From NCBI GenBank assembly GCA_024398995.1, contig JAKSIE010000001.1, positions 1-64,000 on the forward strand: DNA of 64,000 bases, in the 5' to 3' direction. The notes beneath the pieces were generated by a model. The model saw only the letters and a list, made by a program, of their open reading frames with translations, did not search any database and was not told the DNA's origin. Below, one piece after another: positions 1 through 64,000 of the stretch. How positions within the stretch are numbered: position 1 is the stretch's first letter; every line of letters starts with the position of its first letter. The translations under genes and the position numbers were made by a program. The stretch comes from Fibrobacter sp. Lineage in GTDB: Bacteria; Fibrobacterota; Fibrobacteria; Fibrobacterales; Fibrobacteraceae.

Positions 1-83
1 CTAAATTTCTAAAAAGATGTCTTTGGTGACAAAAAATCTCCAAAAAGTTTGCTGCACATTCTAAATAGTTACATTTGAGAATC

Positions 84-758
84 ATGCCCTCCAATCTGCA
101 GTCAAGAATCCTTCATCTGCCGGCGTCGACACCTAGCGATACAAGCCCGCTGAGTGCCGATGTATACGCCATCCGTGGCGAGACCGTCTGGTGGATTTTT
201 GATGTGGGAGCCAGTGATGAGACGGCGGATTTTATTAATAACTTGCCTTGCGATGGCGTAGCGCCGGGTACCGCCCCTCTCAAGAAAAATATCATCATTT
301 CCCATTTCCATCGGGACCATTTCTTCAACCTTTCGCGGGTTCATTTTGACAATCTCTTTGTTGGACGCGAAACTTTCCGCCATTGTGATGAAAGCATTCG
401 CGCCCGCAGAGGCACTCAGGTTGTTGAGTCGCCCCTGCAGTTTGAAGACGGTTTGCAAATTCGCATAGAGCCGATCCCCAGCAGTCACGCCAAAGGGTCA
501 TTGATACTTACTGTAGGCGACGCAATTGCCTTCCTGGGAGATTCCACCTACCCGACGGTAAACCACCGCGGTCCCGATTTTTACAACGTGCAGCTGCTTT
601 ACCAGCAGATCCAATTCCTGCGAGCCTGCCCGACGCAGTTCTACTACATGAGCCATCGCCGCTTTGTCCCGCGGGAAAAGGAATCTGTCCTGCAGATTCT
701 TGAAAGCTATTACAGCAAGCGCCAACCCAATAAAAATCAGATTGAAGTAGAATTGTAG
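84..758 (+). CDS. Small MBL-fold metal-dependent hydrolase
   Basis: Likely a cytoplasmic metallo-beta-lactamase-fold hydrolase; substrate unknown. The metal-binding signature HFHRDH lies at residues 74-79 (H74, H76, D78, H79), followed by a later His (PSSHAKG) and the Asp of FLGDSTYP, as expected for the two-metal site. The protein has 224 residues and no signal peptide. I start at the ATG at 84; a TTG at 75 is also in frame but there is no clear ribosome site for either. The family includes glyoxalase II, RNases and lactonases, and nothing here separates them. It stands alone, 58 bp upstream of the transporter gene. Confidence 0.75.
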   Translation: MPSNLQSRILHLPASTPSDTSPLSADVYAIRGETVWWIFDVGASDETADFINNLPCDGVAPGTAPLKKNIIISHFHRDHFFNLSRVHFDNLFVGRETFRHCDESIRARRGTQVVESPLQFEDGLQIRIEPIPSSHAKGSLILTVGDAIAFLGDSTYPTVNHRGPDFYNVQLLYQQIQFLRACPTQFYYMSHRRFVPREKESVLQILESYYSKRQPNKNQIEVEL

Positions 759-816
759 CTGCTTGCGGTGAAACCGATTTTTATTTCTCGTAACATTTGT
801 TTTCTATATTTGGGCC

Positions 817-1821
817 ATGCTTAAAGTAATTAGGGCGGTGACCCGTTTTCTTTCCACCTATACGTCTCTTTTTGTAATCGCCTGCGCGGTGGTTGCCTTC
901 TTTGCTCCTGTCACTTTCGCCTGGGTTCGCGGCAATGTATCTTCCGTGATTCTCGGAATCATCATGCTGTCCATGGGCTTGACCCTTCGCATTGAAGATT
1001 TCAAGAACTTGGCGAAGCGCCCGCTGGATATTTGTGCTGGCGCCTTGGCTCAGTACACCATCATGCCGCTGGTTGCCCTGTGCCTTACGAAAGTTTTCGG
1101 ACTGGATCCGTATCTCGCTGTAGGTATCATTCTGGTGGGCTGCTGCCCCGGCGGCGTCTCCAGCAATGTGATGAGTTATCTTGCCAAGGGAGACGTGGCC
1201 TTCTCTGTGGGCATGACAATCGTCAGCACCTTGCTTGCGCCGATTGTTACCCCGTTTTTGGTATTGTGGCTTGCAGATACCAGCATCAACGTGAATGCGG
1301 TGGGAATGTTCCTGCAGATTCTCTATGTGACTGTGGGGCCTGTGACCGCAGGGTTCTTGATGAATCATTTCTTCGGCTATCGCAATGGCTTCAATGAAAT
1401 TCAGGCGAATATGCCCTCGGTAAGTGTCATCGGCCTTGGACTGATTGTAGGTAGCGTTGTGGTGACGGTGCGGCCGCATCTGCTGAACAATGGCGTAAGC
1501 CTATTGTTCCTGGTGCTTGCCGTGGTGTTCTGCCACAATGCGCTTGGCTACGTGCTGGGCTATAGTGTAGGACGCGCCCTGAAGTTTACCACGGCAAAGA
1601 AACGCACCATCGCCATCGAAGTTGGCGTGCAGAATGCGGGCATGGCAACGGTACTTGCGGCAGCCTTCTTTGCCAATCCCGAGAATATCGCTGCAAATCC
1701 CAACGCCGCTCTGTGTGTGGTTCCCTGTGCCATCAGCTGCGCCTACCATTCCATAAGCGGTACCATTCTTGCTGGCATCTTCGCCAAGCTGGACCAGAAG
1801 AAAAAATTCCGCGGCGTATAA
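817..1821 (+). CDS. Bile acid:sodium symporter (BASS) family transporter
   Basis: A 334-residue inner-membrane protein with about nine to ten hydrophobic segments, matching the usual BASS length. The motif GCCPGGVSSNVMSY (about residues 108-121) is the conserved PGG-S-N region that forms part of the sodium and substrate crossover in this family. Another conserved region, EVGVQNAGMATVLA, sits near residue 270. Members carry bile acids, pantoate, 2-oxoacids or other organic anions with sodium. The substrate cannot be read from sequence. The ATG at 817 gives the N-terminus expected for the family. The gene ends at a strong hairpin shared with the convergent GH43 gene. Confidence 0.85.
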   Translation: MLKVIRAVTRFLSTYTSLFVIACAVVAFFAPVTFAWVRGNVSSVILGIIMLSMGLTLRIEDFKNLAKRPLDICAGALAQYTIMPLVALCLTKVFGLDPYLAVGIILVGCCPGGVSSNVMSYLAKGDVAFSVGMTIVSTLLAPIVTPFLVLWLADTSINVNAVGMFLQILYVTVGPVTAGFLMNHFFGYRNGFNEIQANMPSVSVIGLGLIVGSVVVTVRPHLLNNGVSLLFLVLAVVFCHNALGYVLGYSVGRALKFTTAKKRTIAIEVGVQNAGMATVLAAAFFANPENIAANPNAALCVVPCAISCAYHSISGTILAGIFAKLDQKKKFRGV

Positions 1822-1832
1822 CTAAAAACAAA

Positions 1833-1866
1833 TCCCGCGGCAGTTTTGCCACGGGACTTGTTTGGT
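1833..1866. terminator. Bidirectional rho-independent terminator
   Basis: A 10-bp stem TCCCGCGGCA / TGCCACGGGA with one G-U pair and a GTTT loop (1833-1856) is followed by a T-rich run. It lies between the transporter gene and the convergent GH43 operon, so it probably serves both. Confidence 0.7.
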
Positions 1867-1881
1867 TTTGTGAGTAGGCTT

Positions 1882-2121
1882 TTACTTGTTGCTGATTTTC
1901 ATCATCATTTTTCCGCTGCGTACCAGAAGTACGCCTGGTCGGAAATTACTCATTTGAATTTGGTTTCCGGTTCCCTTCTTGATGACGGTTCCGTTTAAAT
2001 CAAGAACAGCCCAGCTGTTGGAAGTTCCCAGGTAGACGGTGCGTGTGGCGTCATCGTATTTGAAATCCGCGTCGTTCCAAGCGCCGTTCCAAGCTCCATT
2101 CCTAGACACCCGCACCACCAT
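1882..2121 (-). pseudogene. Detached C-terminal sorting tail of the adjacent GH43 gene
   Basis: This frame encodes about 75 residues (NGAWNGAWNDADF ... SGKMMMKISNK) with the look of the C-terminal sorting-like domain carried by other secreted proteins here, including LDLNGTVIKKG and a final KISNK. It overlaps the 3' end of the GH43 frame (2102-3616) by 20 bases but is in a different frame. An intact gene would run 1882-3616 and encode about 577 residues. A single-base indel near 2102-2121, just before a 12-bp imperfect tandem duplication (NGAW twice), explains the break. It could be a real mutation or a sequencing or assembly error. No ribosome site supports independent translation. Confidence 0.7.
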
Positions 2122-3616
2122 AAACGATGGCTTCGGTGATGTTGGAATCTACATCAGTATTTTCGCTGTTGGAGGAGCTTGGTGCCTCACTAGAAGAAGA
2201 AACTGCGGGCTTTTCGCTGGAGCTGGAAACCTCGGGAGCAACAGAACTGCTGGAAAGTTCCGGAGCCTTGGCCTTTACCATCTTGATTTTCTGGTTGTCT
2301 GCGCCGGTGCGAACCCAGGTAATCACAGGCATGCCCACGTCCTTGGAAACGTTCAGCACGTCGCCCACGAAGTCGCTTTCGTAATCGCCGTAAAGGTAAT
2401 AGCCTTTTGCCTCGGATGCATTTTCAATGCGAATTTCACAAGGCGTCTTGGAAGTTTTAACCGTATCCAGCAAGGTGGCAGAGGGGCAGTAGTAATTGCC
2501 GGTGCCGACGTTTTGCAAGGAATAATGACGGCGGTTCTTGTCGTTGTGGGTTACTTTCCAGTACTGGTTGCGATCGTTTTCGTTTGTGGTCTGCTGCACC
2601 ACGATTCCGTTTGCATCTGCAAAGCTTAAGTTGCTGTGGCTTGCTGTCAAGCGGAATTCACCGTTCTGTACGATGGCGTTATTCACCTTGTCTACGCCGG
2701 CAGTGGTGCGCTTGATCTTCTGGATTTTTGCATCCTGGTCGTAATACAAGTAGTCGATGTTCACAGACCTACGGTAAGTCCAGCCGCCGGGAGCTGTGGC
2801 GCCGTGATACATAAAGTACCAGTGTCCCAGATAGCGGAAGATGGCCTGATGGTTGGTCTCGGAATTTTCCATCTTGTCGTTGATGGTTCCCATCTGCGTC
2901 CAGGGACCGTTCATGCTCTTGGCCATGGAATAGTTGATGGTAGAAGGATAGCCGGAAGCGTAACTGAAGTAATAGTTGCCGCGGTACTTGTGGACCCAGG
3001 GAGCTTCGAAGAAGTCCTTAATCTTAACGTCCTCGGGTGTGCCCGCAAGTTCGATCATGTTTTCCTTCAGTTTTACACGGCGGCCTGCGTTCCAGGAACC
3101 CCAATACATCCAGATATCGTTGCCATCGTAGAAAATAGCGGGGTCGATGTTCAAGGCTACGTCATTGGGAGTGTTGTCCGTAATCAGTGCCTTGCCGATT
3201 GCATCCTTCCAGGGACCAGACGGATGGTCCGCCACGGCAACGCCAATGGCAAATCCTTCGTCCTGCTTGATGGTGGCGTGATGCACAGCAACGTACCAGT
3301 AGTATTTTCCGTTACGGAATTCGCAATGACCGGCAAAGGCGTTTCCCGAAGCCCATGAGAACGTGCGCCAAGAGAGAACAGCGCCGTAGTCGTGGTAGTT
3401 CTGCATGTCGTCGGTTACGAGAACATGCCAGTCGTTCATCAGGAAAAATTTGTTGTTGTTGCCCTGGGGGCCCTGTTCGTCGTGTCCTGCGAAGATGAAC
3501 AAGCTGTCGTTATGTACAAGAGCCGCCGCATCTGCAGAATAGAACGCCGTTGTTAGAGGATTCGCTGCCATGGCTGCGGTGACAGCCCCAGCGAAGAATA
3601 ATTTACCCAAACCCAT
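2102..3616 (-). CDS. Secreted GH43 glycosidase with ricin-like module; tail lost by frameshift
   Basis: A secreted beta-xylosidase or alpha-L-arabinofuranosidase-type GH43 enzyme. A signal peptide spans about residues 1-18. The five-bladed propeller catalytic domain follows, with the three acidic residues placed as in the family: D29 (YSADAAALV, general base), D158 (NIDPAIFYDG, pKa modulator) and E204 (FFEAPWVHK, general acid). Residues about 320-450 (NQYWKVTH, YSLQNVGTGNYY) resemble a ricin-type beta-trefoil binding module, then a SSSS linker. The frame stops after ITEAIVYGGAGV, and the sorting tail continues in another frame (1882-2121), so this form may be secreted poorly or not anchored. 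It lies 14 bp after the other GH43 gene, with AAAGGGAT before the ATG. Substrate specificity is not certain. Confidence 0.8.
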   Translation of the reverse strand: MGLGKLFFAGAVTAAMAANPLTTAFYSADAAALVHNDSLFIFAGHDEQGPQGNNNKFFLMNDWHVLVTDDMQNYHDYGAVLSWRTFSWASGNAFAGHCEFRNGKYYWYVAVHHATIKQDEGFAIGVAVADHPSGPWKDAIGKALITDNTPNDVALNIDPAIFYDGNDIWMYWGSWNAGRRVKLKENMIELAGTPEDVKIKDFFEAPWVHKYRGNYYFSYASGYPSTINYSMAKSMNGPWTQMGTINDKMENSETNHQAIFRYLGHWYFMYHGATAPGGWTYRRSVNIDYLYYDQDAKIQKIKRTTAGVDKVNNAIVQNGEFRLTASHSNLSFADANGIVVQQTTNENDRNQYWKVTHNDKNRRHYSLQNVGTGNYYCPSATLLDTVKTSKTPCEIRIENASEAKGYYLYGDYESDFVGDVLNVSKDVGMPVITWVRTGADNQKIKMVKAKAPELSSSSVAPEVSSSSEKPAVSSSSEAPSSSNSENTDVDSNITEAIVYGGAGV

Positions 3617-3630
3617 TTTTTATCCCTTTT

Positions 3631-5727
3631 TTAACGCTTCATCACCCTAAAGATGAAGTTTCCTTGTGGCAGATTTTCAATCGTTATCTCGGACTGCAAG
3701 CCCACGGTTTTGCGAGTTACAACCTGGCCTATAGAATTCAGAACGTAGAGATTGTAGTTGCCGACCTTGTCGAAACGTACTGTGTAGTTGTTGCCGTTAC
3801 GAACGACGGAGTAACCTAGCTTTGCAACTGCCACAGGAGCAAGCGCTGCGGTTTCTGTGCTGCTGCTGGATTCAGCCGGAGCGATGCTGGAACTAGATAT
3901 TTCCTGCTTTGCGGAGCTGCTGGAAACTGTAGGTGCGTCACTTCCAAATTTAATATTGCCCACCAGAACTTCGCCACTGTTGCCGGCTGCAGTCAGGTAG
4001 AAGTCCTTCACGCCCTTGAGCTTTGTGGTTGCAGAGCAGGAGACTTCGGTCCAGGTGCCGGTGCCGCAAGTAGAAGGAATGGTGCACTTGGAAAGTTCGG
4101 TGCCGCTCTTGGAACCATCGCGGATACTCAAGGTACCGCCGCTGCACTGCTGGAGCTGAACCTTCACATCGGTGCTCTTGATGGAGTCGGTCACCACGTT
4201 TTCGAAGATGGCGTAACCGCCAGCCTTGATGGCGAACTGATCCTTGTCGGTGAGGCGAACCTTGATACCGTTATCAAAACCGTTAGCCGGAATGGTATCA
4301 CGAATCACGCGGAGGAAGTCGATACGGTCCAGTTCTGCATAGTTCTGGTCCGGTTCCACTTCGATGAAGTTACCGCCACGCTTAAGAGTGGTAGGAATCA
4401 TGGCCACGGAACTTTCAGGGAACTTGCCCCACGCACCAGTCTTTGGAAGCTTTACTGTCTGGGACTTTCCGTTGACAGTCACCTTATGGGTGGCATCTGC
4501 GTCGCCGCCGTTAGCATAACGATAACGCATGATGTAGTCGCCAGCCTGCATGATGTTCATGGGCAGGCGAATCTTACTACCCTTGGTGTTGATGTAGCCA
4601 ACGTACTCGCCGTTGGAAGCGTCGTTTGTATAGTTGAAAGTGATATCACCAGAAACAGCGCGGGTCATGGCGCCATGTTCAGCTTCGGCGCTCAGGTAAC
4701 GGCCCAGGAAGGGCTGACCCATTTCCGGCCAGTTGTCATCGGTAAACACAACGTCACGAATGTGAATATGGTTGTATTTATCGCCAGTCAGGTCGTAGTA
4801 ATGATGAACGAAGCGAATGCGGTTCAAGTCCTTGAAGGCTTCGCCACCACCGGGGCCAACGTAACGGCTGTAGCGCTGCATCAAGATGGTGCCACCGCCA
4901 TCGTTCAGTTTCTTGCCGCTACGGTCGTAGTAAGTGCCGTTCACCTTGTCGGCGCGACCCATGGCGGTCTTGTAGGTAGTCTGCTCGATTTCGTCGCCCT
5001 GCTTGCAGCAAACGTCCCAAGCGGTAAACAGGAAGTACTTACCATCGTGTTCAATGAGGCTCGGACCTTCGATGCCACTTCCGTTGCGTGTAGCAATCTG
5101 GTAGTTGGTTTTGTCGTCGGCAGCCTGTTTGCCGGTATTGGGGTCAAGCTTCACAAGACGAATGCCACCCCTATTCCAGGAACCGTAAGTCATCCAGTAT
5201 TCGCCATTGGCAGTCTGCACCACGTCAGCGTCGATGGCATTATAGTTGTTGTCGTTGGTGGTACGAACAATTTCGCCCTGGTCAGCCCAGCCTGCAGAAG
5301 GATTGTCGAAATCCAGTTTGGAGTTTGTAGCCAAACCAATTGCAGAAGTTCTCTGGCCAAACACGGAACCGCAATAGAAAATGCCGTACTTGTTGCCCAT
5401 TCTGAACAAATCCGGAGCCCAGATGCCGTCGTGTTTACCGCCCACGGCCTGGTGCAACCAGCTGTCCCAATTAGGCTTGTCGCTAAGGGCGCGGCCCTTG
5501 CTTGCCCACTTGACCATGTCTTCGGATGTAGACATGGCCAAATTGTTGTTGGTGGACATCAGAATGTAACCGTTTTCATCACGGAACATGGTAGGATCGT
5601 GCCCACCCTGACGATTATCCTTGGCGTACCAGTCGGCAGCCATAACACTCTGGCCGGCCATGACCATGGCTACGAACGCAGCAGAAAAAATCCCAAGCCC
5701 TTTACGGCTGGTTAACCCAAATCCCAT
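3631..5727 (-). CDS. Secreted GH43 arabinanase-like enzyme with CBM6-type modules and sorting tail
   Basis: A secreted GH43 enzyme, best guess an arabinan endo-1,5-alpha-L-arabinanase or related arabinofuranosidase. Signal peptide: residues 1-31 (ends SVMAADW). Catalytic residues are D44 (GGHDPTMF), D166 (NAIDADVV) and E220 (GSGIEGPSL); WAPD near 103 is typical of the family. Residues about 335-475 form a CBM6/35-like module (LSAEAEHGAM ... LDRIDFLRV), and a second CBM6-like module ends near 600 (DFYLTAAGNSGEV). SSSS linkers and a C-terminal sorting-like tail (YNLYVLNSIGQVV ... NFIFRVMKR) follow. The ATG at 5727 sits 5 bases after AAAGGAG; the in-frame GTG at 5733 lies inside that site, so I reject it. 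It is first in an operon with the downstream GH43 gene. Confidence 0.85.
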   Translation of the reverse strand: MGFGLTSRKGLGIFSAAFVAMVMAGQSVMAADWYAKDNRQGGHDPTMFRDENGYILMSTNNNLAMSTSEDMVKWASKGRALSDKPNWDSWLHQAVGGKHDGIWAPDLFRMGNKYGIFYCGSVFGQRTSAIGLATNSKLDFDNPSAGWADQGEIVRTTNDNNYNAIDADVVQTANGEYWMTYGSWNRGGIRLVKLDPNTGKQAADDKTNYQIATRNGSGIEGPSLIEHDGKYFLFTAWDVCCKQGDEIEQTTYKTAMGRADKVNGTYYDRSGKKLNDGGGTILMQRYSRYVGPGGGEAFKDLNRIRFVHHYYDLTGDKYNHIHIRDVVFTDDNWPEMGQPFLGRYLSAEAEHGAMTRAVSGDITFNYTNDASNGEYVGYINTKGSKIRLPMNIMQAGDYIMRYRYANGGDADATHKVTVNGKSQTVKLPKTGAWGKFPESSVAMIPTTLKRGGNFIEVEPDQNYAELDRIDFLRVIRDTIPANGFDNGIKVRLTDKDQFAIKAGGYAIFENVVTDSIKSTDVKVQLQQCSGGTLSIRDGSKSGTELSKCTIPSTCGTGTWTEVSCSATTKLKGVKDFYLTAAGNSGEVLVGNIKFGSDAPTVSSSSAKQEISSSSIAPAESSSSTETAALAPVAVAKLGYSVVRNGNNYTVRFDKVGNYNLYVLNSIGQVVTRKTVGLQSEITIENLPQGNFIFRVMKR

Positions 5728-5755
5728 AAACACTCCTTTTTTAGGATAACTGAAA

Positions 5756-5855
5756 TCTACACAAAAACGAATAAAAAGTCAACAATTTTGCTTAAATATG
5801 TCTACAAATTTAAAAACATTTACGTTATTTGTTAATAAAAAAGTCTACATTTTGG
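5756..5855. promoter_or_regulatory. Repeated TCTACA elements in the GH43/GH30 divergent promoter
   Basis: The 257-bp region between the divergent GH43 and GH30 genes carries TCTACA at 5756-5761, 5801-5806 and 5844-5849, spaced 45 and 43 bp (about four helical turns). Two copies sit in a longer shared context, AAAAAGTCAACAATTTTG near 5774 and AAAAAAGTCTACATTTTG near 5838. The sequence is very AT-rich, and a TATATTA-like box lies near 5868. A shared operator controlling both sides is an inference. Confidence 0.35.
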
Positions 5856-5984
5856 GTATAGAAGCTATATTAGATACGTATAGTTCGCAGTCGTAAAGGT
5901 CCACATTTGACGTTCAACAAATAAAGGGATATATTTTATCTGTGCCTGGGATGGGTTTGGGTCTCTGGCATAAAAGGAGTAGAA

Positions 5985-8018
5985 ATGCCGAGTTTTTTCA
6001 AGGCAAATATGGGGGCTTGCAAAAAGCTATTGATTGGTGTTGCTGCCCTTGCGGTTTTTTCTGCCAATAGTCAGGCAGCTACCACTGTAGTGGTGGATCC
6101 TGCAAAAAAATATCAGGTTTTTGAAGGGTGGGGCACCAGTCTTTGCTGGTGGGCCATTAAGGTAGGCGCCTGGAGCGAGGCCAATCGCGACAAGCTTTTG
6201 AATGACATCGCAGACACGGTCAACGGTCTGGGTTACAACATTTTCCGCTATAATATTGGTGGCGGCGACCAGCCGGGTCATAACCATTTGACCAAGGGCG
6301 ACGGCGCTGCTGCCGTTTCTGGCTATAAGCCCACAGAAAAAGGCGACTACAACTGGAACGCAGACCCGGGCCAGCGTGCTGTAGCTTTGACTTTAGCTAA
6401 AATGGTGAAAGATCCCATCTTTGAAGCTTTCAGCAATTCCCCGCCTTGGTGGATGACCAACAGCGGTTGCGTTGCCGGCGGCAAGGATGGTGCAGATAAC
6501 TTAAAGTCCGACTACTTCGACGACTTTGCGGACTACCTTTCCGAGGTGGCTAAACATTTTAAGGAAGAGTGGGGAATCACCTTCCGTACCGTGGAACCCT
6601 TCAACGAACCCAGCGCAGGCTGGTGGGCCTCGGGCAAGGATCAAGAAGGTTGCGGCTTTAAGAACAACCAATCCAAGATGATTATTGAACTGGGCAAGGC
6701 TCTGACAAGAAAAGGTCTGTTCCCGGAAACTTCTGTTAGCGCAGCCGACGAATCCAATATCGGTGACGCCCTTAAGCAGTGGAATGGCTACAGCGATGAG
6801 GCTCGTTCCTACATGTTCCAGGTGAATACTCATAGCTACTCAGGTTACGATTCCCGTGCCGCCTTGTACAAGTCCGTCTTTGGTGCCAACAAGAAAATCT
6901 GGCAGTCCGAAACGGGCCCGCTCCATCGTGGTAACAGCTCGACGGATATTACCTTCTGGATGGCCGATGTGATCATGGGCGACCTTCGCGATATGAAGGC
7001 CAACGCTTGGGTGGACTGGCAGATTGGCGACCCTGCGGAGAACTGGCGCACCTTTGCTCTGGACCATTCCAGACAAGCTTATTCCCGCGGCCCCCGCTTT
7101 TACATGCACGCAGCCTTCAGTCGATTTATTCGTCCGGGGTCCCGCATTATTGACAGCGACAACAAGAATACTCTGGCCGCCATCCGTCCCGACGGCTCCC
7201 TGGTTCTTATTGTAATGAACAGCGGCTCTTCTGCCGTGGACTACAGCTTTGACTTGAGCGGATTTGCCGCAGTAGGCGCAAAGGCCGAAATTCATCGTTT
7301 CTCCCTTCTTGCAAACTTAAAGCAAATTTCTGATATTTCTCTCAGCGGAAAGACCTTGGTACTGTCCGCCCCGGCTTACACCATTACAACTATGGTGATT
7401 CCTGGAATTAAGGACAACAGTGTGTGCGCTCCCTCCGACATTGTGCCATACGTAAAGGTTCACGATGGTGGCTGGAATGAAACTACTGAAGTTGCTCCTC
7501 AAAAGGGAGATTCCATCGTCATTGGCCCTCACCCTTACGATGGTGGCCGCTGGATCTGGAATGGCCCCAAGGACTTCTATCAGGTAGGCCGCGAAATCCG
7601 CTTCAAGAATCTTGACGGTACATACAGCGGCGTCTACACAGGTACCTACACCAACGCCGTCGGTTGCGAAAGCACCGTAGACATCAAGGTCATCGTCGAC
7701 GATCCGGAACATCCTTATGTTGAACCTGTAATTCCTCCGGAAGATACCATTCCTGCGGATTCCAGCCAGTCTATTTTCGCAGCTCCCGTTCTTGGAATTT
7801 CTGTGGTAAAGTCCGGCGATAATTTGAACATTTCTGCTCCTCGTCAGCAGATGAACGTGGTCGTATACGATATGCAGGGCGTGCCTGTGATGAATCATAG
7901 AATCAATGGTGGCCAGGCATCGGTTTCTATATCTGCTTTGCCACAAGGCAGGTATGTGGTTCAGGTGACCAACAATTCCAGAAAGACTCTTTTCCAAAGA
8001 TTGTTTACGGTCCAGTAA
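5985..8018 (+). CDS. Secreted GH30 enzyme, probable endo-beta-1,6-galactanase
   Basis: A secreted retaining GH30 glycosidase, likely acting on beta-1,6-galactan side chains of arabinogalactan. A signal peptide covers about residues 1-32. The (beta/alpha)8 domain has the acid/base E208 (VEPFNEPSAGWW) and nucleophile E309 (IWQSETGPLH). The block EAFSNSPPWWMTNSG (148-161) is characteristic of the GH30_5-like galactanase group. A beta-sandwich follows to about residue 475. Next comes an Ig/PKD-like module (GRWIWNGPKDFYQVGREI ... GTYTNAVGC), then a sorting-like tail (VVVYDMQGVPV ... LFTVQ). The ATG at 5985 follows AAAAGGAG by 6 bases. It is divergent from two GH43 genes, consistent with joint attack on branched arabinan or arabinogalactan. 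Subfamily assignment is by eye. Confidence 0.82.
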   Translation: MPSFFKANMGACKKLLIGVAALAVFSANSQAATTVVVDPAKKYQVFEGWGTSLCWWAIKVGAWSEANRDKLLNDIADTVNGLGYNIFRYNIGGGDQPGHNHLTKGDGAAAVSGYKPTEKGDYNWNADPGQRAVALTLAKMVKDPIFEAFSNSPPWWMTNSGCVAGGKDGADNLKSDYFDDFADYLSEVAKHFKEEWGITFRTVEPFNEPSAGWWASGKDQEGCGFKNNQSKMIIELGKALTRKGLFPETSVSAADESNIGDALKQWNGYSDEARSYMFQVNTHSYSGYDSRAALYKSVFGANKKIWQSETGPLHRGNSSTDITFWMADVIMGDLRDMKANAWVDWQIGDPAENWRTFALDHSRQAYSRGPRFYMHAAFSRFIRPGSRIIDSDNKNTLAAIRPDGSLVLIVMNSGSSAVDYSFDLSGFAAVGAKAEIHRFSLLANLKQISDISLSGKTLVLSAPAYTITTMVIPGIKDNSVCAPSDIVPYVKVHDGGWNETTEVAPQKGDSIVIGPHPYDGGRWIWNGPKDFYQVGREIRFKNLDGTYSGVYTGTYTNAVGCESTVDIKVIVDDPEHPYVEPVIPPEDTIPADSSQSIFAAPVLGISVVKSGDNLNISAPRQQMNVVVYDMQGVPVMNHRINGGQASVSISALPQGRYVVQVTNNSRKTLFQRLFTVQ

Positions 8019-8094
8019 TTGCTAACAAGGTAAATAATCTTTTATATAACTTTGCTTCGTATGCTGGGGGCTTTTTACTAAATTGCTCCCTACT

Positions 8095-8847
8095 ATGAAG
8101 GAAGGAATAACAAAGAAACTCGTACTTTTTATCGCGTTTTTGACCTTGGCCTGCCTTGTCAAGGACTGGGTTGATTTTGCTCGTTGCGGCGCTGTTGACC
8201 AGTGCCTTCAGGATATGGGCGGTTTTCAGAACTACGCCAAGTTCACCATTTCATTTTTGCTGACGGCTCTTGCCTTTGTGGTGAGCAGTTCTTCTGCAAA
8301 CGCTCAGGATAGATGCTGGCTTCGATGCGCCTTTATCTCCTCCTTGATGGCGGATTTCTGCTTTAGACTTATTCCCATGCTGTCGTTTGAGCTGCCTGTG
8401 GGCAATTCCATTCTAGGCATTGGATTCTTTATGTTCTTCCAGTCGGCATTGACTGTTAGGCATTCCCGCGTTAGCGATAAGGACTCCCATTTCCCCAAGG
8501 CCATGATTATTCCTATTGTGGTCTTGGTGGTTGCTGCTGTTCTTTATGCCATGGGTCTTGTTCCTCAGCTGGTCTTTGTGGTTGGATCCTATGCAGCATT
8601 CCTGATTACGTCTCTGTGTGTCGCTTGCAAGGCAACTTCCAATCCCTATTTCTCCCAGGCCAAGGCCAAACTTATTAAGAATGGCATGATCGTGTTCTTT
8701 ATAGGCGATGCTTTGGTGGGCCTTGCCCTTGCTACTGGCGAAGACCATTCCCTGATGGAAACTGTAGCAGCCATTGCGAATAACCTGATTTGGATCGTCT
8801 ATGTTCCGGCTCAGCTGATGCTGATTCGAAGCTGCAAGGAAAATTAA
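8095..8847 (+). CDS. YhhN/TMEM86-like multipass membrane protein
   Basis: A 250-residue inner-membrane protein with about seven to eight hydrophobic helices. The C-terminal block GMIVFFIGDALVGLALA ... IWIVYVPAQLMLI resembles the conserved FxxSD-L ... Y--AQ region of the YhhN family (bacterial lysoplasmalogenase-like). An upstream segment, FISSLMADFCFRL, matches the first acidic helix of that family. The vertebrate relatives hydrolyse lysoplasmalogen; the bacterial role is poorly known. I use the ATG at 8095; a TTG at 8083 is also in frame and neither has a strong ribosome site. It is monocistronic, with a good terminator 40 bp downstream. Confidence 0.55.
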   Translation: MKEGITKKLVLFIAFLTLACLVKDWVDFARCGAVDQCLQDMGGFQNYAKFTISFLLTALAFVVSSSSANAQDRCWLRCAFISSLMADFCFRLIPMLSFELPVGNSILGIGFFMFFQSALTVRHSRVSDKDSHFPKAMIIPIVVLVVAAVLYAMGLVPQLVFVVGSYAAFLITSLCVACKATSNPYFSQAKAKLIKNGMIVFFIGDALVGLALATGEDHSLMETVAAIANNLIWIVYVPAQLMLIRSCKEN

Positions 8848-8889
8848 AGTACGATATTGCGGTTGTCCGCGAGATCAAGAATAAAAAAA

Positions 8890-8920
8890 GGTAGCGAATC
8901 AGATCGCTACCTTTTTATTT
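8890..8920 (+). terminator. Rho-independent terminator
   Basis: A perfect 8-bp stem GGTAGCGA / TCGCTACC with a 6-base loop (8890-8911) is followed by TTTTTATTT. It ends the YhhN-like gene. Confidence 0.85.
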
Positions 8921-9247
8921 AAAAAATCAGGCATCCATGCACGGCAAAACACTCGAAGCTACTTTTTATAAAAAGATAGCAGTGCCTCGGAAATTCGTTT
9001 TTCACGCTTCGTACTATAATCGGAGCTGGTTCAAGACCGCTTGGCCGATGGCGTGCCTAAACTGTATCACAAGAGCAACGAGCTTTAATAATACTGTTAG
9101 ATCGGGCGTTGATCCGTGGGATGCCTAGGAATAATATACCTAATAAGCCGCCTTCAAACAAGCAGTGGAATGAAAAATTTTGTAATCCAAACTGTAATGG
9201 AATTCGGACTGTATTATCCGTATCTTTTTTGCGGGTTTTGACGAAAT
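8921..9247. other. Intergenic stretch with no supported gene
   Basis: About 330 bp between a terminator and the end of uvrC. A 63-codon frame at 8937-9128 has no ribosome site, no recognisable motif and atypical composition, so I do not call it. No tRNA-like, hairpin-rich or repeated structure is visible. Confidence 0.5.
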
Positions 9248-11149
9248 TTACGGGTTTTCGTTGTTTTCCCAGTCTTCTCTGATTTCGTCGGGCTCGTCCT
9301 TAAAGGGAGTGATAAAATCGGCAACGTACTGGGCAACCTGATCGCGGAGTTTATTGCCGCGGACTTTGCCCAGCAACAGTTCGATGTCTTCCAAGGGGGC
9401 AGCCATGAAGGCTTCGGCGCTCTTGTACTTGCTAAGGACCTTGATGCGGGTTTCGTGGCCTACGCCGGGCTGTTTGAGCCATTCCACTTCCAGGTCCTTC
9501 TTGCGCTTGCTTCGCTGGTAGGTAATGGCAAAGCGGTGGGCTTCGTCTCGGGCGTTCTGCAGAAGTTTTAGGGCGGGGCTGGTACGGTGCAGTACGATGC
9601 TCTTGCGGTCGTCAGGGAATACGATTTCTTCCAGTCGCTTGGCGAGACCGATCAAAGGTAGATCCTGGTCGTGACCCAGTTCCTTCAGAATTTGCATGGT
9701 GGCGTCTACCTGACCCTTACCGCCATCGCAGACCCACAGGTCGGGCATGGGGGTGCCTTCGTCCTCTAGGCGGCGGATACGGCGGGTCATGACTTCGCGC
9801 ATGCTGGCAAAGTCGTCTACGCCTTCCACGGTCTTGATGATGAACTTGCGATAGTTGGCCTTGTCGGGCTTTCCGTTCTTGAAGGCCACAAGGCTTGCCA
9901 CGGTGTTGGTTCCGCTCAAATGGGAAATATCCACGCACTCGATGCGGAATGGAGTCTTCTTGAGCCCAAGGACTTTTTGCAGTTCAAAAACGCTCTGGTC
10001 GATTTCGCTGTATTTTTGCACTTCCGCGCGCATTTCCACAAGGATCATGTCGGCGTTAGCGCCTGCAAGTTTTAGGAACCCTAACTTTTCGCCACGCTGG
10101 GGTACGTTGAAGAACACCTTACGGCCCGCTTTTTCGCTAAGGGCGGTGCTGAACAAGTCGGCATCCTCCGGCAACGGGATGTCGGTGGCGATTTCCTTGG
10201 GAATAAAATCCTGCTCCATGTACCAGTTGAGAATCATCTGGCGGAAGATTTCGGTTTCGTCATCTTCCAGTTCGCACTGCAGGCGGTAATGGCGTCGACC
10301 GGTCAGAACCCCTTCGCGGTACTCGAGAATCACCGCGGCGGCCAGGTTGCCGTTACGACGCAGCGTCACAATATCCAGGGAAAGGTTGGGGTCCGAAGTG
10401 TCTGTCTTGGCGTGGATTCCCGTGGATTGCAGTGCCTGGATGGCGTCGCGCTTTTTTGCTGCCGTTTCAAAGTCCAGGTTGGCTGCCGCCTCTTCCATCT
10501 CTTTTTGCCAGATGTCCTGAAGGTCGTCCCGCTTACCCTCTAGCAGGAGCCTGGCCTGCATAACGTCCTTGTAGTAGTCCTCGCGGCTAATCAAACCTGC
10601 GCAGGGGGCCTTGCAGCGACCGATGTGGTAGTTGAGGCAGGGTCGCTGGGGCGAACGTGCCGGCAAGTCCATGGAACATTCACGGATGCCAAAAAGTCTG
10701 GCACAAATGTCTTTTAGTTTGTCTACATAGCGGGAGCTCATATAGGGCCCGTAGTACTGATTGCCGTCTTTCTTTACAGATCTTGTCAGGAATAGACGGG
10801 GAAACGGTTCCCTTACGCTAAAGGCCAGGTAAGGAAAATGCTTGTCGTCCTTCAGCAATACGTTGTACTTAGGGGTATGCTTTCGAACTAGGTTGGCCTC
10901 GAGAATCAAGGCTTCTTCCTCGGTCTCCGTAATAATCCACTCGATGTCGCGGATATAAGGCAACATCAAGGTTGCGGCGCGGTGCCCCTGGTGATCGCTG
11001 CCGTCAAAATAGCTGCGGACTCGGTTTTTTAGGACCTTGGCTTTACCGATGTAGATGATTTTTCCGGAAGCGTTTTTCATGATATACACGCCGGGCCTAT
11101 TCGGGAGCTCGTCAAGTCTGCGTTGTATATGTTCGTTTACGGAAATCAT
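9248..11149 (-). CDS. uvrC: Excinuclease ABC subunit C
   Basis: UvrC makes both incisions around UvrAB-bound DNA lesions in nucleotide excision repair. The 633-residue protein has the N-terminal GIY-YIG nuclease (ELPNRPGVYIM ... IIYIGKAK at about 14-37). The UVR/UvrB-binding helix pair is at about 205-240 (LEGKRDDLQDIW ... AAKKRDAIQAL). The C-terminal RNase H-like nuclease has the catalytic Asp in ECVDISHLSG and VCDGGKGQ. The tail has HhH motifs (LKQPGVGHETRIKVLSKYKS, IELLLGKVRGNKL). A Cys cluster (C-NYHIGRC-APC) between the first two parts fits the FeS-type site seen in UvrC. Length is normal. It is divergent from the coiled-coil/zapA pair. Confidence 0.97.
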   Translation of the reverse strand: MISVNEHIQRRLDELPNRPGVYIMKNASGKIIYIGKAKVLKNRVRSYFDGSDHQGHRAATLMLPYIRDIEWIITETEEEALILEANLVRKHTPKYNVLLKDDKHFPYLAFSVREPFPRLFLTRSVKKDGNQYYGPYMSSRYVDKLKDICARLFGIRECSMDLPARSPQRPCLNYHIGRCKAPCAGLISREDYYKDVMQARLLLEGKRDDLQDIWQKEMEEAAANLDFETAAKKRDAIQALQSTGIHAKTDTSDPNLSLDIVTLRRNGNLAAAVILEYREGVLTGRRHYRLQCELEDDETEIFRQMILNWYMEQDFIPKEIATDIPLPEDADLFSTALSEKAGRKVFFNVPQRGEKLGFLKLAGANADMILVEMRAEVQKYSEIDQSVFELQKVLGLKKTPFRIECVDISHLSGTNTVASLVAFKNGKPDKANYRKFIIKTVEGVDDFASMREVMTRRIRRLEDEGTPMPDLWVCDGGKGQVDATMQILKELGHDQDLPLIGLAKRLEEIVFPDDRKSIVLHRTSPALKLLQNARDEAHRFAITYQRSKRKKDLEVEWLKQPGVGHETRIKVLSKYKSAEAFMAAPLEDIELLLGKVRGNKLRDQVAQYVADFITPFKDEPDEIREDWENNENP

Positions 11150-11247
11150 TATAAGACGAATTTAAAAAAAATTAGGTTTTCACTACAAATTTTTTATTTA
11201 TTTTATAGATGTTAATTATCCCTTAATATTCAACTTACGGAGCAAAG

Positions 11248-12228
11248 ATGAATTTTGAAAAGGTAAATGAACTGTCCAAAAAGATCGAAGGGGTCTTGGG
11301 AACAGTCCGCGCCCTTAAAGAAGAAAATGCGTCATTAAAACAGCAGCTGTCCGCCTCCCAGGCCGATGCCCAGGATAAGACCCTGCTTTTGGAAAGGGCC
11401 AACGCAAACCTCGCTGAGTGCCAGGCCGCCCTGAACGATCAGGAAATCACTACCAAGTCTCAGACCCAGTCCCTGAACACCAAGGACCTGGAAATTGAAG
11501 ACCTTAAGGAACAGCTTGCCGAAAAGGACAAGGAATCCGAAAACCTGAAGGACCAGATCTTCCTCCTGGAAAACGAAACCAAGGCAAAGGATGAAAAGCT
11601 TCAGCAGTGCGCCGGCCTCCTGCAGGAAAGTGCCGATCGCATCAAGGAATACGAAGCCAAGTGCATTGAAAGTGCCGATGCACTTCAGGCCAGCCAGGCT
11701 CAAGTTCAGGAAGGCGAAGCCAAGGCCCAGGAACAGGGCGCTCAGATCGAAGAATTGAACAAGCAGGTTAGCGTTCTCGAAGAAAAGAGAAACGAAATGC
11801 TGGCTTCCGTTGCCAACTACATCGAAGAAATCGGCGCACTCAAGTCCGACATTGACGAAAAGAATGGCTTGATTGATTCTCTCAACTCTCAGCTCCAGGT
11901 TCAGGCCGACGAAATCGCCGAAGCTCAGGAAAGGTTCAACCAGCTGGTTGCTACCATCGAAACTGAACTGGGCACCGACCTTACCCTTGAACAGGGCGAA
12001 GCTACTGACGTTCAGGAAGAAACCTTGGACGAACTGGAAGAAGATCTCGTCGAAGATGTTCCTGAAGAACCGGTTGTAGAATCCAGCGAAGAGGAAGTCG
12101 CCCAGGAAGAAACTCCTGAAGAAGACATTCCTGTTATTGAAGTTCACCCTGCCGAAGAAAAGAAGGAGGACAACGATCTGTTCTCCTCTGCGAGCAATGG
12201 AGGCTCGCAAACAAATTTTTTTGGATAA
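11248..12228 (+). CDS. Long ZapB-like coiled-coil protein with acidic tail
   Basis: A 326-residue cytoplasmic protein that is almost all predicted coiled coil (about residues 4-240, heptads rich in L, E, Q, K). A very acidic tail (about 245-310) follows, then a short terminus ending NGGSQTNFFG. The N-terminal 30 residues (FEKVNELSKKIEGVLGTVRALKEEN) resemble the short division factor ZapB (about 80 residues), but this protein is four times longer. It lies 43 bp upstream of zapA, most likely in the same transcript, which supports a role in Z-ring organisation. ZapB partners with ZapA in other bacteria; the identity here is inferred. A ribosome site, ACGGAG, precedes the ATG. Confidence 0.6.
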   Translation: MNFEKVNELSKKIEGVLGTVRALKEENASLKQQLSASQADAQDKTLLLERANANLAECQAALNDQEITTKSQTQSLNTKDLEIEDLKEQLAEKDKESENLKDQIFLLENETKAKDEKLQQCAGLLQESADRIKEYEAKCIESADALQASQAQVQEGEAKAQEQGAQIEELNKQVSVLEEKRNEMLASVANYIEEIGALKSDIDEKNGLIDSLNSQLQVQADEIAEAQERFNQLVATIETELGTDLTLEQGEATDVQEETLDELEEDLVEDVPEEPVVESSEEEVAQEETPEEDIPVIEVHPAEEKKEDNDLFSSASNGGSQTNFFG

Positions 12229-12271
12229 ATCGCCTTATGGACAGTGATCCATTTGGCGTAGGAATGAAGTA

Positions 12272-12592
12272 ATGGCTGATAACGATTCTCTCAGATCTGT
12301 AAGCATTGTAGTCGCTCAAGAAAGCATTCAGATCCGTACGGACTTGCCCGATGCGGAACTGAAGGATATTGGCGAATTCATTAACCAGCGATTTGATCGC
12401 TCGGCGAAGTTTCAGATGGAAAACCGCAAGCGCCTTGCCTTGTTGGCTGTCGAACTTACATCCGAGATTTTTGAATTGCGTAAGCAGCTGCGTCGTGCGA
12501 AAATCTACTACGAAACCATGGAGCAGGATCTCAAGAACCTTTCGCTCCTCCTGGACGAAGGATTGAGTCGCAACGAAATCGAGAACCTGTAA
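12272..12592 (+). CDS. zapA: Cell division protein ZapA
   Basis: A 106-residue ZapA family protein. ZapA binds FtsZ and bundles protofilaments at the septum. The N-terminal part (SVSIVVAQESIQIRTDLPDAELKDIGEFINQRF) matches the ZapA globular domain. The rest is a long helix for the tetrameric coiled coil (LALLAVELTSEIFELRKQLRR ... LKNLSLLLDEGL). It follows the ZapB-like gene after 43 bp with TAGGAATGAAGTA before the ATG. A terminator closes the unit. The 6S RNA gene often found after zapA in proteobacteria is not present here. Confidence 0.85.
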   Translation: MADNDSLRSVSIVVAQESIQIRTDLPDAELKDIGEFINQRFDRSAKFQMENRKRLALLAVELTSEIFELRKQLRRAKIYYETMEQDLKNLSLLLDEGLSRNEIENL

Positions 12593-12612
12593 TTCATTCC
12601 ATAAGTATTAAA

Positions 12613-12645
12613 GAACCCCGCCGCTTAGCGACGGGGTTTCTTTGT
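12613..12645. terminator. Terminator after zapA
   Basis: A stem GAACCCCG-C-CGC / GCG-A-CGGGGTTT around a TTA loop is followed by CTTTGTTTT. It lies between convergent zapA and the FISUMP lipoprotein gene and could act on both strands. Confidence 0.75.
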
Positions 12646-12681
12646 TTTCGGTATGACCCGAGTTAAATGGTTTGACGACGA

Positions 12682-13506
12682 TTACTGATCAGAAACGCAG
12701 CGGATGTTGTAGGCTCGTTCACTGGCAACAAGAGGCTTGAGGGGGTTAGACTTTTGAATCTGAACGTTGTTGTATTCACTGTCTTCTAACCAAACGTATC
12801 CTTGCTCCTTCGTTTGACCGAATTCGACGCCCTTTTCGAGCTTGAATCTGCCACCAAGGGTCCAGAAGTCATCGTCGGTTGCCTCGTGGGCTTTGGAGAT
12901 TTCTTCATAGCTAGGCAGACGCCAGCCTTCGGGGCAAGCTCTCTTGGCTGCAGCAAATGTATAGTAGCCGCCGTAGGTGTCGCAATAGTTGTTTTCGTCA
13001 CCTTCTAAAGTGCAGTAGTAACCGCTCTTAAGTTCGAGGTTGATATTTTCTGCCATCCAGAGCAGGCCTGCGACTCTTTCCAACTTATATGTCTTGTTGT
13101 CGCGCTGGTCTGTCATGGTGTTACCAGAGACTATAGGAGGCAGTTGAGGCATCTGAGCCTCGGAGGACATAGTGACCTGGATGGAGATGGAAGAGGAACT
13201 TTGCGGAGTTACGTTTGCGTATTCCTTTTCGCATTTTTCAGTCCAGCAGAATACCTGGGCGCTGCTGGAATAGGGGACCACTCGGCTACCAGAGGATGTG
13301 ATAATCACCGTCTGGTGAACGATGGAATCCTTGACCTCAGGTCTTGAGGAGTTAGAAGACTTGTCGCCGCTGTCTGTAGCGACGCTAGAAGAACTATCCG
13401 TAGACTGGGCATTGTCATCCATAGGTCCGGAAACCGTATCGGTAGAACAAGCCGTGTACATTACAACCGCACCCACTAATCCCAATAATGCAGTGATTTT
13501 TTTCAT
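12682..13506 (-). CDS. FISUMP-domain lipoprotein
   Basis: A 274-residue exported lipoprotein. The lipobox YTAC gives a lipidated C20. Residues 21-130 are a low-complexity Ser-rich stalk (SSSS runs). The C-terminal half carries the Fibrobacter succinogenes major paralogous domain (FISUMP). Its recognisable elements are MTDQRDNKTYKLERVAGLLWMAENIN, YCDTYGGYYTFAAAK, ACPEGWRLPSYEEI and the final YNIRCVSD. The domain is widespread in this genus and its function is unknown; the GWRLP region recalls formylglycine-generating-enzyme/C-type-lectin-like folds. The Cys pairs (YYC, YC, RAC, IRC) could form disulfides outside the cell. It is the clearest taxonomic marker in the window. Confidence 0.88.
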   Translation of the reverse strand: MKKITALLGLVGAVVMYTACSTDTVSGPMDDNAQSTDSSSSVATDSGDKSSNSSRPEVKDSIVHQTVIITSSGSRVVPYSSSAQVFCWTEKCEKEYANVTPQSSSSISIQVTMSSEAQMPQLPPIVSGNTMTDQRDNKTYKLERVAGLLWMAENINLELKSGYYCTLEGDENNYCDTYGGYYTFAAAKRACPEGWRLPSYEEISKAHEATDDDFWTLGGRFKLEKGVEFGQTKEQGYVWLEDSEYNNVQIQKSNPLKPLVASERAYNIRCVSDQ

Positions 13507-13574
13507 GGAATCAAATATAGTTTACAAATCTTCACATTACTAGAAAAAAGTTTTTTACTATCTTTTTCATCACT

Positions 13575-13967
13575 ATGACAAACGTTGAAATTTTCGACAC
13601 CACCTTTGCCATGACCATTTTGGTCATTTTGGCTATTTGCGTCCCCGCTATTTTGCTCTTGGCAAACTGGATCCTCCATCCGGGTAAGATCAAGGAAACC
13701 GCTATCAAGGGTACTTCCTACGAATGCGGTATCGCCCATGTTTCCGGTACTTCCAACGAACGTTACCCGGTTAAGTACTATATGGTCGCCATGTTGTTCC
13801 TGGTGTTCGACCTGGAAGTCGCCTTCCTCTATCCCTGGACCATCCAGTTCCTGGCTGGCGGTTGGGAACTCCTCTATGTCCTGTTGGGCTTCCTTGTCAT
13901 TCTCGAAGCCGGTTACTGCTACCTCATTAAGAAGGGCGTGCTGAACTGGACTAGAATTCAGGACTAG
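13575..13967 (+). CDS. nuoA: NADH-quinone oxidoreductase subunit A
   Basis: A 130-residue three-helix membrane subunit of complex I. The motif YECGI (about residues 54-58) and the following helix with FLVFDLEVAFLYPW are diagnostic for NuoA/ND3. NuoA helps form the quinone channel loop. No nuoB or other nuo gene follows; the next sequence is a terminator hairpin and a hairpin array. The gene is therefore detached from the usual nuo operon, at least within this window. There is no clear ribosome site before the ATG. Confidence 0.93.
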   Translation: MTNVEIFDTTFAMTILVILAICVPAILLLANWILHPGKIKETAIKGTSYECGIAHVSGTSNERYPVKYYMVAMLFLVFDLEVAFLYPWTIQFLAGGWELLYVLLGFLVILEAGYCYLIKKGVLNWTRIQD

Positions 13968-13995
13968 TTCCCTAAGTCTATTCTATCTCAAAAAT

Positions 13996-14030
13996 GACGG
14001 TCGCAAGTTCACTTGCGGCCGTCGCTTTAT
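13996..14030 (+). terminator. Terminator after nuoA
   Basis: A 12-bp stem GACGGTCGCAAG / CTTGCGGCCGTC with one G-U pair and a TTCA loop (13996-14023) is followed by GCTTTATAT. Confidence 0.7.
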
Positions 14031-14035
14031 ATAGA

Positions 14036-14354
14036 TCGAGGGAGGGCAGAGCCCCCCTCGAGCTCCCCTACCGAAACATTGCTCCGCAAGTTTCGGGTGT
14101 GGAGGGAGACATCCCTCCAACCCTCCCCTAGATTCTCCTGCTATAGCAATCAAGGGGCAGAGCCCCCCTGAGTAGCGGGTTTACCCGCACTCAGAACACG
14201 AGAAAAAGTTCGGGCGTAGCACGGACTTTTGTGAGTGGAGAGTCCAGAGGTAAATGAACACTTAGGGCTTTAGCCCTTAGTGAGAATTATCCCCATAGGG
14301 GACAAGTCTTTGTAAGTGCTAAAGCACTAACAAATGCTTCATCCACTATGTGGA
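14036..14354. repeat. Dense array of consecutive short hairpins
   Basis: The gap between nuoA and the barrel gene is packed with separate small inverted repeats. They lie at 14036-14061 (TCGAGGG/CCCTCGA plus inner GGGC/GCCC), 14071-14096 (CCGAAAC/GTTTCGG plus TTGC/GCAA), 14101-14118 (GGAGGGA/TCCCTCC) and 14139-14148 (TGCTATAGCA). More follow at 14154-14166 (GGGGC/GCCCC), 14168-14194 (CTGAGT/ACTCAG plus GCGGGT/ACCCGC), 14204-14230 (AAAAGT/ACTTTT), 14259-14282 (one mismatch) and 14290-14302 (TCCCC/GGGGA). The last two are 14309-14334 (AGTGCT/AGCACT with outer TTTGT/ACAAA) and 14342-14354 (TCCAC/GTGGA). A 16-base word (GGGCAGAGCCCCCCT core) occurs twice, 111 bp apart. No coding frame is supported. 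Confidence 0.8.
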
Positions 14355-14376
14355 CGTGTGATAACCCCTCTGCGTC

Positions 14377-15504
14377 TTAAAAAGAATGTCTCAAATAAAC
14401 GGTCATGCCCAGGTGGTCGAAGTCGACCCAGCTGAATTCGCCGCGGGCATAGAGGTTTTCTTTCAAGTTCAGGGCCAACTGGCCCCCGAAGCCTATGGCT
14501 TGGTGCCACTTGTTTCGCCAGAGCTCGCTGAAGTGGTCTCCGGATTTTCCGCCCTCGAAGAAGATGGTTCCCGCTAAACGCCAACCAAGGAACTTGCGGA
14601 GTTCAGCCTGTACAATCAGAGCCTGCTTGTCGTTGAAGAAAAGGCTTTCTACGCCGCGGAAGCGCTTGATTCCATCGGGGCCGGACAGCATGTCAAAAGG
14701 AACATCGCCATTGGCCTGCTGCCACAAAACGCCTACAGCCATGGAGGTTTCCCAGAACAAGTAGGTAAAGCCTCGAAGGTCCAGAGATTCTGTATCGAAA
14801 GAATAATCCCCCAGGACGTCGCTGTAGAACATCTGCTGCCACCGCACCAGAAATCCGTGTCGGCTCCAGTTCAGGTTATCGCGGGTGTCGAACCCCAGAG
14901 TATAGCCTAAGCCGTTTCGCCATCCGGAGTGTTCGTCGGGCAACGTTAAGTTGTCTGCATCGCTTTTCCTAAAGGAAATATCAGAATGCTCCACGTGGAT
15001 TTCCGCGCCGTATCTCAGTTGCTTCGGGAGGCCCACGCTGGATTCTGCCCGGGCGCCGAACTTGAATCTTTCGCGGTCGTAAATAACAAACTTGTCGATG
15101 TCAGGGTCGTTTCCTGCGCCAAAGTAGCTGGCTACCCAGTTCTGGTAACGAAGGTCCGCCTTGAGTGCAATCTGGTCGTGATGCAGGTAGTAATAAGGTT
15201 CAATAAGGAACTGGAATTGCTTGCGGGTAGACCCGATGGCGGAAACGTCAATCTCGTTGACCTTGCCGCCCTTTTCCAGGGGTTTGAAAAAGACGATGCC
15301 CATGGCGCCGAACTGGAGCTTGGTCTCTTCGGAGTATCCAAGGACCGGCAGTGCTGTAAAACGCTGGAAATGTTCGGTGGTGTCTGCCGCGACCGTATCC
15401 GCGACTGAGCCTGCCGCGATTGCGTCCGCTGCACCTTCGGAAACAGCAGCCAAAAGCGGTGCTGCGGCCATAAGACCCAGGGCTATGATTTTTACCAGTT
15501 CCAT
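14377..15504 (-). CDS. BamA/TamA-like surface antigen beta-barrel protein
   Basis: An outer-membrane 16-strand-type barrel of the Omp85 (bacterial surface antigen) superfamily, 375 residues. The signal peptide is about residues 1-20 (MELVKIIALGLMAAAPLLAA). No POTRA domains are present, so this is the barrel part only, like patatin-linked or stand-alone surface antigens. Features are alternating amphipathic strands, GLGYTLGFDTRDN (the conserved DTRD region), GPDGIKRFRGVESLFF (like the RGY/F loop) and a terminal aromatic residue (LRHSF). I place the start at the ATG at 15504; a longer upstream frame has no signal sequence at its head. It is divergent from uup, with only about 50 bp between them. 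Confidence 0.75.
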   Translation of the reverse strand: MELVKIIALGLMAAAPLLAAVSEGAADAIAAGSVADTVAADTTEHFQRFTALPVLGYSEETKLQFGAMGIVFFKPLEKGGKVNEIDVSAIGSTRKQFQFLIEPYYYLHHDQIALKADLRYQNWVASYFGAGNDPDIDKFVIYDRERFKFGARAESSVGLPKQLRYGAEIHVEHSDISFRKSDADNLTLPDEHSGWRNGLGYTLGFDTRDNLNWSRHGFLVRWQQMFYSDVLGDYSFDTESLDLRGFTYLFWETSMAVGVLWQQANGDVPFDMLSGPDGIKRFRGVESLFFNDKQALIVQAELRKFLGWRLAGTIFFEGGKSGDHFSELWRNKWHQAIGFGGQLALNLKENLYARGEFSWVDFDHLGMTVYLRHSF

Positions 15505-15555
15505 TGTTAGGAAATATACAATCTCGCGAATTTTTAAAAAAGCTATTTTTGGTTT

Positions 15556-17439
15556 ATGCCTATACTTTCTGCACAGAACATTCTTTTGCGTCTTGGCGGT
15601 TCTGCTCCGCTGTTGGACAACGTTACCTTTGACATTGAAGCCGGCGATCGCATTTGTCTCGTGGGTCGTAATGGCGAAGGCAAGTCTACGCTCCTGAAGG
15701 TTCTTACGGGAGAGATGGAATATAACTCCGGTGATGTTATCAAGAAGAATGGTCTGCGCGTAAGCCGTATGATCCAGGAGATTCCTGCCCACATTGACGG
15801 CACGGTACGTGACATTGTCATGGGGCGCGTTGCCGCAGGAAGTTCTGCAGGGTGGACTGGAGCCAAGGACGGTTCCGACAGCGAAGGCCATCATGATGCT
15901 GCGGCAGAGGCTATTCTTGGAAAAACCGGTATCGATGCCGAGGCGCAATACGATAGTTTAAGTGGTGGCCAGAAGCGTCGAGTGCTTTTTGCCCGCGCCG
16001 TAGCAGAAGATCCGGATTTGCTTTTGCTAGATGAACCCACCAACCATCTGGACATTCCTGCAATCCAGTGGCTCGAAGGTATTGTCACTCGTTTGAACTG
16101 TGCAGTCATGTTTGTGAGCCATGACCGCGCCTTTGTTCGCCGTACCGCCACAAGAATTTTTGAACTGGACCGTGGCCGTGTCCGCAGTTGGGATTTTCCT
16201 TACGACAAGTTTGTCCAGTTCCGCGATCAGGCTCTAGCCGAAGAAGAAAAGGCGAACGCCCTGTTTGATAAGCGCCTGGCCGAAGAGGAAGTCTGGATCC
16301 GTAAGGGTATCCAGGCCCGCCGCACTCGTAACGAGGGCCGCGTCCGCGCTCTCATCAAGATGCGAGAGGAACGTGCCGAACGCCGTACCCGCATAGGGAC
16401 CGTGAACATGCAGATTACGGAGGCGGAACGCTCCGGCCGTATGGTTGCCCGCCTTACGAACGTCTCCTACGCCTACGCCGACGAATCCACTGGCGGTGTC
16501 CCGCAGCCCTTGATCCGCGATTTCTCCACGGAGGTTTCCCGCGGCGATCGCATCGGCATTGTTGGGCCCAACGGCTCCGGTAAGACGACCCTCTTGAAGT
16601 TGATTCTTGGAGAGTTGCAGCCCGACGCGGGTGAAATTCGCCTGGGTACTAATCTTGAAATTGCTTACTTCGACCAGATGCGTACGCGCCTTCGCGAAGA
16701 CAAGTCCCTGATAGAAAACATCGGTGATGGCCAGGCCTATATTACACTGAATGGCGTCAAGCGTCACGTGTTAAGTTATCTGCAAGACTTCCTTTTCAGT
16801 GCGGACAGAGCTCGCGGCCCTATTAGCGCCCTCTCCGGCGGCGAACGGAACCGCTTGCTCCTTGCCTGCCTCTTCAGTCATCCCAGCAATGTGCTTGTCT
16901 TGGACGAACCGACCAACGATTTGGATATGGAAACCCTGGATTTGCTGGCGGAACTTTTGGCAGAATACAAGGGCACTGTCCTTACCGTAAGCCATGACAG
17001 GGCTTTTTTGGATTCTGTGGCTACCAGCATTTTTGCTATAGAAGAGGATGGAAACATCTTTGAAGCCGTAGGCGGTTACACCGATTACGAAACCAACAAG
17101 AAAATGCGTGACAAGGAGGCTGCCAACGCCGCTCGCCTTGCCGCAGAAAAAGAAGCTGCAGTCCGTTCTTCCACCGGAACCTCCAGCTCCTCCGCTCCCT
17201 CCGCTGAAACCGTAAAAAAGAAAAAGCGCAGCTACAACGAGGAGCGGGAGTACGCAGCCCTTCCAGAGAAAATCGAAAAGCTGGAATCTGAAATCTCCGA
17301 CCGTCAGACCGAACTTTGCAAACCTGAGGTCTGCACCAACGCCTCCCGTATCGTGGAACTCCAAAAGGAGATTTCAGACCGTGAGACGGAACTTGAAAAG
17401 GCCTATGAGCGGTACGAGTACCTGGATTCTCTGGGTTAG
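15556..17439 (+). CDS. uup: ABC-F ATPase, Uup type
   Basis: A soluble ABC-F family ATPase of 627 residues with two nucleotide-binding domains and no membrane segments. The first domain has Walker A GRNGEGKST (37-45), signature LSGGQ and Walker B LLLLDEPTNHLD. The linker has EEEVWIRKGIQARRTRNEGRVRAL, typical of Uup. The second domain has GPNGSGKTT, LSGGE and VLVLDEPTNDLD. A C-terminal coiled coil (about 555-625, with KKKKRSYNEEREYAALPEKIEKLE) is the Uup DNA-binding region. Uup affects ribosome function and precise excision of transposons in E. coli. The ATG at 15556 begins just after TTTTGGTTT; no strong ribosome site is seen. Confidence 0.9.
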   Translation: MPILSAQNILLRLGGSAPLLDNVTFDIEAGDRICLVGRNGEGKSTLLKVLTGEMEYNSGDVIKKNGLRVSRMIQEIPAHIDGTVRDIVMGRVAAGSSAGWTGAKDGSDSEGHHDAAAEAILGKTGIDAEAQYDSLSGGQKRRVLFARAVAEDPDLLLLDEPTNHLDIPAIQWLEGIVTRLNCAVMFVSHDRAFVRRTATRIFELDRGRVRSWDFPYDKFVQFRDQALAEEEKANALFDKRLAEEEVWIRKGIQARRTRNEGRVRALIKMREERAERRTRIGTVNMQITEAERSGRMVARLTNVSYAYADESTGGVPQPLIRDFSTEVSRGDRIGIVGPNGSGKTTLLKLILGELQPDAGEIRLGTNLEIAYFDQMRTRLREDKSLIENIGDGQAYITLNGVKRHVLSYLQDFLFSADRARGPISALSGGERNRLLLACLFSHPSNVLVLDEPTNDLDMETLDLLAELLAEYKGTVLTVSHDRAFLDSVATSIFAIEEDGNIFEAVGGYTDYETNKKMRDKEAANAARLAAEKEAAVRSSTGTSSSSAPSAETVKKKKRSYNEEREYAALPEKIEKLESEISDRQTELCKPEVCTNASRIVELQKEISDRETELEKAYERYEYLDSLG

Positions 17440-17584
17440 TAGCCTTATCTCCTTTATTTGTATGCGATTTTCCTTATTTTACACGGATTATGTTCCGGGT
17501 ACTAGAGCGCTTTTGCGTATTTTTATGTATAATAAGGGACTAGGAATGATCGTTTGGGTTAAACACATCCCTCAGGAGAATTAA

Positions 17585-19138
17585 ATGAGAAAGCAAATTT
17601 TGGCATTCGGCCTTATGGCTGCAACTGCATCCATGTCTGCTGTCATCAGCGACTTTGAAAAGGATACCCAGGCAAGTGTCGGTACCGACACATATTGGTA
17701 TTTCTACAATGTGGATGATAAAGGCAACGGTACCGCATCTGTCACTAACAAGGACGATGCTGAATACGGTGGAAAGATCATCAAGCTTGATGACGCTGGC
17801 AATGGTATTATGGGCATTGAAGGCATTGTCCTGGATAAGGGCGCTATGTCCTACTCTCCCCAGGTCGCTATGGGCATTGGTGACGACAAGAAGGGCTTGG
17901 CTGGTGAATTTGCTAGCTGCACCACCATTAGCTACAAGTACAAGGGCGCAGCTCATTACCTCAAGGTCCAGATGACTACTGAAACCGATGGTGATCCTCA
18001 GCATCGCGCAACTCAGGTTGCTTCCACCGCCTGGAAGACTGTGACTGTTAAGACCGCTGACATGGAACCTGGTTGGAAGTCTGCTGACGCAACCGACTTG
18101 GTCATGTCTAAGGTGTTCAAGATGGCTTTTGTTGTTGAAGCAAATGCAACTCCGACTCCGGACTACCTCTATATCGATGACGTGACCTGTGGTGGCTCTG
18201 CTACTGGTACCGGTACCGGCACTGGCACTGGAACTGGAACTGGAACTGGTACGGGCACTGGCACCGGTACTGGCACAACGACCGGTGGCGCAGGCCTTAT
18301 CTCTGACTTCGAAAAGGATGGCGGTTCTGCCCTGACCTCTAAGAGCAAGACCTCCTACTGGTACGCATACATGGTTGATGGTGAGGGTGCTGGCGTTGCT
18401 ACCATCACAAACGAACCTAACGAATATGATGGCTACGTGGTGAACTTCACCGACGCAATCACCGGTGGCTATGCTGGCCTCAACGGTATCGTTCTTGCCA
18501 AGGGTGATTACGAATGGACTCCGCAGGTTGCTCTCGGCCTGGATCTCACCGCTGGTGAACTTAAGGGTTGCACTTCTATTTCCTACAAGTACCAGGGTGC
18601 AGCACACTACCTGAAGGTTCAGATGTCCACCGAAAAGGATGGCGATCCTCAGCATCGCGCTTCCCAGGTTGCTTCTACCTCCTGGAAGTCTGTGAAGGTT
18701 ACCCCGTCCACCATGAAGCCGGGTTGGGAAACCGAAACTGCAAGTCCTACCCTCGACATGGCTAAGGTTGTCAAGATGGCATTCGTGATTGAATCCGAAA
18801 CCTCTCCGACTCCGGACTACCTGTGGATCGATGACGTTGCTTGCGCAGGCGCAGCATTCGCCGCAACCTCCACTAAGCCTATTGGCATTGCTCCTGTTGC
18901 AAAGTCTGTTGGTTTCACTGCAAAGGCTATGGGCTCCTCTGTGATGCTTACCTCCGCAGTTGGCGCCAGTGTCCGCGTCCAGGTGTTTGACATGATGGGC
19001 CACGTGGTTGCAAGCCAGACTGGTTTCATGATGCCTGGTTCTCAGCAGTTCAGCTTTGCAAAGCTTTCTCAGGGCAATTACGTTGTTCGTGCCACTGTTG
19101 GAAGCAAGATGCAGACTGTTCGCATGAGCATCAAGTAA
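17585..19138 (+). CDS. Secreted two-module carbohydrate-binding-like protein with Thr-Gly linker
   Basis: A 517-residue secreted protein. The signal peptide covers about residues 1-19. Two homologous modules of about 180 residues (21-204 and 238-425) share ISDFEKD, the block SYKYKGAAHYLKVQM-TE-DGDPQHRA-QVAST-WK, PGW and PDYLYIDDV-C. They look like galactose-binding jelly-roll domains related to CBM11 or CIA30-type folds. A (Thr-Gly)12 linker joins them. The C-terminus is a sorting-like tail (VRVQVFDMMGHVVASQ ... NYVVRATVGSKMQTVRMSIK). There is no catalytic domain, so binding of plant polysaccharide is the most likely role. CAGGAGAA lies before the ATG. The gene is monocistronic with a terminator after it. 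Confidence 0.7.
   Translation: MRKQILAFGLMAATASMSAVISDFEKDTQASVGTDTYWYFYNVDDKGNGTASVTNKDDAEYGGKIIKLDDAGNGIMGIEGIVLDKGAMSYSPQVAMGIGDDKKGLAGEFASCTTISYKYKGAAHYLKVQMTTETDGDPQHRATQVASTAWKTVTVKTADMEPGWKSADATDLVMSKVFKMAFVVEANATPTPDYLYIDDVTCGGSATGTGTGTGTGTGTGTGTGTGTGTGTTTGGAGLISDFEKDGGSALTSKSKTSYWYAYMVDGEGAGVATITNEPNEYDGYVVNFTDAITGGYAGLNGIVLAKGDYEWTPQVALGLDLTAGELKGCTSISYKYQGAAHYLKVQMSTEKDGDPQHRASQVASTSWKSVKVTPSTMKPGWETETASPTLDMAKVVKMAFVIESETSPTPDYLWIDDVACAGAAFAATSTKPIGIAPVAKSVGFTAKAMGSSVMLTSAVGASVRVQVFDMMGHVVASQTGFMMPGSQQFSFAKLSQGNYVVRATVGSKMQTVRMSIK
18203..18274 (+). repeat. 12-copy hexanucleotide tandem repeat encoding (Thr-Gly)12
   Basis: Twelve in-frame copies of ACYGGN encode alternating Thr-Gly between the two binding modules. 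Codon third positions vary (GGT, GGC, GGA), which limits slippage but does not remove it. Confidence 0.9.
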
Positions 19139-19162
19139 TACTAGCTACATAAAAAATTAAAG

Positions 19163-19190
19163 GCCTCCGCATTTTGCGGGGGCTTTTTTT
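19163..19190 (+). terminator. Rho-independent terminator
   Basis: The stem GCCTCCGCA / TGCGGGGGC (one G-T pair) is followed by seven T. It ends the two-module protein gene. Confidence 0.85.
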
Positions 19191-19277
19191 GCTTTCTAAA
19201 TACTTTTTTACAAGCAAAAAAAAATGGTTTTGTTATTTTTTACTTATGGTGTAAGGAATATGGAAAAGGGGTTTCAC

Positions 19278-21947
19278 ATGTTCAAGAAATTTGGTTTGTT
19301 GTTTGCCGGCCTGATTGCCGGAAATGCATTTGCAGCTGCTTCCGCAACTGTTTGGAGTATTGCCGATGGGGCAGGAACTGTTCCTCCCAGTGGCGGTTGG
19401 TATAAGTATGCAAATGATGGTGCTGTTGCCACCATGAGTACCGTAACAGATGTTGGTAAGTCTATTGATGTTACGGTGAATGCTTCCAAAGAGGCCAGTT
19501 CTGGTGGCATGGGTGTTGGCCTTGCAAAGAACAACGGCACGGTGGATTTGTCTGCTTACGCAGGTGTGTGCCTTACCTATTCCGCCACCCAGAAATTCAG
19601 GTTGGACGTCAAGACCAGCGGCATCACTGACTACGACTACAACGGTATGATCCTGCCGGCCCACAGCAAGCAGGATACCACTTACATTCCATTTAGCAAG
19701 TTGGCACAGGAAGGCTGGGGCGACGCGGTTTCCTTTGATGCTTCCGATGTCCAGGCATTCCAGTTTAGCTACAAGCAGTCCTTGTATGCGGATACAAAGA
19801 CCACCAAGAATACCATTGTGGTTTCCTCTATCACTCTTGGTTCCTCCTGCACCAACCATCCGCCCGTTCTTACCAGCGCCTATGCAGCCATTAACGGAAA
19901 GACGGTTGATATTGCCGAAGGTGCAACTCACGAAATCCCGCTGGCCGATGTCTTTGTTGACGAAGACGGCGATGATATGACCTTTACCGTAAAGATGAGC
20001 GGCGCAGAAAACGCTGTGGAACTCCTGGAAACGGAAAAGACTTTTACCGCAAAGGATGTTCTCCATTTTACCACTGTTGCAAATCCTGAAGGTGATGTTG
20101 ACGTGACCATTACCGCCAAGGATACCCGTGGCAACACTAAGGCCCTCTCCTTTACCTTCCATACCGAAGATGTGGAAAACGCTCCGGTAGCCAAGAACTT
20201 CTCTTTTGAAGTTCTGGAAGATTCTTTGTACAAGAGTGGCCTGACCGCCAAGATGAACAATCTGAAGTCTATGGGATCCGATGCCGACAATGATCCCCTT
20301 ACTCTTGAAATCGTGGACCAGCCGGAACATGGTACTTTAAGTGCCGATGTGTCTACCGGTATCTTTACCTACGCTCCGGATCCGGACTACAACGGCGCAG
20401 ACAGCTTCACCTACCGCTTCTACGAGACCGACAATGAAGAAAGCGTAAGTAATCTTGGTACCGCCCACATTACCGTGACTCCGGTGAACGACGCTCCGGA
20501 GGTAACCGTGGTTGCCAAGGTCTTCGTTGATGAAGCTAACGAAGAACACGCCTTCGGCGACACCCTCGTCGTGGACGAAGATTTCGCTGCATTCTCTGTC
20601 TTTATCCCTGTGAAAAACATCACCGTTGAAGATCCTGATGGCGAAGATGACATCGTTTATTCCGCCAAGGCTTCCGACGTTGTTGAAGCCTCCTACTCTG
20701 CAATGGATGACTACTACGCCGTTGAAATCTCTGCAATCAAGAATGCCAACGGCGTTGCTAAGGTGACCTTCTCTGCTGGTGACCACAAGATTCTTGTTCC
20801 TACTGTAATCTGCTACGTCAAGGTTGAACCTGTGGCTGACGCTCCCATTGCCAATAGTGATGTTTATACTGTAACACAGGGGGCTACCTTCACTGTTGAT
20901 GCAAAGAAGGGCGTGCTTGCCAACGACGTAAATCCAGATGGCGATTCCAAGCTTACGGCTGTTCTTGATGTGGATGTCGTCAACGGCACCCTGGAACTGA
21001 AAGAAGACGGCTCCTTTACGTATACCTCTGACGCTGCAGCTGAAGAAGATGCCTTCGGTTACCATGTAGTGAACGAAGACGGCTTGGAATCCAAAATGGT
21101 CGTTGTAACCCTCAACGTGATCGAGGCTCCGAAGATTGCTGAAGGTGTGGTTGATACCATTGGCAAGAGACTGGCCGCCCTTACCGAAGATTTTACGACC
21201 ATCAAGAAATACACCAAGGCAGAAGTGCTGACCTGGTTCATTGATGGTGACAAGGCTGACGCCTCCGGATTGGAATTTACCGTTCGTAGCGATGATAGCC
21301 TGCTGGCTCCCACTATCGCAAACGGCATCATCTCTGTCAAGGCTGTACCGAATGCTTGCGGCGAAGCCAATGTTATCGTGACCGCAACGAATAAGGCTGG
21401 TGCTGCAACGGACCTGGTAATTCCCGCAAGCATTTCCTGCGTGAACGACAAGCCCATTACCACTTCCGATACCATCTATATCGATTCTGACTCCGCCTTT
21501 GTCGTGACCGTGAACCTTTTGGACTACGTCAATGATCCTGATGGTGATTCCTTGGTCTACACACCTGGTGGCAATACTCGATTGATCCTTTCTACCGAAG
21601 GCGACTCCCTGACTATCTCCGCTATCGAACGCGTGAAGTACGCCATGGGTACCGTGGTCGCTGTCAGCGTCAAGGTTTCCGATGGTCCTACGTTCTCCAC
21701 GCTCGTTCTGTATGTCAAGCTGGGTGCTGCACCGGCTGCTATCAAGCCTGTGATTGCTGCTCCCAAGTCCACTTGGCAGAATGCAATCCTTGCTAACCGC
21801 GGTGTGGCTGCTATGTTCGATATGCAGGGCCGTGTCATGTGGAAGCAGAAACTGCCGGTGAGCGAGGCTGAGGTTCGTGCCGCAGCAGCCACTATCCAGG
21901 GGCGCAAGATCTTGATGGTGAATAAGCAGTCTTGGACCATTAAGTAA
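19278..21947 (+). CDS. Large secreted protein with binding-like module and Ig/cadherin-like repeats
   Basis: An 889-residue secreted protein. The start at 19278 (MFKKFGLLFAGLIAGNAFA, a good signal peptide) follows AAAGGGG by 7 bases; upstream in-frame starts are less well placed. Residues about 22-195 form a jelly-roll-like module akin to the one at 61859-62782 (AGVCLTYSA, IPFSKLAQEGWGD, a late SITLGSSC). Then come four or more Ig/cadherin-like repeats with Asp-rich calcium-type motifs (DEDGDDMTF, SDADNDPLTLEI, DPDGEDDIV, VNPDGDSKLTAV, DPDGDSLVY), including the GTLSADVSTGIFTYAPDPDYNGADSF type. The end (AMFDMQGRVMWKQ ... KILMVNKQSWTIK) is a sorting-like tail. Likely a surface adhesin or scaffold; there is no enzyme domain. 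Confidence 0.65.
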   Translation: MFKKFGLLFAGLIAGNAFAAASATVWSIADGAGTVPPSGGWYKYANDGAVATMSTVTDVGKSIDVTVNASKEASSGGMGVGLAKNNGTVDLSAYAGVCLTYSATQKFRLDVKTSGITDYDYNGMILPAHSKQDTTYIPFSKLAQEGWGDAVSFDASDVQAFQFSYKQSLYADTKTTKNTIVVSSITLGSSCTNHPPVLTSAYAAINGKTVDIAEGATHEIPLADVFVDEDGDDMTFTVKMSGAENAVELLETEKTFTAKDVLHFTTVANPEGDVDVTITAKDTRGNTKALSFTFHTEDVENAPVAKNFSFEVLEDSLYKSGLTAKMNNLKSMGSDADNDPLTLEIVDQPEHGTLSADVSTGIFTYAPDPDYNGADSFTYRFYETDNEESVSNLGTAHITVTPVNDAPEVTVVAKVFVDEANEEHAFGDTLVVDEDFAAFSVFIPVKNITVEDPDGEDDIVYSAKASDVVEASYSAMDDYYAVEISAIKNANGVAKVTFSAGDHKILVPTVICYVKVEPVADAPIANSDVYTVTQGATFTVDAKKGVLANDVNPDGDSKLTAVLDVDVVNGTLELKEDGSFTYTSDAAAEEDAFGYHVVNEDGLESKMVVVTLNVIEAPKIAEGVVDTIGKRLAALTEDFTTIKKYTKAEVLTWFIDGDKADASGLEFTVRSDDSLLAPTIANGIISVKAVPNACGEANVIVTATNKAGAATDLVIPASISCVNDKPITTSDTIYIDSDSAFVVTVNLLDYVNDPDGDSLVYTPGGNTRLILSTEGDSLTISAIERVKYAMGTVVAVSVKVSDGPTFSTLVLYVKLGAAPAAIKPVIAAPKSTWQNAILANRGVAAMFDMQGRVMWKQKLPVSEAEVRAAAATIQGRKILMVNKQSWTIK

Positions 21948-22004
21948 TTTCCCCTTATGAGCGGCGTGATGCTGCGTTACTTCTAAGTGAAAAATTGATA
22001 AAGA

Positions 22005-22035
22005 AAAGGCTCCGCATTGCGGAGCCTTTTTTGTT
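22005..22035. terminator. Bidirectional terminator
   Basis: A 12-bp stem AAAGGCTCCGCA / TGCGGAGCCTTT with almost no loop is flanked by A-rich and T-rich runs. It serves the convergent adhesin-like gene and ackA. Confidence 0.85.
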
Positions 22036-22082
22036 TCAAAACGAGTGTGTTATGCTTCAGCGCATTGCGCCTCGCAATGGCA

Positions 22083-23255
22083 TTACTTAGCCATTGCTTC
22101 AGTGTCGAGGGCAATAAGCAGTTCTTCGTTGGTGGCAACAACCATTGCCTTGGGAGTTCCGTCCTTGGAAATGATGTGGCCGGATTCCTTGCCGCTCTTC
22201 ATGTTGCGATCGTCGTCGATTTCGTAACCCAAAAGCTTCAGGTTTTCCATGACGGTCTTACGGACCAGGAAGCTGTTTTCGCCAATGCCGCCGGTGAACA
22301 CCAGGGCGTCGATGCGGGGCAGGGCCATGGCGATGCCGCCGATTTCGCGAGCCAGCTTGTAGCAGAAGGTTTCAATAGCGATCTGTGCGCCAACGTGGCC
22401 TTCGCTTGCAGCCTGGCTCAGAGTGCGCATGTCGTTAGAGAGACCGGAAAGTCCCAGCAGGCCGGATTCCTTGTTCACCATCTTGTCCAGGCGGTCAATG
22501 TCGTAACCGTACTTCTTGCTGATGAAGAAGAGGATTGCCGGGTCGATGGAGCCGGAGCGGGTCCCCATGATAAGGCCATCCAGCGGAGTGAAACCCATGG
22601 TGGTGTCGGCGCACTTGCCGTTCAAGATAGCGGAGCAGCTGGAGCCGTTACCCAAGTGGGCGGTAATGAAGCAGCATTCTTCGGGCTTCTTGCCGAGAAT
22701 GGCGGCAGCTTCGGCAGTTACAAAGCGGTGGCTGGTGCCGTGGAAACCGTAACGGCGGATGGCGTCGTCTTCGTAGAACTTGTAGGGAATGCCATAGAGG
22801 AATGCCTTACGGGGCATGGTCTGATGGAAGGCGGTGTCGAACACTGCAACTTGGGGCAGGGTGGGGAAGAACTTCATGGCGCATTCCATGCCGGTAGCGT
22901 GTGCCGGTTCATGGAGAGGAGCGAACAGGGTGATGCTACGGATGTAGTCGATGACTTCCTGGGTGACCTTTTCGCTTTTGATGTACTTACCGCCATGCAC
23001 TACGCGGTGGCCGATGGCTTCGATACCGTCAATAAGCTTCTGTTCGCCCAGATACTTCTGGACGGCAGCAACGGCTTCGGCGTGAGTGGGGCAATCGAAA
23101 TTGTAGTCCTGCTTGTCGACGGGGCCCTTGCCCTTGAAGTGGCCGTTAACGCCAATGTTTTCAACAAGACCGCTAGAAAGAGCTTCCTTGGTAACGGTGT
23201 CGATGACAGCGAACTTTACAGAAGAGCTGCCGCAGTTAAGAACGAGTACGCGCAT
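22083..23255 (-). CDS. ackA: Acetate kinase
   Basis: Acetate kinase (390 residues, normal length) interconverts acetyl phosphate + ADP with acetate + ATP and makes ATP during fermentation; acetate is a main Fibrobacter product. The N-terminus MRVLVLNCGSSSVKF is the first family signature. GYRYGFHGTSH-type residues appear as IRRYGFHGTSHRFV (the second signature), and ITAHLGNGSS is the phosphate-binding loop. DALVFTGGIGENS is the adenosine-site signature. A phosphate acetyltransferase gene, the common partner, is not adjacent. The upstream A-rich region has AGAGGATAAA before the ATG. Confidence 0.97.
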   Translation of the reverse strand: MRVLVLNCGSSSVKFAVIDTVTKEALSSGLVENIGVNGHFKGKGPVDKQDYNFDCPTHAEAVAAVQKYLGEQKLIDGIEAIGHRVVHGGKYIKSEKVTQEVIDYIRSITLFAPLHEPAHATGMECAMKFFPTLPQVAVFDTAFHQTMPRKAFLYGIPYKFYEDDAIRRYGFHGTSHRFVTAEAAAILGKKPEECCFITAHLGNGSSCSAILNGKCADTTMGFTPLDGLIMGTRSGSIDPAILFFISKKYGYDIDRLDKMVNKESGLLGLSGLSNDMRTLSQAASEGHVGAQIAIETFCYKLAREIGGIAMALPRIDALVFTGGIGENSFLVRKTVMENLKLLGYEIDDDRNMKSGKESGHIISKDGTPKAMVVATNEELLIALDTEAMAK

Positions 23256-23320
23256 TTTATCCTCTAGTTTTTTTGAAAATTATTCAGTGTTAAAATTAGT
23301 AAAAAGCTAAATTCAATGCG

Positions 23321-23890
23321 ATGTTAGATAGAATTAAAAAATTTGATAATTGTGTATCGGAATCCTGGACCAATCGTCGATTTTCCCCTAAGGCGGAAAA
23401 ACTCCTGAAGTTTTATGTGCGCCTGGGTGACGGATATGCTTGGATTCTTTTTGTGGCGTTCCTGATTTACAAAATAGGCTTAGATGCCTTCTGGCCCATT
23501 CTTGGTCGTGGTTTGTGCGCCCTGGTGGCGGCTCTCGTTGTTTATGAGCTAATCAAGTTAAGCACGAAGCGCCCGCGCCCCTTTGCCGCCAATCCCAAGA
23601 TTAGGGCAGATGTTCCTCCCTTGGACAAGTACAGTTTCCCCTCCGGCCACACTATGAACAACTTAGCGATTGCCTCTGCGGTATTCTACGTTGTGCCTGC
23701 CTATGGCTGGGTCATGCTCCTGTTGCCTTTGACCTGGGGGCTGCTCCGTGTTTACTATGGGGTGCACTGGCTATCCGACATCGTATGCGGATTCTTGCTG
23801 GGTATCTTGAGCTTTGTTCTGGGTTCCTTTATCTGGATTCCTGTGGCTTCTCTCCTTGCCGGATTTTTCCCGCAGATTCCTTTTGTATAG
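23321..23890 (+). CDS. PAP2-family membrane phosphatase (copy 1)
   Basis: A 189-residue membrane phosphatase of the PAP2 (type 2 phosphatidic acid phosphatase) superfamily. The three catalytic motifs are intact: KLSTKRPRP (K-x6-RP), PSGHT and R-x5-H-x3-D (RVYYGVHWLSD). About five membrane helices surround them. Members remove phosphate from undecaprenyl diphosphate, phosphatidylglycerol phosphate or lipid A. The next gene is a close paralog, 39 bp away. The ATG at 23321 has no evident ribosome site. Confidence 0.85.
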   Translation: MLDRIKKFDNCVSESWTNRRFSPKAEKLLKFYVRLGDGYAWILFVAFLIYKIGLDAFWPILGRGLCALVAALVVYELIKLSTKRPRPFAANPKIRADVPPLDKYSFPSGHTMNNLAIASAVFYVVPAYGWVMLLLPLTWGLLRVYYGVHWLSDIVCGFLLGILSFVLGSFIWIPVASLLAGFFPQIPFV

Positions 23891-23929
23891 CAGGGCCTGC
23901 TATATTAAAAAAGCTAGCTTTCCAGCATA

Positions 23930-24502
23930 ATGCTGGAGCGTATACAGAAAATTGACGAACGGATTTCCCGTTACTGGACGGCAGCTTTTAGGCACCGTTC
24001 TGAAAGGACGAAGAAACTCCTGCGCATCTATGTCCGTCTAGGAGACGGCTATTTCTGGATTATTGTGGCGCTCCTTCTTTGGGCTCATCGCGGTTGGCAG
24101 GTGACCGTTCCTATAATGCTGAATGCAGGCTTTGCCTTTGCCATTGTGGTGACTCTCTATGAACTGATCAAGTTGAATGTGAAGCGTCCACGTCCGTTCT
24201 CGGTGTTGCCTTCTGTAAAGCAGGAGCTGCCTTTGATGGACCAGTTCAGTTTCCCCTCGGGCCATACCATGAATAACCTTGCTGTGGCGACTACAGTGAT
24301 GCTGGCCTTGCCCAACTACTATTGGTTCTTGTTTTTGCTGCCCCTTTCCTGGGGATTACTCCGTGTGGTTTTTGGATTGCATTGGCTCTCCGATGTCATC
24401 TTTGGAATCATCTTTGGGCTTCTTTGTTTTTTCGCGGCCCATTTCGCCTGGATTCCCATTTCCGGAATTCTTGCGGGTTGGTTTCCGATGCTTGTTTTCT
24501 AG
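23930..24502 (+). CDS. PAP2-family membrane phosphatase (copy 2)
   Basis: A 190-residue paralog of the preceding gene, alike along the whole length (RLGDGY, YELIKLNVKRPRPF, FSFPSGHTMNNLA, LLRVVFGLHWLSD). All PAP2 motifs are retained, so both copies should be active. The tandem pair most likely arose by local duplication followed by moderate divergence. Different lipid substrates, or one acting on undecaprenyl diphosphate and one on a phospholipid, would be consistent, but nothing in the sequence decides. It is probably co-transcribed with copy 1 and perhaps with the histidine phosphatase gene 24 bp downstream. Confidence 0.85.
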   Translation: MLERIQKIDERISRYWTAAFRHRSERTKKLLRIYVRLGDGYFWIIVALLLWAHRGWQVTVPIMLNAGFAFAIVVTLYELIKLNVKRPRPFSVLPSVKQELPLMDQFSFPSGHTMNNLAVATTVMLALPNYYWFLFLLPLSWGLLRVVFGLHWLSDVIFGIIFGLLCFFAAHFAWIPISGILAGWFPMLVF

Positions 24503-24526
24503 CCCCTATTTGTTTTGGCAAGTCTT

Positions 24527-25192
24527 ATGAATCATTACGTTTCTGCGAAAGAATTTTTTGCGAACCTCTCGCCTGATGCACGGGTGTACCTGTTGATCCG
24601 CCATGGGGAGCGCCGCCACATAACGCCTCAGGATGCGGATAATGGAGCCCACGTTGGACTTACGGATACAGGACGCCAGCAGGCTCTTGACCTTGGGGCT
24701 TTGTTCCCAACCGAAGGTGACGCTGTCTATTTCTCCAGCCCCGTGGGCCGTTGCATTGAAACTGCACAGCGCATCGGGGAGGGCCGTGCCTCTATGGGTG
24801 GTCCCGCCGCCGCCCCGGTCCAGGTCCTGCAACCTCTGGGCGATTTCTTTGTTCGTGATTTCGATGAGTACTACGCCGTCCTGAACGAGAAGTTCTACCC
24901 CAGCATCTGCCAGTGGATTGCCGACGGGGTTCATCCGGCTTATCATAACCTTCACAAGCGTGCCGAACAGATGCGCGAAATGATGCTTGAAAAAGGTACC
25001 GCCCGCTTCAATATTTTCGCCTCCCACGATGCCTGGATTGTTCCCTGCCTAGCACATTTCTGCAAGTTCAATTTTACCCCAGGTGTCTGGATGAATTTCC
25101 TTACGGGGCTAGCTTTTGTTGTTGAATCAGGGAAAATGGAGCAAATTGTCCCGGTTTCCGCTTTAAATGATGGAAATCTGTATTTTAGATGA
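24527..25192 (+). CDS. Histidine phosphatase superfamily protein
   Basis: A 221-residue cytoplasmic protein of the phosphoglycerate mutase/histidine phosphatase branch. The catalytic LIRHGERR motif (about residues 22-29) contains the phosphorylated His. LTDTGRQQALDLG and YFSSPVGRCIETAQRI follow as expected. The second catalytic His is in IFASHDAWIVP. The substrate is unknown. The ATG at 24527 is preferred over an in-frame TTG 12 bases upstream. It lies just after the PAP2 pair. Confidence 0.8.
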   Translation: MNHYVSAKEFFANLSPDARVYLLIRHGERRHITPQDADNGAHVGLTDTGRQQALDLGALFPTEGDAVYFSSPVGRCIETAQRIGEGRASMGGPAAAPVQVLQPLGDFFVRDFDEYYAVLNEKFYPSICQWIADGVHPAYHNLHKRAEQMREMMLEKGTARFNIFASHDAWIVPCLAHFCKFNFTPGVWMNFLTGLAFVVESGKMEQIVPVSALNDGNLYFR

Positions 25193-25266
25193 GCGTTTAA
25201 TTGTCTTTATGGCTATATTTCTAACACGTAAACCAATTTTGGGAAAATCAACATAAGGAGAAAACA

Positions 25267-25746
25267 ATGAGTAAAATTCTTCTCAAACTGTCTCTGGCTC
25301 TGTCTTTGGTTCTCACATTCACCGGCTGTACCATTACTGTCGTTGAAGATCCGGAAGACGAAACGCCTGTCATCAAGTACAACTACACTTACACTTCCTA
25401 CTGCGAAGGCACTAGCGAAGACGCTTGCGAAGACCAGAAGGCTAGTTCCTATGTTCGCATTATCGGCGAGCTGGTGAAGGGCAACGAAGTGACTATCGAA
25501 TCTTATCTCCCGGGCGATCCTGATCCGTATCTCTCTGAACGTTTCGTCTATGATGGCGTTAAGTCTGATGCTCTTAGCGATAAGATCGGCGTGAGCTACT
25601 ACGACTTCTACTCCGTTTCTACAAATCCGAAGACCAGCTTCGCAGTCTATGGCGATGTCTATGCTAGCTACTACGAAGAAGACAACTACGACTGGTCCTA
25701 TAACTTCAGCAATCGTGCAGACTTGTACAAGAAGATGACCAAGTAA
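25267..25746 (+). CDS. Small lipoprotein of unknown function
   Basis: A 159-residue exported protein. The lipobox FTGC gives a lipidated C21. The mature part is acidic and Tyr-rich with two Cys (YC and DAC) that could pair. It has no recognisable domain. AAGGAGAAAACA before the ATG is a strong ribosome site. A terminator follows at about 25790, so it is a single-gene unit. Confidence 0.75.
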   Translation: MSKILLKLSLALSLVLTFTGCTITVVEDPEDETPVIKYNYTYTSYCEGTSEDACEDQKASSYVRIIGELVKGNEVTIESYLPGDPDPYLSERFVYDGVKSDALSDKIGVSYYDFYSVSTNPKTSFAVYGDVYASYYEEDNYDWSYNFSNRADLYKKMTK

Positions 25747-25790
25747 TGGTTGCTGCGGTTAAACCCGCGTAAATCACATGCGATTTGAAA

Positions 25791-25822
25791 AAGATCCCGT
25801 ATTTTTGCGGGGTCTTTTTTTT
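25791..25822 (+). terminator. Rho-independent terminator
   Basis: The stem AGATCCCGTA / TGCGGGGTCT (one G-T pair) around a TTTT loop is followed by a long T run. Confidence 0.8.
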
Positions 25823-25848
25823 GTGCTTTTTTTATATACATTCAAGGT

Positions 25849-26814
25849 ATGAACGCTTATCGTCGAATCTTTGTGCTGGGCTCCGGTTTCAGCAAGTCCT
25901 TTCTTCCCCAGATGCCTACTCTGCGGGACTTGAATGAATTAATCCCCTTTGGAATTCCTGAGGAGTTTCCTCATTTTCGTGACTACTGCAAACGATTCCT
26001 GGATTTATGCAATGGCCAGAGCGAATACCTGAGCATCGAGTCCTTGGCCACTTCTATTTTGTCTGCAAGGATTTTTCCGGGGGAGCGAGAACGTCTTTAC
26101 CATGCCAGCCTGCGATTTGAACTGCTGCGTTTTATTGCCAGTGTCATCCGTCATGACGAAGGTCTTTCGGGCGATGCCGCCGAGGTTATGCGCAAGTTCT
26201 TAAAGTCCAGCATCAACTGCCCTTCAGAGGGTATTCGGGATACACTTCTGCTGTCCTTCAATTATGATACCTTGATAGAATCCGCCATAGCCAACGATCC
26301 GGAACTTCGCGACCAGGTTTCTGTAGATTACGGCGTACGCATCGACCGTGCGGACCGCTCCGCCCGTCACGAGGCCAAGTCTCATACTATTGACCTGCTG
26401 AAGATTCATGGTTCTCTGAACTGGTTCCCCATTAAAGGGGTTACCGACGAATTGGACCTTAAGAATATTTGTCAGGTGGAGCCGGAGGACCGCAGTTTCC
26501 CCATTTATTGCGAAGACACTCCCGTCTATATTCCCATGGCCCACGCCAAGGAAAGTTTCCTTCGGGGTAGCCTGTTCAATGTGCTTTGGAGCAAGGCGGA
26601 CTACTATCTGAAAAACGCCGAGGAAATCTATTTCATTGGTTATGGCTTCCCCAAGTCCGATGTGAACAACTTGGAATTTCTGCTATCTCATCGAGAAAGA
26701 TTCAAGAAAGTGGTGGTGTTTGAACGTGAAGGCCATCCGGACCTGGAACGCTTGCAGAATCTTTTGGGCAAGGACTTGGTCCAGTCCATGGACGCCAAGA
26801 CTTTCTTTACATAA
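25849..26814 (+). CDS. SIR2-like NAD-binding protein
   Basis: A 321-residue soluble protein of the SIR2-like family. The N-terminal VLGSGFSKSF (9-18) is the NAD-binding GxGxS motif. LLSFNYDTLIE (N138, D140) and LLKIHGSLNW (H187) are the positions that carry the catalytic Asn and His in SIR2-type NADases. IYFIGYGFPKSD near 275 is the second nucleotide-binding strand. No TIR, nuclease, STAND or membrane domain is fused. Related stand-alone and fused SIR2-like proteins act as NAD-depleting antiphage effectors, but others have no known role. No defence partner gene is adjacent. The start is close to the preceding terminator and has no obvious ribosome site. Confidence 0.75.
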   Translation: MNAYRRIFVLGSGFSKSFLPQMPTLRDLNELIPFGIPEEFPHFRDYCKRFLDLCNGQSEYLSIESLATSILSARIFPGERERLYHASLRFELLRFIASVIRHDEGLSGDAAEVMRKFLKSSINCPSEGIRDTLLLSFNYDTLIESAIANDPELRDQVSVDYGVRIDRADRSARHEAKSHTIDLLKIHGSLNWFPIKGVTDELDLKNICQVEPEDRSFPIYCEDTPVYIPMAHAKESFLRGSLFNVLWSKADYYLKNAEEIYFIGYGFPKSDVNNLEFLLSHRERFKKVVVFEREGHPDLERLQNLLGKDLVQSMDAKTFFT

Positions 26815-26904
26815 GCTAGGCCTATTGACTTTTTGTCAATGGCTTGCTGTTGAAATTTGATTTGTTGCCTCAAAAAAAATGTACTTATAGCATGAGGTGT
26901 ATGT

Positions 26905-28617
26905 ATGAAACAAGTTTGTTCTAAAAAGTTTGCTTCTATGTTTGCTGCGATTGCAACTTGCTCTCTGTCAGCCTGGGCCGGCCCTATTTCCACTGTCCCT
27001 TGGAATGGCCACGATGGCGCTGTTTCCTTTACTTTTGACGATGGCTATAATCAGTTGGGTGCAATTGGGGGTTACCTCAATTCCAATCCGGATGTGAAGG
27101 TAACCTTCTTTATTACTGGCGCCATGGGTGCTGGTGCCGGCAATATGAGCGATTATTTGGGCTATGCCAAGAACGGACATGAAATTGGCAACCACTCCAA
27201 GAGCCATAAGGATATGACCAGTGTCGCAGATCTTACCGCCGAAACCAGCGGATGGAAATCCAGCTTGCTCTCCAAGGGTGCTTCCGAAGTTTACACCTTT
27301 GCAACTCCGTATTGCGCTAGTAACAATAACGTTGCCAATGCCATCAGTAAGGACCATATTGCAAACAGAAACTGTGCCGGCGCCAAGTACTATGGCTGGG
27401 GCACAGAACCTAACTGGATGGATATCAGTTCCAACTGCTATACGCAGGGTGGTTCCAGTACGGGTAATGCCAAGAACAACATGAGCTCTGCCAAGAGTCA
27501 GAAGGCCTGGACCGTGCAGCTGAACCATGGTGTGGGTGTCAGCGATACTTATGGTATTGCAACCAACGATATGACTGCCATTATGGACGAAGCCAAAAGG
27601 CAGGGCCTGTGGATCGCTCCCTTTGGCGTTGTGGCCGCCTACTACCGTGCCCACTTTGCTATTGACCAGGCGGCTGCAACCACAACCTCCGACGGTTTCA
27701 AGGTAACCTGGACATCTCCTCATTCCGCCATGCCAAAGTCCGTGCCTCTCAAAGTTAAAATTCAGAATGTTGCGGGCAGGACTGTTTCCCAGAAGGGCAA
27801 GGTCGTTGCCCCCAATTCCGATGGCACTTACACCATCGAGTTCATGGCTTTGGAATTGAATGTTACAGGTGAACCTCCTGAAGTTAAGCCCTTCAAGGAC
27901 GCTATTGAAATTCCCGGTACCATCGAAGGAGAAAACTACGATACTTATGCCTATGAACACGCCAAGGACGGAAACGATACTACTGGCTATCGTACGGACG
28001 ACGCTGGCATTGTGAAGGCTGGCGCGGGGCTCGCTCTTGGCTATACCACCACTGGCGACTACTTCGAGTATACTCTGGATGTGAAGACTGCTGGCAAATA
28101 CAAGGTTTCAGTGAATGGTGCTACTGGAAATAACGCCGACGGTACCGTCACGGTTTCTGTGGGATCTCAGAAGGTCGACGTGGCTGTTGCCGCCAAGGGT
28201 GACTGGAATACATATTCTGAGGCCGAAGGTAGTACGGAACTGGACTTGGCTGTAGGCAAGCAAACCCTCCGCCTTACCATCAATAACGACAATTTGAACG
28301 TGGACTGGATGAAACTTGCCAGTGCCAATGTGGTGCCTGTTCCTGAATCTTCAAGTTCCTCGGAAACGGTTGTTCCGACTTCCTCCAGCTCTGAGGTTTC
28401 CGCAGCTATTGCAAACACCCTTCGTTTGGAATATGGAACGGGTATGGTCAAGTGCCAAATTTTCGACATGAACGGCAATCTCGTTAAGTCTGCCAATGTA
28501 CCTGCCAGTTCCTCCAAGGATGTCTGGAACCAGGTAAACGGCAGCCTCTCCGCAGGCGTGTACATGATGCGTTTTGGTTCAAGTATGTCCATGCAAACCA
28601 TTCCTGTGCGAAAATAA
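26905..28617 (+). CDS. Secreted CE4 polysaccharide deacetylase with CBM6 (copy 1)
   Basis: A 570-residue secreted esterase/deacetylase. The signal peptide is about residues 1-25. The NodB (CE4) domain has motif 1 FTFDDG (D45, D46) and motif 2 GNHSKSH (H97, H101), with FATPYC as motif 3; the metal site is intact. Substrates in the family are acetyl-xylan, chitin or peptidoglycan; acetylated xylan is likely here. A CBM6 module lies at about 340-465 (IPGTIEGENYDTYAYE ... LNVDWMKLA). A SSSS linker and a sorting-like tail (KCQIFDMNGNLVKSA ... MQTIPVRK) follow. The downstream gene encodes a paralog of the same architecture. Confidence 0.85.
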   Translation: MKQVCSKKFASMFAAIATCSLSAWAGPISTVPWNGHDGAVSFTFDDGYNQLGAIGGYLNSNPDVKVTFFITGAMGAGAGNMSDYLGYAKNGHEIGNHSKSHKDMTSVADLTAETSGWKSSLLSKGASEVYTFATPYCASNNNVANAISKDHIANRNCAGAKYYGWGTEPNWMDISSNCYTQGGSSTGNAKNNMSSAKSQKAWTVQLNHGVGVSDTYGIATNDMTAIMDEAKRQGLWIAPFGVVAAYYRAHFAIDQAAATTTSDGFKVTWTSPHSAMPKSVPLKVKIQNVAGRTVSQKGKVVAPNSDGTYTIEFMALELNVTGEPPEVKPFKDAIEIPGTIEGENYDTYAYEHAKDGNDTTGYRTDDAGIVKAGAGLALGYTTTGDYFEYTLDVKTAGKYKVSVNGATGNNADGTVTVSVGSQKVDVAVAAKGDWNTYSEAEGSTELDLAVGKQTLRLTINNDNLNVDWMKLASANVVPVPESSSSSETVVPTSSSSEVSAAIANTLRLEYGTGMVKCQIFDMNGNLVKSANVPASSSKDVWNQVNGSLSAGVYMMRFGSSMSMQTIPVRK

Positions 28618-28641
28618 AGTTTCTTCTATCTCTACGAAAAT

Positions 28642-28675
28642 GTTCCCCGGGACTTCCCTTGGGGAACTTTTCTTT
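28642..28675 (+). terminator. Rho-independent terminator
   Basis: The stem GTTCCCC / GGGGAAC with an inner GGGA/TCCC hairpin (28642-28667) is followed by TTTTCTTTT. It separates the two CE4 genes into different transcripts. Confidence 0.75.
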
Positions 28676-28862
28676 TATAAGGCTGTTGTAATTTTTAATG
28701 TAAAGAAAAATTGTGAAAATGTCGAAATTGCACAAAATTCGCCTTTTGTTGTAATGTTGTACAACGGATTGTCTCTTGGACTGTATTCCAAGTTGGAGCA
28801 AAAAAACTATTTCCTAATTCAAGGAGAACTCTGCCCGAGGAAAAAGGGCTGGGTGTGTGATT

Positions 28863-30641
28863 ATGAATAGGAAATATATTATTGGCGCAGCTGTAATTGC
28901 TTTGGGTGCAACTGCTGCTGTTTCTCAGGAAATTGCCACTTGGGCGGGCTTCCGCTCTGCTGCCGCTAGCTTCACTTTCGACGATGGCGCTCCCAGCCAG
29001 GTGACTGATGCCGCCCCCATGTTCGACAAGTATGGCTACAAGGGTACTTTCAACCTGGTATATAACTGGAACCCCAACTGGAGTGGTTTCCAGGGTATGG
29101 CTGATAAAGGTCACGAAATTGCTAGCCACAGTAATTCCCATGGCAATAACATGTCTGGCGAAGAGGCTTCCTCCAAGACTAACATTCAGGGGAAGATCAA
29201 GCAGAAATATGGCATTGTTACAGTGGCTTACCCCAACTGCAACGTCCCTAACGAATCTGCTGTTAAGCAGAACTATATTGTAGGCCGTATCTGCAATGGC
29301 TCCTGGCAGGGTGTTCCTGACATTATGGACAAAAACGGCCCCAGCAACTGGGCCAAGGTCCCCGCACTTATGACCGGTTCTGAAAATGGCGTCAATACTA
29401 CTGCTGGCTATACGAACCAGATGAATTCCGCCATCCAGAAGGGCGGCTGGGTTGCATTCCTGACTCACGGCTTCCAAGGCAAGAACAACGGTAACGCAAC
29501 CTATTCTCCCACCGACATTTCCGCTATGGAAGGCGCTCTTCAGTGGGCTAAGCAGAACGATTCCAAGATTTGGGTTGCTCCTATGGGCTTTGTTGCCATG
29601 TACATCAAGGAACGTAACGCTTCCAAGATTACAGAAAAGTCTTCTTCTGGATCCAGCATCACCTATACCTTGACTCACAACATTGCCGATAACGTTTCCA
29701 AGTACGATTATCCTCTGTCTATCCGTGTCAAGAGTAGCTGGTCCAAGGTTTCCGCTACTCAGGGCGGCAAGGCAATTGATGCTTCCATCAAGGATGGCTA
29801 CATCTACTTTGACGCTGTTCCCAATGGTGGCGACATCGTGCTTAGTTCCGATGGTGCTGCTGTTACTCCGGGTTCCAGCGCTTCTACCGAACCTTCTTCT
29901 AGCGCTTCTGCAGAAAGCAAGCCGTTTAAGGGCGCTATCGCAGTTCCGGGCTCCATCGAAGCTGAAAACTATGATGTAGACGCCTTCTACCATTCCAACC
30001 CCGAAAACGAAGCTCCGGATTATCGTACCGATAATGCAGGCGTTGTGAAGGCTGGCACCGGTTACGCAGTTGGCTACACCACCGCAGGTGACTATTTCGA
30101 ATACACTCTGGATGTAAAGGCTGCTGGTAAGTACAAGGTTTCCGTGAATGGTGCTACCGGCAACGCTTCCGCAGGCTCTGTAACGGTTGCTGTTGGTTCT
30201 AGCAGTACCGAAGTTGCAGTAAATAGCCAGGGTGACTGGAATACCTATTCCGAATCTGCAGGCGATGAAATCACTCTTGCAGCAGGCAAGCAGACTCTCC
30301 GCCTGACCATCAATAACGACAATTTGAATGTGGACTGGATTAAGCTTTCTACGGATGCCGCTATTCCTGCAGGTTCCTCCAGTTCTGTGGCTGTCGTTCC
30401 GGGTTCTTCTAGTTCCGGCACCCAGGTCATTGCAAATACGATTCATTTGAATGTATTCTCTGGTGTGGTCAGATGCTCCGTATTTGATATGAACGGCAAC
30501 ATGGTCAAGTCCTTACAGGCAACTGCAAGTTCCGTGAAGGATTTGTGGAACCGTGCAAATGCAGGCCTGAACGCTGGCATGTACATTATGCGCTACGGTC
30601 AGGTCGGTAAGGCTATGCAGACTATCCGCGTTAGCAAATAG
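28863..30641 (+). CDS. Secreted CE4 polysaccharide deacetylase with CBM6 (copy 2)
   Basis: A 592-residue paralog of the preceding enzyme. The signal peptide is about residues 1-22. The NodB domain has FTFDDG (D40, D41) and ASHSNSH (H89, H93). The CBM6 module (SIEAENYDVDAFYH ... NVDWIKLS) is much closer to copy 1 than the catalytic domains are to each other, which suggests module exchange or stronger constraint. The tail (RCSVFDMNGNMVKSL ... MQTIRVSK) is a sorting-like domain. The ATG at 28863 is preferred over a GTG two codons upstream. Acetyl-xylan esterase activity is an inference. Confidence 0.85.
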   Translation: MNRKYIIGAAVIALGATAAVSQEIATWAGFRSAAASFTFDDGAPSQVTDAAPMFDKYGYKGTFNLVYNWNPNWSGFQGMADKGHEIASHSNSHGNNMSGEEASSKTNIQGKIKQKYGIVTVAYPNCNVPNESAVKQNYIVGRICNGSWQGVPDIMDKNGPSNWAKVPALMTGSENGVNTTAGYTNQMNSAIQKGGWVAFLTHGFQGKNNGNATYSPTDISAMEGALQWAKQNDSKIWVAPMGFVAMYIKERNASKITEKSSSGSSITYTLTHNIADNVSKYDYPLSIRVKSSWSKVSATQGGKAIDASIKDGYIYFDAVPNGGDIVLSSDGAAVTPGSSASTEPSSSASAESKPFKGAIAVPGSIEAENYDVDAFYHSNPENEAPDYRTDNAGVVKAGTGYAVGYTTAGDYFEYTLDVKAAGKYKVSVNGATGNASAGSVTVAVGSSSTEVAVNSQGDWNTYSESAGDEITLAAGKQTLRLTINNDNLNVDWIKLSTDAAIPAGSSSSVAVVPGSSSSGTQVIANTIHLNVFSGVVRCSVFDMNGNMVKSLQATASSVKDLWNRANAGLNAGMYIMRYGQVGKAMQTIRVSK

Positions 30642-30676
30642 TTTTTCTATTCATAATTATCTCTTTCTCTCGAACC

Positions 30677-30715
30677 GCCCCCTAGCAGTCCTGTGCTGCC
30701 GGGGGCATTTTTATT
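30677..30715 (+). terminator. Rho-independent terminator
   Basis: The stem GCCCCC-(TA)-GCAG / CTGC-(C)-GGGGGC is followed by ATTTTTATT. It ends the second CE4 gene. Confidence 0.75.
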
Positions 30716-30730
30716 AAATTTGGGATCGTG

Positions 30731-31054
30731 ATGCAAAAGCTGAAGTACATTGTGATTTTCGTTATGGCATTTGCTTGCGTTTCTTTTGCGCAGCTGGCGC
30801 TCCCAAAGAGTGCGTCAGATGATTCGGTGAAAGTGTCTGCGTCCCAGCCCATGGTTCTTGTGGATACTCTTCCCGACATTCGCGCCTTGGACGATTCCAT
30901 CAGTACAGTGAACGCGGAACCCACTTTGCAGGAAACCGCCAAGAACATGGTTATCCAGAAGGGGATTGAATTGATTGGAACTACCTTGAAAAATTCCCTG
31001 TCGCCAAATTCCGCCGAGGCGGATGCTTCATTGCGAGAACTTGAGTACAAGTAG
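30731..31054 (+). CDS. Small exported protein of unknown function
   Basis: A 107-residue protein with a signal peptide (about residues 1-21, ending VSFA). The mature part is short, polar and contains NMVIQKGIELIGTTLKN, an amphipathic segment. It has no recognisable family. I use the ATG at 30731; a GTG one codon upstream is also in frame. It sits alone between two terminators. Confidence 0.6.
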   Translation: MQKLKYIVIFVMAFACVSFAQLALPKSASDDSVKVSASQPMVLVDTLPDIRALDDSISTVNAEPTLQETAKNMVIQKGIELIGTTLKNSLSPNSAEADASLRELEYK

Positions 31055-31092
31055 ATTGAAATTTTACGACGGTAAAAAAAGAATGCTATGAA

Positions 31093-31126
31093 AAAAACTC
31101 GACGCTTTGGGGCGCCGAGTTTTTCT
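31093..31126. terminator. Bidirectional terminator
   Basis: The stem ACTCG-a-CGC / GCG-c-CGAGT (31097-31120) is flanked by A7 and T5. It lies between the convergent small-protein gene and folD. A second hairpin, CCCGGC-GGAT-GCCGGG, follows at 31137-31152. Confidence 0.75.
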
Positions 31127-31168
31127 CTACTGTCATCCCGGCGGATGCCGGGATCTCCTTTAGATGAA

Positions 31169-32011
31169 TTAACCGAGAATGTACTTCTCGCCAGATTCAA
31201 CACTCTGGTAGATGAGGGTGTTGATGGTCATGGGGCCAACGCCGCCCGGAACCGGGGTGTATGCGCTGGAAACTTCTTCCATGCCCTTTTCGCAGTCGCC
31301 AACGCCACCCGGATGGTAACCGGCGTCAACAACAACTGCTCCCTGCTTGATCCATTCCTTCTTGATGAATTCCGGCTTACCCACAGCGCCAACGACGATG
31401 TCTGCCTGCTTCACCAATTCCGGAACGTTGGGGGTCTTGGAGTGGCAAATGGTAACGGTGCAGTTTGCGTTCAAAAGCATCATGGCCATGGGCTTGCCGA
31501 GGATTGCGGAGCGGCCGACAACTACGGCGTGCTTACCGGAGAGCTCAACGTTGTAAGCCTTCAGAAGACGCATAATGCCCTGGGGGGTAGCGCAGCCATA
31601 GGCCTTTTCACCCATGGACATACGACCGAAGCCGAGGCAGGTCACTCCGTCAACGTCCTTGCGAGCGTCGATCGCTTCGAAAGCAGCGCGTTCGTCAATG
31701 TGGCGGGGAACCGGGTGCTGCAAAAGAATGCCATGAACGTCCGGATTTTCATTCAGTTCCTGGATCTTGTTCAGCAGTTCTTCGGTAGTGGTGTTCTGCG
31801 GCATGATGACCTTGATGCTGTCCATGCCGACGCGTGCGCAGGCATTGCCCTTCATCTTCACGTAGGTAGCGGAAGCAGGATCGTCGCCAACGAGGATGGT
31901 GGCAAGAATCGGGGTCTTGCCGGTCTTTTCCTTAAGCTTAGCCACGCGTGCGCTGAGTTCTTCTTCGGTAGTCTTGGCAAGTGCCTTGCCATCCAATACG
32001 AGAGCTGCCAT
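31169..32011 (-). CDS. folD: Methylenetetrahydrofolate dehydrogenase/cyclohydrolase
   Basis: FolD, a bifunctional cytosolic enzyme, interconverts 5,10-methylene-THF, methenyl-THF and 10-formyl-THF. The 280-residue protein has the catalytic Lys region in [34 protein letters not shown] and the NADP-binding motif [18 protein letters not shown], and ends with [12 protein letters not shown] place the start at the ATG at 32011 (MAALVLDGK), with TGGAGAA 7 bases upstream; a longer frame adds 11 residues without support. Confidence 0.96.
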
Positions 32012-32108
32012 AGTTTTCTCCAGGTTTAATTTTCTTGAGACCAAAGATAAAAATATGCCTTTCTTTTTTAAATATGCGTAATCAAAAAAACGGAATCAAA
32101 AATGTCCA

Positions 32109-32138
32109 CAAAAAAAGCCCGCTTGGAGGCGGACTTTA
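32109..32138 (-). terminator. Terminator for the 79-residue protein gene
   Basis: Read on the minus strand, the stem AAGTCCGC / GCGGGCTT with a short loop is followed by seven T. Confidence 0.75.
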
Positions 32139-32165
32139 CATTCTTTTGTCTTATGGAAAAAATTG

Positions 32166-32405
32166 TTAGAACAATTCTTCGATTACCGGGGCGATGGTGC
32201 AAATCAAGACCCAGGGGTAGGAAAGGGAACCGCGAAGCCAACCAGTAGAGGCCGGTGCCTGAGCGCTGACGTATTCAACGCTGGGCTTGACTTCGGCTGC
32301 CTTGACGGAGCACTCCAGGGAGTCCTTCAGGGATTCCATGGAATCGTCAAACTTTTCCTTGTTCAGGTTTGCCGAATCGATGATGTTCATGAAACGGTTT
32401 GTCAT
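32166..32405 (-). CDS. Small protein of unknown function
   Basis: A 79-residue protein. The start at 32405 (MTNRFMNIIDS) has TTGGAGAAAA just upstream. The N-terminal half is helical and charged; the C-terminal 20 residues (YPWVLICTIAPVIEELF) are hydrophobic and could be one membrane segment. A strong ribosome site and its own terminator support a real gene. It matches no family I recognise. Confidence 0.65.
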   Translation of the reverse strand: MTNRFMNIIDSANLNKEKFDDSMESLKDSLECSVKAAEVKPSVEYVSAQAPASTGWLRGSLSYPWVLICTIAPVIEELF

Positions 32406-32710
32406 GTTTTCTCCAATTTCTCTCTTCGGGGGCAAATTTAGTAATCAAAACATCATTTTTAAAGGGAATTGTATCGTCTGGTTTACAAAAAAGTTAGTTT
32501 GTGTGAAAAGTCTCACATCCGTTGTTTTTGCTCAAAATTTGCCTTTTTTGTAAAATTTGGGCATTTTTTGATTATCTTGCTTGCTTATTAACATAAAAAA
32601 ACACTATTTTATATGCCAACTTTGGACAGGAAAAAGTGTTCCCCCCTTGTTCTCTTGTCCCACAAATCATGGTTTGTGTGTTTAAAATCAACATTTTGAA
32701 GGTCAAATCT
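32406..32710. other. AT-rich divergent promoter region
   Basis: About 305 bp between the small minus-strand gene and the FKBP lipoprotein gene. No coding frame is supported. It holds a CRP-like site at 32502-32517 and several T-rich tracts. Confidence 0.5.
32502..32517. promoter_or_regulatory. CRP-like binding site
   Basis: TGTGA-AAAGTC-TCACA matches exactly the TGTGA-N6-TCACA consensus of CRP/FNR-superfamily regulators. It lies 97 bp upstream of the small minus-strand gene and 194 bp upstream of the FKBP gene. The regulator itself is not in the window. Confidence 0.45.
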
Positions 32711-33634
32711 ATGTCTAGCAAGAAGTTAGCTCCGTGTTTCCTTGGTATTTTACTTACCGGTTCCTTGGTAGCCTGTGGGGGTGCAAAACCCGCTGTGGAA
32801 ACCGCTCCGGCGGTCCAGAATGCACCAGATGCTGCAACAACTGTGGCGGCACCTTCCATATCTTCCGCTGAGCAGGCAGCACCTGCTCCCCAGAAGGTTT
32901 CTCTTGAAGATCCCACCAACCGTTACAGCTATGCCTTGGGCATGGACCTGGGTAAGGCTGTGGCCAACGTGAATGTTCCCCTGAACATGGAAGTTTTGAT
33001 GGGTGCCATCAAGGATCAGATTGATACCGGTCGCGCTGTCCAGATGAGTGATTCCGCCTGCGAAAGCGCTCTTCAGGATTTGCTTTTGAAGATGCAGCTC
33101 CAGAGGGATGCCGATGCCAAGGTCGCCGCCCAGAAGGCTCTGGAAGAGCAGGCCCTGTTCCTTTCCAAGAACATCATGGACACTACTGTGAAGGTCACTA
33201 CCAAGGGTGTGCAGTACAAGATTCTCAAGGAAGGTCAGGGTATTGTTCCCAAAGCTGCCGACAAGGTGCAGGTCCACTACGTAGGAACTCTCCTGGATGG
33301 TACCGAATTTGATAACAGCATCAAGCGTGGCGAACCTCTGGAATTCCCCGTCAGTGCCGTGATCGAAGGCTGGCAGGATTTGCTCCAGGTAATGCACGAA
33401 GGCGAAAAGGTGAAGGCATGGATTCCTAGTGCCCTTGCCTATGGCGAAGAAGGCGTGGACCCGTTGATTCCTGCAAACGCCATGCTGGTCTTTGAAGTGG
33501 AACTGCTGAAGGTCTTGGCAGAAGTCCCCGTGGAAGAACCCACTGCCGCAGAACCTGCTGCGCCCGCTGCTGAAGCCTCAAAGCCCGCCGCTGCTCCCAA
33601 GGCCGACGTCCAGAAGCCCGCCGGCAAGAAGTAG
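32711..33634 (+). CDS. FKBP-type peptidyl-prolyl isomerase lipoprotein
   Basis: A 307-residue lipoprotein foldase in the cell envelope. The lipobox LVAC gives a lipidated C22. An Ala/Pro-rich stalk precedes the FKBP N-terminal dimerisation region (about 70-150: YSYALGMDLGKAVAN ... LFLSKN). The FKBP domain follows (about 155-265), with VQVHYVGTLLDGTEFDNS, EFPVSAVIEGWQDLLQ, AWIPSALAYGEEG and IPANAMLVFEVELL. The C-terminus is an Ala/Pro/Glu/Lys-rich tail. The start at 32711 is set by the signal peptide and GAAGG 8 bases upstream. It likely assists folding of exported proteins, which this organism makes in quantity. Confidence 0.92.
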   Translation: MSSKKLAPCFLGILLTGSLVACGGAKPAVETAPAVQNAPDAATTVAAPSISSAEQAAPAPQKVSLEDPTNRYSYALGMDLGKAVANVNVPLNMEVLMGAIKDQIDTGRAVQMSDSACESALQDLLLKMQLQRDADAKVAAQKALEEQALFLSKNIMDTTVKVTTKGVQYKILKEGQGIVPKAADKVQVHYVGTLLDGTEFDNSIKRGEPLEFPVSAVIEGWQDLLQVMHEGEKVKAWIPSALAYGEEGVDPLIPANAMLVFEVELLKVLAEVPVEEPTAAEPAAPAAEASKPAAAPKADVQKPAGKK

Positions 33635-33662
33635 TGAATTAATTTGCTTGAAAACGAGATTT

Positions 33663-33697
33663 GAACGCGCTCCTTTTGGGGTGCGTTCTTTTGTTAG
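33663..33697 (+). terminator. Rho-independent terminator
   Basis: The stem GAACGCGCTCC / GGGGTGCGTTC with G-T pairs and a TTTT loop is followed by TTTTGTT. Confidence 0.75.
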
Positions 33698-33763
33698 GTC
33701 ATTCCGCGCTGCGAGAGCTACCCCCGCGTAGGCACCATAAAAAATTTTCCTATCTTTCCTCGC

Positions 33764-35116
33764 ATGAACCCAAATGATTTTACATCTCAGCATTTTGAAG
33801 TTGCAGGTTTCATTCGCGAAGTGTTCGGCTATATGGAACGCTTCAAGGGCCAGCTGTTTGTCCTGAAGATCGAAGACGACCTGATGAGTCACCCGCTGTT
33901 TCCTGTGCTCATGCGAGATATCGGGCTTTTGCACAAGTCCGGGATTAAGATCATTATCGTGCCCGGCACCCGCAATTCCATCGACGCCCAGCTGAAGGCC
34001 TGGGGTCTGGAATCCAAGTTCCATAACGGCGTGCGTCTCACTTGCGAAGATGCCTTGCCCCATGTGGAACAGGCTTCTCTGGGTGCAGCCCAGCATATCA
34101 TGAGCCACTTGACTGCAAGCGGCCTCCGTGGTATCCAGGGCAACTGGATTTTGGCCCGCAGCATGGGTGTGGTGAACGGTGTGGACTACATGCGCACCGG
34201 CCGCATCGAACGTATCCAGAAGGATATTCTGGAACAGCTGCTGGACGAGAATTTCGTGCCTATTATTCCGCCCATTGGCTGGAACAAGATCGGTCACGCC
34301 TACAACATCAGCTCCACGGAACTTGCTACTGAACTGTGCAAGTACATGAAGGTGGGCAAGCTGTTCTTCATCGGTAACCAGGACGGTATCAAGCTGGAAG
34401 GTTTGGTAACGGGCAAGAACACCAAGTATCTGGAACCTACCGACAACGGCCTGATTTCTGCTATGGATGTGGACCAGGCCCAGGAACTTCTGGAACTGAA
34501 TTCCGATACGCTGAACTTTGCCCAGATGGACTACCTGATGAACGCCATTCACGCCTGCAAGGCCGGCGCCAACCGTGTGCATTTGCTTAGCGGTGAATTC
34601 CAGGGTAGCTTGCTTCAGGAAGTGTTCTCCGCCCGCGGTGACGGTACCATGGTGTACGCCAACCAGTACTCCAGTATCAGGCCCGCCAACATGGAAGACA
34701 TTCCCGATATCCTGCGCATCATGCAGGACTACATCGACCAGGGCTTCCTTGTGCCCCGTACCCAGGAAAGCATTTCCGAAAAGCTCAAGGACTACGTGGT
34801 GTACAACATCGATAACAGCATTCACGGCTGCGGCGCCCTTCACGAGTTCGAGGACGGCATGGCAGAAATTGCTGGTATCGCTGTGGGCGCCAACTACCGC
34901 AAGTCCGGCATCGGCGACGCCATCGTTCGCCACTTGATCGAGGTGGGCCGCATGAAGGGCTACAAGAAGCTGTTCCTGTTGACCACACAGGCTCTGGACT
35001 GGTTCTATCACTTCGGCTTTGTGGACGGTACCATCGAGCAGTTGCCCAAGACCAAGCGTGAACATTACAACTATAGCCGTAAGTCCCGCGTGCTCATGCT
35101 CCCGCTGGAGAAATAG
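33764..35116 (+). CDS. argA: N-acetylglutamate synthase
   Basis: ArgA-type amino-acid N-acetyltransferase (450 residues) makes N-acetylglutamate, the first step of arginine synthesis. The N-terminal amino-acid-kinase-like domain (about 1-290) has [17 protein letters not shown] and [12 protein letters not shown]. The C-terminal GNAT domain (about 300-445) has the acetyl-CoA loop [17 protein letters not shown] and [15 protein letters not shown]. It overlaps no gene but lies only 2 bp before folE, so the two are almost certainly co-transcribed. Confidence 0.92.
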
Positions 35117-35118
35117 AT

Positions 35119-35688
35119 ATGAACTTAAAGATGATGGAAGATGGCTTCAAGATGATTCTTGAAGGAATGGGCGAGGACGTGAATCGTGAAGGTTTGCTGG
35201 ATACTCCCAAGCGTGTTGCCAAGATGTATGCCGAAGTCATGAGTAGTCTTACCGGCGAGCAGAAGGCTGAAGATATCCTGAAGACTCGCTTCCATGAGAA
35301 GTACGACGAGATGATCGTTGTGCCAAACATCTCTTTCACCAGTATGTGTGAACATCATTTCTTGCCCTTTACAGGTAAGGCTCACATCGCTTACATTCCC
35401 GGTGATTGCGTGGTGGGCCTTTCCAAGATTCCCCGCGTGGTGGAATTCTATGCCCGCTTCCCTCAGATTCAGGAACGCATGACTCGTCAGATTGCGGAAC
35501 TGATCCAGAAGGAATTGAATCCTAAGGGTGTTGCAGTTGTTCTTGAGGCTAGCCATATGTGTATGACCATGCGTGGCATCAAAAAACCCGGTGCCACTAT
35601 GGTGACTACCCAGCTGCTTGGACGTTTCAAGACTGACGAGAAGACCCGCGCCGAATTCCTGGCAAGCATCAATGATCGCCTTCGTTAA
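35119..35688 (+). CDS. folE: GTP cyclohydrolase I
   Basis: FolE (189 residues) converts GTP to 7,8-dihydroneopterin triphosphate, the first step of folate synthesis. The zinc and catalytic residues are visible in [20 protein letters not shown] and [44 protein letters not shown] is the conserved core, and the length is normal. It starts 2 bp after argA. A terminator lies about 57 bp downstream. Confidence 0.97.
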
Positions 35689-35744
35689 AGGCTAGTAAAG
35701 AATGCTCCGTAAACAAATTGTTTTCGGTTGAAGATTTTTGCAAT

Positions 35745-35774
35745 AACGGCTGGTTAAGTACCGGCCGTTTTTTT
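35745..35774 (+). terminator. Terminator after argA-folE
   Basis: The stem AACGGCTGG / CCGGCCGTT (one G-T pair) around TTAAGTA is followed by seven T. Confidence 0.85.
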
Positions 35775-35796
35775 GTGGTTTGACATTCGTGGGGCT

Positions 35797-35924
35797 TTGT
35801 AATTACAACGTGAATTGTGTAAAAACTTTAGGGATTTTTTGGCTAGTGTCCCAATAATACAAAACACGTACGGTTGTTTATGTGTTAGAAATTTTCGCAT
35901 GCTTGGCCTTGTTGTAATTACAAC
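35797..35924. promoter_or_regulatory. Repeated TTGTAATTACAA palindromes
   Basis: The 12-bp perfect palindrome TTGTAATTACAA occurs at 35797-35808 and again at 35912-35923, the second inside GTTGTAATTACAAC (35911-35924). A degenerate half-site pair (GTTGTAA ... AATTACA) follows near 35943-35975. They lie 160-290 bp upstream of the alpha/beta-hydrolase lipoprotein gene, in a 395-bp AT-rich gap without genes. A dimeric regulator site is likely. Confidence 0.5.
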
Positions 35925-36083
35925 AGGCTGAATTGCCGATTAGTTGTAAATTTTTTTCTAATTACAGATAAATTAATCGTTCTTGACATATTGTCCACGA
36001 GAACTTGTTGTCATGGTGATATTTCGAGTGCGTGGCAAAGTAATTTATGGGTGTATGGGTAACACATAAAAGGAGTAGGACTA

Positions 36084-37193
36084 ATGAAGTCTAAATTTTT
36101 GAAGATGGCGATTGCCGCCGCTGCCGCTTTGGCTTTTGTCAATTGTGGGGAATCCTCCAATCCCGCTGATCCGGGTTCTGATGCTCTTAATTCATCATCC
36201 TCTGCCGAAATCGCTGGTCCTGAGTCCAGTGCCGCTGAACCGCAGGTTGGTGAATCCAGCTCTTCCGTAGATGTTGACGGTCCTGCTGTCGGTGAATCCA
36301 GTTCTTCCGCAGATGTTGCTAGCCCTGTTGTTGGAGTTTCCAGCTCTAGCGAAGAGCCCACTGTTTCTTCTTCCTCCGCGGAACCTGAAGTTCCCAAGGG
36401 AATCTTCCTTGCTAACGATACCGACGAAAACAAGGATTACATGGAAGTAGAATACTTCACTAACACCGGTGATAACGGTGGTGGCGTCCTTGCCTATCCC
36501 AAGCGTCTTTCCGATACCCAGAAGCATGGTGTTGTGCTGTGGGGCCCGGGTGGTGGTGAAAAGCCGGGTAAATATGAAGGTATCATTCGTCGTCTTGCAT
36601 CCCATGGCTTTGTCGTGATTGCTACCAGCGAATCTCCTGATGGCATTGACCGTGGTAAACCCGCTCTTGACTGGCTTGAAAAGAAGAACAATACCCCGGG
36701 CGATCCGCTGTACCAGAAACTGGATATGACCAAGGTGGGAGCCTCCGGTCACTCCATGGGTGGTCTCCAGTCCGAAGAAATGCTTATCCGTGACGATCGC
36801 GTGATTACAGCTGTTTTGAACAATAGTGGTGACATGGGTCATTCTGATGCTACTAGAATTCCCGCAACAAAGACGTTTGCCATTGTCTATGGTGAAGGTG
36901 GTATGGAACGTCCCAATGCCGAAGGTGACTATAACAACCCTGGCGTTAAGGCTCCTGGTTGCCTGATTAAGATGTCTGGTGGTCAGGGCAATGAATGTCA
37001 GCAGGGTGAATGTGGCTGGGGCCACGGTTCTGGTCCTTGGGGTGGCATGGCTGCTACCGTTGCCTGGATGCGTTGGCACCTGGGTGGCGAAGACTTCCGT
37101 AAGGCAGATTTCGTTGGCGCTACCGGTCGATACATTGATGGCGCTATCATTGGCCAACAGGGCAACTGGAAGGGTCAGTGCAAGAACTTCTAG
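36084..37193 (+). CDS. Alpha/beta-hydrolase lipoprotein with Ser-rich stalk
   Basis: A 369-residue lipoprotein. The lipobox VNC gives a lipidated C21. Residues 24-105 are a stalk of repeated ESSSS-type units (GESSSSVDVDGPAV, GESSSSADVASPVV). The alpha/beta-hydrolase domain follows: GVVLWGPGGGEKPGKYEGIIRRLASHGFVVIA resembles the oxyanion region, and VGASGHSMGGLQ holds the nucleophile Ser. WGHGSGPWGGM may supply the catalytic His. Members include poly-ester and acetyl-xylan esterases of the PETase/chlorophyllase-like group. An esterase acting on cell wall esters is plausible; the substrate is not shown. AAAGGAGTAGGACTA precedes the ATG. Confidence 0.75.
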   Translation: MKSKFLKMAIAAAAALAFVNCGESSNPADPGSDALNSSSSAEIAGPESSAAEPQVGESSSSVDVDGPAVGESSSSADVASPVVGVSSSSEEPTVSSSSAEPEVPKGIFLANDTDENKDYMEVEYFTNTGDNGGGVLAYPKRLSDTQKHGVVLWGPGGGEKPGKYEGIIRRLASHGFVVIATSESPDGIDRGKPALDWLEKKNNTPGDPLYQKLDMTKVGASGHSMGGLQSEEMLIRDDRVITAVLNNSGDMGHSDATRIPATKTFAIVYGEGGMERPNAEGDYNNPGVKAPGCLIKMSGGQGNECQQGECGWGHGSGPWGGMAATVAWMRWHLGGEDFRKADFVGATGRYIDGAIIGQQGNWKGQCKNF

Positions 37194-37234
37194 TCTTGCA
37201 TAAGTAGAGTTCCTACATAACACACTCCTTAGGG

Positions 37235-37268
37235 TCCCCGATGTTCGTCGGGGATTCCTTTTTTTATA
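37235..37268 (+). terminator. Rho-independent terminator
   Basis: A 7-bp stem TCCCCGA / TCGGGGA (37235-37254) is followed by TTCCTTTTTTT. Confidence 0.85.
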
Positions 37269-37374
37269 GTTCGCTAGAAATGAACGGCTTGGGAGCCTGT
37301 TGTTTTACATTTTTTATTCTCCACAGGATTGCTTAATGCGGTAATAGGGGCTCGTTATTTTAGAGAAAGTAAAA

Positions 37375-37391
37375 TGTGAGAAAGAGTCACA
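37375..37391. promoter_or_regulatory. CRP-like inverted repeat upstream of glgA
   Basis: TGTGA-N7-TCACA lies 59 bp before the glgA start, close to a TATATAT box at 37402-37408. The spacer is one base longer than the usual N6. A separate perfect 6-bp hairpin (GGCGGC / GCCGCC, 37420-37437) sits in the leader just before the ribosome site. Confidence 0.35.
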
Positions 37392-37449
37392 AAAATTTTG
37401 TTATATATTTGGGGTGTAGGGCGGCCACATTGCCGCCTCTGGAGATATT

Positions 37450-38679
37450 ATGAACGCAGCTATTCTTACTAACGAATTCCCGCCGGAAATCTACGGCGGT
37501 GCAGGTATTCACGTTAAGTTCCTGACCCAGGAACTGGCAAAGCTTTGCCATGTAGAAGCCCGTTGTTTTGGCGCCCAGAATGATGACGCCGACAATATTC
37601 GCGCCATCGGCTTTAGCCGCAAGCTGGGATTGAATCCTAAGGATGACCGCTTCCAGAAGATTTTCAAGCCCCTGGATATCAACTTGCAGTGGGCTGCAAC
37701 TATGGATGATATCGACGTTATCCATTGCCACACCTGGTACAGCCACTTTGGCGGCGTTCTCGCTTCCCGCCTGTTGCAGTGCCCCTTGATTTTGACCACC
37801 CACTCTCTGGAACCGCACCGCCCGTGGAAGGCTGAACAGCTGGGTGACGGCGGCTACGCCATGAGCTGCTGGATTGAACGTACCGCCTACGAAGCTGCCG
37901 ACGGCGTCATCGCAGTGAGCGAAGGTATGAAGCGCGACGTGATGAAACTTTACGGCGTTCCCGAAGATCGCGTGAAGGTGATCTACAACGGTATCGACCC
38001 GGACTTCTACAAACCCACCTTCAGCAACGGCATCCTGGAAAAGTGGGGCGTGGATCCCAACAAGCCGTTTGTGCTGTTCGTTGGCCGCATTACCCGCCAG
38101 AAGGGCATTAGCCAGCTGATTCAGGCCATTCCCCAGATCGACAAGAACGCACAGGTAGTTCTCTGCGCTGGCGCTCCCGACACTCAGGAACTTGCCGACG
38201 AATGCAAGGCCCTCATCGAGGAAGTCCAGAAGACCCGCGAAGGTGTGGTGTGGATTCAGGAACCGGTTCCTCACGAGGAACTCCGCGTTCTCTACAGCCA
38301 CGCAACTGTATTTGCAACCCCGTCTCTCTACGAACCTTTCGGCATTATCAATCTTGAAGCTATGAGCTGCGGTACTCCTGTGGTGGGAAGCGCCGTGGGT
38401 GGCATTCCCGAAATCATCGTGGATGGCGAAACCGGCTTCCTGGTTCCCCTGAAGGCAGTTTCCGAGACCAACTTCGAACCTGCCGACCCCAAGGCATTCC
38501 AGACCGATTTCGCAAACAAGCTGAACACCATTCTGGCTAACCCCGAAATGGCAAAGAAGATGGGCGAAGTGAGCCGCAAGCGCGCTATCGACGTCTTTAG
38601 CTGGAAGGCAATCGCCAAGCAGACCTACGACTTCTACCAGGAATGCATTGAGCGTTACAAGCGCGAAGGCAAGCGCTAA
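37450..38679 (+). CDS. glgA: Glycogen synthase, GT4 family
   Basis: A GT4 glucosyltransferase of 409 residues, matching the actinobacterial-type glycogen synthase group. It extends alpha-1,4-glucan from ADP- or UDP-glucose. The N-terminal FPPEIYGGAGIHVKFLTQELAK is the donor/acceptor loop with the GGAG motif. HCHTWYSHFGG and LTTHSLEPHRPWK follow. The C-terminal domain has FVGRITRQKGI and the E-x7-E motif in PSLYEPFGIINLEAMSCGTPVVGSAVGG. Glycogen storage is a known major trait of Fibrobacter. The ribosome site TGGAGATATT precedes the ATG. Maltose-1-phosphate synthesis (GlgM-type) is an alternative role. Confidence 0.9.
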   Translation: MNAAILTNEFPPEIYGGAGIHVKFLTQELAKLCHVEARCFGAQNDDADNIRAIGFSRKLGLNPKDDRFQKIFKPLDINLQWAATMDDIDVIHCHTWYSHFGGVLASRLLQCPLILTTHSLEPHRPWKAEQLGDGGYAMSCWIERTAYEAADGVIAVSEGMKRDVMKLYGVPEDRVKVIYNGIDPDFYKPTFSNGILEKWGVDPNKPFVLFVGRITRQKGISQLIQAIPQIDKNAQVVLCAGAPDTQELADECKALIEEVQKTREGVVWIQEPVPHEELRVLYSHATVFATPSLYEPFGIINLEAMSCGTPVVGSAVGGIPEIIVDGETGFLVPLKAVSETNFEPADPKAFQTDFANKLNTILANPEMAKKMGEVSRKRAIDVFSWKAIAKQTYDFYQECIERYKREGKR

Positions 38680-38698
38680 TTAGCAGTGGATGAAAAAT

Positions 38699-38908
38699 TG
38701 TAGGCTAGCGTTCGGATGTCGAATCGTTTAGCCTACAAAAATTTTTGTTCATTTATGAATGTGCCTGCGGAATGAAGGAAAATTGTAGGTCATGACTGCA
38801 GTACAGCGAGGTTTAGCCTACACTTCCTCAAAAACGCATCTCATAAAAACAAAAATTTGTGTGTAAAATTGTAGGCTAGACAACTAGTCAACAGGGTGTT
38901 GGCCTACA
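38699..38908. repeat. Three 39-bp inverted-repeat units with constant arms and variable centres
   Basis: Units at 38699-38737, 38784-38822 and 38870-38908 are each exactly 39 bp. Each has TGTAGGCTA (TGTAGGTCA in unit 2) at the left, TAGCCTACA (TGGCCTACA in unit 3) at the right, and 21 bases between that differ in every copy. The starts are 85 and 86 bp apart. The left arm is preceded by AATT each time. Centres contain small palindromes of their own (TTCG-N5-CGAA, ACTGCAGT, ACTAGT). The array fills the gap between convergent glgA and the DsbD-like gene. Confidence 0.85.
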
Positions 38909-38959
38909 AAAAAGAAACCCATTTGCAAGAATCGGGAACCTCGGGGGATTCCTCAGGTT

Positions 38960-40984
38960 TTATTTCCCAGTTATCTTCTCCACGATGCCGCCGGTGGTTA
39001 GCAGTTCCGGCAGTACAATCTGCTTGCTAGCATCGCCCTTGGGGTAGATGGCGTAAGCGGGAACGCCTGACTTGCCGAGGCTTCTGAGGAGTGCATTCAC
39101 TTCGGGTGTTTCGCGGGTCCAGTCCGCCTTGACGCGGGCGACGTTCAGACTGTCCATGGCGCGGGCGAAGTCTTCTCGGCCAATGACGGCGGCTTCGTTT
39201 GCCTTGCAGGTGATGCACCAGTCTGCGGTAACGTCGATGAACACGGTGCGGCCGGCTGCGGCCAGTTCTTCAATTAGGGCGGGACTGTAGCGAAGCCATC
39301 CATCTTCAGTCATCTGTTCTGCCATACGGGCGTCAAAGCGTGCCTGTACCACGGCGTCGTAGCGGTTGCTGAGAACGCCAAACCATATGCCGGCGATAAT
39401 GACGGTTGCTGCTGCAGCTACTCCAATTTCGCGAACAAAGGCGACGCCCGGCGGAGCAATTTTGCCGAGAGCGAAACTTGCGGCGATGGCGAGGGCGGCA
39501 ACAACTGCGAAGAGTCCTACGCCTGTTCCGCCGGCTTGCTCGTTCACGATCCAGAGGAGCCATGCCACGGTGGCAAACAGCAAAACGCCCATGACTTTCT
39601 GCAACTTCACCATCCAGGCGCCGGGCTTCGGCAAGACTTTCAAGAGGGAGGGGAAGGCGCTAACGAGAAGATAGGGGAATGCAAGTCCCAGGCCTGCTGC
39701 GGTAAAGAATAGGAACAGCACCGGAGCGCTGGCGGTAAAGGCGAATCCCATGGCTGTACCCAGGAAGGGGGCGGAACAGGGCGTGCTCAAGAGAACTAGC
39801 AGGGCGCCAGTAAAGAATGCTCCCACAAGGCCGGATTTCTGGCCTGCGGCATCCATCTTGGTGGTGGCGTTCCACGGAAGCCACACCTCGAATACGCCAA
39901 AGAAACTCATGGCGAATGCGGACAGGATAACGACCATGAAGGCGATGAATCCCGGACTCTGGAATTGCATGCCCCAGCCTGCGTTGCCGCCGCTGACTTT
40001 AATGATGGAGACGATGGCTGCCAGAATCCAGAAACTAACCAGAATGCCAGTGGCGGTGCTAAAGCCCAAGGCAAGTAACTTGCCTCGGCTTTCGCCTGCC
40101 TGTTTGATCAGACTGAACAACTTCAGCGAAAGAACAGGCAGAACGCAGGGCATCAGATTCAGGATGACGCCGCCCAGCAAAGCGAATAGCAAAAGCGCCA
40201 AGGTGCCTGCAACGCCTTCCGGTGCAGAGCTTTCGCCGTTTGCTTCCGCGACGAAATTACCAGTAGCGTTTGCCGCAGCAGAATTACCAGCAGCGCTTAC
40301 CGTAGCAGAATTGCCAGTAGCATCTGCAGTTACGGAATCTTCGGCGTTTGCCGCAGCCCACTGAGCCGCAAGATCTAATTCCTTATTTTCAGAATTTGCC
40401 TGTTCGTTTTTTTTTAAATCGGCGCTGCTCTCGCCGCCGTTCATATTGCCCTTCGAACTGCCGAAACGATCGCTCAGCGAAATAGTCTTCTTTGCAGGGG
40501 CCAGACAAATGGAATTGTCGCATGCCTGGTAATGGAAGGTGACCTTGGTTGAGAGGCTGTCGTAACCAGCAGTACTTACACTATCGATGGGGAGTTCCAC
40601 CTGGAAGTTCCCACGGAAAACCAGGTTCTCCAAATCCAATGCCTCGCTGTATTCCTTGATGGGAGTCGGCCACTTGGGTTCCCCAAAGAAAATGCCCTGG
40701 GCTTCCACGTCAATGGAAGACGGCTTCAGAAATTCTTCGGCGGCAATATTGGCGTTGACGTGCCAGTTGTCCGGAATGATGATGTTGACAATCAACTTGG
40801 AGTCCGCTTTCAGCGCGCCAACAGAATAGTCCATCCACATTTCCGGAGGAGGCATATTGTTCATGTTGAAATTCTGTGCGGAGGTTGTCAAGGGCAAGAC
40901 TAGTAAAAAGGCAAGGAACAATGCACTTTGCAAACAATTGTTGGCAAAATTTCTAGAACCCTTTTTTTTCTCATTCATTTTCAT
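38960..40984 (-). CDS. dsbD: Thiol:disulfide interchange protein, DsbD-like
   Basis: A 674-residue inner-membrane protein that moves electrons from cytoplasmic thioredoxin to the periplasm. The signal peptide is about 1-36. The N-terminal periplasmic domain (about 45-170) has the Cys pair in YQACDNSICLAP. A linker of about 80 residues rich in Ala, Asn and Thr contains repeats of AxGNSA. The membrane core has eight or so helices, with the redox Cys in LMPCVLPVLSLK and STPCSAPFLGTA. The C-terminal thioredoxin domain has DVTADWCITCK. All three Cys pairs are present, so it should be active. The start with SD GGGTGA at 40984 is reasonable; a second ATG is two codons inside. Confidence 0.9.
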   Translation of the reverse strand: MKMNEKKKGSRNFANNCLQSALFLAFLLVLPLTTSAQNFNMNNMPPPEMWMDYSVGALKADSKLIVNIIIPDNWHVNANIAAEEFLKPSSIDVEAQGIFFGEPKWPTPIKEYSEALDLENLVFRGNFQVELPIDSVSTAGYDSLSTKVTFHYQACDNSICLAPAKKTISLSDRFGSSKGNMNGGESSADLKKNEQANSENKELDLAAQWAAANAEDSVTADATGNSATVSAAGNSAAANATGNFVAEANGESSAPEGVAGTLALLLFALLGGVILNLMPCVLPVLSLKLFSLIKQAGESRGKLLALGFSTATGILVSFWILAAIVSIIKVSGGNAGWGMQFQSPGFIAFMVVILSAFAMSFFGVFEVWLPWNATTKMDAAGQKSGLVGAFFTGALLVLLSTPCSAPFLGTAMGFAFTASAPVLFLFFTAAGLGLAFPYLLVSAFPSLLKVLPKPGAWMVKLQKVMGVLLFATVAWLLWIVNEQAGGTGVGLFAVVAALAIAASFALGKIAPPGVAFVREIGVAAAATVIIAGIWFGVLSNRYDAVVQARFDARMAEQMTEDGWLRYSPALIEELAAAGRTVFIDVTADWCITCKANEAAVIGREDFARAMDSLNVARVKADWTRETPEVNALLRSLGKSGVPAYAIYPKGDASKQIVLPELLTTGGIVEKITGK

Positions 40985-41034
40985 AAATTATCACCCAACT
41001 GAAAGACCGCTGTCAAAATTCTCGTGTTTTCTAT

Positions 41035-41640
41035 ATGGATAACCAAAGAATTTTTACAGAATCAAATCAAAAACTTGAACGCGTTTGGAAGGAAAACGCA
41101 ACCCAAATCTATAAACTTTGTTCTTGCAGGAGTAATTCTCCCGAGGCGGCTGATGACCTTTTTCAGGATGTTGCCTTGAAATTCTGCAAAAATGCATGCA
41201 CTTTGAATTTGGATGAGCCGATGTATCATTGGTTCTCCGTGGTGGTAAAAAACGCACATCACGATCAGTTCCGAAGGCGGCTCCACGAGACACCATTTTC
41301 CCGCCTTGCGGAGAACGTGGCTTCCTACGATGTTTTTCCAACAACGGCCTCTATTCATTTTAACGATGACTTGAGGCAGCTTCAGGTTGAAAAGGACTTG
41401 GATTACCTTATGTCGGAGTTGTCCGGCATTGAAAAGCGGTCCATTGAACTCACGTATTTCGATGGGTTGTCCTTGGTGGAGGCCAGTGTGCACCAGCGGG
41501 TCTCAAGGCGGGTTTTGGCTAGGAGGCGCCGGGGTGCTTTTTTGAAAATGCAAAAAAAGAGGGAGGATCAGGAAATATTGATAAAAAAGAATGACGCACT
41601 GGCGCAAATTCTGAGTGTGATTACAACGCAGGCTGGTTAA
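41035..41640 (+). CDS. ECF-type RNA polymerase sigma factor
   Basis: A 201-residue sigma-70 family protein of the extracytoplasmic function class. Region 2 is IYKLCSCRSNSPEAADDLFQDVALKFCKN ... WFSVVVKNAHHDQFRRR, with the DLFQDV core-binding helix. Region 4 is LSGIEKRSIELTYFDGLSLVEASVHQRVSRRVLARRRRGAFLKM, a helix-turn-helix. No separate anti-sigma gene with a membrane segment is adjacent. It is 12 bp upstream of a PorZ-like propeller gene and a lipoprotein gene, so the three probably form an operon. The Cys-rich short loop (KLCSC) is unusual in this position. Confidence 0.75.
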   Translation: MDNQRIFTESNQKLERVWKENATQIYKLCSCRSNSPEAADDLFQDVALKFCKNACTLNLDEPMYHWFSVVVKNAHHDQFRRRLHETPFSRLAENVASYDVFPTTASIHFNDDLRQLQVEKDLDYLMSELSGIEKRSIELTYFDGLSLVEASVHQRVSRRVLARRRRGAFLKMQKKREDQEILIKKNDALAQILSVITTQAG

Positions 41641-41652
41641 ATTTCGTAATTT

Positions 41653-43719
41653 TTGAGAGTGAAGTTAATTCCCCGCATTCTTTTCGTTCTGTTTTTCGTC
41701 TCTCAGGTGATGTCTGCTGAGGTTTGGCAGTCTACGTCCAATCCGTTCCCTATTTATGACGGGGTTCCCTATGGCGAAGGTGTAATGCTCGCAACCGGCG
41801 GTGGCGTTCGTTACAGGGCTTTGAATGCCGATGAAATGTTCCACTCCGAAGATGGCTTGGAAACTTCAAAGATTTTTTCCATTGTCACTACAAAGAGTGG
41901 TATTCTTGCCATTTCTGAATATGGCCAGGTCGCTGTTTTTGAGGATTATAAGAGATCCTGGCGTGTCTTGAATCGAGCTTATGTCTCGAACAAGTCTCGT
42001 ATTGTGGCTGGATCTGTGATTGCCGCAGAATACGTTCTGGTGCTGCCCTTTGAAGATCGTCTCGCTTTTTTTGACTTGCAGAGGGGAACCTCTATCATCA
42101 CAATTAATCGAATTGGTTCCAAGCCCTTGGCTGTAGATGGCGTGACCGGCATGGCGATTCACGGGGATTCCCTTTACGTACGCCTAACAGAAGACGTCTA
42201 TGTGCGAAAGATGAATTGGAATGACATGATGCAGGATTCCCGTTTGAACGATCCGGAATCCTGGAATAATCTTGGCCCTAAGGATATCGACGGCCTGATT
42301 ATGCGTGATTCTGTTTGGTCCATTGATACAAAACATGGTTCCTTTGAAATTACAAGCGAGAGCATCCACTATGTGAACGGCTCTTTGGAAGAAGACCTGT
42401 CCGCTCGTCAAGATATTTCAATGCACTCTTTCTATGAAGTGACGAATTTGCCTAATGGCGGTTTCCTTGCTGCGACTACTTACGGTCGGTTTGGTGCAAG
42501 CGATGCTTCCAATTGGTGGTATTCAAGCCAGGCCTACGAAGGTCATGGAAGTTTTGAAGCGGCTTCTAACTTGCGAATGAAGGTCCTGTCTGCGCTGCCG
42601 AATGGTTATATCTTCTTCCATCCCTGGGGCCAGGGATTCTTTATCTTTGATAAGGATGGCCACGAAATGGTTTATTCGTTTAAACCTGGCGAAGGTCATT
42701 GCTTTGATGAATTTGTGGAAAATTTCCCTGTGGCCTTCTCTTCGATTCCTGCACCGGACGGCTCTGGTTTCTTGACGGCCTCGCTCAGCAATAAAGGCTA
42801 CAGCCTTGTTTACTTTACCAAGAATGGCGAGGTCCATTGCGCCAAGAATATTGGTTCCATGATTGCCGGCGGACCTATGTACGCAAAAATCGAGGAGGAT
42901 GGTTCCTGGGTTGTGTATGTTGGAACAAAGGAAAGCTTTGGGTATGCCGAAGAGGGTGGTCTGGATGTTGTCCGATTCGCTGCACCGAAATCCCATGGTA
43001 ACGAATTGGTCAATGTGAAGGTCAAGTCTGTGGGCGGAATTTATCCGTCTCCTTCTGATGCAGCGTTTGACTCCGTCGGAAAGCGCTTGTGGCTGGTGTC
43101 TTCCTCCACGATCGCTTATTACGATGAGGATGCCGATACCTTGTATTCACCTACGTCCATCAATGGTGTACTTGGTGCTGATTTCACTTCCATTGAGGCG
43201 GATGTACATGGAAACTTGTGGGTCGGTACTTCGAACCAGGGTGTCTACAGGCTCTCCCTTAAGGGAAAGTCTCCGGACTCTTTGTCCACAATCCGATATA
43301 CAACGAAGAACGGCTTGTTTGATGATGATGTGAAGGATTTGGCAATTGACCCGGTCCTTGGAATTGCATGTTTTGCCCATGAGAACGGTATGTCTTGCGT
43401 TAGGCGCAATGATTTGAAAAATTCCAAGGGCAATATGACGGACTCTGCAAAGGTGGATGTGGCCGCCTATCCGATTCCGTTCCGTCCGAAGATTCACCAG
43501 GCTTTCGTCATAGAGAATATTGCTGAAAATGCATCCGTCAGCATCTACAATAGGGGCGGTTCCCTGATCCGCTATTTCCATGGTGAGGAAGTCTATGGCG
43601 GACGCATCGATTGGGATGGCAAGGGTAAAGATGGTAAGCTGGTGACTCCGGGTGTGTATTACTACGTGGTAAAGTCGCCCTCCAAGGTCAAGAAGGGCAA
43701 GTTTATCGTTATCCACTAA
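41653..43719 (+). CDS. Secreted beta-propeller protein, PorZ-like
   Basis: A secreted protein of about 688 residues. The signal peptide is about 1-21 (ends VMSAEVW). The body is made of propeller repeats, some matching two-component-regulator-propeller units: FTSIEADVHGNLWVGTSNQGVYRL and NGLFDDDVKDLAIDP. The C-terminal domain (about 610-688) is a FlgD-like/sorting-type Ig fold: ENASVSIYNRGGSLIRY ... GKDGKLVTPGVYYYVV. This plan resembles PorZ, the surface component of type IX secretion. No ATG fits: starts are TTG 41653 or GTG 41659, and I cannot choose firmly. It follows an ECF sigma gene by 12 bp and precedes a lipoprotein by 9 bp. Confidence 0.6.
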   Translation: MRVKLIPRILFVLFFVSQVMSAEVWQSTSNPFPIYDGVPYGEGVMLATGGGVRYRALNADEMFHSEDGLETSKIFSIVTTKSGILAISEYGQVAVFEDYKRSWRVLNRAYVSNKSRIVAGSVIAAEYVLVLPFEDRLAFFDLQRGTSIITINRIGSKPLAVDGVTGMAIHGDSLYVRLTEDVYVRKMNWNDMMQDSRLNDPESWNNLGPKDIDGLIMRDSVWSIDTKHGSFEITSESIHYVNGSLEEDLSARQDISMHSFYEVTNLPNGGFLAATTYGRFGASDASNWWYSSQAYEGHGSFEAASNLRMKVLSALPNGYIFFHPWGQGFFIFDKDGHEMVYSFKPGEGHCFDEFVENFPVAFSSIPAPDGSGFLTASLSNKGYSLVYFTKNGEVHCAKNIGSMIAGGPMYAKIEEDGSWVVYVGTKESFGYAEEGGLDVVRFAAPKSHGNELVNVKVKSVGGIYPSPSDAAFDSVGKRLWLVSSSTIAYYDEDADTLYSPTSINGVLGADFTSIEADVHGNLWVGTSNQGVYRLSLKGKSPDSLSTIRYTTKNGLFDDDVKDLAIDPVLGIACFAHENGMSCVRRNDLKNSKGNMTDSAKVDVAAYPIPFRPKIHQAFVIENIAENASVSIYNRGGSLIRYFHGEEVYGGRIDWDGKGKDGKLVTPGVYYYVVKSPSKVKKGKFIVIH

Positions 43720-43728
43720 AAAGGTTTT

Positions 43729-44127
43729 ATGAAAAAGTTTTTCGTCTTATTTGTTGTTGTTGCCGCCGCACTTCTTGTTTCCTGCGCAGGAGAAAGACAG
43801 GGCTTGGTCTGTGAAGAAATTGAGTACCGACTGAACACCCAGACTTATACTCCGGACCAGCGTGCCTTTATGGAAGAGGAACTTCAGACTTGCCGCGCCG
43901 AAGAAGCTCAAAAGAAAAATGAGTCTGCTGCCACACACAAGAGTATTTATGACCGCTACGCCGCTAGCGATAGCACCGCAAAGTCTTCTGAAGGTTCTCA
44001 GGAAATTTCTGTATCTGAGGCGCTGAAGGATTCCTCCGGTGGGAAAACAGAAAGTATCTACGACCGTTACTCCAACCAGAATGGCGAACTGTCCAATGGT
44101 GAATCGTCTGTAGGTGTCGAGGAGTAG
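43729..44127 (+). CDS. Lipoprotein with repeated SIYDRY motif
   Basis: A 132-residue lipoprotein. The lipobox LVSC gives a lipidated C19. The mature part has two Cys and an acidic helical region (about 35-65), and carries SIYDRYA and SIYDRYS about 40 residues apart in a Ser-rich context. No family is recognised. It is the third gene after the ECF sigma factor and propeller protein and may be a partner of the latter. It is followed 7 bp later by the nucleotidyltransferase gene. Confidence 0.7.
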   Translation: MKKFFVLFVVVAAALLVSCAGERQGLVCEEIEYRLNTQTYTPDQRAFMEEELQTCRAEEAQKKNESAATHKSIYDRYAASDSTAKSSEGSQEISVSEALKDSSGGKTESIYDRYSNQNGELSNGESSVGVEE

Positions 44128-44134
44128 GTTTCCG

Positions 44135-45457
44135 ATGGCAGTTGTTCAGACTCTCGCAGGTGAAAATTTTGAACCGGAACTTCCGAAGCGTCTACTGAAA
44201 ATCGCGGAGGATATTGTAGCTGCCGGTGGTCGCGCCTATCTCGTGGGCGGCTGGGTACGCGACGCTCTTCTTGGCAAGAACTGTCGCGATTACGACGTGG
44301 AAGTCTATGACCTGGAGCAGGACCAGCTGCTGCCTATTCTTTTCAAGTACGGCAAGACCAATCTTGTGGGAAAGGCCTTTGGCGTTATCCACCTTTCCAT
44401 GAAGGGCGAGTCCTTGGACTTTTCCTTTCCGCGTACAGAAAGCAAGGTCGGTTATGGTCATAAGGGCTTTGTAGTTCATACCGACGCCAAGCTGAGTTTT
44501 AAGGAGGCCGCCCTCCGCCGTGACTTTACCATCAACGCCATGGGCATGGAACTTCCGGACCTTAAGCTTTGTGACCCGTATGGCGGCATCGAGGACTTGA
44601 AGAACCGTTGTCTTCGTCATGTGGGGCCCGCCTTTGCCGAGGATTCCCTCCGCATTTTGCGCGGTGTGCAGTTCGCCAGCCGATTCGTGCTGAATCTTGC
44701 TCCCGAGACTGTGGAAATGTGCCGCACTCTGTCGCTGGACGACCTTAGCATAGAGCGTCTTTTTGAAGAATTCAAAAAGTGGTTGTTAAAACCGGGCAAG
44801 CCGTCCTTGGGCCTAAGGGCCTTCCTGGATATTAAGCTGGATGAGTATTTTCCGGAGATAAAGCCTCTGGCCGGCCAGTGGGATTTGCTGGGCGAACTTC
44901 TGGATAATCTTTCTAACGTAAAGGATTTGGCTGACGACGAACGTATGGTAGTGATGTTTGCCGGCCTTCTTTCCGGTAATGTTACTGATGGCCGCTGCGA
45001 CGAAGAATCAGTCCTAAAGTTCCTGGCTCGCATTACCAACGAAGTCAAATTGGTGAAGGGTGTGCCGCTGCTATTGCGTTACGCCTTTACGCTGTCGCCC
45101 ACAGGCTCTGTAGACGCTGGTTTCGCTCTTCCCTCGGATTCTAAAATTCGCAGACTTTCGGTAGCTTTAAGTGGCTTGCGTCAGCTGGTTCCTTTCATAG
45201 CGAGTAACCCGCTCTATGGTGAAATGGACCGCAAGAGTTTTGCAGACGCATTTGCTGTGAGGGCTAGTGAACTGAATGCTCTTGAAAAAGCCCCTGTACC
45301 CTTCCTTACGGGCAAGATGCTCATGGACCTGGGTGTTAAACCCGGTAAGCAAATGGGTGAAATTATCAAGAAGAGTTTTGAACTTCAGCTGGATGGCGAA
45401 CTCACCGATGTCGAAGGCGCCCTCACCTGGGCCCAAAAGGAAATTACTTCCATCTAA
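44135..45457 (+). CDS. cca: CCA tRNA nucleotidyltransferase / poly(A) polymerase family
   Basis: A 440-residue class II nucleotidyltransferase. The catalytic head has LVGGWVRDALLGKNCRDYDVEVY, with the GG and DxD-type acidic residues. RRDFTINAM and DPYGGIEDLKNRCLRHV, then EDSLRILRGVQFASRF, are conserved in CCA-adding enzymes and bacterial poly(A) polymerases. It most likely repairs or adds CCA ends of tRNA; poly(A) polymerase is the alternative. No HD domain is evident. The ATG at 44135 follows AGGAGTAGG; the longer frame from 44114 overlaps the lipoprotein gene. Its 3' end overlaps the convergent GT2 gene by 14 bp. Confidence 0.82.
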   Translation: MAVVQTLAGENFEPELPKRLLKIAEDIVAAGGRAYLVGGWVRDALLGKNCRDYDVEVYDLEQDQLLPILFKYGKTNLVGKAFGVIHLSMKGESLDFSFPRTESKVGYGHKGFVVHTDAKLSFKEAALRRDFTINAMGMELPDLKLCDPYGGIEDLKNRCLRHVGPAFAEDSLRILRGVQFASRFVLNLAPETVEMCRTLSLDDLSIERLFEEFKKWLLKPGKPSLGLRAFLDIKLDEYFPEIKPLAGQWDLLGELLDNLSNVKDLADDERMVVMFAGLLSGNVTDGRCDEESVLKFLARITNEVKLVKGVPLLLRYAFTLSPTGSVDAGFALPSDSKIRRLSVALSGLRQLVPFIASNPLYGEMDRKSFADAFAVRASELNALEKAPVPFLTGKMLMDLGVKPGKQMGEIIKKSFELQLDGELTDVEGALTWAQKEITSI

Positions 45458-46547
45458 ATGCGCCTGTAATTCCTGCAGGAACACAGAACACAATCATCGG
45501 GATCTGAATCAGCTCGGTGGGGATGAAGAACAGCATCTGTCGCTTGGCGTGCAGTTTTGCCGCAGCAATGCTCAAGAACAAAAAGTCCACGACAACCTTT
45601 GGCAGAATGGAGAACACACACCACTGCCAGGGGCAATCCAGCAGCAATACGCACCAAGGGCTAATGAACATCCAGATGTAGTAGGTGTAAATCAAAGTCA
45701 GCAGCAGGACATAGGCCTTGTTTTCGTAGCTTGTGCCATTACTGCTCCAGCGGGCGCGCTGGTTGAACAGCTGCTTCCAGGTGTCCACAGGGGCGGTTTC
45801 GATAACCGCATCCTTGTCTAGATTGTAGCAGACTTTGGTTCCTGGAATTTTCATCATCTTGTGGATGAGCATGTCGTCGTCGCCGCTGCTCAAGTTGATC
45901 AGATCGCCAAAACCGCCCACTTGGAAGAAAAGGTCCTTCTTGTAGGCTAAGCAAGCAGCGCTGGCCACAATGGGGCACCCTAGGCTGAATCCGGCTCCTT
46001 CCATTGCGGTGTAACCTAGAGTCTCCAGCTTCTGGAAAAGGTGCGGTGCAGTGCGGTCGCCATTGTTCTGCTTAGGCCCCTGCACGATGCAGATTCCATC
46101 TACAAAACGGCCTGCCATGGAGGTAATCCAGCTCTTGCGGGGGAGACAGTCTGCATCCATGGTCAAAAGAACTTCGTTATTGGCAATTTTAAAGGCGCTT
46201 TCCAGGGCTCGTTTCTTGGGACTTGCGATTTGGGGAAGATCCTGGGAAAGGTTCAAAACTCGAAATTTCGGGTGGTCCTTGGCGAAATTCTCAAGGATTT
46301 CCTGGGTGCGGTCGGTGGAGCGGTCGTTGACGCAGATGACTTCCCATTCTCCGGCGTAGTCCTGCTCTGCAAGGGCTTCCAGAGTACGCTGGGCGAATTC
46401 CTCTTCGTTACGCATTGGGACTACGACCGTAACACTGGGGGTAGCCTTGGGCCCCTTGTAACGACGGGTCCTAATAAGTCCTACGACAAAACATAGGAAC
46501 AGAATTGCGTAAACCGCGGTCAGACATGCTATGAGAATACCACCCAT
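45444..46547 (-). CDS. Membrane GT2 glycosyltransferase
   Basis: A 367-residue inner-membrane glycosyltransferase of family GT2. An N-terminal helix (about 4-24) precedes the GT-A domain: VTVVVPMRNEEEFAQRTL, VICVNDRSTDRT, LLTMDADCLP (DxD) and SSGDDDMLIHKM. The acceptor-side motif is QRARW (NQRARWSSN). Three or four C-terminal helices follow. This pattern fits processive or ceramide-glucosyltransferase-like enzymes of envelope polysaccharide or glycolipid synthesis. The sugar and acceptor are unknown. It is divergent from lpxA with about 70 bp between. Confidence 0.85.
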   Translation of the reverse strand: MGGILIACLTAVYAILFLCFVVGLIRTRRYKGPKATPSVTVVVPMRNEEEFAQRTLEALAEQDYAGEWEVICVNDRSTDRTQEILENFAKDHPKFRVLNLSQDLPQIASPKKRALESAFKIANNEVLLTMDADCLPRKSWITSMAGRFVDGICIVQGPKQNNGDRTAPHLFQKLETLGYTAMEGAGFSLGCPIVASAACLAYKKDLFFQVGGFGDLINLSSGDDDMLIHKMMKIPGTKVCYNLDKDAVIETAPVDTWKQLFNQRARWSSNGTSYENKAYVLLLTLIYTYYIWMFISPWCVLLLDCPWQWCVFSILPKVVVDFLFLSIAAAKLHAKRQMLFFIPTELIQIPMIVFCVPAGITGAFRWK

Positions 46548-46618
46548 GGTAAGGTAAAATTAGAAAAAAGGGATTTTCTCATAAGTCCCTCTTCCCCCTT
46601 TTTTGCTATTTTCAGGGT

Positions 46619-47386
46619 ATGATTCACCCTTCAGCCTATGTTCATCCTTCTGTAAAAGTACCTGAGTCGGCCATTGTTGGCCCGTGGTGTCTTATTGACG
46701 AAGGGGTTGAAATTGGCGAGAATGTTCGCCTTGAAAGCCGAGTTCATATCTACGGTGGTGTAAAAGTTGGGGCCAGCACCCGCATATTCGACGGTTCGAT
46801 TCTTGGCGCCCCGCCGCAGGACTTGAAGTATGCTGGTGAGCCCACTCGTCTAGAAATTGGCGAGAATTGCACTATTCGTGAATATTGCACGCTGAACCGC
46901 GGCACGGCACAAGGTGGTGGCTGCACTTGCATTGCAAACAATGTGTTGATTATGGCCTATTCCCACGTAGGTCACGATTGCCGGATTGCCCGTGGGGTGG
47001 TCATTGCCAACGGATGCCAGCTGGGCGGGCACGTACGCATTGGCGAGTACGCCACCATCGGCGGCGTCACTGCGATCCAGCAGCGTAACCAGGTGGGCGC
47101 CTACGCTTTTGTGGGCGGAACCTACAAGGTGGATAAGGATGTTCCTCCCTGCAGCAAGGCTTTTGGTACGCCCATTCGTTTCGGGGCGTTGAATCTTCAC
47201 GCTCTGCGACTTCATCCAGAAGAATTCCCCCAGTCCCGTATTGAATTTTTCGAAAAGGCGTTCCGCGATCTTTACCGCGGCAAGCGCCCCATGGCAGAAG
47301 TTATCGAAGAATTGAAAAAAGGCCCGGAACCTTTGTTCCAAGCCTTTTTCGATGAACACTGGGGTGGTACTATAGTCCGCCCGTAG
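46619..47386 (+). CDS. lpxA: UDP-N-acetylglucosamine acyltransferase
   Basis: LpxA (255 residues) starts lipid A synthesis by transferring a 3-hydroxyacyl chain to UDP-GlcNAc. The N-terminal two-thirds are left-handed beta-helix hexapeptide repeats (IHPSAYVHPSVKVPESAIVG ... VRIGEYATIGGVTAIQQ). The catalytic His is H119 in AYSHVGHDC. The C-terminal helical domain (ALRLHPEEFPQSRIEFFEKAFRDLY) is typical. It is normally clustered with lpxD, fabZ and lpxB; here it stands alone. It supports a Gram-negative outer membrane with lipid A. Confidence 0.94.
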   Translation: MIHPSAYVHPSVKVPESAIVGPWCLIDEGVEIGENVRLESRVHIYGGVKVGASTRIFDGSILGAPPQDLKYAGEPTRLEIGENCTIREYCTLNRGTAQGGGCTCIANNVLIMAYSHVGHDCRIARGVVIANGCQLGGHVRIGEYATIGGVTAIQQRNQVGAYAFVGGTYKVDKDVPPCSKAFGTPIRFGALNLHALRLHPEEFPQSRIEFFEKAFRDLYRGKRPMAEVIEELKKGPEPLFQAFFDEHWGGTIVRP

Positions 47387-47393
47387 TATGACG

Positions 47394-47416
47394 CAAGGGG
47401 CTTTGCCCCCTGCGCG
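47394..47416. terminator. Hairpin between convergent lpxA and GH5 genes
   Basis: The stem GCAAGGGGC / GCCCCCTGC (one mismatch) around a TTT loop lies in the 36-bp gap. T runs are weak, so termination strength is uncertain. Confidence 0.5.
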
Positions 47417-47422
47417 GGGTTA

Positions 47423-48727
47423 TTAAAGTCCGAATGCGGCGGGGAATCCGCTGTACCACGTGTCGTTTGCCTTGTCATAGGCTTCGAAGCCGCCTACACC
47501 CACAAAGCCCCAGTAAGTCCAGGACATTCCGTAAGCTTCGGCGTTCTCGATGACTTTCTGTGCCCACTGAGCCTTCTTTTCTTCGGAGGGACCAGGAAGC
47601 CCCTTTCTTATGCAAGGACCGCCCGGGCCACCGGAAATGCCGAACTCACCCATGTTCATGGGGATGGGCTTGCCGTTGATGTCCGGATACAGGTCCATTG
47701 CCTCGGAGACGTATCTCGGAATATCGTCGAAGGCGGTGCTTGCGTATGCGGCGTCGCCCTTACAGGCGTAAAGGCTGTTGTGGCCCTGGTGGCTATATTC
47801 GTAGGGCTCGTAGTAGTGGCCGGAATAGATAATATTGCCGTCCTGGGGCAGTTCAAGAGCCTTCAGGGACATGAACTTTGCAGAACCATAGGCTTCGAAC
47901 ATGATGGTCTTGTTGGGGTCGGCGGCGCGGATGGCGTTGTAGCCGGTCATCATGACGTCGTTCAAAGCTGCGGGACTGGACATAGTCGGTTCGTTCAAGA
48001 TATCCCATACCAGCATGGTGTCCGGGAAATCCTTGAATTCTGTGGCAACTTCAGTCCAGATTGCTGCGAAGTGTTCCTTTTCGGCTGCGTAAAGTTCCGG
48101 GAACTTGTTTGCATTGGAGGCGAAGAAGTTGATTTCGTAGTACCAGTGGAAACTGACGATTACGGCAAGGCCTGCGTCGATTGCCAGCTTAACGTCTTCC
48201 TTGACTCCAGCCAAACGGTCCGGGTTGACCTTGTGGGTGACAGGGTCGGAATTGAGCTGCCAACGCACGGGAATACGGACAGAGTTGAAACCTGCGTCCT
48301 TGATAATCTGGAAATATTCATCCTTGATGGGGTTGCTCCATGCGGCGTCGAGCATGTCATCGCAGTCAATATTATAGCGGGAGAGGGGGATGTTGCCGAA
48401 GTACTGGGCGTCAAGTCCGCTAAAATATACGGGGTATTCCACGCCGTTTACGGTGTAGAATGTGGTGTCGCTGACCCTATCTTGGGCATCGTAGTTCAAA
48501 GTGCCACAGCTCCAATAAGCTGCTGCATCCCAGGCGTTACCGAGGTTGATGCCTTTTCCAAGTCGCTTGTTCATGGCGCGGCCCTGGGAGTAGTCTACAG
48601 GGACGACTACATGGGTTGTTTCCTTTTCGTCATCCTTGTCTTCAGGGATGGCGGAGTGGGTGTTGCCACTGTCACAGGCAACCATGGCGAGGCCGAAAGA
48701 GAGTACAAAGGGGATCAGTCGTTTCAT
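47423..48727 (-). CDS. GH5 endoglucanase-like lipoprotein
   Basis: A 434-residue cell-surface lipoprotein enzyme. The lipobox MVAC gives a lipidated C18. The GH5 (beta/alpha)8 domain begins at GKGINLGNAWDA, the usual cellulase N-terminal motif. The acid/base is E246 (WDILNEPT) and the nucleophile E361 (PMNMGEFGISG). FNSVRIPVRW and SFHWYYEI supply conserved substrate-binding residues. An insertion of about 65 residues (70-135, with CGTLNYD and NIDCDD) sits near the active-site entrance. It has no binding module or sorting tail, so lipid anchoring replaces the usual route. Cellulase, mannanase or xyloglucanase activity are all possible in GH5. Confidence 0.85.
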   Translation of the reverse strand: MKRLIPFVLSFGLAMVACDSGNTHSAIPEDKDDEKETTHVVVPVDYSQGRAMNKRLGKGINLGNAWDAAAYWSCGTLNYDAQDRVSDTTFYTVNGVEYPVYFSGLDAQYFGNIPLSRYNIDCDDMLDAAWSNPIKDEYFQIIKDAGFNSVRIPVRWQLNSDPVTHKVNPDRLAGVKEDVKLAIDAGLAVIVSFHWYYEINFFASNANKFPELYAAEKEHFAAIWTEVATEFKDFPDTMLVWDILNEPTMSSPAALNDVMMTGYNAIRAADPNKTIMFEAYGSAKFMSLKALELPQDGNIIYSGHYYEPYEYSHQGHNSLYACKGDAAYASTAFDDIPRYVSEAMDLYPDINGKPIPMNMGEFGISGGPGGPCIRKGLPGPSEEKKAQWAQKVIENAEAYGMSWTYWGFVGVGGFEAYDKANDTWYSGFPAAFGL

Positions 48728-48961
48728 TTTGCCCTCAAAGGTAAAATTGTTCTTTACATAAAACTAAACATTTTCATTCTTAAGGAATACAGCTATTCAA
48801 AAATAATGTGTTTACTACTGAAAACGCGAAAAACAGCCAAAAATACAAAAAAAACGTTGTGGAAACCGCTTTTTCGCATTCTTTTTGGAAATGAGTTTTT
48901 TCACAGGGTAAAAAAACAATTTATATTGTAGCCTATCCGAATTTGGAGATTTTTAGGCATT

Positions 48962-49705
48962 ATGAAAGCAAATCCGCATAAAGCAAGCTGGTTGTGCGCC
49001 CTGGGCGTACTTCTTTTGGCGTCGTTCTCTTTTGCTGGTTATGGATTCAGCGATTATCGCGATCGTGACCAGTCCCGTTTTGTAACTAAGCAGGCTAAGC
49101 CTTTCCGTCCTGACAAGGACGTGGTGTCCGTGGTGATGCGTGAAGCTATTCCTCGTGGCGGTGGCTACGTTTACCAGTACCCTCGTGAAAACCCGGAACC
49201 GGTTTTGACTGATAAATTCGCTATGGAAGGTGCCCTTTCCATGGAGATCGAACTTATTGCCAGCGACTACTCCGGCGTGGCTATTTGTATTGCGGGTTCC
49301 GTGGACTTGGAACCGTACTACGAAGAAGGCGTTGTGGAATTCTGGATTAAGGGTTCCCAGGGTGGTGAAAATGCATTGTTCGTGCTGGTTGACGACGGTG
49401 TGAAGACCGGTGGTGAATCCATGCAGGTTAAGCTCCGTTCCAAGAGCCTTGGCGAAATCACTACCGAATGGAAGCGTTTCAGCATTCCTCTGAAGCTCTT
49501 CGGCCGTACCGGTGTTTACTGGGATGCCAAGAACACTCGTGAAGTGATGCTTCCCTTCAGCTGGACCAACTTCAAGGGTTTCCGTCTTGAAGTTCGTAAG
49601 GACGAAAACGAGTTCTTCAAGGTCTGGATTGACGATATTGTCATTAAGAAGCATGGTAAGGCTTACGAAGGCCCGTCCAACTACCCGTTCCGTAACGAGA
49701 TTTAA
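48962..49705 (+). CDS. Secreted CBM11-like protein, first gene of the outer-membrane operon
   Basis: A 247-residue exported protein. The signal peptide is about residues 1-25 (ends SFSFAGYG). The mature part is one jelly-roll-like domain: LTDKFAMEGALSMEIEL, GVVEFWIKGSQGGENALFVLVDD, TTEWKRFSIPLKLFG, FKGFRLEVRKDENEFFKVWIDDIVI. This order of strands resembles CBM11 and related galactose-binding folds, so glycan binding is likely. No catalytic domain or sorting tail is seen. It begins a six-gene operon; the next gene is 15 bp away. A TATATT box lies at 48922-48927, with TTTGGAGATTT upstream of the ATG. Confidence 0.65.
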   Translation: MKANPHKASWLCALGVLLLASFSFAGYGFSDYRDRDQSRFVTKQAKPFRPDKDVVSVVMREAIPRGGGYVYQYPRENPEPVLTDKFAMEGALSMEIELIASDYSGVAICIAGSVDLEPYYEEGVVEFWIKGSQGGENALFVLVDDGVKTGGESMQVKLRSKSLGEITTEWKRFSIPLKLFGRTGVYWDAKNTREVMLPFSWTNFKGFRLEVRKDENEFFKVWIDDIVIKKHGKAYEGPSNYPFRNEI

Positions 49706-49720
49706 GAGGAATAGGATTAT

Positions 49721-52219
49721 ATGCGCAAATTACCGTTTATTGCAACAACCCTGCTGTGTTCCTCTCTAGCACTGGCTCAAGAGGACGCTGTTCAGGAAGA
49801 TTATTCTACTGATACTGCCGTAGAAACTCCTGCCGAAGAAGCTTCCGCTGTCGAAGAAGCTGCTCCTGCCGAAGAGGCCGCTCCCGCCGATGAATCTACT
49901 GAAGTCGCCGAAGCTCCTGCCGCAGACGCAGCCGCTGAACCGGCACCCGCAGAAGAAGCTCCCAAGAAGGAACTTGCTAGCACTGCTCCCGTAGCCGGAC
50001 CGGCGCCTGTGGTCGCTGCTCCTAAGAGCCTCGCTCCCGCAGCCCAGATTGCTGTTGTCGAAGAGAATGAGAACGCCCTCACCGAAAACATGGAATCTAC
50101 CCTGCTTGGCAAGGACGATCTGCCGCTGGCAGTCTCCGGTTACATGGCCTTCCGTCTTAAGAACTTTAACTACTCCAAGGGCAGTCCTTGGACCGCAGAC
50201 GACGCTGCTCGTACACCGGTGGATGCAGTCCTTAACATGAACATTGTGGCTATGCCTAACAGCTACATGACCTTGTGGACTAACATCTCCTTCCCCTTCG
50301 ACCTGACCAGTTTCTATACAAACTATCTGGGCGACAAGCCGAACGACGTCCCGACTCATGACCACCGCGTTGCTTTCGACCACTCCACCGATTTCTACTC
50401 CGTTTCTATTAACGAAGAAATGAACGTGGGTGTGGATATCCGTGCTGGCGTGTTCGGTGCATACGTTACCGCCGGTGGTGTTATCTGGGCAAACTCTTCT
50501 CCGCTTACCATGTGGGAACGTGAAACTGCTCCTCGCTTTGCTTGGCAGTATGAATTGTTCGAAGATGAAAAGACCGTAAGTACCTACTATAAGGAAAAGG
50601 TCTTTAAGCCGGTTAAGGAAGGTGGTCGTGCTTTCTGGACCAACCGTTCTTTCGGTGGCGTCTTTGCTAGCGTCTATCAGCTGCCTTTCGATATGAAGGC
50701 CCAGTTCCTTCTGTCCCAGCCTGCTGACGCTGACATCGGTACCCGTGACGGTCTCCGTATGTATGGTGGTCAGCCTGGTGAACTGGAAATGTCCGGTACC
50801 TACGACTTCCGCGGTTCCATCTACCACGGTCGTGTCGCTAAGGAAAAAATCCTTGACAACCTGACCCTTGGTCTTAACTACATGGGCGTGGTGTTCGATA
50901 ACGACATCGTGTACGAAAGTGAATTCCGCGATCAGTGGGTTGTCTTCTCTGATGTTGGCCCGACTGTCCTGAATAACCATGTAGCTTCTATTGACATTAA
51001 GGGTAACATTACCCCGAAGCTGTACCTCATGGCTGATGTGGCTGTGAACATGACTGACTCTGTCCGCTTCGAACAGACTCCGGACGCTTCCGATTACAGC
51101 GCCGTCGATAAGAGCTCTGGTTACCTGGCTGACAACTTCAGCCACAAGACTAATACTCCTCAGGTTGGTGTGTACGTCAAGGCTCAGAGCAAGTATATCG
51201 AAGGCTGGCCCATGACTGTTGAAGCCATCTTCCTGCCTAAGGATTTCTACTCTCCCTATTCTATTTCCAACCCCTCTCGTTTCACCAGCTGGCGTAAGGA
51301 TGAATCCTACCTTAACGGTGGTTCCCTGCGTTACACTCCCAACATGGCTGGTATTAACCTCAAGATTGAACCGACCTTCAACCGTGGCTACTTTGATATC
51401 CAGTACGGTCAGCATCGTCAGATTGAAGATGGTCAGGACATGATCTACTTCAACTACCGTCTGAATGGCCGTAACATGTGGGAAGGCACTGGTTCCTGGA
51501 CCAAGCATAAGCCGATTTTCGTTGCCGACTCCGGTATGACTAACGGTTCTGCTTATATCGCTCGTTCCGGTGTTCAGCAGATTACCAGCCAGGGTATTAA
51601 GCAGTACCGTCAGCAGGGTGGTCTCTATGGTGGTACCTGGGAAATGTGGGAAGGCTTCGCAGCTTACGAAAACTCCGAACAGATTGCCAACGGCGAAGTT
51701 CCGTCTAGCACCAAGTGGTTCTCCTACCTCTCCTTCATGGGCGGCTATGATATCGGTGGCTGGTTCAACACAGAGCGAACCATCATGATGACTGGTTATG
51801 CAGCACTTTCTGGTGTCTCTAAGTCCTTTGCTCCGGTTGCAATCAACGAATCCACGTTTGACATGCTCCTGTGGAGCTTCTATGGTCAGTTCGAACCCGC
51901 TGTGGCTGTAACCCCGTCCTTCCATGTGGTCGGTATCCTCGGCTTGGAAACCTTCCGTTCCGAATATGGTTACACCAAGAGCGAATTGACTTCCAGTATT
52001 AAGGGTGGCCCCATGGGCGGTCAGTACACCTTGTTCTACTACAAGAAGTCTCCGATCAACTACCTGGAAACAGCAATCGGTCTTGGCTTTGACTGGGACT
52101 TCTCCGACCGCGTTGGTCTCCATGCACGTTACAAGTACATGACCCACACGGACGAAACGGTCTCTCTGAACGATTGGCATTCTCACTACATCGCCGCCGA
52201 AGTTAAGGCTTGGTTCTAA
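49721..52219 (+). CDS. Large outer-membrane beta-barrel-like protein with Ala/Pro/Glu linker
   Basis: An 832-residue exported protein. The signal peptide is about 1-19 (LALAQED). Residues about 20-110 are a low-complexity Ala-Pro-Glu linker like periplasmic spanners. The remainder (about 125-832) has many amphipathic strands rich in Tyr, Phe and Gly and ends with AAEVKAWF, a C-terminal Phe as in outer-membrane barrels. No known family motif was recognised. It lies 15 bp after the CBM11-like gene and 15 bp before the next barrel gene. Very biased codon use suggests high expression. Confidence 0.65.
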   Translation: MRKLPFIATTLLCSSLALAQEDAVQEDYSTDTAVETPAEEASAVEEAAPAEEAAPADESTEVAEAPAADAAAEPAPAEEAPKKELASTAPVAGPAPVVAAPKSLAPAAQIAVVEENENALTENMESTLLGKDDLPLAVSGYMAFRLKNFNYSKGSPWTADDAARTPVDAVLNMNIVAMPNSYMTLWTNISFPFDLTSFYTNYLGDKPNDVPTHDHRVAFDHSTDFYSVSINEEMNVGVDIRAGVFGAYVTAGGVIWANSSPLTMWERETAPRFAWQYELFEDEKTVSTYYKEKVFKPVKEGGRAFWTNRSFGGVFASVYQLPFDMKAQFLLSQPADADIGTRDGLRMYGGQPGELEMSGTYDFRGSIYHGRVAKEKILDNLTLGLNYMGVVFDNDIVYESEFRDQWVVFSDVGPTVLNNHVASIDIKGNITPKLYLMADVAVNMTDSVRFEQTPDASDYSAVDKSSGYLADNFSHKTNTPQVGVYVKAQSKYIEGWPMTVEAIFLPKDFYSPYSISNPSRFTSWRKDESYLNGGSLRYTPNMAGINLKIEPTFNRGYFDIQYGQHRQIEDGQDMIYFNYRLNGRNMWEGTGSWTKHKPIFVADSGMTNGSAYIARSGVQQITSQGIKQYRQQGGLYGGTWEMWEGFAAYENSEQIANGEVPSSTKWFSYLSFMGGYDIGGWFNTERTIMMTGYAALSGVSKSFAPVAINESTFDMLLWSFYGQFEPAVAVTPSFHVVGILGLETFRSEYGYTKSELTSSIKGGPMGGQYTLFYYKKSPINYLETAIGLGFDWDFSDRVGLHARYKYMTHTDETVSLNDWHSHYIAAEVKAWF

Positions 52220-52234
52220 TAGGGGGTGCAGAAT

Positions 52235-54490
52235 ATGAAAAAGACTATGAATATGAAAAAGACTTTAGCCGCTGTTCTCGTCACCTCTATTGCAGCATCT
52301 GCTAGTGTGGCTCAGAATCAGGAATTGATTGAAAGCAAGGTTGATTCCATCAACGCGAAGCGCGGCTTGGAAATTGGCGGTAGCATTCGTGCTGTTGCCC
52401 AGTCTTCCTCCTTTAGTACCGATCAGGACCCCACCGGTAAGAACAAACTGCCTTCTGTAGAAAAGGGCGAATTTGTTACTGGTGACCTCGTTTTCGGTTT
52501 CCGCCCCTATGAAAATGTCCGAGCAAATGCAACCCTTCGCTTGGAAGGCGGTATGCAGGAATACTTTGCCGCCGCAGCAAAGAGCGTTTCCGCTTCTTGG
52601 CTTAATATCGAAGGCAACATCGGCAATTCCGTGTACTGGGTTGTGGGTGACTTCCGTCAGGAATACTCCCCGCTGACCTTGTTCTCTCCGGGCCTCGACA
52701 TTATGTACGAACCGCAGATTTTTGCCCGCAAGCGTTACATGGCCCAGAAGGAACAGCTCCTCGAAGGCAACCAGCGTAATCTTCAGGGTGCAAACATCCA
52801 GTTCCGTCAGGACCTTAGCCCGGTTCTCGGCCAGGTTCGTGCCGAAGCAATCTTTGCTCGTTTGAACCGTACCGCAGTTTTGGACCTTGGCGGTGCCGAA
52901 GGCAACATCCTTCCCAAGGACGAAGTTTGGGGCGCATCTCAGGCTTCCAATACTGATAAGTGGTTGGCTGCAGGTAACATCGAATTGCTGCCTTTCAACA
53001 AGACTGCATACTTCGGCGTAACTCCGATGTACGTATTCGATAACGAAAAGACCTACTCCTATACTTACCGTCGTCAGGATGGCGATGCTACCAATCCCTA
53101 CGAGAAGCAGGACATTAACCCTTACGAACTGAATCCGCAGAACACAATGGTTATCAGCGCTCGCGCAGGTGCTGACATTGGTTCCATTATGGGCAGCAAG
53201 AACCTGATCTTGGATGGTACTGCTGAATTCGCAATGTCCATGGACAAGGCCTACAAGGTTGACTCTTTGAAGGCTCTCGATGATGGAGGCGAAGAAGTAA
53301 TGCTGTTCAACTTCACCGAACAGGATCTGAATGGCATGGCCTTGTTGGTCAACCTCAATGTTGGTTATCAGACTGACAAGTGGGGCGTCAAGGTTGCTGT
53401 GGACGGTGTCTACAATGACAGCAACTGGTTCAACAACTTGGCTCAGTCTCCTTCCTTCTTTGCTCAGCGAATCCTGAACTCCGATAAGGATGGTAACACT
53501 GTCAAGTATGCAGTGAATTCTCCGCTGTACTCCACCTTCGATGCTCTCTACAACTTCAATCCGAAGTTCTCTCCCGTAACCAGAGGTTTGGGCACTAACG
53601 ACGACGCATTCAGGGCTGGTCAGACAAACAGCTATAGCATTGCAAACTACAACAAGAACTCTTGGACAACCAACGTTTACACCCGTAATCAGTTGGCTCT
53701 CCTCGAAACGCTCTCTGACCCGGCTTTGCAGATGTCCTTGCCCAACGGCTTGGCCACCTCCAACCGCGCTGGTGCTCGTGCAACCTTGACTGCTAACTAC
53801 GGCGAAGCCGTGGAATTCCAGGGTATGTTCAGCTACTTCCAGCAGGTATCCGGCGTAACCCAGCAGTTCTTCAATAACTACGAAGGTGCCGTCTTGACCG
53901 CCAACTACAAGCCCGCTACCTATATGGAATTCGGTGCAGGCGCAAAGGTTGATGTATTCAAGCTCCTTGGTTTCTCCAAGCCCCTCGAAATTTCTGGTTC
54001 TTATAAGCATTCCGAAAGAACTCTTGAAACCGACAACTGGGTTGAACTCGCAGCATTCGGCCTGATCGATGAAACCACCTCCCTCAAGAGCGACTTCATC
54101 AATGCCGGACTCTATGTTCAGTATCTGCCCCGCCTGGGTGTGAACCTCGGTTTCCAGATGGTCAATACCGAAATGACAAGTCTTAACCAGATGAACGTTT
54201 ACGGCATTGGTTACAAGAACCCGATGGTAAAGAGCTCTCAGATGCAGTGGATGGCCGGTCTCGACTACAACATTGCTCCGAATGCTTGGTTGGCAATTAA
54301 CTTCGGTATGGTGTCTGTCTCTAACGACTACAACACCACTAAGTCTCTGTCTGCTGACGGTACTTCTGCTAAATACAGCGACGCAACGAACTTGCCGGAT
54401 TATATTTCTAGTACGGATGGCCTGACTGGAACTTATACTCATAAGTTCTCGCAGACGATTCTTGAAGCTTCCATTAACGTGGAATTTTAA
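52235..54490 (+). CDS. Outer-membrane beta-barrel-like protein, paralog A
   Basis: A 751-residue exported protein with a signal peptide (MKKTLAAVLVTSIAASASVAQ). The start lies in a near-perfect 18-bp duplication, so translation could begin at 52235 or 52253; AGGGGG at 52221 favours 52235. The body is strand-rich and ends EASINVEF. It is clearly paralogous to the next gene. Shared stretches are YSPLTLFSPGLDIMYEPQIFARKR against YTPYTLYTPQQQLLQEPEIFAQKR, and LPNGLATSNRAGARATL against LPYGVATPDRQGLKAAL. It likely forms a porin-like or structural barrel at the surface. Function is unknown. Confidence 0.65.
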   Translation: MKKTMNMKKTLAAVLVTSIAASASVAQNQELIESKVDSINAKRGLEIGGSIRAVAQSSSFSTDQDPTGKNKLPSVEKGEFVTGDLVFGFRPYENVRANATLRLEGGMQEYFAAAAKSVSASWLNIEGNIGNSVYWVVGDFRQEYSPLTLFSPGLDIMYEPQIFARKRYMAQKEQLLEGNQRNLQGANIQFRQDLSPVLGQVRAEAIFARLNRTAVLDLGGAEGNILPKDEVWGASQASNTDKWLAAGNIELLPFNKTAYFGVTPMYVFDNEKTYSYTYRRQDGDATNPYEKQDINPYELNPQNTMVISARAGADIGSIMGSKNLILDGTAEFAMSMDKAYKVDSLKALDDGGEEVMLFNFTEQDLNGMALLVNLNVGYQTDKWGVKVAVDGVYNDSNWFNNLAQSPSFFAQRILNSDKDGNTVKYAVNSPLYSTFDALYNFNPKFSPVTRGLGTNDDAFRAGQTNSYSIANYNKNSWTTNVYTRNQLALLETLSDPALQMSLPNGLATSNRAGARATLTANYGEAVEFQGMFSYFQQVSGVTQQFFNNYEGAVLTANYKPATYMEFGAGAKVDVFKLLGFSKPLEISGSYKHSERTLETDNWVELAAFGLIDETTSLKSDFINAGLYVQYLPRLGVNLGFQMVNTEMTSLNQMNVYGIGYKNPMVKSSQMQWMAGLDYNIAPNAWLAINFGMVSVSNDYNTTKSLSADGTSAKYSDATNLPDYISSTDGLTGTYTHKFSQTILEASINVEF

Positions 54491-54505
54491 TGGGAGGAAG
54501 CGAAT

Positions 54506-56629
54506 ATGATGTTCAATAAGAAAATTTCCGCTTTCGGTCTTACTTCTGCAATCTTGTTCTCCGCTACCGCAGCAATGGCTGAAGGTGAAAGCGTTGAAAC
54601 CCAGCAGAAAACCCTTTTGCAAAAGTTGGATTCCCTGAACGCAGCCGTTCTTGGTCTCAGGATCAACGGTACCGCAAAGGCTGGCGCCTTGGCTTCTATG
54701 GCAGGCTCCGATCAGTTTAGTGCTGATTCTCCGACTCAGGAAAACCAGGCCTTTACCGATGTAAACCTGGCCTTCACTGCTCGTCCCAGTTCCGAAACTC
54801 AAGTGCGCTTGGAAATGCGCCTTCATAAGGATTGGCAGAGTGGCTTTGATGAAAACAACAACCCGATGATTGGCCACTGGTTCTCCTATGATGGCAAGAT
54901 CCTGGACAAGCATGTTGATTTCAACCTCGGCTACATGAAGGTTGCCTACACCCCGTACACCCTGTACACTCCGCAGCAGCAGTTGCTGCAGGAACCCGAA
55001 ATCTTTGCTCAGAAGCGTGTTGAAGCTATGGCCCAGCGCAATCTGGATACCACAACCGCTCGCTTGATGCAGGGTTTGAATGTGGATTATCACAGCGGTA
55101 ATATCGGCCCTCTGTCTGACATTCATGCTCAGGCAACTGGCGCCCGTATGCGTAACACCGCCAAGAAGTACGACCAGGTGTTCTTCGACTTCGACTATGC
55201 TGACCGTTACTTCTACGGTTTGCGTGCCGGTGCAGAACTCTTTGGTGCAAACCTCGGCGTGAACTATACCGATGTGTTCGACCGTCATAAGGGTGCTCGC
55301 GCTCGAATGACTTTGAGCGACGTGGTTCATTACGAAGACAACTCCATCCTGTCTGTTGAACTGGGTTTCAACTCCAAGGAAATTTTGCCGACTCTGCCGG
55401 TTGAATTCGGCTTGAACGGCGAATACGCAATGTCTTGGTTCTCTGCAGATAAGGATTATAAGACCAAGGTCGCTGACTATACCTATGACCTGCAGTACAC
55501 AAACGTCTATGGCGACTCCATCATCATCGTCGTTCCGTACATTGACTCCGTTGCCAAGATTGTCAATGAAAAGGAAGGCGAAGCTAATGGTTCTGCCTTC
55601 TACATTGAACCTTATGTAAATCTTGACATGGCTGGTATCCAGGTCGAAGCCAAGGTTATGTACATCAAGAACGACGAAAACTTCTGGTCCGAAATGGCTT
55701 CTAGCCCGGTCTACGAAGGTAACGGCGTTGTCTTGAATGCAAATGCAATGTATAGCACCGACGCATATACCAATTTGGTCAACAAGTTCGGTATGTCTAG
55801 CCTCGAAAACATGTACTTTGCAGTGTACAACTCTAACCCGTTGAACCTGACAAACCTCATGACTTCTGAAACGAGTAAGAATGCCTTGACTAACACCAAG
55901 GAAGACGGAAAGTACTTCAACACTCGTCAGTTCAACAACTACAAGAATGCTCACTTCTATCGCAATGGTTACAATGCCGAAGTGATGAAGCGCAGAGAAA
56001 TCTCTGAAGCCCTGGTCAATATGGATCCGTCCGTAAGCATGGAACTGCCCTATGGCGTTGCTACTCCGGACCGTCAGGGTCTCAAGGCTGCTCTCAACTT
56101 CCACTGGAACGATGCTGTTGAAGTCAATGCAGTCTTTGCAAAGCTCGACGAATCTGCTGCAACCAAGCACGACGCTGACGGCAAGATTGTTGATGGCGAA
56201 ACCGAAGCCAACAGCTTCATGCGCTATGGTGTAGGCTTGGGCCTCGATATCGGCCGTTTCATTCCGGATATGGGTCTCGGCGTAAAGCTCCAGCTGTCCT
56301 ACGATCATGCTGAAGAAGATGCTTACCTGGAACGTTCTATGAACCGCTTGATGGGTGGTCTTTCTGTGGGTCTCTTCAACAAGGTTGACGTCCTGGTCGG
56401 TTACCAGACTTCTTCCAAGACCTTTGGCAAGCCTCTCGTAGTCGGAACAAACGCCATTACCAAGACCGAAGAATCCTTGCTTCTGGCTGGTCCGCGTGTA
56501 AAGATTGCTCCTAATTCCTTTGTGACTGTACAGTACGGTCGTTTGACTGACGAAGTCATTCTGAAGGATAACAACGAACTTTCCATCGACAAGGATGTCC
56601 TCATTGCCGATGTAACGGTAAACTTCTAA
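54506..56629 (+). CDS. Outer-membrane beta-barrel-like protein, paralog B
   Basis: A 707-residue exported protein with a signal peptide of about 25 residues (ATAAMAEGES). It shares conserved blocks with paralog A throughout, including the N-terminal coiled segment (LLQKLDSLNAAVLGLRINGTAKAGA against IESKVDSINAKRGLEIGGSIRAVA). It ends LIADVTVNF with a C-terminal Phe. GGGAGGAAG lies 6-8 bases before the ATG (a second ATG follows at once). It is 15 bp after paralog A and 10 bp before the lipoprotein gene. The two barrels may form a hetero-oligomer. Confidence 0.65.
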   Translation: MMFNKKISAFGLTSAILFSATAAMAEGESVETQQKTLLQKLDSLNAAVLGLRINGTAKAGALASMAGSDQFSADSPTQENQAFTDVNLAFTARPSSETQVRLEMRLHKDWQSGFDENNNPMIGHWFSYDGKILDKHVDFNLGYMKVAYTPYTLYTPQQQLLQEPEIFAQKRVEAMAQRNLDTTTARLMQGLNVDYHSGNIGPLSDIHAQATGARMRNTAKKYDQVFFDFDYADRYFYGLRAGAELFGANLGVNYTDVFDRHKGARARMTLSDVVHYEDNSILSVELGFNSKEILPTLPVEFGLNGEYAMSWFSADKDYKTKVADYTYDLQYTNVYGDSIIIVVPYIDSVAKIVNEKEGEANGSAFYIEPYVNLDMAGIQVEAKVMYIKNDENFWSEMASSPVYEGNGVVLNANAMYSTDAYTNLVNKFGMSSLENMYFAVYNSNPLNLTNLMTSETSKNALTNTKEDGKYFNTRQFNNYKNAHFYRNGYNAEVMKRREISEALVNMDPSVSMELPYGVATPDRQGLKAALNFHWNDAVEVNAVFAKLDESAATKHDADGKIVDGETEANSFMRYGVGLGLDIGRFIPDMGLGVKLQLSYDHAEEDAYLERSMNRLMGGLSVGLFNKVDVLVGYQTSSKTFGKPLVVGTNAITKTEESLLLAGPRVKIAPNSFVTVQYGRLTDEVILKDNNELSIDKDVLIADVTVNF

Positions 56630-56639
56630 GAGGTGCACC

Positions 56640-57830
56640 ATGAAAAACTTGAAACTTATTCTTTCCGCTGTGGCTGCAACTCTTGTTGTGGGTTGCTCTG
56701 ACCTCGCCGTGAACGAAGATGCTGCTTACGCAGGTAACCTTCCGAGTAATTTTGACTACAAGACCTATGCTGAAATCAACCCGGCGTTGAAGTTTGCTGC
56801 CGTTACTCAGGCCGTTGCTGATTACAATGCCGAATATGCTGAAACCATTAAGACTCGTAACATCCTTAATAGGGATGTGAACGATTCCGCAGCATCCAAG
56901 ATTATCGCTGCTATCGTTAGGGCTCAGGCTGCTTGTGGTAGCGCTGAGTGTCCGGCCGTGGATAGCCTCAATGGCGTGATGCAGGCAAAGAAGGATTCTC
57001 TTGCTGCATTGGAAGCCACAGAAGCTGTCAAGGCCTACATTGCAGACTCTGTTAACTTCTTCTTGACCGACTCCGCCTCCATGTACCTTCTGTTTACGGC
57101 TCCTTGGGGTGGCTCGCTGAAGGGTTATAACGACTCTGTTTGGGCTAAGAGCTGGAATGTTACCAAGGATACCACCATTTACGATACCACAAAGACAACC
57201 CACATTTTCAAGTTGGCTGTTGTGGACAAGTCTGGTGAAACTCCTGATACCACTCGCGTCTACTTGAATACTGGTTTCCCCACCGCTGCCGATGCTAAGG
57301 GTAAGATCACTTACTCTGACACGGACCCCACAAAGATTGCTGCCGTCGAAGGTTTCACCGATACCACCTACGAAACTCCGGTATCTGTGACCATGGACGA
57401 AAACAAGTCTTTCCTTCCGAAGCTCAGAAAGGATACTACCGTCATTGGCAAGATCGATTCCACAAAGATTTCTACTCACTATGACGGACTTGATCCTGAT
57501 AAACTCAAGGACTTCAAGATTTTCAACTTCGTTAACAAGCCCGGCGATAATATCAATGACTACGAACGAGCTGAAAGTGTCGAGTTGGATTCTACAACCA
57601 CCACTCTCCAGTATGTTCTGGTTGGTAAGCTTAATGGTTGGGCATACCGCTATTGCGATGAATCCGAAATCACTCATGCTCGCGCTTGCGACGAAAGCAT
57701 CAAGAAGTGCGAGATGATGGAAGCTGGTAGTTTGCAGGATCTTTGCTTCAAGAAGCTGAAGTGCGACCTGTATCCGGCCACCAAGCTTTATTGCAAGAAT
57801 AAGGCTACTGGTTACTCTCACGAAATTTAA
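56640..57830 (+). CDS. Lipoprotein of the outer-membrane operon
   Basis: A 396-residue lipoprotein. The lipobox VVGC gives a lipidated C19. The N-terminal half is helical (KFAAVTQAVADYNAEYAETIK). The C-terminal third has many Thr and ends in a Cys-rich region (YRYCDESEITHARACDESIKKCEMM ... LCFKKLKCDLYPATKLYCKN), eight Cys that could form disulfides. No family is recognised. AAGAGGTGCACC precedes the ATG. Position suggests a periplasmic or surface partner of the barrels. Confidence 0.65.
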   Translation: MKNLKLILSAVAATLVVGCSDLAVNEDAAYAGNLPSNFDYKTYAEINPALKFAAVTQAVADYNAEYAETIKTRNILNRDVNDSAASKIIAAIVRAQAACGSAECPAVDSLNGVMQAKKDSLAALEATEAVKAYIADSVNFFLTDSASMYLLFTAPWGGSLKGYNDSVWAKSWNVTKDTTIYDTTKTTHIFKLAVVDKSGETPDTTRVYLNTGFPTAADAKGKITYSDTDPTKIAAVEGFTDTTYETPVSVTMDENKSFLPKLRKDTTVIGKIDSTKISTHYDGLDPDKLKDFKIFNFVNKPGDNINDYERAESVELDSTTTTLQYVLVGKLNGWAYRYCDESEITHARACDESIKKCEMMEAGSLQDLCFKKLKCDLYPATKLYCKNKATGYSHEI

Positions 57831-57848
57831 TGAAGGCAGGGTGATTAT

Positions 57849-58907
57849 ATGAATATCAAGACTATTGCTTTGACCCTTGCTCTTGGCGCCTTTGCTATGG
57901 CAAACGCTGCCGCTGACAAGGTTGTTGGTTTCTACCCGTACTGGAGCCAGTACTCTCAGTTCTATGCTAAGGATATTCGTTACAATACTGTAACTGATAT
58001 CCACTACGTTGGTCTGGTTCCTGGCGAAGATGGTTCTCTTGCATTCGCTGACGACTACGATGCTGAAAACTTCAAGACCCTGGCCCAGATGTCCAAGGAA
58101 AACAATGTCAAGCTCATTGTTTCTGTGGGTGGCAACGAAGCTGAAGGCAACCTGAAGGCAATCGCTTCTTCTGACGAACTGCTTTCTACCTTCGTTTCTA
58201 ATGTGAGCAGCTGGCTTTCTGCAAACGGTGGCGATGGTGTCGAACTGGATTGGCAGAATGTCACTGCAGACGATGCAGAAGACTACGCCAAGATGGTGAA
58301 CGCTCTTGTTGACGGTCTTTCCGGTTCTACCGTGACTGCCGTGATTTATCCTGCCGCAGGCATGGACGCTTACAAGGCCGACGCTCTGAACCGTCTTGCT
58401 TACGTTGACGTGTTCATGGCTGACCAGATGACTGAAGAAAGCTCTGAAGTTGTCCCGAACCAGAGTGCAACCTTTGTGAAGGAAACTTTGAATAGCGTCG
58501 TTAGCGCCGGTGTTAACGCCGACCTCCTGGTTCCGGTAATCTTCCTTTACGGCAAGACCTGGGCTGGTGCTCAGGGTCTCGGCACTTCTCATCAGGGTAC
58601 TGGTAGTGGTGACGAAGGTTATGTGAACTACGCAGAACTGATGAATAAGTTCGATACTCCTGACTACAAGGTGACCTTCGATGAAGCTACTCAGTCTGAA
58701 GTGGCTGTCAGCAAGGACGAAACCATCGTGTTCATGGGTATTCCTTCTGTGAAGGCTGTGGCTAAGCAGGTTAAGGCTGACGGAATGGGCGGCGTGGCCG
58801 TCTACGATCTCCATCAGGATCATCACGAACCCATTGTTTCTCTCTTGGTTACCATCGGTTTGGAACTTCGCCCGCAGGTGAACTACAAGCCCGGCAAGAA
58901 GAAGTAA
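57849..58907 (+). CDS. GH18-fold protein with substituted catalytic motif
   Basis: A 352-residue exported protein. The signal peptide is about 1-21. The mature protein follows the GH18 TIM-barrel plan: VVGFYPYWSQ at strand 1, VKLIVSVGGN at strand 3, GGDGVELDWQN at strand 4, and GMGGVAVYDLHQDHH at strand 8. The catalytic motif DxxDxDxE reads D129-G-V-E132-L-D134-W-Q136. The proton-donor Glu is Gln and the second Asp is Glu, so hydrolysis should be lost or greatly reduced. Known GH18 proteins with such changes act as sugar-binding lectins. It ends the operon, 18 bp after the lipoprotein gene, with a terminator at 58952. Confidence 0.8.
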   Translation: MNIKTIALTLALGAFAMANAAADKVVGFYPYWSQYSQFYAKDIRYNTVTDIHYVGLVPGEDGSLAFADDYDAENFKTLAQMSKENNVKLIVSVGGNEAEGNLKAIASSDELLSTFVSNVSSWLSANGGDGVELDWQNVTADDAEDYAKMVNALVDGLSGSTVTAVIYPAAGMDAYKADALNRLAYVDVFMADQMTEESSEVVPNQSATFVKETLNSVVSAGVNADLLVPVIFLYGKTWAGAQGLGTSHQGTGSGDEGYVNYAELMNKFDTPDYKVTFDEATQSEVAVSKDETIVFMGIPSVKAVAKQVKADGMGGVAVYDLHQDHHEPIVSLLVTIGLELRPQVNYKPGKKK

Positions 58908-58951
58908 TCATGGTTGCGGCTGGCCCGCTACCCATGACATTTGAAATTAGA

Positions 58952-58983
58952 AAGAGGACTGCTACGGCGGTCCTCTTTTTGCG
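58952..58983 (+). terminator. Terminator of the outer-membrane operon
   Basis: The stem AAGAGGACTGC / GCGGTCCTCTT (one G-T pair) around a TACG loop is followed by TTT and GCG. It is the only strong terminator in the ten kilobases from 48962. Confidence 0.8.
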
Positions 58984-59000
58984 TAAGGATTATCTACACG

Positions 59001-59097
59001 CCTGGAATCCCGTGGGGCGGTGCACTTAGAACCGTAGGGCTGTGTGCGCCTAGAATCGTAGGGCAGTGCGCGCCTAGAACATAACATTGTACCTAGA
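59001..59097. repeat. Degenerate tandem repeat with 24-bp period
   Basis: Units with the core CCTAGAAYCGTAGGGC-GTG-GC start at 59001, 59025, 59049 and 59073, exactly 24 bp apart. A shorter fifth unit starts at 59092. Copies B and C are the closest. It lies between the operon terminator and the GH5 gene, in 347 bp without genes. No other copy was noticed in the window. Confidence 0.7.
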
Positions 59098-59193
59098 GGC
59101 CTAAGGGTTGCGTGACATACCTGCGCCATGGATTGCGCTGGCTAGGGCCCCGTAAGTTGATGGTTTGTATAGCACAGCACAGGACACTGAGTA

Positions 59194-59228
59194 AAAAAAG
59201 ACCGCCTCCCAGAGGAAGCGGCCTTAAA
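59194..59228 (-). terminator. Terminator for the GH5 gene
   Basis: Read on the minus strand, the stem AAGGCCGCTTCC / GGAGGCGGTCTT (G-T pairs) with a TCTG loop is followed by seven T. Confidence 0.8.
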
Positions 59229-59254
59229 GTTTTGCAAGTTACTTCAAGTAAGGA

Positions 59255-61447
59255 TTACTTGTCGGTCTTGTTCCACTTGAGGGTCAACTGACGAGAGTCC
59301 TGACGGACAACGATCAGGTAAGAGCCTGTAGGAACGCGGTTCAAGGAGAAGCTTGCATAGTCGCCGTAGACGGTTCTGTTCATAACCTGCTGGCCGTTGA
59401 CGGAGAGGATGCTGACTTCGATGTCGCCAGCCTGCTTGCAAACGATATCCAGGGTATTGTTGTTGATGGTTGCCTGGACCGGAAGGTTTGCACTGATGCT
59501 GTTGATCTTCGAAGTGTTGTATTCTGCCAGGTTAACTGCGCTAGCGCTATCGCCGATAATTACGGTAATGCCATACTGGAACTTGGCGTACAGTTCGGTT
59601 TCTTCTGCATTTGCCATAACGCGGAGGACTGCGTTCTGGTTGCCGGCGACCAGTGAGGTACCCTGCTTGGTTGCATACGGGGTAGTGGGCTCACCGTTAA
59701 AGGTATATGTTACCGGAGTGTGGAGCGCGGTTGTATCCGGGAGCAGGTTTGCTGCGGTTGCACCAAGGGCAAGCTTGGTTTTCTTGAAGGTAGAGCCCAT
59801 TCTATTGGAGCCCTTGTTGTAGGTAACTGTGATGGTGTCGTTCATTTCCTTGTAGCCGTTAGCTGCAGCTGCCTTGGCGACAATCTTTGCAGTACCGAAG
59901 GACTTGAAATCGTACATGGTCACGAGCTTACCGGTCATGGTGCCGGAGCAAGCGGCTGCGCTACATGTGGCCTGCTTAACGGTAACGATTTCGGGATTCA
60001 AGGAAGTGATAGTAAAGGAGCTACCTTCCAGAGTCTTGGTATCGGCAGTAAGAACCCATTCCTTGGCGCCTTGTGTGCCAGAGAAGCTGGCGGTTCTACC
60101 GCTGGTGCAGGTGTTGGTGTAGTTACAGGTCAAATCGTAGAAACCGGTAATGCTCTGGCCCGGAACCGAGGTTACGGTAACCACAGACTGGGAGCCGTCG
60201 TTGCCGGTAAAGATTGCTACGCCGTCGCCGTTAACGACGATGTCGGAGCCAGAAGCTACGGCAACCTTTTCGTTGCTGGATGCGTAGGTACAACCGGCGG
60301 GGAGAGCGCCTGCAACCTTGCCATCGGTCTGCTTAACAGTCTTGGCCTTGAATGCGCAGGCGCCAGTGTTCTTACCTTCGACCATCTTGGAAGTCCAATC
60401 CTGGGCATTCTTCTTGAGGTAGTCAACGACAATCTTACCGGAGGAGCTCAATGTTGCGGCGTTGAGCTTGCCCGGGGTGGTCAGCTCTTCGCTACCAGCG
60501 AAGATTGCAGAGGTTTCGGCCTTTTCGCTGTAAGAGGAGTTGACTTGACGGAGGCTCCAGTTACAGTTACTGATGTTGTTCTGGTCCATAAAGTTGAGCC
60601 ATTCCTGGGTAGCCGAGGCGCTAGGATCTCCGGCGCCATCTGCCTTGGTGGTACCCCATTCCGTAACGAATACTGCGTTACCAGAAGCCTTTGCGTTCGT
60701 TGCGCGTCCACCATACTGGCCCTGACTGTGAGAAGCTGCATAGAAGTGGAGAACGTAGCCTACGTTGGTGCCGCTGACTCCACCGTATTGATCCATCTGA
60801 GACCAGTTGGGAGTACCGACAAGAACCAGGTTTTGGGAACTTGCGCGGATACCCGGAACCACGGCGTTTGCATAGCTCTGGATGGCGCTCCAACCCTGGT
60901 GAACCGGTTCGTTGAAGATTTCGAAAATAACGTTGGGAACCTTAGCGTATCTAGCAGCGACCTTGGTAAAGAAGTCCTTTGCAATAGACAATTCTGCATC
61001 GGCGCGATGGCTATGCCAGTCGATGATGATGTAGACGTCATTTTCGATGGCTGCTTCTACCATCTGGTCGAGGTAGTTCATAAAGCCTTCGGGAGCGGAT
61101 GCGTAGGCGTGAGCCTTGTCAATAGGTTCAGTTGCGGAGCCCTGGGAGTTGTAATAGGTGATGCCCATTGCAAAACGGAACACGTCGATCTTAAAATTAT
61201 CTACGGTCCAGTTGATGACGGTCTTGTTGTAGTAGGGAATGCCGGTTGCATCGGACCAGAAAAGGCTAACGCCGCGGAGCATGGCTTCTTTGTTGTTCTT
61301 GGAGCCGATGATCTTTCCACCGCTAGTTTGAAGGGCGCCGTAGTAGCTTACGGGGCCTGCTTTCTTTGCGACTGCAGTGGAAAAGTCTGCAAAGGCTGGG
61401 ATGGCTGCGAGTGCCATAATGCAGGGAATGAGTTTTTTAATCTTCAT
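59255..61447 (-). CDS. Secreted GH5 endoglucanase with Ig-like modules and sorting tail
   Basis: A 730-residue secreted cellulase-type enzyme. The signal peptide is 1-20 (IPAFA). The GH5 domain (about 35-345) has LRGVSLFWSD, FRFAMGITYY, IIIDWHSH, acid/base E180 (IFEIFNEPVHQGW) and nucleophile E263 (AVFVTEWGTT), the pattern of the GH5_2 endoglucanases. Residues about 370-600 hold two Ig/BIG2-like modules (SNEKVAVASGSDIVVNGDGVA, SLNPEIVTVKQATCSA) with several Cys. The end (IEVSILSVNGQQVMNRTV ... RQLTLKWNKTDK) is a sorting-like tail. I use the ATG at 61447 with AGGTGA upstream; a GTG three codons earlier is less likely. Confidence 0.88.
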   Translation of the reverse strand: MKIKKLIPCIMALAAIPAFADFSTAVAKKAGPVSYYGALQTSGGKIIGSKNNKEAMLRGVSLFWSDATGIPYYNKTVINWTVDNFKIDVFRFAMGITYYNSQGSATEPIDKAHAYASAPEGFMNYLDQMVEAAIENDVYIIIDWHSHRADAELSIAKDFFTKVAARYAKVPNVIFEIFNEPVHQGWSAIQSYANAVVPGIRASSQNLVLVGTPNWSQMDQYGGVSGTNVGYVLHFYAASHSQGQYGGRATNAKASGNAVFVTEWGTTKADGAGDPSASATQEWLNFMDQNNISNCNWSLRQVNSSYSEKAETSAIFAGSEELTTPGKLNAATLSSSGKIVVDYLKKNAQDWTSKMVEGKNTGACAFKAKTVKQTDGKVAGALPAGCTYASSNEKVAVASGSDIVVNGDGVAIFTGNDGSQSVVTVTSVPGQSITGFYDLTCNYTNTCTSGRTASFSGTQGAKEWVLTADTKTLEGSSFTITSLNPEIVTVKQATCSAAACSGTMTGKLVTMYDFKSFGTAKIVAKAAAANGYKEMNDTITVTYNKGSNRMGSTFKKTKLALGATAANLLPDTTALHTPVTYTFNGEPTTPYATKQGTSLVAGNQNAVLRVMANAEETELYAKFQYGITVIIGDSASAVNLAEYNTSKINSISANLPVQATINNNTLDIVCKQAGDIEVSILSVNGQQVMNRTVYGDYASFSLNRVPTGSYLIVVRQDSRQLTLKWNKTDK

Positions 61448-61858
61448 AGGAGTCACCTGTTTAATGTTTTAAACTCTAAAATATTAAAAGCTTGTCAGAA
61501 AGGGAGTTAGCCTTACTATTATTTACGTTTACTGTTGAGTACACCACAATCAACCCCCCGTAAAAATAACATCATTTATTATTAAGTAACCCCCATGGAT
61601 AGTAATAAAAAAGTTTCGTAAGTGCTAAGTGTGATGTAGATAACGCGAGGCGAATGCTCGAAATGGTGCGAAAAAAAGACAGTAATGTAAATTTTCGTAA
61701 TCAATTTGGAGTTTTTAATGCTATTTGAGCGTAGCGGCCCATGGACGTTCAGCGTAAGGAAAATAAAAAAAATTTTTTTTATACTTAGTTCGAAAAAAAA
61801 ATTATATTAGAGCACAAACAGCCCTTTTGGGTAAACACATAAACAAGAGAGAGATACT
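61448..61858. other. Long AT-rich intergenic region between divergent genes
   Basis: About 410 bp with no supported coding frame. The right half is rich in A and T tracts, with a TATATT box at 61803-61808, and GAGAGAGATACT precedes the next ATG. No repeat of note was seen. It probably carries promoters for both flanking secreted-protein genes. Confidence 0.5.
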
Positions 61859-62782
61859 ATGAATAAGAAGATTATTACTGCATCTGCAGCCCTCCTCGCT
61901 GCTGCATCTATGTCTTTCGGTTTCGTCACTTGGCACGGCGATGAAGAAGTCTACCAGGTCGATACCGAACTTGACGTTGGTGGTAACACCGCTGGTTACT
62001 GGTTCGATTACACCGATAAGGACGATGGTGGTGCTTCCGCTGTTGTTTGGCCGGCTGAAAAGGGTAATGGCTACGAAGGTGGCGACAATGCTCTTGACAA
62101 CATCATCCAGACCTGCAATGGCGTTTGCGGTACCGCAGCCCTCGCTAAGGGTACCCTTTCCTATGACCCGTTCATCGGCGTTGGTTTCAACGTTGGTGGT
62201 GAAGACGAAAGTGGTGTTCCGGCTGCTGTTGACGCTTCCGCTTGGGGTGGCATCTGCATTTCCTACTCTGTAGAAACTGGTGCTTCTATTGAAATGGGCC
62301 TCGGTGACGCTTTTGATAAGTCCCTCGGTTTCGACGTTCCGGCTGCTTCTGCTGCAAAGAACGCTGCTGGTACCACCAAGACCTTCGCATGGAGCAAGTT
62401 TGCACAGGCTGGTTGGGGCACGGGCGAAATTTCTGGCGAAGCCGCTGCTAAGCAGCTCGTCGCTCTGAAGTTCAAGATCCAGGCCGCTGCCGGTAACTAC
62501 GCATTCAACATCATGTCCATCGGTCCTCTGAACGGTGACTGTGCTCTGACCGCTGGTATGAGTGCAATCGAAGCTTCTGCAGCTCAGTCTTCTCTGAAGG
62601 CTCAGCTCTCTGGCCGTACCCTTTCCTTCGGCAAGACCGTTGCTTCCGCTGAAATCGTCAACCTCCAGGGTCAGGTTATCATGGCTGCTTCCTCTGTGAA
62701 GTCCATGGATCTCTCCAAGGTTCAGTCTGGCGTTTACATGGTTCGCGCAGCTGGTCTTTCTCAGAAGATCATCCTGAAGTAA
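61859..62782 (+). CDS. Secreted single-module protein with sorting tail
   Basis: A 307-residue secreted protein. The signal peptide is about 1-21 (SMSFGFVTW). One jelly-roll-like module (about 22-225) has WGGICISYSVETGASIEMGL, FAWSKFAQAGWGTGE and ALKFKIQAAAGNYAFNIMSIG, like the first domain of the protein at 19278-21947. The tail (RTLSFGKTVASAEIVNLQGQVI ... VYMVRAAGLSQKIILK) is a typical sorting-like domain. There is no enzyme motif. Strong codon bias, a long upstream region and a good terminator suggest an abundant product. Carbohydrate binding is inferred. Confidence 0.7.
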   Translation: MNKKIITASAALLAAASMSFGFVTWHGDEEVYQVDTELDVGGNTAGYWFDYTDKDDGGASAVVWPAEKGNGYEGGDNALDNIIQTCNGVCGTAALAKGTLSYDPFIGVGFNVGGEDESGVPAAVDASAWGGICISYSVETGASIEMGLGDAFDKSLGFDVPAASAAKNAAGTTKTFAWSKFAQAGWGTGEISGEAAAKQLVALKFKIQAAAGNYAFNIMSIGPLNGDCALTAGMSAIEASAAQSSLKAQLSGRTLSFGKTVASAEIVNLQGQVIMAASSVKSMDLSKVQSGVYMVRAAGLSQKIILK

Positions 62783-62805
62783 TTCAGCTTCAAACAAACT
62801 TAGAG

Positions 62806-62843
62806 ATGGGTTGTGGCTCTACCACGACCCATTTCTTTTTTTA
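62806..62843 (+). terminator. Rho-independent terminator
   Basis: The stem ATGGGTTGTGG / CCACGACCCAT (one G-T pair) with a CTCTA loop is followed by TTCTTTTTTT. Confidence 0.85.
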
Positions 62844-62941
62844 TGATGTAGATTACATAAAAACCTTATTTTCCCCCTTTTGGTCGAAAAAAAATTTTTT
62901 TGAATGTATATTTAGACCAGATTTAAAAAAAAGAGGCTATT

Positions 62942-64000
62942 ATGCAGCTCAACAAACTTTTAGCTCCGATGATGCTTGGCGCCATGATTGGTATGGCGGC
63001 CTGTGACAGTGGATCATCGTCGAATCCCGGTGCTCCTGATCCTGGTCCGGGCCCGGTCGTCAATCCTCCTGTTGTAAACCCCGTGGTTACAACTCCTGCC
63101 TTGGGTGCTAATGCTAATTTGTATTTCCCCACCGCATTGTACGAAACTTGGAAGGCCGCGCACTTTGTGACCATAGAGGCAGAGTCCATGTACTATGCAG
63201 CAATTGTGCCCGAATTCTATGAGGCCGTTTTCCAGAATCCTGCCTTCTTGCCGACGGGTCGTGTGAAGTGGTCTACGCAGTCCTCTACCTCCTATTATGG
63301 CCCCAAGTGTGCCGTGCCTGAAACGACGGACAATACAATGAAGTACCGCGCCTGCACGGTTTCTGAAGGTGTAGGCTATGGCATGCTGATTTCTTACTTT
63401 GCCAATGACTTCGATACCTTCAATCGCTTGTGGAATTACTCCAAGGCATTCCGTGACTATAGCAACGTTAAGCTGACCCCTTGGATTACCAAGAGCTTCC
63501 ACTATGAAGTTGTGGATAAATCCAGTGCAACTGACGCTGACCTGGATATTGCAACTGCATTGATCCTGGCCTATTACAAGTTTGCTCCTGAGTATCCGGA
63601 GATTGCATCGGCTTATTTGAACGACGCAATTACAATTGCTTGGGCAATCTGGGATGAGGAAGTTAACAAGTCCAATTTCATGCTGTATTCCGGCAATACC
63701 GCTATGTGGACTAGTGTGGCAGATCCGGCTTATAACATGAGCTATTTCTCTCCGGTGGCCCTGCGTCTGTTTGCCCTTATTGATGGTACCCATGACTGGA
63801 ACGCTGTCTTGAACAGCATGTACACTTACATGATCAATGTTCAGAATGCTGGCACCGGCGTGTTCCCCGACTGGAGCAATGCTCTTGGTGTTCCGGTGGA
63901 TCCGAACAATGGCTCTGCAAAGAAGACCTACTGGACATTCAACAAGGAAGCAGTTCGCATTCCTTGGCGTATCGCATGGGACTACTACTGGTTTAACAGT
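62942..64000 (+). CDS. GH8 endoglucanase/xylanase-like lipoprotein, cut by window end
   Basis: An open frame of 353 codons runs to the last base. The signal ends in a lipobox-like MAAC (C21), then a Pro/Gly/Asn-rich stalk (to about 60). The catalytic domain shows the GH8 inverting-enzyme motifs: TVSEGVGYGMLI with general acid E142, SSATDADLDIATALI with D198 and D200, and KEAVRIPWRIAWDYYWF. GH8 covers endoglucanases, xylanases, lichenases and reducing-end xylosidases; specificity cannot be read. AAGAGGCTATT precedes the ATG. The C-terminus, including any sorting tail, lies outside the window. Confidence 0.85.
   Translation, partial: MQLNKLLAPMMLGAMIGMAACDSGSSSNPGAPDPGPGPVVNPPVVNPVVTTPALGANANLYFPTALYETWKAAHFVTIEAESMYYAAIVPEFYEAVFQNPAFLPTGRVKWSTQSSTSYYGPKCAVPETTDNTMKYRACTVSEGVGYGMLISYFANDFDTFNRLWNYSKAFRDYSNVKLTPWITKSFHYEVVDKSSATDADLDIATALILAYYKFAPEYPEIASAYLNDAITIAWAIWDEEVNKSNFMLYSGNTAMWTSVADPAYNMSYFSPVALRLFALIDGTHDWNAVLNSMYTYMINVQNAGTGVFPDWSNALGVPVDPNNGSAKKTYWTFNKEAVRIPWRIAWDYYWFNS

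Follow-up and report, generated by a model that had tools for sequence, protein, structure and literature searches.

Three palindromes between two convergent genes of a Fibrobacter sp. genome are candidate docking sites, probably for a protein encoded elsewhere in the same genome. Arrays of this kind also accompany homologs of that protein in Clostridia, and we consider it likely that array and protein form a protein-operator pair, the array being a multi-site operator for a partner with a predicted PD-(D/E)XK nuclease-like C-terminal domain. We computed directly the linkage of gene and array, the arms private to each protein type, the helical phasing of the dyads, the conservation of the arms, the covariation of arm and protein, and the nuclease-like fold.

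The array spans 210 bp (38699..38908) of the window, by which we mean the whole 64,000-nucleotide stretch that was analyzed, and consists of three dyads without strand assignment, 8 turns apart on the same helix face. Unit 1 (38699..38737) reads TGTAGGCTA - 21 bp - TAGCCTACA; unit 2 (38784..38822) reads TGTAGGTCA - 21 bp - TAGCCTACA, its left arm varying at YY; and unit 3 (38870..38908) reads TGTAGGCTA - 21 bp - TGGCCTACA. Together, they fill the convergent intergenic gap between glgA (glycogen synthase GlgA, TIGR02149; 37450..38679, plus strand), whose stop codon is 20 bp from the array, and a DsbD-like protein-disulfide reductase gene (38960..40984, minus strand), whose best match is below the curated cut-off. 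At chance level, i.e., in 100 dinucleotide shuffles of the window, there was a mean of 0.01 matches and never 3. The original prediction of three 39-bp inverted repeats, starting 85 and 86 bp apart, is thus confirmed in coordinates, length, and spacing. That prediction had placed an arm change in unit 3 alone; the right arm of unit 3 is indeed altered, but the left arm of unit 2 departs as well. Because of these two arms (TGGCCTACA and TGTAGGTCA, respectively), the half-site is better written TGTAGGYYA. Integron attC sites end in GTTRRRY/RYYYAAC, which the TGTAGGYYA arms lack, and the repeats are inverted dyads, not the direct repeats of CRISPR; the layout matches neither, as had been predicted. 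Scans for tRNAs and promoters returned nothing for the window array. Elsewhere in the window, a 42-bp tandem repeat (36252-36347) in a 369-aa ORF encodes a serine-rich linker.

Searching the whole source genome (2,818,590 bases in 124 contigs, 84.7% complete) for further copies, a check suggested with the original prediction, recovered 14 units in five arrays of 3, 3, 3, 3, and 2 units, on contigs C1 (the window), C62, C103 (two arrays), and C101. The four three-unit arrays are spaced at 85/86 bp, and the two units on C101 are 171 bp apart, i.e., two periods. These arrays have their arms alone in common; centers and linkers differ in every unit. A second genome of the genus (G024) also has five arrays and 14 units with the window's arms, with one spacing of 75 bp, which is 85 minus one helical turn. 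Between the orthologous arrays of the two genomes (four of the five arrays of the source genome were compared), divergence is 5.6% in arms, 20.3% in linkers, and 25.9% in centers. Half-sites that are conserved while their surroundings drift are a feature of the operator type.

Inverted-repeat arms can pair, and the original prediction had offered as one option a family of structured RNAs, in which the units would be transcribed and each would fold with a 9-bp stem. In the 28 units, however, 25 of 252 arm positions are asymmetric; 12 of these are wobble-compatible and 13 are non-pairing, which argues that the arm is kept as a half-site in its own right and not as a stem. Also against an RNA are the spacing in whole turns of the DNA helix, described below, and the Rfam search, which gave no match for the window at gathering scores and one weak array match (E 0.99) far below the cut-off. 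We regard a structured RNA as very improbable.

Helical phasing extends well beyond the window. A period of 10.58 bp fits 136 spacings best, with a resultant of 0.854 and a phase near zero, and 0 of 2000 random sets came near these values. This set combines 83 spacings from 41 adjacent arrays that are distinct by spacing set (adjacent arrays of identical spacing set were counted once) with 53 from dispersed arrays, each distance being entered once per array. It includes doubtful adjacent arrays (e.g., L192 and L197) and orthologous, hence non-independent, dispersed arrays, but neither could account for an effect of this size. Held-out loci gave a period of 10.54 bp (resultant 0.83, 28 spacings, 0/2000). 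The number of turns per spacing varies freely, from ~5 to 17; the roughly eight turns predicted for the window are correct, and whole-turn spacing holds generally across arrays. Whole-turn spacing on B-DNA suggests a duplex that is bound on one face by something.

We considered and rejected the view that the window's arms, found in exact form in one other genome of 60 searched, are an oddity of one species, because the same gap in other genomes has arrays with other arms. The glgA-dsbD gap of G063, G011, and G009 contains dyad arrays with arms TAGGACTA...TAGTCCTA. When the array of the source genome (G000) was aligned with these, the alignment score was reached by 1 (G063), 20 (G011), and 163 (G009) of 300 shuffles. 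The arrays are thus mostly non-homologous in sequence despite occupying the same site, and we refrain from claiming in-place rewriting of the arms. The exact TAGGACTA dyad occurs in 9 of the 61 genomes of the genus search (26 dyads in G009 and 32 in G033), and TAGGACTA dyads are also arrayed in Clostridiales of the rumen and omasum. Distances between neighboring dyads are 53, 63/64, 74, 84/85, 95, 106, 117, 127, 137, and so on. One single TAGGACTA dyad occupies the same place in two genomes (L072:1516-1551 on contig C93 of the source genome and L073:4388-4423 in G009), 29 bp past the stop codon of an ORF (407/409 aa) that weakly matches ricin-B-lectin; the L072 copy is the sole exact TAGGACTA dyad found in the source genome.

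Among the genes that flank arrays, one ORF family recurs: six Fibrobacter genomes with arrays each have one copy of it, directly adjoining one array, and other flanking genes showed no array-specific recurrence. Its proteins have 274-293 aa, with VRSKSE...PDF...WEH, and match no significant model in Pfam or NCBIfam; by sequence, no relative was found among solved structures. The member in the source genome (288 aa, C103:45735-46595) is outside the window, and the array that adjoins it has the window's arms. To score linkage, we used an array finder that accepts at least three dyads with like arms, spaced anywhere between 40 and 200. Such an array was present within 1 kb of the gene for 44 of the 50 homologs from Fibrobacter and 17 of the 22 from Clostridia, compared with 0 of 150 one-kb control pieces (drawn from the window and 22 glgA loci only) and 0 of 207 shuffled flanks; some of the homologs with no array (6 and 5, respectively) are at contig ends. 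The score threshold of 36, chosen after the first loci had been seen, was applied unchanged to 29 held-out Clostridia loci, 15 of which had an array under these fixed criteria. Under a looser rule, arrays appeared at 7 of the 14 held-out misses (controls, 1/62 and 0/62), and 7 of the 29 held-out homologs had no visible array even then. In the first Clostridia set, the array is downstream of the gene in 12 cases and upstream in 6, which weakens promoter control as a general role. The longest array, fourteen AGTCAGCTT dyads at a regular 51-52 bp, is beside a Clostridia homolog (L191:718-1425).

The arms vary with the protein. Arms associated with homologs include TGTAGG, TAGGACTA, TGGGTAAA, TAGAACTT, TGCTAC, GTACCTATAAA, GGGGCGTATAAA, TACATACTA, GGTTACTA, TACGTACA, TGTCAC, TACGACTAA, TTAGACC, and AGTCAGCTT. 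Paralogs in the same genome mostly have different arms, although two in G082 have related TACATAC arms; the GGTTACTA arms of a second paralog in the source genome also recur in arrays at two sites apart from its gene. Arms agree where two proteins reach 90% identity or more (16 pairs, mean similarity 0.99), and below 50% protein identity arm similarity is near background. Across 33 representatives of less than 70% identity, the correlation between arm similarity and protein identity is modest (Mantel 0.263, 5 of 5000 permutations). We then compared identity in 10-residue windows with arm similarity after removing C-terminal identity, and a single peak emerged at residues 56-65 of the G000 protein (partial 0.33, null maximum 0.255, 0 of 2000 permutations). 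In one set of close relatives whose arms differ, protein identity is 20-38% over residues 1-60 and 74-97% from residue 61. Moreover, residues 36, 38, and 39 of the L140 fragment, right after a conserved LRI, are fixed by arm type. This covariation is the strongest evidence suggesting that the dyads are recognized by the family protein and not by a neighbor, and the reader of the arm is probably the strand around residues 56-65, in the N-terminal domain.

The C-terminal 125 residues were modeled with AF2 from nine sequences at high confidence (pLDDT 90.9, pTM 0.84). The VIA structure aligner placed the catalytic domain of I-Bth0305I first (Z 9.2, 2.8 Å over 89 residues), with Bax1 (Z 8.7), TnsA (7.8), Vsr (7.3), and VRR_NUC (7.2) also ranked high, where a Z below 8 can reflect a common arrangement; Foldseek against the PDB returned none at E <= 0.001, its best match being Bax1 (3.4e-3). 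In PADLOC, four family members match the C-termini of PDC-S68 models (best 1e-24, 1.1e-23, 3.2e-22, and 4.5e-27), and two match the HEAT_CxxC_PD-DEXK model (E 5e-5 and 4e-4). Six residues (R180, K182, E184, D215, E230, and H231) do not vary among 64 sequences, so that the acidic active-site residues of the PD-(D/E)XK type (E184, D215, and E230) are conserved. We predict a PD-(D/E)XK fold, close to that of Vsr and of homing-endonuclease domains. The full-length model, from two sequences, is poor (pLDDT 44), leaving the N-terminal fold uncertain. We also observed a sub-type with an in-frame insertion in the nuclease-like domain, at profile position ~205-209, that splits the family-profile match (e.g., G009:C28:710-1639, with similar cases in G063:C28, G011:C13, G089:C27, and G083:C33).

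The Fibrobacter profile found no relative in viral contigs. With other profiles, viral contigs of IMG/VR (L212-L218, L220, and L225) were found to encode relatives of the nuclease-like domain, which in L212-L218 ends RecD-like helicases of ~1,100 residues, some of which are truncated where the contig ends. No phased array was found beside these seven helicase genes, and a domain that occurs in helicases without arrays implies that arrays go with the N-terminal domain.

The family is patchy: it has matches in 49 of 80 Fibrobacter genomes, with up to eight per genome, in 51 of 167 Fibrobacterota genomes and 3 of 40 genera, in 6 of the 7 Clostridia genomes reached via dyads, and in 45 of 118 genomes of one Clostridia order. 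On a FastTree tree, 50 Fibrobacter homologs form one clade among 14 Clostridia ones; with the rooting of the tree as given, the simplest reading is that one transfer occurred between gut phyla and was followed by multiplication. Two alternatives bear on this distribution. First, the palindromes could be non-autonomous mobile elements resembling REPINs, with the protein cutting the dyads and the arrays arising as by-products of transposition or repair copying. Gene and array do behave like an acquired unit (~1.27 kb at the BatD locus is present in G000 and G024 and missing from the same locus in G025, G036, and G014), several paralogs share a genome, and the predicted fold is nearest to homing-endonuclease, Bax1, TnsA, and Vsr domains. 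However, dispersed arrays of one genome are alike in their arms only and hence are not recent copies, phasing and conserved arms over diverged linkers suggest selection at each site, and the one junction read showed no evident target-site duplication. We judge mobility of this kind quite unlikely. Second, the protein could serve in defense, as a nuclease parked on chromosomal arrays until phage attack frees it or aims it at incoming DNA. This would suit a patchy, multi-copy, diversifying family with invariant catalytic-type residues and a C-terminal domain in common with the large helicases modeled as PDC-S68, but the seven helicase relatives have no adjoining phased arrays, and arrays in the chromosome would be self-targets in need of protection; we consider this unlikely. 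In the gap before BatD in G025 (L202), a hairpin-rich, repeat-like stretch (GTCATTGCGAGGAGCGAAGCGACGTGGCAATC) stands in place of gene and array.

Thirty arrays or single dyads are located away from the partner gene. Of the 28 with an ORF call on both sides (orthologs counted apart), 21 are between convergent ORFs, versus 4 of 17 window gaps of at least 120 bp; single orientation calls may err, since G063 was called -- though its glgA is +, and C101 may be ++. Many of these dispersed arrays are 20-50 bp past a stop codon, and A and T tracts flank many arms. Such a placement would suit tandem or bidirectional intrinsic terminators serving convergent genes; tandem terminators, for the minus-strand gene, were another of the options raised originally. 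Yet a terminator scan of 38400-39300 found 0 sites versus 1.6 in shuffles (its loop limit of 8 would miss loops as long as these), and terminators would leave the phasing, the private arms, and the linked gene unexplained; we hold this explanation to be highly improbable. Two TAGGACTA arrays (L083:3098-3325 and L093:2825-3137) are exceptions to the convergent rule: each is in a wide gap whose flanking ORFs look divergent, and a large ORF common to both genomes has the array upstream of it.

Returning to the protein-operator reading, we infer binding, dimers, cooperativity, and autoregulation from these sequence patterns. The arm would be a half-site read as double-stranded DNA, and each dyad would hold one protein dimer or higher form. 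With an integer number of turns between dyads, the dimers would line up on one face and could join in one cooperative complex. At the protein's own gene, such a complex would most likely control expression of that gene. At dispersed sites between convergent gene ends, a nucleoprotein block or insulator against read-through would be the most likely role, and this insulator step is the weakest of the scheme and doubtful. The nuclease-like domain may nick or cut under some condition.

We tentatively suggest, as something that is possible rather than probable, that these proteins and arrays represent a widespread, undescribed gut-bacterial class of orthogonal nuclease-and-operator systems. A genome would encode as many as about a dozen PD-(D/E)XK-like proteins, every one of them having its own fast re-evolving recognition strand and private phased arrays on which the nuclease would cluster on the same face. 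By serving as self tags, guard sites, or insulators, the arrays would keep the nuclease in place, regulate it, or direct it, and code and sites would co-evolve. If so, the class would be a natural, diversified library of DNA recognition, and a common unnamed family would turn out to be compact DNA readers with dozens of specificities, whose sites are legible beside each gene. The recognition code (residues ~56-65) would be directly testable by swaps and same-face assembly by half-turn insertions, and the arrays would shed new light on the marking or insulation of convergent gene ends in bacteria, or on how a nuclease is restrained.

How does this system compare with known ones? REP/REPIN-RAYT systems and BIMEs (PMC3116915, PMC2817692) resemble it in several respects: short palindromes are dispersed between genes, a gene for a cognate DNA-processing protein (here of another protein family) adjoins one repeat copy, a genome has several independent protein-repeat pairs, and the repeat sequence follows the protein lineage. 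The present system differs in that the partner is of the PD-(D/E)XK type and not a Y1 HUH transposase, that the source genome has 14 units rather than hundreds, that no units are near-identical and arms alone are alike, and that constant arms with free centers follow strict helical phasing. A search for the Y1 (HUH) transposase (PF01797) that defines REPIN-RAYT systems gave 0 matches in the source genome (84.7% complete), and the domain is present in 5 of 14 control genomes. The REP-like option of the original prediction thus holds by analogy only, as no Y1/RAYT transposase was found in that genome and the partner is a nuclease-like protein of another fold. In the open-licence PMC papers searched, we found no account of such arrays or of the protein. 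Within that literature, we regard the system as new in kind, given this silence, the lack of a Y1 transposase match, and the differences from REPIN-RAYT in copy number and phasing.

The nearest solved fold of the C-terminal domain is the EDxHD/Vsr-like I-Bth0305I (Z 9.2; PMC3943268), which, according to that review, dimerizes on a target of nearly 60 bp. As proposed for our family, a compact nuclease is joined to a separate DNA-binding part, with a dimer on a very long target; our family differs in that its gene is outside any intron or intein and its sites form multi-dyad arrays. An EDxHD feature is absent, namely an interrupted target: sites are retained next to the gene and at four further places in the host. 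The candidate defense proteins PDC-S68 (PADLOC) have the same C-terminal domain, but with ~1,200 residues they are much larger and lack the N-terminal arm-reading domain, and the helicases in the seven viral contigs come without phased arrays. Cooperative transcription factors use phased operator arrays, in which dyad half-sites at integer-turn spacing are found near the factor's own gene. Of the four options in the original prediction, an operator array comes closest, although the partner gene and the paralog-specific arms were not foreseen. The present arrays share with phased operators their dyad half-sites, their integer-turn spacing, and their location near the protein's gene, and they differ in that the protein has a nuclease-like domain, the arrays also occupy convergent 3' gaps, and the arms are private to each paralog type.

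Follow-up and report, generated by a model that had tools for sequence, protein, structure and literature searches.

A conserved six-gene operon of Fibrobacter encodes a candidate cell-surface complex for beta-glucan capture and uptake

We found that a six-gene operon in a 64-kb window of Fibrobacter DNA (the window being the whole stretch that was analysed) is real and conserved in gene order, and with moderate confidence we read it as encoding a cell-surface complex for beta-glucan capture and uptake, a functional counterpart of SusCD made from unrelated proteins. The CBM30 of gene 1 and the catalytically dead GH18 protein of gene 6 would keep cellulose chains or cellodextrins bound at the surface of the cell, and cellulases encoded elsewhere, for example the unlinked Cel51A, would cut the held chains. 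Two or three of the barrels of genes 2–4 would form the outer-membrane passage, the gene 5 lipoprotein may be an accessory, and an ABC importer of the SBP5 type, whose genes are linked in relatives but not in Fibrobacter, would carry the sugars across the inner membrane. We infer the surface location of the barrels, the complex, the channel function and the cellodextrin substrate. The mechanism of cellodextrin transport in Fibrobacter has been called unknown (PMC6851124); the operon names concrete, conserved candidates for the outer-membrane step and, if the proposal is true, may explain how Fibrobacter feeds without the usual SusC/SusD importer. The initial annotation of the window, which had proposed an outer-membrane assembly that binds polysaccharide, was partly supported: conserved order, barrels without a match to known porin families and published binding data for F. 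succinogenes S85 agreed with it, and its CBM11 label for gene 1 did not.

The six genes (Table 1) were annotated at the outset as co-directional with short gaps and a strong terminator, and this was confirmed. In the ORF listing of the window all lie on the + strand, separated by 15, 6, 15, 10 and 18 bp from gene 1 to gene 6. The second gap becomes 15 bp when counted from an ATG at 52235, which is preceded by a GGGGG ribosome-binding site; this ATG is probably the true start of gene 3, the GTG lying 9 bases too early. None of 200 shuffled sequences was as stable as the terminator. Inside the operon, terminator-like and promoter-like matches were no commoner than chance, and internal promoters and terminators were dropped as candidates. 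No match indicated plasmid carriage of the operon. All six products showed an N-terminal export signal when judged by eye, as had been proposed. The claim of biased codon use is valid to a moderate degree, because codon adaptation relative to ribosomal genes was 0.72–0.79 (ranks 2, 4, 6, 11, 13 and 14 of 43), above the window median of 0.67 for every one of the six genes. Two other ORFs of the window, at 61859–62782 (+) and 17585–19138 (+), had values of 0.826 and 0.771, matching or topping most operon genes.

Table 1. Features of the operon and its flanks, in window coordinates.
Feature	Coordinates	Strand	Basis or remark
Gene 1, secreted CBM30 protein, 247 aa	48962..49705	+	Pfam CBM30, 2.2e-16
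Gene 2, predicted large outer-membrane beta-barrel, 832 aa, phylum-wide core subunit	49721..52219	+	AlphaFold2, Foldseek, profile matches
Gene 3, predicted large outer-membrane beta-barrel, 754 aa from GTG	52226..54490	+	AlphaFold2, Foldseek
Gene 4, predicted third barrel, gene 3 paralogue, 707 aa	54506..56629	+	Gene 3 vs gene 4 families: hhalign probability 100, E 2.5e-60
Gene 5, lipoprotein, 396 aa, fast evolving	56640..57830	+	Lipobox LVVGC
Gene 6, catalytically dead GH18-fold protein, 352 aa	57849..58907	+	Pfam Glyco_hydro_18, 8.3e-31
Intrinsic terminator ending the operon	58948..58981	+	RNA fold −23.5 kcal/mol, z −7.1, U-rich 3' side
Promoter-like TTCACA-16-TATATT upstream of gene 1	48900..48927	+	Consensus match only; at chance frequency in the region
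GH5-like divergent flanking gene	47423..48727	-	Conserved neighbour outside the operon; GH5 name from the look of the sequence and type-B homologue context
GH5-like convergent flanking gene	59255..61456	-	Neighbour conserved in many genomes, outside the operon; putative GH5 name

Gene order was examined in 40 relatives with fetched neighbourhoods and in a separate scan of 84,980 species. Among the 40 relatives it was identical at every locus recovered from the genus. The scan recovered 77 loci, every one from Fibrobacterota; F. intestinalis ATCC 43854 and the termite Candidatus Fibrimonas are among the sources. Of these loci, 66 had six complete genes, identical in order and all on the same strand, and the other 11 were mostly cut at contig ends, with one fused and one frameshifted locus. 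No alternative order occurred among the 77. This conservation far exceeds chance and extends beyond the genus to termite and aquatic relatives, which settles positively a point that the initial annotation had left to genome comparison. In termite Fibrimonadales (L153, L154, L158, L161 and L162), same-strand GH5-like genes lie directly 5' of gene 1, several with −4 bp overlaps, and the operon of these relatives may therefore include cellulases. One genome bin, likely mixed, held two operon copies (G002:C23 and G002:C46). In another bin genes 2 and 3 formed a single 1635-aa ORF (L100:10001-14908); because the fused ORF lacks the last part of gene 2, C-terminal Phe included, where the two genes join, the fusion is likely an assembly or deletion artefact, and it was dropped as evidence of contact between the two proteins.

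Gene 1 had been described as CBM11-like, which proved to be wrong. It fits CBM30 (60.7 bits against a curated cut-off of 27), CBM_11 falling under its cut-off at E 0.005, and it matched the solved structures 1wmx and 2c24 weakly. It is the most conserved member of the operon, with at least 95% identity at 133 of its 247 alignment columns among 74 orthologues and a dN/dS of 0.04–0.05. Cel51A-type enzymes carry a homologue of gene 1 as their N-terminal CBM30, and the identity of gene 1 to the CBM30 of a type-B GH51-like enzyme is 44–46%. The conserved aromatics W128, W170, W187, W201 and W222 are suggestive of beta-glucan binding, and residues such as D188, R208 and N216 are common to gene 1 and cellulose-type CBM30 and absent from three sequences on the chitin-type side.

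Gene 6 matches the full-length Glyco_hydro_18 profile (108 bits, cut-off 29.6). It had been noted that its catalytic Glu is missing, and this was correct: the motif here is DGVELDWQ, DxxDxDxE being expected, and none of the 69 family members has the Glu (Gln in 55, Ile, Val or Leu in 8, Gly in 5 and Asp in 1), while two class-level relatives retain it in DGID(L/I)DWE. It also holds, as first proposed, that the operon in Fibrobacter contains no active enzyme. Between species the dN/dS of gene 6 is 0.08–0.09, a sign of strong purifying selection despite the loss of Glu, and the gene is thus retained for a non-hydrolytic role. Chitin hydrolysis by all Fibrobacteres had been inferred from GH18 genes (PMC4704652); since the gene 6 copy lacks Glu throughout its family, that GH18 count overstates chitin hydrolysis, and the GH18 reading in the phylum is corrected for this copy. 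A second GH18 in Fibrobacter genomes retains the catalytic motif, read as DGLDMDWE in L058:3-995.

Genes 2, 3 and 4 were initially taken for three large barrel-like outer-membrane proteins. Structure prediction agreed with this for genes 2 and 3, and homology for gene 4: each combines a signal peptide and a predicted large barrel with a C-terminal Phe. A C-terminal Phe is the typical BAM signal. The AlphaFold2 model of gene 2 had a pLDDT of 64 and a pTM of 0.66, with much of the barrel core at 80–90; that of gene 3 (pLDDT 76, pTM 0.78) had an N-terminal helix and about 22 strands, with residues 404–513 forming a helical insert. In gene 2, an Ala/Pro/Glu-rich N-terminal spacer (window 49780–50050) was present in some lineages of the alignment and absent from others. 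Genes 3 and 4 are paralogues. No homology between genes 2 and 3 was detected (hhalign probability 15.6), and gene 2 represents a barrel family not detectably related to genes 3 and 4. For genes 2 and 3 the Foldseek matches were all large outer-membrane barrels of a generic kind, with listed TM-scores of 0.5 or lower; for gene 3, chaperone-usher translocation pores ranked first, at low TM-score, and the attachment porin OmpM1 was among the matches. Genes 2–5 had no significant Pfam match, some gene 2 and gene 3 homologues gave weak OMP_b-brl and Porin_4 matches, and among solved structures gene 2 had no sequence relative and gene 3 two matches at chance level. The question whether the barrels belong to a known porin family was thus answered by the finding of no significant family or PDB match and no close fold match to a known porin or transporter. 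A TonB Plug domain was found neither in genes 2–4 nor in the aligned homologues of genes 2 and 3. Gene 5 had been called a Cys-rich lipoprotein; this is true of the protein in the window, which has 9 Cys and a lipobox, and not of the family, in which Cys richness varies. The lipobox was present in 58 of 69 orthologues, and the dN/dS was 0.18–0.29.

The pair of genes 2 and 3 is found across the phylum and, outside Fibrobacter, in two kinds of loci, both of which are new observations. The gene 2 profile matched 145 of 168 Fibrobacterota genomes, representing 31 of 41 genera. The chitin-type locus has the arrangement CBM30-b2-b3-b4-GH20-GH18-GH18, with three barrels. The cellodextrin-type locus, of which 26 were examined, has two barrels, an ABC sugar importer, a CBM30-CBM11-GH51-like enzyme and GH94/GH9. 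About 19 of the 26 had the barrel pair beside an ABC importer, either of a five-gene SBP_bac_5/BPD/oligo_HPY kind or, in one genus, SBP_bac_1/MalK; in most, the CBM30-CBM11-GH51-like enzyme came next after the barrel pair, and GH94 phosphorylase, glycogen phosphorylase or GH9 genes lay near the barrels. Both kinds of loci coexist in some genomes. In the gene 2 tree, Fibrobacter and chitin-type sequences were separated from the ABC-linked cellodextrin-type sequences with support of 100/100, some long branches occurring elsewhere. Fibrobacter itself has homologues of the Cel51A type and of SBP5, both unlinked to the operon, which contains no ABC gene. The ABC sugar importers and GH94 beside the same barrels in relatives strengthen the case for oligosaccharide uptake, and the second, chitin-type context, with its GH20/GH18 partners, suggested that the module follows the polymer. 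These contexts support the capture-and-uptake proposal in its glycan-specific form; the simplest reading is that the module is re-targeted by a change of partners and serves cellulose in Fibrobacter. Counting against uptake are the moderate confidence of the barrel models, the lack of a close transporter fold match, the failure to find a plug that would point to an energy source, and the absence of both an ABC gene and an active enzyme from the operon in Fibrobacter.

Published data on F. succinogenes S85 bear on the binding function. Its counterpart operon, Fisuc_1525-1530, was assigned through published tags, domains and gene order and spacing rather than sequence; the tags taken for the gene 1 and gene 6 counterparts open and close a run of six consecutive numbers, just as the two genes open and close the operon in the window. 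The gene 6 counterpart, FSU_2012/Fisuc_1530, is the GH18 protein CBP-9, reported to bind cellulose and located in the outer membrane, with about 6-fold more in the medium. Its expression is over the 90th percentile and stable or constitutive, slightly lower on cellulose (−1.30 fold). FSU_2007/Fisuc_1525, taken as the gene 1 counterpart, is a CBM30-only protein of the cell envelope and extracellular medium. These reports back the polysaccharide binding that had been claimed for the operon. The constitutive expression of CBP-9 and its slight decrease on cellulose would also fit a structural or adhesive role, and the main rival to our proposal is an adhesion complex only, in which genes 1 and 6 bind cellulose, the barrels anchor them and nothing is transported. 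Besides the binding, location and expression of CBP-9, the helix that precedes the gene 3 barrel and the presence of OmpM1 among its Foldseek matches are in favor of it. However, it leaves the linkage of the barrels to ABC sugar importers and GH94 in relatives unexplained, and three large barrels would make a costly anchor; we consider it possible but rather unlikely.

Less probable again is a secretion or display machine, in which the barrel pair would export proteins that bear CBM30 (gene 1 or Cel51A-type enzymes) or dock them at the surface, CBM30 being the docking part. CBM30 does adjoin the barrels in both kinds of loci, either by itself or as the N-terminal part of the GH51-like enzyme, gene 1 is the best conserved protein, and ushers top the Foldseek list for gene 3, but the TM-scores to ushers are low, the phosphorylases and sugar ABC importers of the loci point inward, and the CBM30 aromatics are kept, as for glycan binding. 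We give slightly less credence to the view that the barrels are ordinary abundant porins of the phylum, used for general solute diffusion and sharing a transcript by chance with two binding proteins. High codon adaptation and near-universal occurrence in the phylum are consistent with this, whereas the locus context is glycan-specific and varies with the polymer, the proteins of the window show no detectable known porin family, and the order is held across distant families. A chitin or amino-sugar system retaining an ancestral role is very improbable: although b2 groups with chitin-type loci and gene 6 is GH18-derived, catalytic Glu occurs in 0 of 69 gene 6 sequences, the operon has no GH20, the S85 GH18 binds cellulose, and the key residues of gene 1 match the cellulose type.

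Beyond capture and uptake in Fibrobacter, a wider and more tentative possibility, which we regard as less likely than not, is that the CBM30 protein and the gene 2/3 barrels are the core of a plug-free glycan importer specific to Fibrobacterota and independent of SusCD in origin. CBM30, alone or fused to Cel51A-type enzymes, might then act as a SusD-like docking lid, swaps of partner might re-target the importer between cellulose and chitin, and in Fibrobacter the chitinase partner might have become a non-catalytic cellulose grip.

Comparison with described systems places the operon as follows. The S85 proteins CBP-9/FSU_2012 and FSU_2007, which tag, domain and spacing equate with genes 6 and 1, are treated singly in the publications examined, and these describe neither an operon nor its barrels nor the loss of the active site; a search by locus tags and through the Fibrobacter literature, incomplete in coverage, likewise found no description of the operon, the barrels, the phylum-wide module or the genus-wide Glu loss of the GH18. 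Cel51A/EGF (CBM30-CBM30-CBM11-GH51) has a CBM30 homologous to gene 1, and in most of the other Fibrobacterota families that were examined its homologues lie directly 3' of the barrels; in contrast, it is unlinked in Fibrobacter, and gene 1 has no catalytic domain. The atypical cellulose PUL chu_1276-chu_1280 of Cytophaga hutchinsonii, likewise a cellulose specialist, is reported from three Bacteroidota species and is cellulose-induced; it comprises two outer-membrane proteins, a surface protein that binds cellulose and an endoglucanase and has no SusD (PMC12016534). It is similar in composition; compared by description, the Fibrobacterota module differs in being phylum-wide and, at least for the S85 GH18, constitutive. 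The genus had been said to be without SusCD, which holds for SusD (PF07980 matched in 0 of 25 genomes and in the Bacteroides control); TonB-dependent receptors with Plug domains are nonetheless present elsewhere in the genomes. Like the SusC/SusD PUL of Bacteroidota, the operon combines co-directional predicted outer-membrane barrels with candidate surface glycan-binding proteins and lipoproteins, and in Fibrobacterota relatives also with enzymes and an importer that change with the polymer. Unlike that PUL, it has no SusD, no TonB plug was detected in its barrels, two unrelated barrel families are used side by side, and in relatives the inner-membrane step proceeds via ABC importers.
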